A DNA stretch of 5,811 nt from Chloroflexota bacterium (GTDB lineage: Bacteria; Chloroflexota; Anaerolineae; SpSt-600): positions 1-5,811 of the forward strand of contig DRAO01000319.1 in NCBI GenBank assembly GCA_011041825.1, written 5' to 3'. How positions within the stretch are numbered: position 1 is the first letter of the stretch; each line of letters begins with the position of its first letter. A program made the position numbers and the translations under genes. Below are positions 1 to 5,811 of this stretch, piece by piece. The notes beneath the pieces were generated by a model. It saw only the letters and a program-made list of their open reading frames with translations, had not been told where the DNA came from and did not search any database.

Positions 1-476
1 AGTGGGGTGATACGTTAGAGGGCATTGCCATCCGGTTTGGGACTACGGTGGAAGCCATCGTTAGCTTAAATAACTTGACTAACAAGGATTTCATCTATGT
101 GGGACAGCGCCTGAAGATACCGGGCCAGGCTCAACCTGCTCAACCTCCTGCGGGTGGGACGATGGAATATGTAGTCCAAGGGGGGGATACCCTGTGGAGT
201 ATAGCGACCCGCTTTAACACCACCGTAGAAGCCATTATGGCTGCCAACAGGATTATCAACCCCAACTTCATCTACGTTGGGCAAAAGCTGGTTATCCCCC
301 AGGGAATGGCACCGGTTGCCCCAACCACTCAACCTCGCATCCACATAGTGCGCTGGGGTGAGACCCTTACTTCCATCGCCTTCCGGTATGGGACTACGGT
401 GGAGGCCATTGTCAGGGCCAATAATCTTCCTAATCCCAACTTCATCTATGCTGGGCAAAGGCTCGTCATCCCCTAG
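1..476 (+). CDS. LysM-repeat protein, 3' part (start lies outside the window)
   Basis: The reading frame is open from base 3 and runs to the TAG at 474-476. No good start precedes the conserved first repeat, so the ATG at 48 is an internal methionine and the gene is cut by the window edge. Three LysM modules of about 40-45 residues are visible, at about bases 3-122, 165-299 and 342-473. Each has the pattern (W/G)G(D/E)TL..IA.R(F/Y)(G/N)TTVEAI...N...(N/K)(N/D)FIY(V/A)GQ(R/K)L.IP. They are joined by linkers rich in Pro, Gln, Ala and Thr. LysM modules bind N-acetylglucosamine-containing polymers such as peptidoglycan, so the protein is probably exported and wall- or surface-associated. No catalytic domain is seen; one could lie in the missing N-terminal part. 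The protein ends directly after the third LysM. Identification of the repeats is secure, but the overall function of the protein is unknown. Confidence 0.93.
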
Positions 477-508
477 AAGCCGGAAAGCCTCGCCTGGGAT
501 ACCGCTAG

Positions 509-529
509 CCTGCCAGCTTGGCTGGTGGG
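509..529 (+). other. Small hairpin between the LysM and acetyltransferase genes
   Basis: Bases 509-517 can pair with 521-529 around a TTG loop: nine pairs, two of them G-T wobbles, with a CCAGC/GCTGG core. It lies 33 bases after the LysM stop and ends shortly before the purine-rich ribosome binding region of the next gene. There is no T-run after it (the next bases are AGGGATTGAG), so it does not look like a standard intrinsic terminator. It could be an mRNA end-protecting structure or chance pairing. Confidence 0.3.
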
Positions 530-550
530 AGGGATTGAGAAGGGGAGCAG

Positions 551-1132
551 ATGAAAGGGGTTGTCCTCAAAGGCGAAAGGGTTATCCTCCGCCCTTGGAA
601 GGAGCTTCTGACCGAGGAAAACCTGCGCAGGGTGTACAGGTGGAACCGTGATGAAGAGGTTATGTACTGGATGGGTTTTAACCCCACCTCCCTCTCCTTC
701 AGGGAGTTTGCCGGGAACATCCGGCAGCTGGCTGCCCGAGAGAAGAAAAGCTCCGTAAGCTTTGGCATACTTGATGAATCAGGGCGTCTGATAGGGCGTA
801 TCACCTGTTATGGCATTGACAGGAAGGCTCAGGAGGCTGAAATCGGCATCCTGATAGGCGAGAAAAGGCTCTGGGGCAAGGGCTATGGCTCCGATGCCCT
901 GAGAACGCTGCTGGGATACCTCTTCCGGGAAATGGGGCTCAAAAGGGTTTACCTCCGCACCATAAAGGGTAATCTCAGGGCGCAAAGGTGCTTTGCACAT
1001 TGTGGCTTCCATAAGACGGCAAGGCAGCTTACCCTTTCCCTGGAAATAGGGGATGTAGAAGGCATCGAGATGGAATTGTTGGCCGATGAATTCCAGCAAG
1101 AGCTGGGTTCCTCGGCAAGAGAGGAGGCGTAA
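551..1132 (+). CDS. GNAT family N-acetyltransferase (RimJ/RimL type)
   Basis: A 193-residue protein typical in length and layout of the Acetyltransf_3/RimJ-RimL branch of GNAT enzymes, which move the acetyl group of acetyl-CoA to a protein N-terminus or a small amine. It opens with GERVILRPW (residues 8-16), the usual first strand of this branch. The acetyl-CoA pyrophosphate loop is seen at 106-114 as RLWGKGYGS (pattern R/Q-x-x-G-x-G), preceded by the strand EIGILIG (97-103). The family hallmark N-x-RA...F...GF appears at 141-153 (NLRAQRCFAHCGF). The start at 551 is supported by the purine-rich AGAAGGGGAG stretch just upstream. No signal peptide or membrane span is seen, so it is cytoplasmic. 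The substrate cannot be read from the sequence. The last 15 or so residues are polar and probably a flexible tail. A palindromic repeat follows 9 bases after the stop. Confidence 0.9.
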   Translation: MKGVVLKGERVILRPWKELLTEENLRRVYRWNRDEEVMYWMGFNPTSLSFREFAGNIRQLAAREKKSSVSFGILDESGRLIGRITCYGIDRKAQEAEIGILIGEKRLWGKGYGSDALRTLLGYLFREMGLKRVYLRTIKGNLRAQRCFAHCGFHKTARQLTLSLEIGDVEGIEMELLADEFQQELGSSAREEA

Positions 1133-1141
1133 CCAAGAAGG

Positions 1142-1182
1142 TTATTTCTTTGACGGCAGCTTCGCTGCCGTCGAAGAAATAA
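1142..1182. repeat. Near-perfect 41-base palindrome, copy 1 of a dispersed intergenic repeat
   Basis: Bases 1142-1160 pair with 1164-1182 over 19 positions. Eighteen are Watson-Crick and one is T-G (1151/1173); the loop is TTC (1161-1163). The stem has an AT-rich outer part (TTATTTCTT/AAGAAATAA) and a GC-rich inner part (GACGGCAGC/GCTGCCGTC). GAGGAG at 1121-1126, in the end of the acetyltransferase gene, can also pair with CTCCTC at 1188-1193. There is no T-run after the stem. A related element lies in opposite orientation at about 3996-4052: bases 1143-1178 match the reverse complement of 4008-4043 at 30 of 36 positions without gaps, 14 of them consecutive. This suggests a REP-like or miniature repeat rather than a simple terminator, although it may still stop transcription or protect mRNA ends. 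Confidence 0.85.
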
Positions 1183-1291
1183 TTCCCCTCCTCTGAGCAA
1201 TCTTGTAAACAAGAGCAACTCGTGCTTTGTCTGGCAGGAAAAGGGTCAGGAGGCTAGACCTCTCAACAACTTGGGATAAAGGTGTACCAGG

Positions 1292-2059
1292 ATGGATTAC
1301 GTCATAACGGTGGCTAATCAGAAAGGCGGCGTAGGCAAGACCACTACAGTCATAAACTTGGGAGCCGCCCTGGCCGAAAAGGGCTACAAGGTGCTCCTGG
1401 TAGACCTGGACCCTCAGGGAGCCCTTTCCATAAGTATGGGCATAGAAAGTTATTCCCTAAGCAAAACGATGTACCAGGCCCTCCTGGATTCCAAGGTGTC
1501 CATCGAGGAGATAATAACCCAGGTCAGGGAGAACCTCTTTGTAGCCCCGGCCAACATTGACCTCTCGGCTGCCGAGTTAGAGCTGGTGGCTATGATAGGC
1601 CGGGAATTTGCGCTCAAGGAAGCCCTTTCCCCAGTCGTTGAAAAGTACGAGTTCATCCTGATAGACACCCCTCCAAGCCTCGGGCTTCTGACGGTAAATG
1701 CCCTTACAGCAGCGGATGGCGTGATAATCCCCCTCCAATGTGAATACCTGGCCCTCCGGGCCCTTCGCTTGCTCCTTAACACCATCAACACCATAAAGGC
1801 AAAGCTGAACAGGAACCTTCGCATCCTGGGAATCCTGGCCACTATGTATGATAGCCGCACCTTGCACGCCAAGGAAGTGCTGGATGAAATCCGCTCCGTA
1901 TTTGGCCCTATGGTATTTAAGGTGGTGATAAAGAAAAGCATCCGTTTTGCGGAAGCTCCTGTGGCCAAAAAGCCCATCCTGGAATACGATAAGCGTCACG
2001 AAGGAGCCCAAGCATACAGGGAATTGGCTGAGGAGGTGATAAATGGCACCAAGAGCTAG
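1292..2059 (+). CDS. parA: ParA/Soj-family partition ATPase
   Basis: A 255-residue ATPase of the ParA/Soj/MinD superfamily. The deviant Walker A box is KGGVGKTT at residues 11-18, with signature lysine K11 and P-loop lysine K16. The switch I region is DLDPQG (38-43). Walker B is [13 protein letters not shown] (121-133) with D125. The C-terminal part contains [15 protein letters not shown] and [11 protein letters not shown], matching the typical ParA end. There is no N-terminal helix-turn-helix, so it is the short, chromosomal Soj-like form rather than the long P1-type. Such proteins dimerise on ATP, coat DNA nonspecifically and are released by a partner that stimulates hydrolysis; they position chromosomes, plasmids or protein assemblies. 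No ParB is in the window; instead the next gene overlaps this one by 17 bases and encodes a membrane protein. AAAGGTG at 1278-1284 is a reasonable ribosome binding site. Family assignment is secure; the cargo is unknown. Confidence 0.95.
2031..2040 (+). promoter_or_regulatory. Ribosome binding site inside parA that sets the start of the membrane-protein gene
   Basis: AGGAGGTGAT is a ten-base match to the complement of the usual bacterial 16S rRNA 3' tail. It sits two bases before the ATG at 2043, with six bases between the GGAGG core and the ATG. It lies within the last codons of parA, so the downstream gene is probably translated efficiently and coupled to parA translation. Confidence 0.85.
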
Positions 2060-3032
2060 CATCAAAGGCAAGGGAGTTAAAATCCTCTTTGGGGAAGCGG
2101 AAAAGGCCCTCGCCGAGGAAGCCCTTGCCGCCGAAGCAGAAGCCGGTACAGGGCCTGAAGCCCAACCCGAGGTCGCAGTCGAAGCCCCTCCCGAGGTTGA
2201 AATCAAGGCCCCGCCGGAGATTGCGCCCGAAGCCCCACCAGAGGCAGAGGCCAAACCGGAGGTCCCCAAAGCTCCTCCCGAGGCCCCCAAGGAGGAGAAG
2301 TACGAGGAAATCATCGAACGCATAGGCAAAGGCCGCTTTCGGGACCTCTTCAACGATATCGAGGAGCTCTACAAGCAGGTAACCGAAGAAATCAGCGCTA
2401 GCGAGCAGGTTGAAGAAGCCCTGAGCCTCCTGATGGAAGCTCGCAATACCCTCATAGAGAAGCCAGAGGAGTTTGAAAAGGCGGAATATAACATAAACAA
2501 GGTCAAGGCCCTGCTAAACAGGATTAAAAACTGCCGCACCTGGGGGGCTATATACGGGACCAGGATATTCCTCTATGAGGTAGGATGGTTTGTATTGTTG
2601 CTGGTCCTTATGATTTTTGAAAAGCCCATCGCTTCCCTGCTGGCTCCTATCTGGAAAATCAGCAGCCCTGTCACGGGGATGAGGGAAGTATTCCCTATGT
2701 GGATTACTATGATTTGGGGAGGCATAGGCGGAGTGGTGGGAGCACTATACAGCTTATACTGGCACGTGGCCGTCCGGCAGGATTACAACAAATACTACAA
2801 TATGTACTACGTTGTCCAACCCGTTATGGGCATAATCCTCGGCGGCCTTATCCACCTCATAGTTTCGGCTGGCTTCCTGGCTATGGGAGCCCAGGTGACA
2901 GGTCTTAGTGAAGAGAACATCCAATGGCTCCCTGCCCTCATAGCCTGCCTGGCTGGGTTCCGCCAGAAATTCGCCTACGAGATGCTGGATAAACTTATGG
3001 AAATCCTGGGACGCACCCCTCCTCAATCCTGA
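2043..3032 (+). CDS. ParA-linked multi-pass membrane protein with Pro/Glu-rich arm; candidate ParA partner
   Basis: I do not recognise a named family for this 329-residue protein. Residues 1-18 are basic and contain [11 protein letters not shown], resembling the N-terminal ParA-contacting motif of chromosomal ParB/Spo0J (GKGINALF in Bacillus Spo0J). Residues about 19-85 are Ala, Glu and Pro rich, with EAPPE or KAPPE at 47-51, 55-59, 63-67 and 77-81, likely an extended disordered arm. Residues about 86-165 are charged and helical, possibly coiled coil. Hydrophobic spans lie at about 174-192, 216-240 (with [15 protein letters not shown]) and 257-281, with a shorter one at about 294-306. No cleavable signal peptide is seen, so the arm is probably cytoplasmic. 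No ParB helix-turn-helix domain is present. The gene overlaps parA by 17 bases and starts after an excellent ribosome binding site. I infer a membrane anchor or cargo adaptor for the ParA; the topology and role are unproven. Confidence 0.85.
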
Positions 3033-3060
3033 AAAACCCTATAGAGGGCAGAGGCTTGCG

Positions 3061-3996
3061 ATGACGATTGCACGAGCTCCGGGGAAGGTTATCCTCTTTG
3101 GTGAGCATGCTGTCGTTTATGGCCGCCCTGCTATAGCGGTACCGGTATCAGGCGTGGAAGCCACAGCCATCGTCGAGGATGCCTCTCCAGGTCAGGGTAT
3201 AACTGTGATTGCCCTGGACCTGGGGAGGTGTTTTCGTGTGGATGAAGCCCCCTCCGATGACCCCCTCCGCCTCATTGTGGAACTCACCCTTCGACGCCTG
3301 GGGATAGAATCTCCCCCCGCCTTGACCATCGCCTTGCGTTCCACCATACCCATTGCCAGAGGATTGGGGAGCGGGGCTGCCATTTCGACCGCTATAGTGA
3401 AGGCCCTTTCTCAACACCTGGGGGTCACCTTGCCACCCTCGGAAATCTCGGCCCTCGTTTATGAGGTCGAGAAGATCTACCATGGAACCCCAAGCGGCAT
3501 TGATAATACTGTAATCGCTTTCGAGTCACCGGTGTTTTTTATTAAAGGGCGCCCTATTCAGACCTTTACGATGGGACAACCTTTCTCGCTGGTCATAGGG
3601 GATACAGGCATATCCAGCCCCACTCGGGATGTGGTATTGGATGTACGAAAGGCCTGGGAAAGAAACAGGGCTTACTATGAAACCCTCTTTGACCGAATTG
3701 GGAAAGTGGCTGAGGAAGGCCGGAAGGCCATCGAAGAGGGGGATTTGATGCGGGTGGGCAGGCTTATGGATGAGAACCATAGCCTGCTGGTGGAGATGGG
3801 GGTTTCCTGTGCGGAATTGGACGAATTGGTGGAAGCCGCTCGCAAAGCAGGGGCCTTGGGAGCAAAGCTCTCAGGAGCCGGGAGAGGCGGCAATATGGTA
3901 GCTTTGGTGGAACCGGAAACAGCGAGTGCTGTCGAGAAGGCCCTGAAAGAAGCTGGGGCTTCAGCGGTGTTGATAACCCAGGTGAGGGGGAAGTGA
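3061..3996 (+). CDS. mvk: Mevalonate kinase (GHMP kinase family)
   Basis: A 311-residue GHMP kinase that phosphorylates mevalonate to 5-phosphomevalonate using ATP, an early step of isoprenoid synthesis. Visible motifs: APGKVILFGEHAVVYG at residues 6-21 (GEHAVVYG is typical of mevalonate kinase), the ATP-binding loop PIARGLGSGAAIS at 97-109, HGTPSGIDN at 141-149, and the third GHMP motif SGAGRGGN at 271-278. D148 and E137 keep the 11-residue spacing of the catalytic Asp and metal-binding Glu of animal mevalonate kinase. Length fits the compact bacterial/archaeal form. Two motif positions differ from the common consensus: Gly in place of the second Ser of GLGSSAA, and Arg in GAGGGG. The start has AGAGG six bases upstream and lies only 28 bases after the membrane-protein gene, so the gene is probably in the parA transcription unit. 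Another GHMP kinase, such as a phosphomevalonate enzyme, is possible but less likely given the GEHAVVYG and GTPSGID motifs. Confidence 0.92.
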   Translation: MTIARAPGKVILFGEHAVVYGRPAIAVPVSGVEATAIVEDASPGQGITVIALDLGRCFRVDEAPSDDPLRLIVELTLRRLGIESPPALTIALRSTIPIARGLGSGAAISTAIVKALSQHLGVTLPPSEISALVYEVEKIYHGTPSGIDNTVIAFESPVFFIKGRPIQTFTMGQPFSLVIGDTGISSPTRDVVLDVRKAWERNRAYYETLFDRIGKVAEEGRKAIEEGDLMRVGRLMDENHSLLVEMGVSCAELDELVEAARKAGALGAKLSGAGRGGNMVALVEPETASAVEKALKEAGASAVLITQVRGK

Positions 3997-4052
3997 GGGG
4001 AAGCTAATTCTTCGATGGCGACAAAGCCTCCGTCAAAGAAATAGCTTTCCCT
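3996..4052. repeat. Imperfect palindrome, copy 2 (inverted, diverged) of the dispersed intergenic repeat
   Basis: The outer arm 3996-4006 pairs with 4042-4052 (AGGGGAAGCTA with TAGCTTTCCCT, one G-T wobble). The inner arms TTCTT/AAGAA and GATGG/CCGTC continue the stem with single mismatches at 4007/4041 and 4013/4035, up to a loop near ACAAAG. The reverse complement of 4008-4043 matches 1143-1178 at 30 of 36 positions. The element begins at the last base of the mevalonate kinase stop codon. Right after it, CCCTGA (4049-4054) can pair with TCAGGG (4066-4071), sharing four bases with the outer arm, so the two hairpins cannot both form completely. No T-run follows either structure. Confidence 0.75.
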
Positions 4053-4104
4053 GAGAGACCTCTGTTCAGGGAGGGAAGCACAATCTATCTAAAGGAGGGA
4101 TGCA

Positions 4105-5655
4105 ATGGGCATCAAAAAGTACATAGAGGAATTGAGGCAAAAGAGGGAGGAAGCCAAGCTAGGTGGAGGGCCCAAGCGGATTGATGTCCAGCACGCCAAA
4201 GGCAAACTCACCGCTCGTGAAAGGTTGGAGAAATTGCTCGACGAAGGGTCATTCCGGGAATTGGATATGTTTGTAACCCATCGGGCCACCAAATTTGGTA
4301 TGGCTGAGCGCAAAATCCTGGGTGATGGGGTGGTTACCGGTTACGGGACCATAGATGGGCGTCTGGTCTTTGTGTTCGCCCAAGACTTCACCGTCTTCGG
4401 GGGCAGCTTAGGAGAGGCCCATGCTGCCAAGATCTGCAAAGTTATGGATTTGGCGATGAAGAATGGAGCCCCTGTTATCGGGCTCAACGATTCGGGAGGG
4501 GCCCGCATCCAGGAAGGAGTGATGAGCTTGGCCGGTTACGCTGAAATCTTCCTCCGCAATACCCTGGCCTCTGGCCTTATCCCACAGATTTCGGCCATTA
4601 TGGGCCCCTGTGCGGGAGGGGCTGTCTATTCCCCTGCCATTATGGACTTCATAATTATGGTGAAGGGCATAAGCCATATGTTCATCACCGGGCCGGAAGT
4701 GATAAAGGCCGTGACCCGGGAGGAGGTGACCTTTGAGGAATTGGGAGGGGCTAATGTCCATGCCTCCAAAAGCGGCGTGGCCCATTTTATGGCCGATAAT
4801 GAGGATGAATGCTTCCGTATCATCCGTTCCCTCCTCAGCTATATCCCCCAAAACAATATGGAGGACCCTCCCTTTGTGCCCACGGAGGATGACCCTAACC
4901 GTCAGGACCTGGAGCTAGATGAAATCGTCCCCGAGAGCCCCACAAGGCCCTATGATATCAAGGAAGTCATAAGGCGGGTTGTGGACAACGGGGAGTTTCT
5001 GGAGGTCCATACCAATTATGCCCCCAACATAGTGGTAGGCTTTGCTCGGTTAGGGGGATTCAGCGTGGGTATCGTGGCTAATCAGCCGAAAGTCCTGGCT
5101 GGAGCCATAGATATAGATGCTTCAGTAAAGGGAGCACGTTTCGTGCGCTTCTGTGATGCTTTTAACATCCCGTTGGTGGTATTCGAGGATGTGCCAGGGT
5201 ACCTACCCGGAGTGGCTCAGGAGCACGGGGGCATCATCCGCAACGGGGCCAAGCTCCTGTACGCCTTCTGTGAGGCCACCGTCCCTCGCATCACGGTCAT
5301 AACCCGTAAAGCCTACGGGGGGGCTTACTGTGTTATGAACTCCCGGCACATCCGAGGAGACCTGGTGCTGGCCTGGCCAACGGCTGAGATTGCCGTGATG
5401 GGGCCGGAAGGGGCTGTGAACATCATATTCCGTCGTGAGCTGGCCCAGGCTGAAGACCCTGAGGCTTTGAGGGAGAAACTGGTGAGGGATTACAGGGCCG
5501 AGTTCGCCAACCCTTATGTAGCAGCTTCCAGAGGTTTTGTGGACAACATCATAGAACCCCATGAGACCCGTCCTCGCCTGATAGAGGCCCTAAGGATGCT
5601 TCAAAATAAGCGGGATGCAAATCCGCCTAAGAAGCATGGCAACATACCTTTGTAA
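4105..5655 (+). CDS. pccB: Acyl-CoA carboxylase carboxyltransferase (beta) subunit: propionyl-CoA carboxylase / methylmalonyl-CoA decarboxylase type
   Basis: A 516-residue biotin-dependent carboxyltransferase, the usual full length. It moves a carboxyl group between carboxybiotin and an acyl-CoA, most likely propionyl-CoA/methylmalonyl-CoA. The family start is seen in [20 protein letters not shown] (30-49). The N-terminal crotonase-like half has [17 protein letters not shown] (91-107), [12 protein letters not shown] (127-138, first oxyanion-hole loop) and [13 protein letters not shown] (166-178). The C-terminal half has [17 protein letters not shown] (360-376), [13 protein letters not shown] (401-413, second oxyanion-hole loop) and [17 protein letters not shown] (424-440). 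The protein ends in KKHGNIPL, typical of the family. It lacks the biotin carboxylase and biotin carrier domains, which must be encoded elsewhere. AAAGGAGG at 4091-4098 supports the start. The sequence alone cannot separate an ATP-dependent propionyl-CoA carboxylase from a sodium-pumping decarboxylase alpha subunit (mmdA). A candidate terminator follows the stop, so no downstream partner is cotranscribed. Confidence 0.94.
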
Positions 5656-5663
5656 GGCGTTTT

Positions 5664-5698
5664 TCCGGGCAGGAGTAGTTTCCACCCCCGGAGTTTTT
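5664..5698 (+). terminator. Candidate intrinsic terminator after the carboxyltransferase gene
   Basis: TCCGGG at 5664-5669 pairs with CCCGGA at 5687-5692, and within the loop GGA (5672-5674) can pair with TCC (5681-5683). One base after the stem comes a run of five T (5694-5698). The structure begins nine bases after the stop codon. The stem is short with a large loop, so strength is uncertain, but position and T-run fit a terminator. Confidence 0.55.
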
Positions 5699-5721
5699 CA
5701 ACACCCTCGTGCTGCCGGAGG

Positions 5722-5750
5722 TTGCTAAAAAGCAGGCAAGCTGGTATAAT
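5722..5750 (+). promoter_or_regulatory. Sigma70-type promoter with extended -10
   Basis: The -35 box TTGCTA (5722-5727) is followed by a 17-base spacer and a perfect -10 box TATAAT (5745-5750). TG at 5742-5743 gives an extended -10. Transcription would start near 5757, leaving a short leader of about 23 bases before the ATG at 5780. It lies after the candidate terminator and opens a new transcription unit. Confidence 0.8.
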
Positions 5751-5768
5751 TGCGTGTGTATTATGGGC

Positions 5769-5775
5769 GGGAGGT
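5769..5775 (+). promoter_or_regulatory. Ribosome binding site for the gene entering at the right edge
   Basis: GGGAGGT lies four bases before the ATG at 5780. Together with the promoter just upstream, it is the main evidence that the short reading frame at the edge is a real gene start. Confidence 0.75.
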
Positions 5776-5779
5776 AAAT

Positions 5780-5811
5780 ATGCCTCTTCTGTTAGCGATA
5801 GTGATACTAAG
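5780..5811 (+). CDS. Start of a hydrophobic protein, cut by the window edge
   Basis: Only ten complete codons are present, reading MPLLLAIVIL. They are preceded by a well-placed ribosome binding site and a strong promoter, so this is very likely a true gene start. The all-hydrophobic beginning suggests a first membrane span or an uncleaved signal anchor; with no positive charges before it, a membrane segment is more likely than a classic signal peptide. The family cannot be told from this little sequence. Confidence 0.65.
   Translation, partial: MPLLLAIVIL

Follow-up and report, generated by a model that had tools for sequence, protein, structure and literature searches.

The window analysed here, a stretch of 5,811 nucleotides taken as a whole, carries, all on its + strand and in this order, a gene end in which LysM-like repeats were recognised by eye and then the genes of a GNAT acetyltransferase, ParA, a membrane protein, a mevalonate kinase and a carboxyltransferase. 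The parA gene (1292..2059, + strand), called parA2 below, encodes a ParA/Soj-type ATPase of 255 residues (AAA_31, E-value 1.3e-62) with the deviant Walker A motif QKGGVGKT. The membrane-protein gene (2043..3032, +) encodes a predicted multi-span protein of 329 residues with a ParB-like N-terminal tip, and overlaps parA2 by 17 bases, in agreement with the original prediction. The annotated start, and hence the N-terminal peptide, is credible because a ribosome-binding-like AGGAGG (2031..2036, +), read from the sequence, lies six bases 5' of the ATG at 2043. The parA2-membrane protein-mevalonate kinase unit is flanked by a hairpin element at 1137-1188 (arms 1142-1160 and 1164-1182, 95% complementary) and its inverted copy at 3998-4049 (77% complementary). 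As a dispersed repeat, this hairpin element has 74 matches in the source genome when both strands are counted.

The membrane protein had been described as a ParB-like peptide followed by an Ala/Glu/Pro arm, a helical region and three to four membrane spans, without a DNA-binding domain, and each of these parts was recovered. The letters given for residues 8-18 agree with the ORF translation, in which the tip KGKGVKILF occupies residues 8-16 (2064..2090, +) and presents the central Arg/Lys and the conserved hydrophobic residues of a ParB-type N-terminal motif. The arm (residues 19-82; 2097..2288, +) is flexible by prediction, with a low-confidence helix reaching residue 32; Ala, Glu and Pro account for 18, 20 and 14 of the 72 residues from 19 to 90, and the arm DNA contains imperfect 24-base repeats at 2160-2244. 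From residue 83, the AlphaFold2 model shows a helical bundle, predicted to be cytoplasmic (residues 83-170; 2289..2552, +). The membrane domain (residues 172-306; 2556..2960, +) has three clear spans and a weak fourth: hydropathy gives clear hydrophobic stretches at about 175-193, 217-238 and 256-280 and a weaker one near 286-304, where AlphaFold2 places a helix at 290-306. Since this fourth span is weak, the cytoplasmic side of the arm is uncertain. The membrane domain also holds two conserved stretches of 14 and 10 residues, and it is followed in the model by a C-terminal helix (residues 308-322; 2964..3008, +) at a conserved GFRQKF. The model, built from 67 homologs, has a mean pLDDT of 82.7 and a pTM of 0.67. 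Confidence is low for the tip and the arm, long helices cross the membrane region, and block means are at least 88 over residues 91-320, apart from 79 at 281-290.

No Pfam or NCBIfam family scored above its cut-off for the window membrane protein, and neither collection gave a ParB_N/CTPase, HTH or other DNA-binding domain. When the 67 homologs were compared with Pfam at E<=0.01, five families were matched by any member, none of them a ParB_N/CTPase or HTH domain, and no family was common to more than three of the 67. The voltage-gated chloride channel family (PF00654) was considered and rejected, with 16.2 bits for a cut-off of 24.8 and three of the 67 members matching at E<=0.01.

A protein search yielded at least 88 family members including the window protein, a lower bound from 7998 scored candidates. 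Where a name is given it is hypothetical protein, a precomputed Pfam domain is present in none of the 88 listed members, and they belong to Anaerolineae or Chloroflexota wherever the organism is readable. A loose form of the tip lies within the first 70 residues of 54 of them; some of the remaining 34 are incomplete, and others belong to subfamilies whose N-terminus is different. By title, all twenty named genome loci are from Chloroflexota, mostly Anaerolineae, and 13 of them have a parA hit beside the membrane gene. The family was matched in 136 of 396 genomes of the window's class, a few of these matches being weak (E near 1e-3: G086, G178). In a phylum-wide draw of 400 genomes, whose class make-up is not given, ten matched, nine of the window's class (its own genome included) and one from outside. 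Arm length in relatives ranges between a few tens and hundreds of residues, so the tip is conserved while the sequence around it changes quickly. Family f38 has the membrane domain without any tip, and the membrane domain therefore has a role of its own.

Gene context was analysed at 141 loci, corresponding to the best member of each of the 136 genomes (the window for its own genome) and five extra loci. A locus was called linked when a parA frame on the same strand ended between -300 and +600 bases from the start of the membrane frame. By this definition parA lies directly upstream of the membrane gene at 54 loci, whereas 74 are not linked and 13 lie at a contig edge. Among members scoring at least 50 bits, a strict tip pattern was found at 38 of the 54 linked loci, 16 of 70 unlinked loci and 5 of 13 contig-edge loci, where shuffled N-termini would give 0.9, 1.6 and 0.3, respectively; the difference between linked and unlinked loci has a Fisher p-value of 2e-7. 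By eye, a tip is recognizable at 53 of the 54 linked loci: 15 of the 16 that the strict pattern missed have variants such as IGQGIDALF, RGRGRALF or RGRGWEILR (that of L087 lying in a neighbouring frame), and KGLGNDRSFE at L081 was counted as a lost or degenerate tip. Most tips, again by eye, contain the central basic residue. The joint conservation of the tip and of the parA neighbour, proposed as a check of the original prediction, thus speaks in its favour.

An independent matrix was built solely from the four distinct ParB N-terminal 9-mers of the window's class and applied to the first 100 residues. It gave a shuffle p-value of at most 0.05 at 30 of the 54 linked loci (2.7 expected) and at most 0.01 at 16 of them; the corresponding numbers for the 74 unlinked loci were 12 and 5. 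The window protein reached p=0.02. When whole proteins were scored, the best 9-mer fell within the first 60 residues at 26 of the 54 linked loci (7.8 expected). It is often found elsewhere, mostly because membrane spans (e.g. MGIILGGLI) also score, and in the window protein the best 9-mer over the whole length is such a membrane-span segment and not the tip.

Several other features of these loci are worth recording. The tip-less f38 members L130, L145 and L167 are located within 5 kb of yidC-like and jag-like genes (names given by eye), and L130 is also near a parA. A yidC-like neighbour is shared by one linked and 26 other loci. A second arm motif, resembling LxxLLxxExxA, occurs in 29 of 74 arms of at least 40 residues, with 1.0 expected from shuffles; it is found in tip-less members too (examples of the motif are P0014 at 34 and P0049 at 39). 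The gene neighbourhoods of the membrane-protein loci point to no cargo.

The source genome (2.29 Mb, 84.7% complete) has a single copy of the membrane-protein gene and, on contig C54, an orthodox parA-parB pair. The ParB encoded there begins with MSGRRRGLGKGLEALI, and its ParA shares 49% identity with ParA2. The membrane protein had been proposed to be encoded next to parA in place of ParB, which holds for the locus but not for the genome. Because the orthodox pair is present, parA2 represents a second ParA system that is an addition to ParB and no substitute for it. The canonical parS sequence TGTTTCACGTGAAACA, allowing up to two mismatches, was not found in the 84.7% complete assembly despite the presence of parA-parB.

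A tree of 94 ParA sequences, midpoint-rooted and with some long rows, contains a branch (support 93/81) with 11 ParB-linked ParAs, M. xanthus ParA and four others on one side, and on the opposite side 56 membrane-linked ParAs together with ten from tandem pairs and 12 further sequences. The 56 come from 52 of the 54 linked loci and four loci of family f43. The genomes of f43 gave no match in the class-wide family search; nevertheless, in four of the five fetched (L217-L220 positive, L221 ending at a contig edge) ParA2-like genes are followed by a divergent tip-bearing member with the tip RRRPVDVLFGEE. The branch separating ParB-linked from membrane-linked ParAs is moderately supported, and the 56 do not form one exclusive clade. 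ParA2 is thus neither encoded beside parB, which is on C54, nor placed on the side of the ParB-linked ParAs. Tandem ParA pairs were seen at L085, L172, L199, L203, L205, L207, L208, L211, L213 and L214. Their first ParA begins, where printed, with MRKIAIVGFKGGIGKTT or close to it, and their second ParAs form one clade (10 of 10 rows, support 100/100). At L085 and L172 (f41), a ParA-like frame and the second tandem-pair ParA directly follow a tip-bearing membrane gene. At L210 (G087) and L223 (G306), a ParA is followed by a small protein whose N-terminus resembles the tip (SVKGKGADLFFGD and RRASLSRNSPLDQLFAP, respectively), the ParA of L210 having an additional HTH-like N-terminal part (by eye).

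The site with which such a tip would have to interact is known from M. xanthus. As described in PMC12462528, the ParB hydrophobic residues L11, L15, L18 and I19 sit in a ParA pocket formed by V116, L150, L152, L155, L187 and L192, and ParB R13 is near ParA Y81, E82, D110 and E117; binding occurs largely without this central basic residue, which is required for stimulation of the ATPase. We mapped M. xanthus ParA positions through the solved chain 8ray_B, with an offset of 19 checked by its D60A change; judging from this match, the chain is probably M. xanthus ParA. In the alignment the hydrophobic pocket corresponds to L96, L130, L132, V135, T167 and L172 of ParA2, and Y81, E82, D110 and E117 to Y61, Q62, D90 and E97. 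Tyr61 (1472..1474, +) is the counterpart of Y81, at the site facing the ParB central Arg/Lys; the segment from Asp90 to Glu97 (1559..1582, +) includes the equivalents of D110, V116 and E117, and Leu130, Leu132 and Val135 (1679..1696, +) are those of L150, L152 and L155. ParA2 differs at Q62 (E82) and T167 (L187), and the position of ParB L11 is occupied by K8 in the window tip. With KGGVGKT, the DNA-contact residue R218, Y61/D90/E97 and L130/L132/V135/L172, ParA2 has the features of a Soj/ParA protein. The published ParB-peptide pocket is therefore largely kept in ParA2, in line with the ParB-like docking that had been proposed.

All 56 membrane-linked ParAs have L150; 47 retain Y81, 44 retain D110 and 27 retain E117, and at the DNA-contact position R238 an Arg or a Lys is found in 51 of them. 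Position 187, which is Leu in 10 of 11 ParB-linked ParAs, is Arg, Lys or His in 54 of the 56 (41, 10 and 3, respectively); of the two others, one has Thr (the window) and one Leu. All 16 pairs with an R[PA][VI]D-type tip have Gln at ParA position 117, as do two other pairs. The six pairs of family f10 carry tips such as RGRGRALF, and their ParAs, which lack Y81, D110 and E117, all show Glu at position 81, Gln at position 110 and Pro at position 152 (tips by eye in both cases). The type of tip thus tracks residues of the pocket, a pattern that shared ancestry alone could also yield.

The number of ParAs per genome (matches at E<=1e-45) was then compared with the presence of a tip. The five extra loci and seven loci below 80 bits were dropped and six truncated loci were set aside; for unlinked and contig-edge loci the tip status was that of the strict pattern, with L064 and L080 added and L157 removed by eye. 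No tip is present at 51 of the 129 loci compared. At least two ParAs were found in 42 of 51 linked genomes, in 13 of 21 genomes with a tip but no adjacent parA, and in 3 of 51 genomes with a tip-less member (p=5e-16 for tip versus no tip and p=1e-6 for tip not adjacent versus no tip, related genomes not being independent). Fewer than two matches were obtained in 8 of the 21 tip-bearing unlinked genomes, these drafts being incomplete. The same contrast is seen within families. In f15, the tip-bearing G176 and G250 have two and four ParAs, whereas the tip-less G015, G079, G286 and G295, some of which partly resemble a tip (SLKDRGLELLG), have one each; f11 (G047 versus G011) and f13 (G013 versus G049) behave likewise. 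Each of five linked f31 genomes has two ParAs, while a single one is present in G179, where the tip has decayed to GRGPDTLS, and in G202, where it is gone; the exceptions are G091, tip-less with two ParAs, and G164, tip-bearing with one. The tip thus goes with a second ParA, genomes with tip-less members being mostly single-ParA ones. An adaptor is suggested by the position of the gene beside that of the ATPase and by the co-occurrence of the tip with a second ParA. The proposal that this protein is a ParA partner gains from the conservation of tip and parA and from the largely kept pocket; against it stand the homologs without a tip or without an adjacent parA (74 of 141 loci).

We consider it likely that this gene pair encodes a second ParA and a predicted membrane protein whose arm tip docks in the ParB pocket and would stimulate the ATPase, so that a membrane complex would become spaced along the cell. 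The contact of the tip with ParA is well supported by the comparative evidence, and nucleoid-driven positioning of a membrane complex by the two proteins is plausible. The same anatomy, a membrane domain and a ParA2 with the DNA-contact Arg or Lys in 51 of 56 cases, would also suit a static tether holding the nucleoid via DNA-bound ParA2 without any ATPase-driven movement. Such a tether would require neither the deviant Walker A motif, which the window ParA keeps, nor the central basic residue, which serves ATPase stimulation in M. xanthus ParB (PMC12462528) and is present in most tips; both count against this explanation, which we regard as unlikely. Somewhat less probable still is that the membrane protein is merely an activator clearing ParA2 near the membrane, while another ParA2 partner carries the cargo. 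Two f20 genomes could be read in this way: in G056 and G146 (L201 and L204) the gene after a ParA2-like gene encodes a different protein, which has a single hydrophobic span (by eye) and the tip GRGVDLFF, and the multi-span protein, with its own tip, is encoded elsewhere. Four f45 genomes and one f13 genome, in which the tip-bearing membrane gene lies apart from the ParA2-like gene, itself part of a tandem pair elsewhere, could be read likewise. However, it is the multi-span protein itself that is the ParA neighbour at 54 loci.

It could also be argued that the basic tip is no ParA ligand at all but binds nucleic acid, lipid or another protein, with parA as an incidental neighbour. Short basic peptides are indeed common, and the tip persists in 16 of 70 unlinked members. 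On the other hand, what is conserved goes beyond charge and includes the hydrophobic core of the ParB motif, tip-less members come from mostly single-ParA genomes, and the class of tip follows the pocket (16 of 16 with Gln at 117, all six f10 pairs changed), even if ancestry could explain this last point. We therefore give this explanation very little credit. The most likely reading is that the tip binds ParA2 from the membrane and stimulates its ATPase, and that the nucleoid would thereby position a membrane complex.

The membrane protein resembles ParB/Spo0J in that its gene neighbours parA and its tip has hydrophobic residues after a central G-[KR]-G; LGRGVDALF, the reading in some members, may be compared with LG[KR]GL[EG]ALI in ParBs of the same class. 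Unlike ParB/Spo0J, it matches neither ParB_N nor any other DNA-binding domain, its peptide is carried by a predicted membrane protein, and the paired ParAs group apart from the ParB-linked ones. CpsC (with CpsD), HubP and TipN are membrane partners of ParA-like ATPases, and the protein predicted here would similarly work with such an ATPase from the membrane. CpsC, HubP and TipN are not known to carry a ParB-type tip. McdB, PomX and TlpT count among the cargo adaptors of ParA/MinD ATPases. The present adaptor differs from the ParA/MinD cargo adaptors described in PMC10241942 in being a predicted integral membrane protein with a ParB-type peptide. PadC of M. xanthus uses its ParBC domain to bind ParA, which it connects to bactofilins (PMC5703909). 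PadC is an adaptor recruiting ParA to a structure other than parS, as the present protein would be; PadC acts on the chromosomal ParA, whereas the present system combines a short peptide with a membrane domain and has a dedicated ParA. Among the literature matches listed, none concerned this gene pair or an integral membrane protein bearing a ParB-type peptide. According to PMC10241942, many ATPases of the ParA family count as orphans because their partners are too diverse to be recognised. For a second, widespread ParA group, the sequence here reveals the likely partner, a predicted membrane protein.

Tip binding, ATPase stimulation, clustering and positioning are steps that we infer, and they could operate as follows. 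ParA2-ATP dimers would coat the nucleoid, as expected because the DNA-contact Arg (or Lys) is kept in 51 of the 56 ParA2s. Clusters of the membrane protein, presenting many tips on long arms, would capture these dimers, and the tip would trigger ATP hydrolysis and their release. The resulting local depletion of ParA2 would pull the clusters towards ParA2-rich nucleoid, so that the membrane complex would become spaced along the cell. More tentatively, and with somewhat less than even confidence, one may see here a chromosome-segregation engine that Anaerolineae copied and turned to the cell membrane: a dedicated nucleoid-bound ParA would position integral membrane complexes in two dimensions via ParB-type address peptides on long disordered arms, the peptide having been fitted to at least two unrelated bodies, the multi-span one and the single-span one of f20. 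If the proposed function is true, the tip together with the altered pocket would provide a natural case of a second ParA avoiding cross-talk with ParB, and the nucleoid could pattern the membrane in Anaerolineae.
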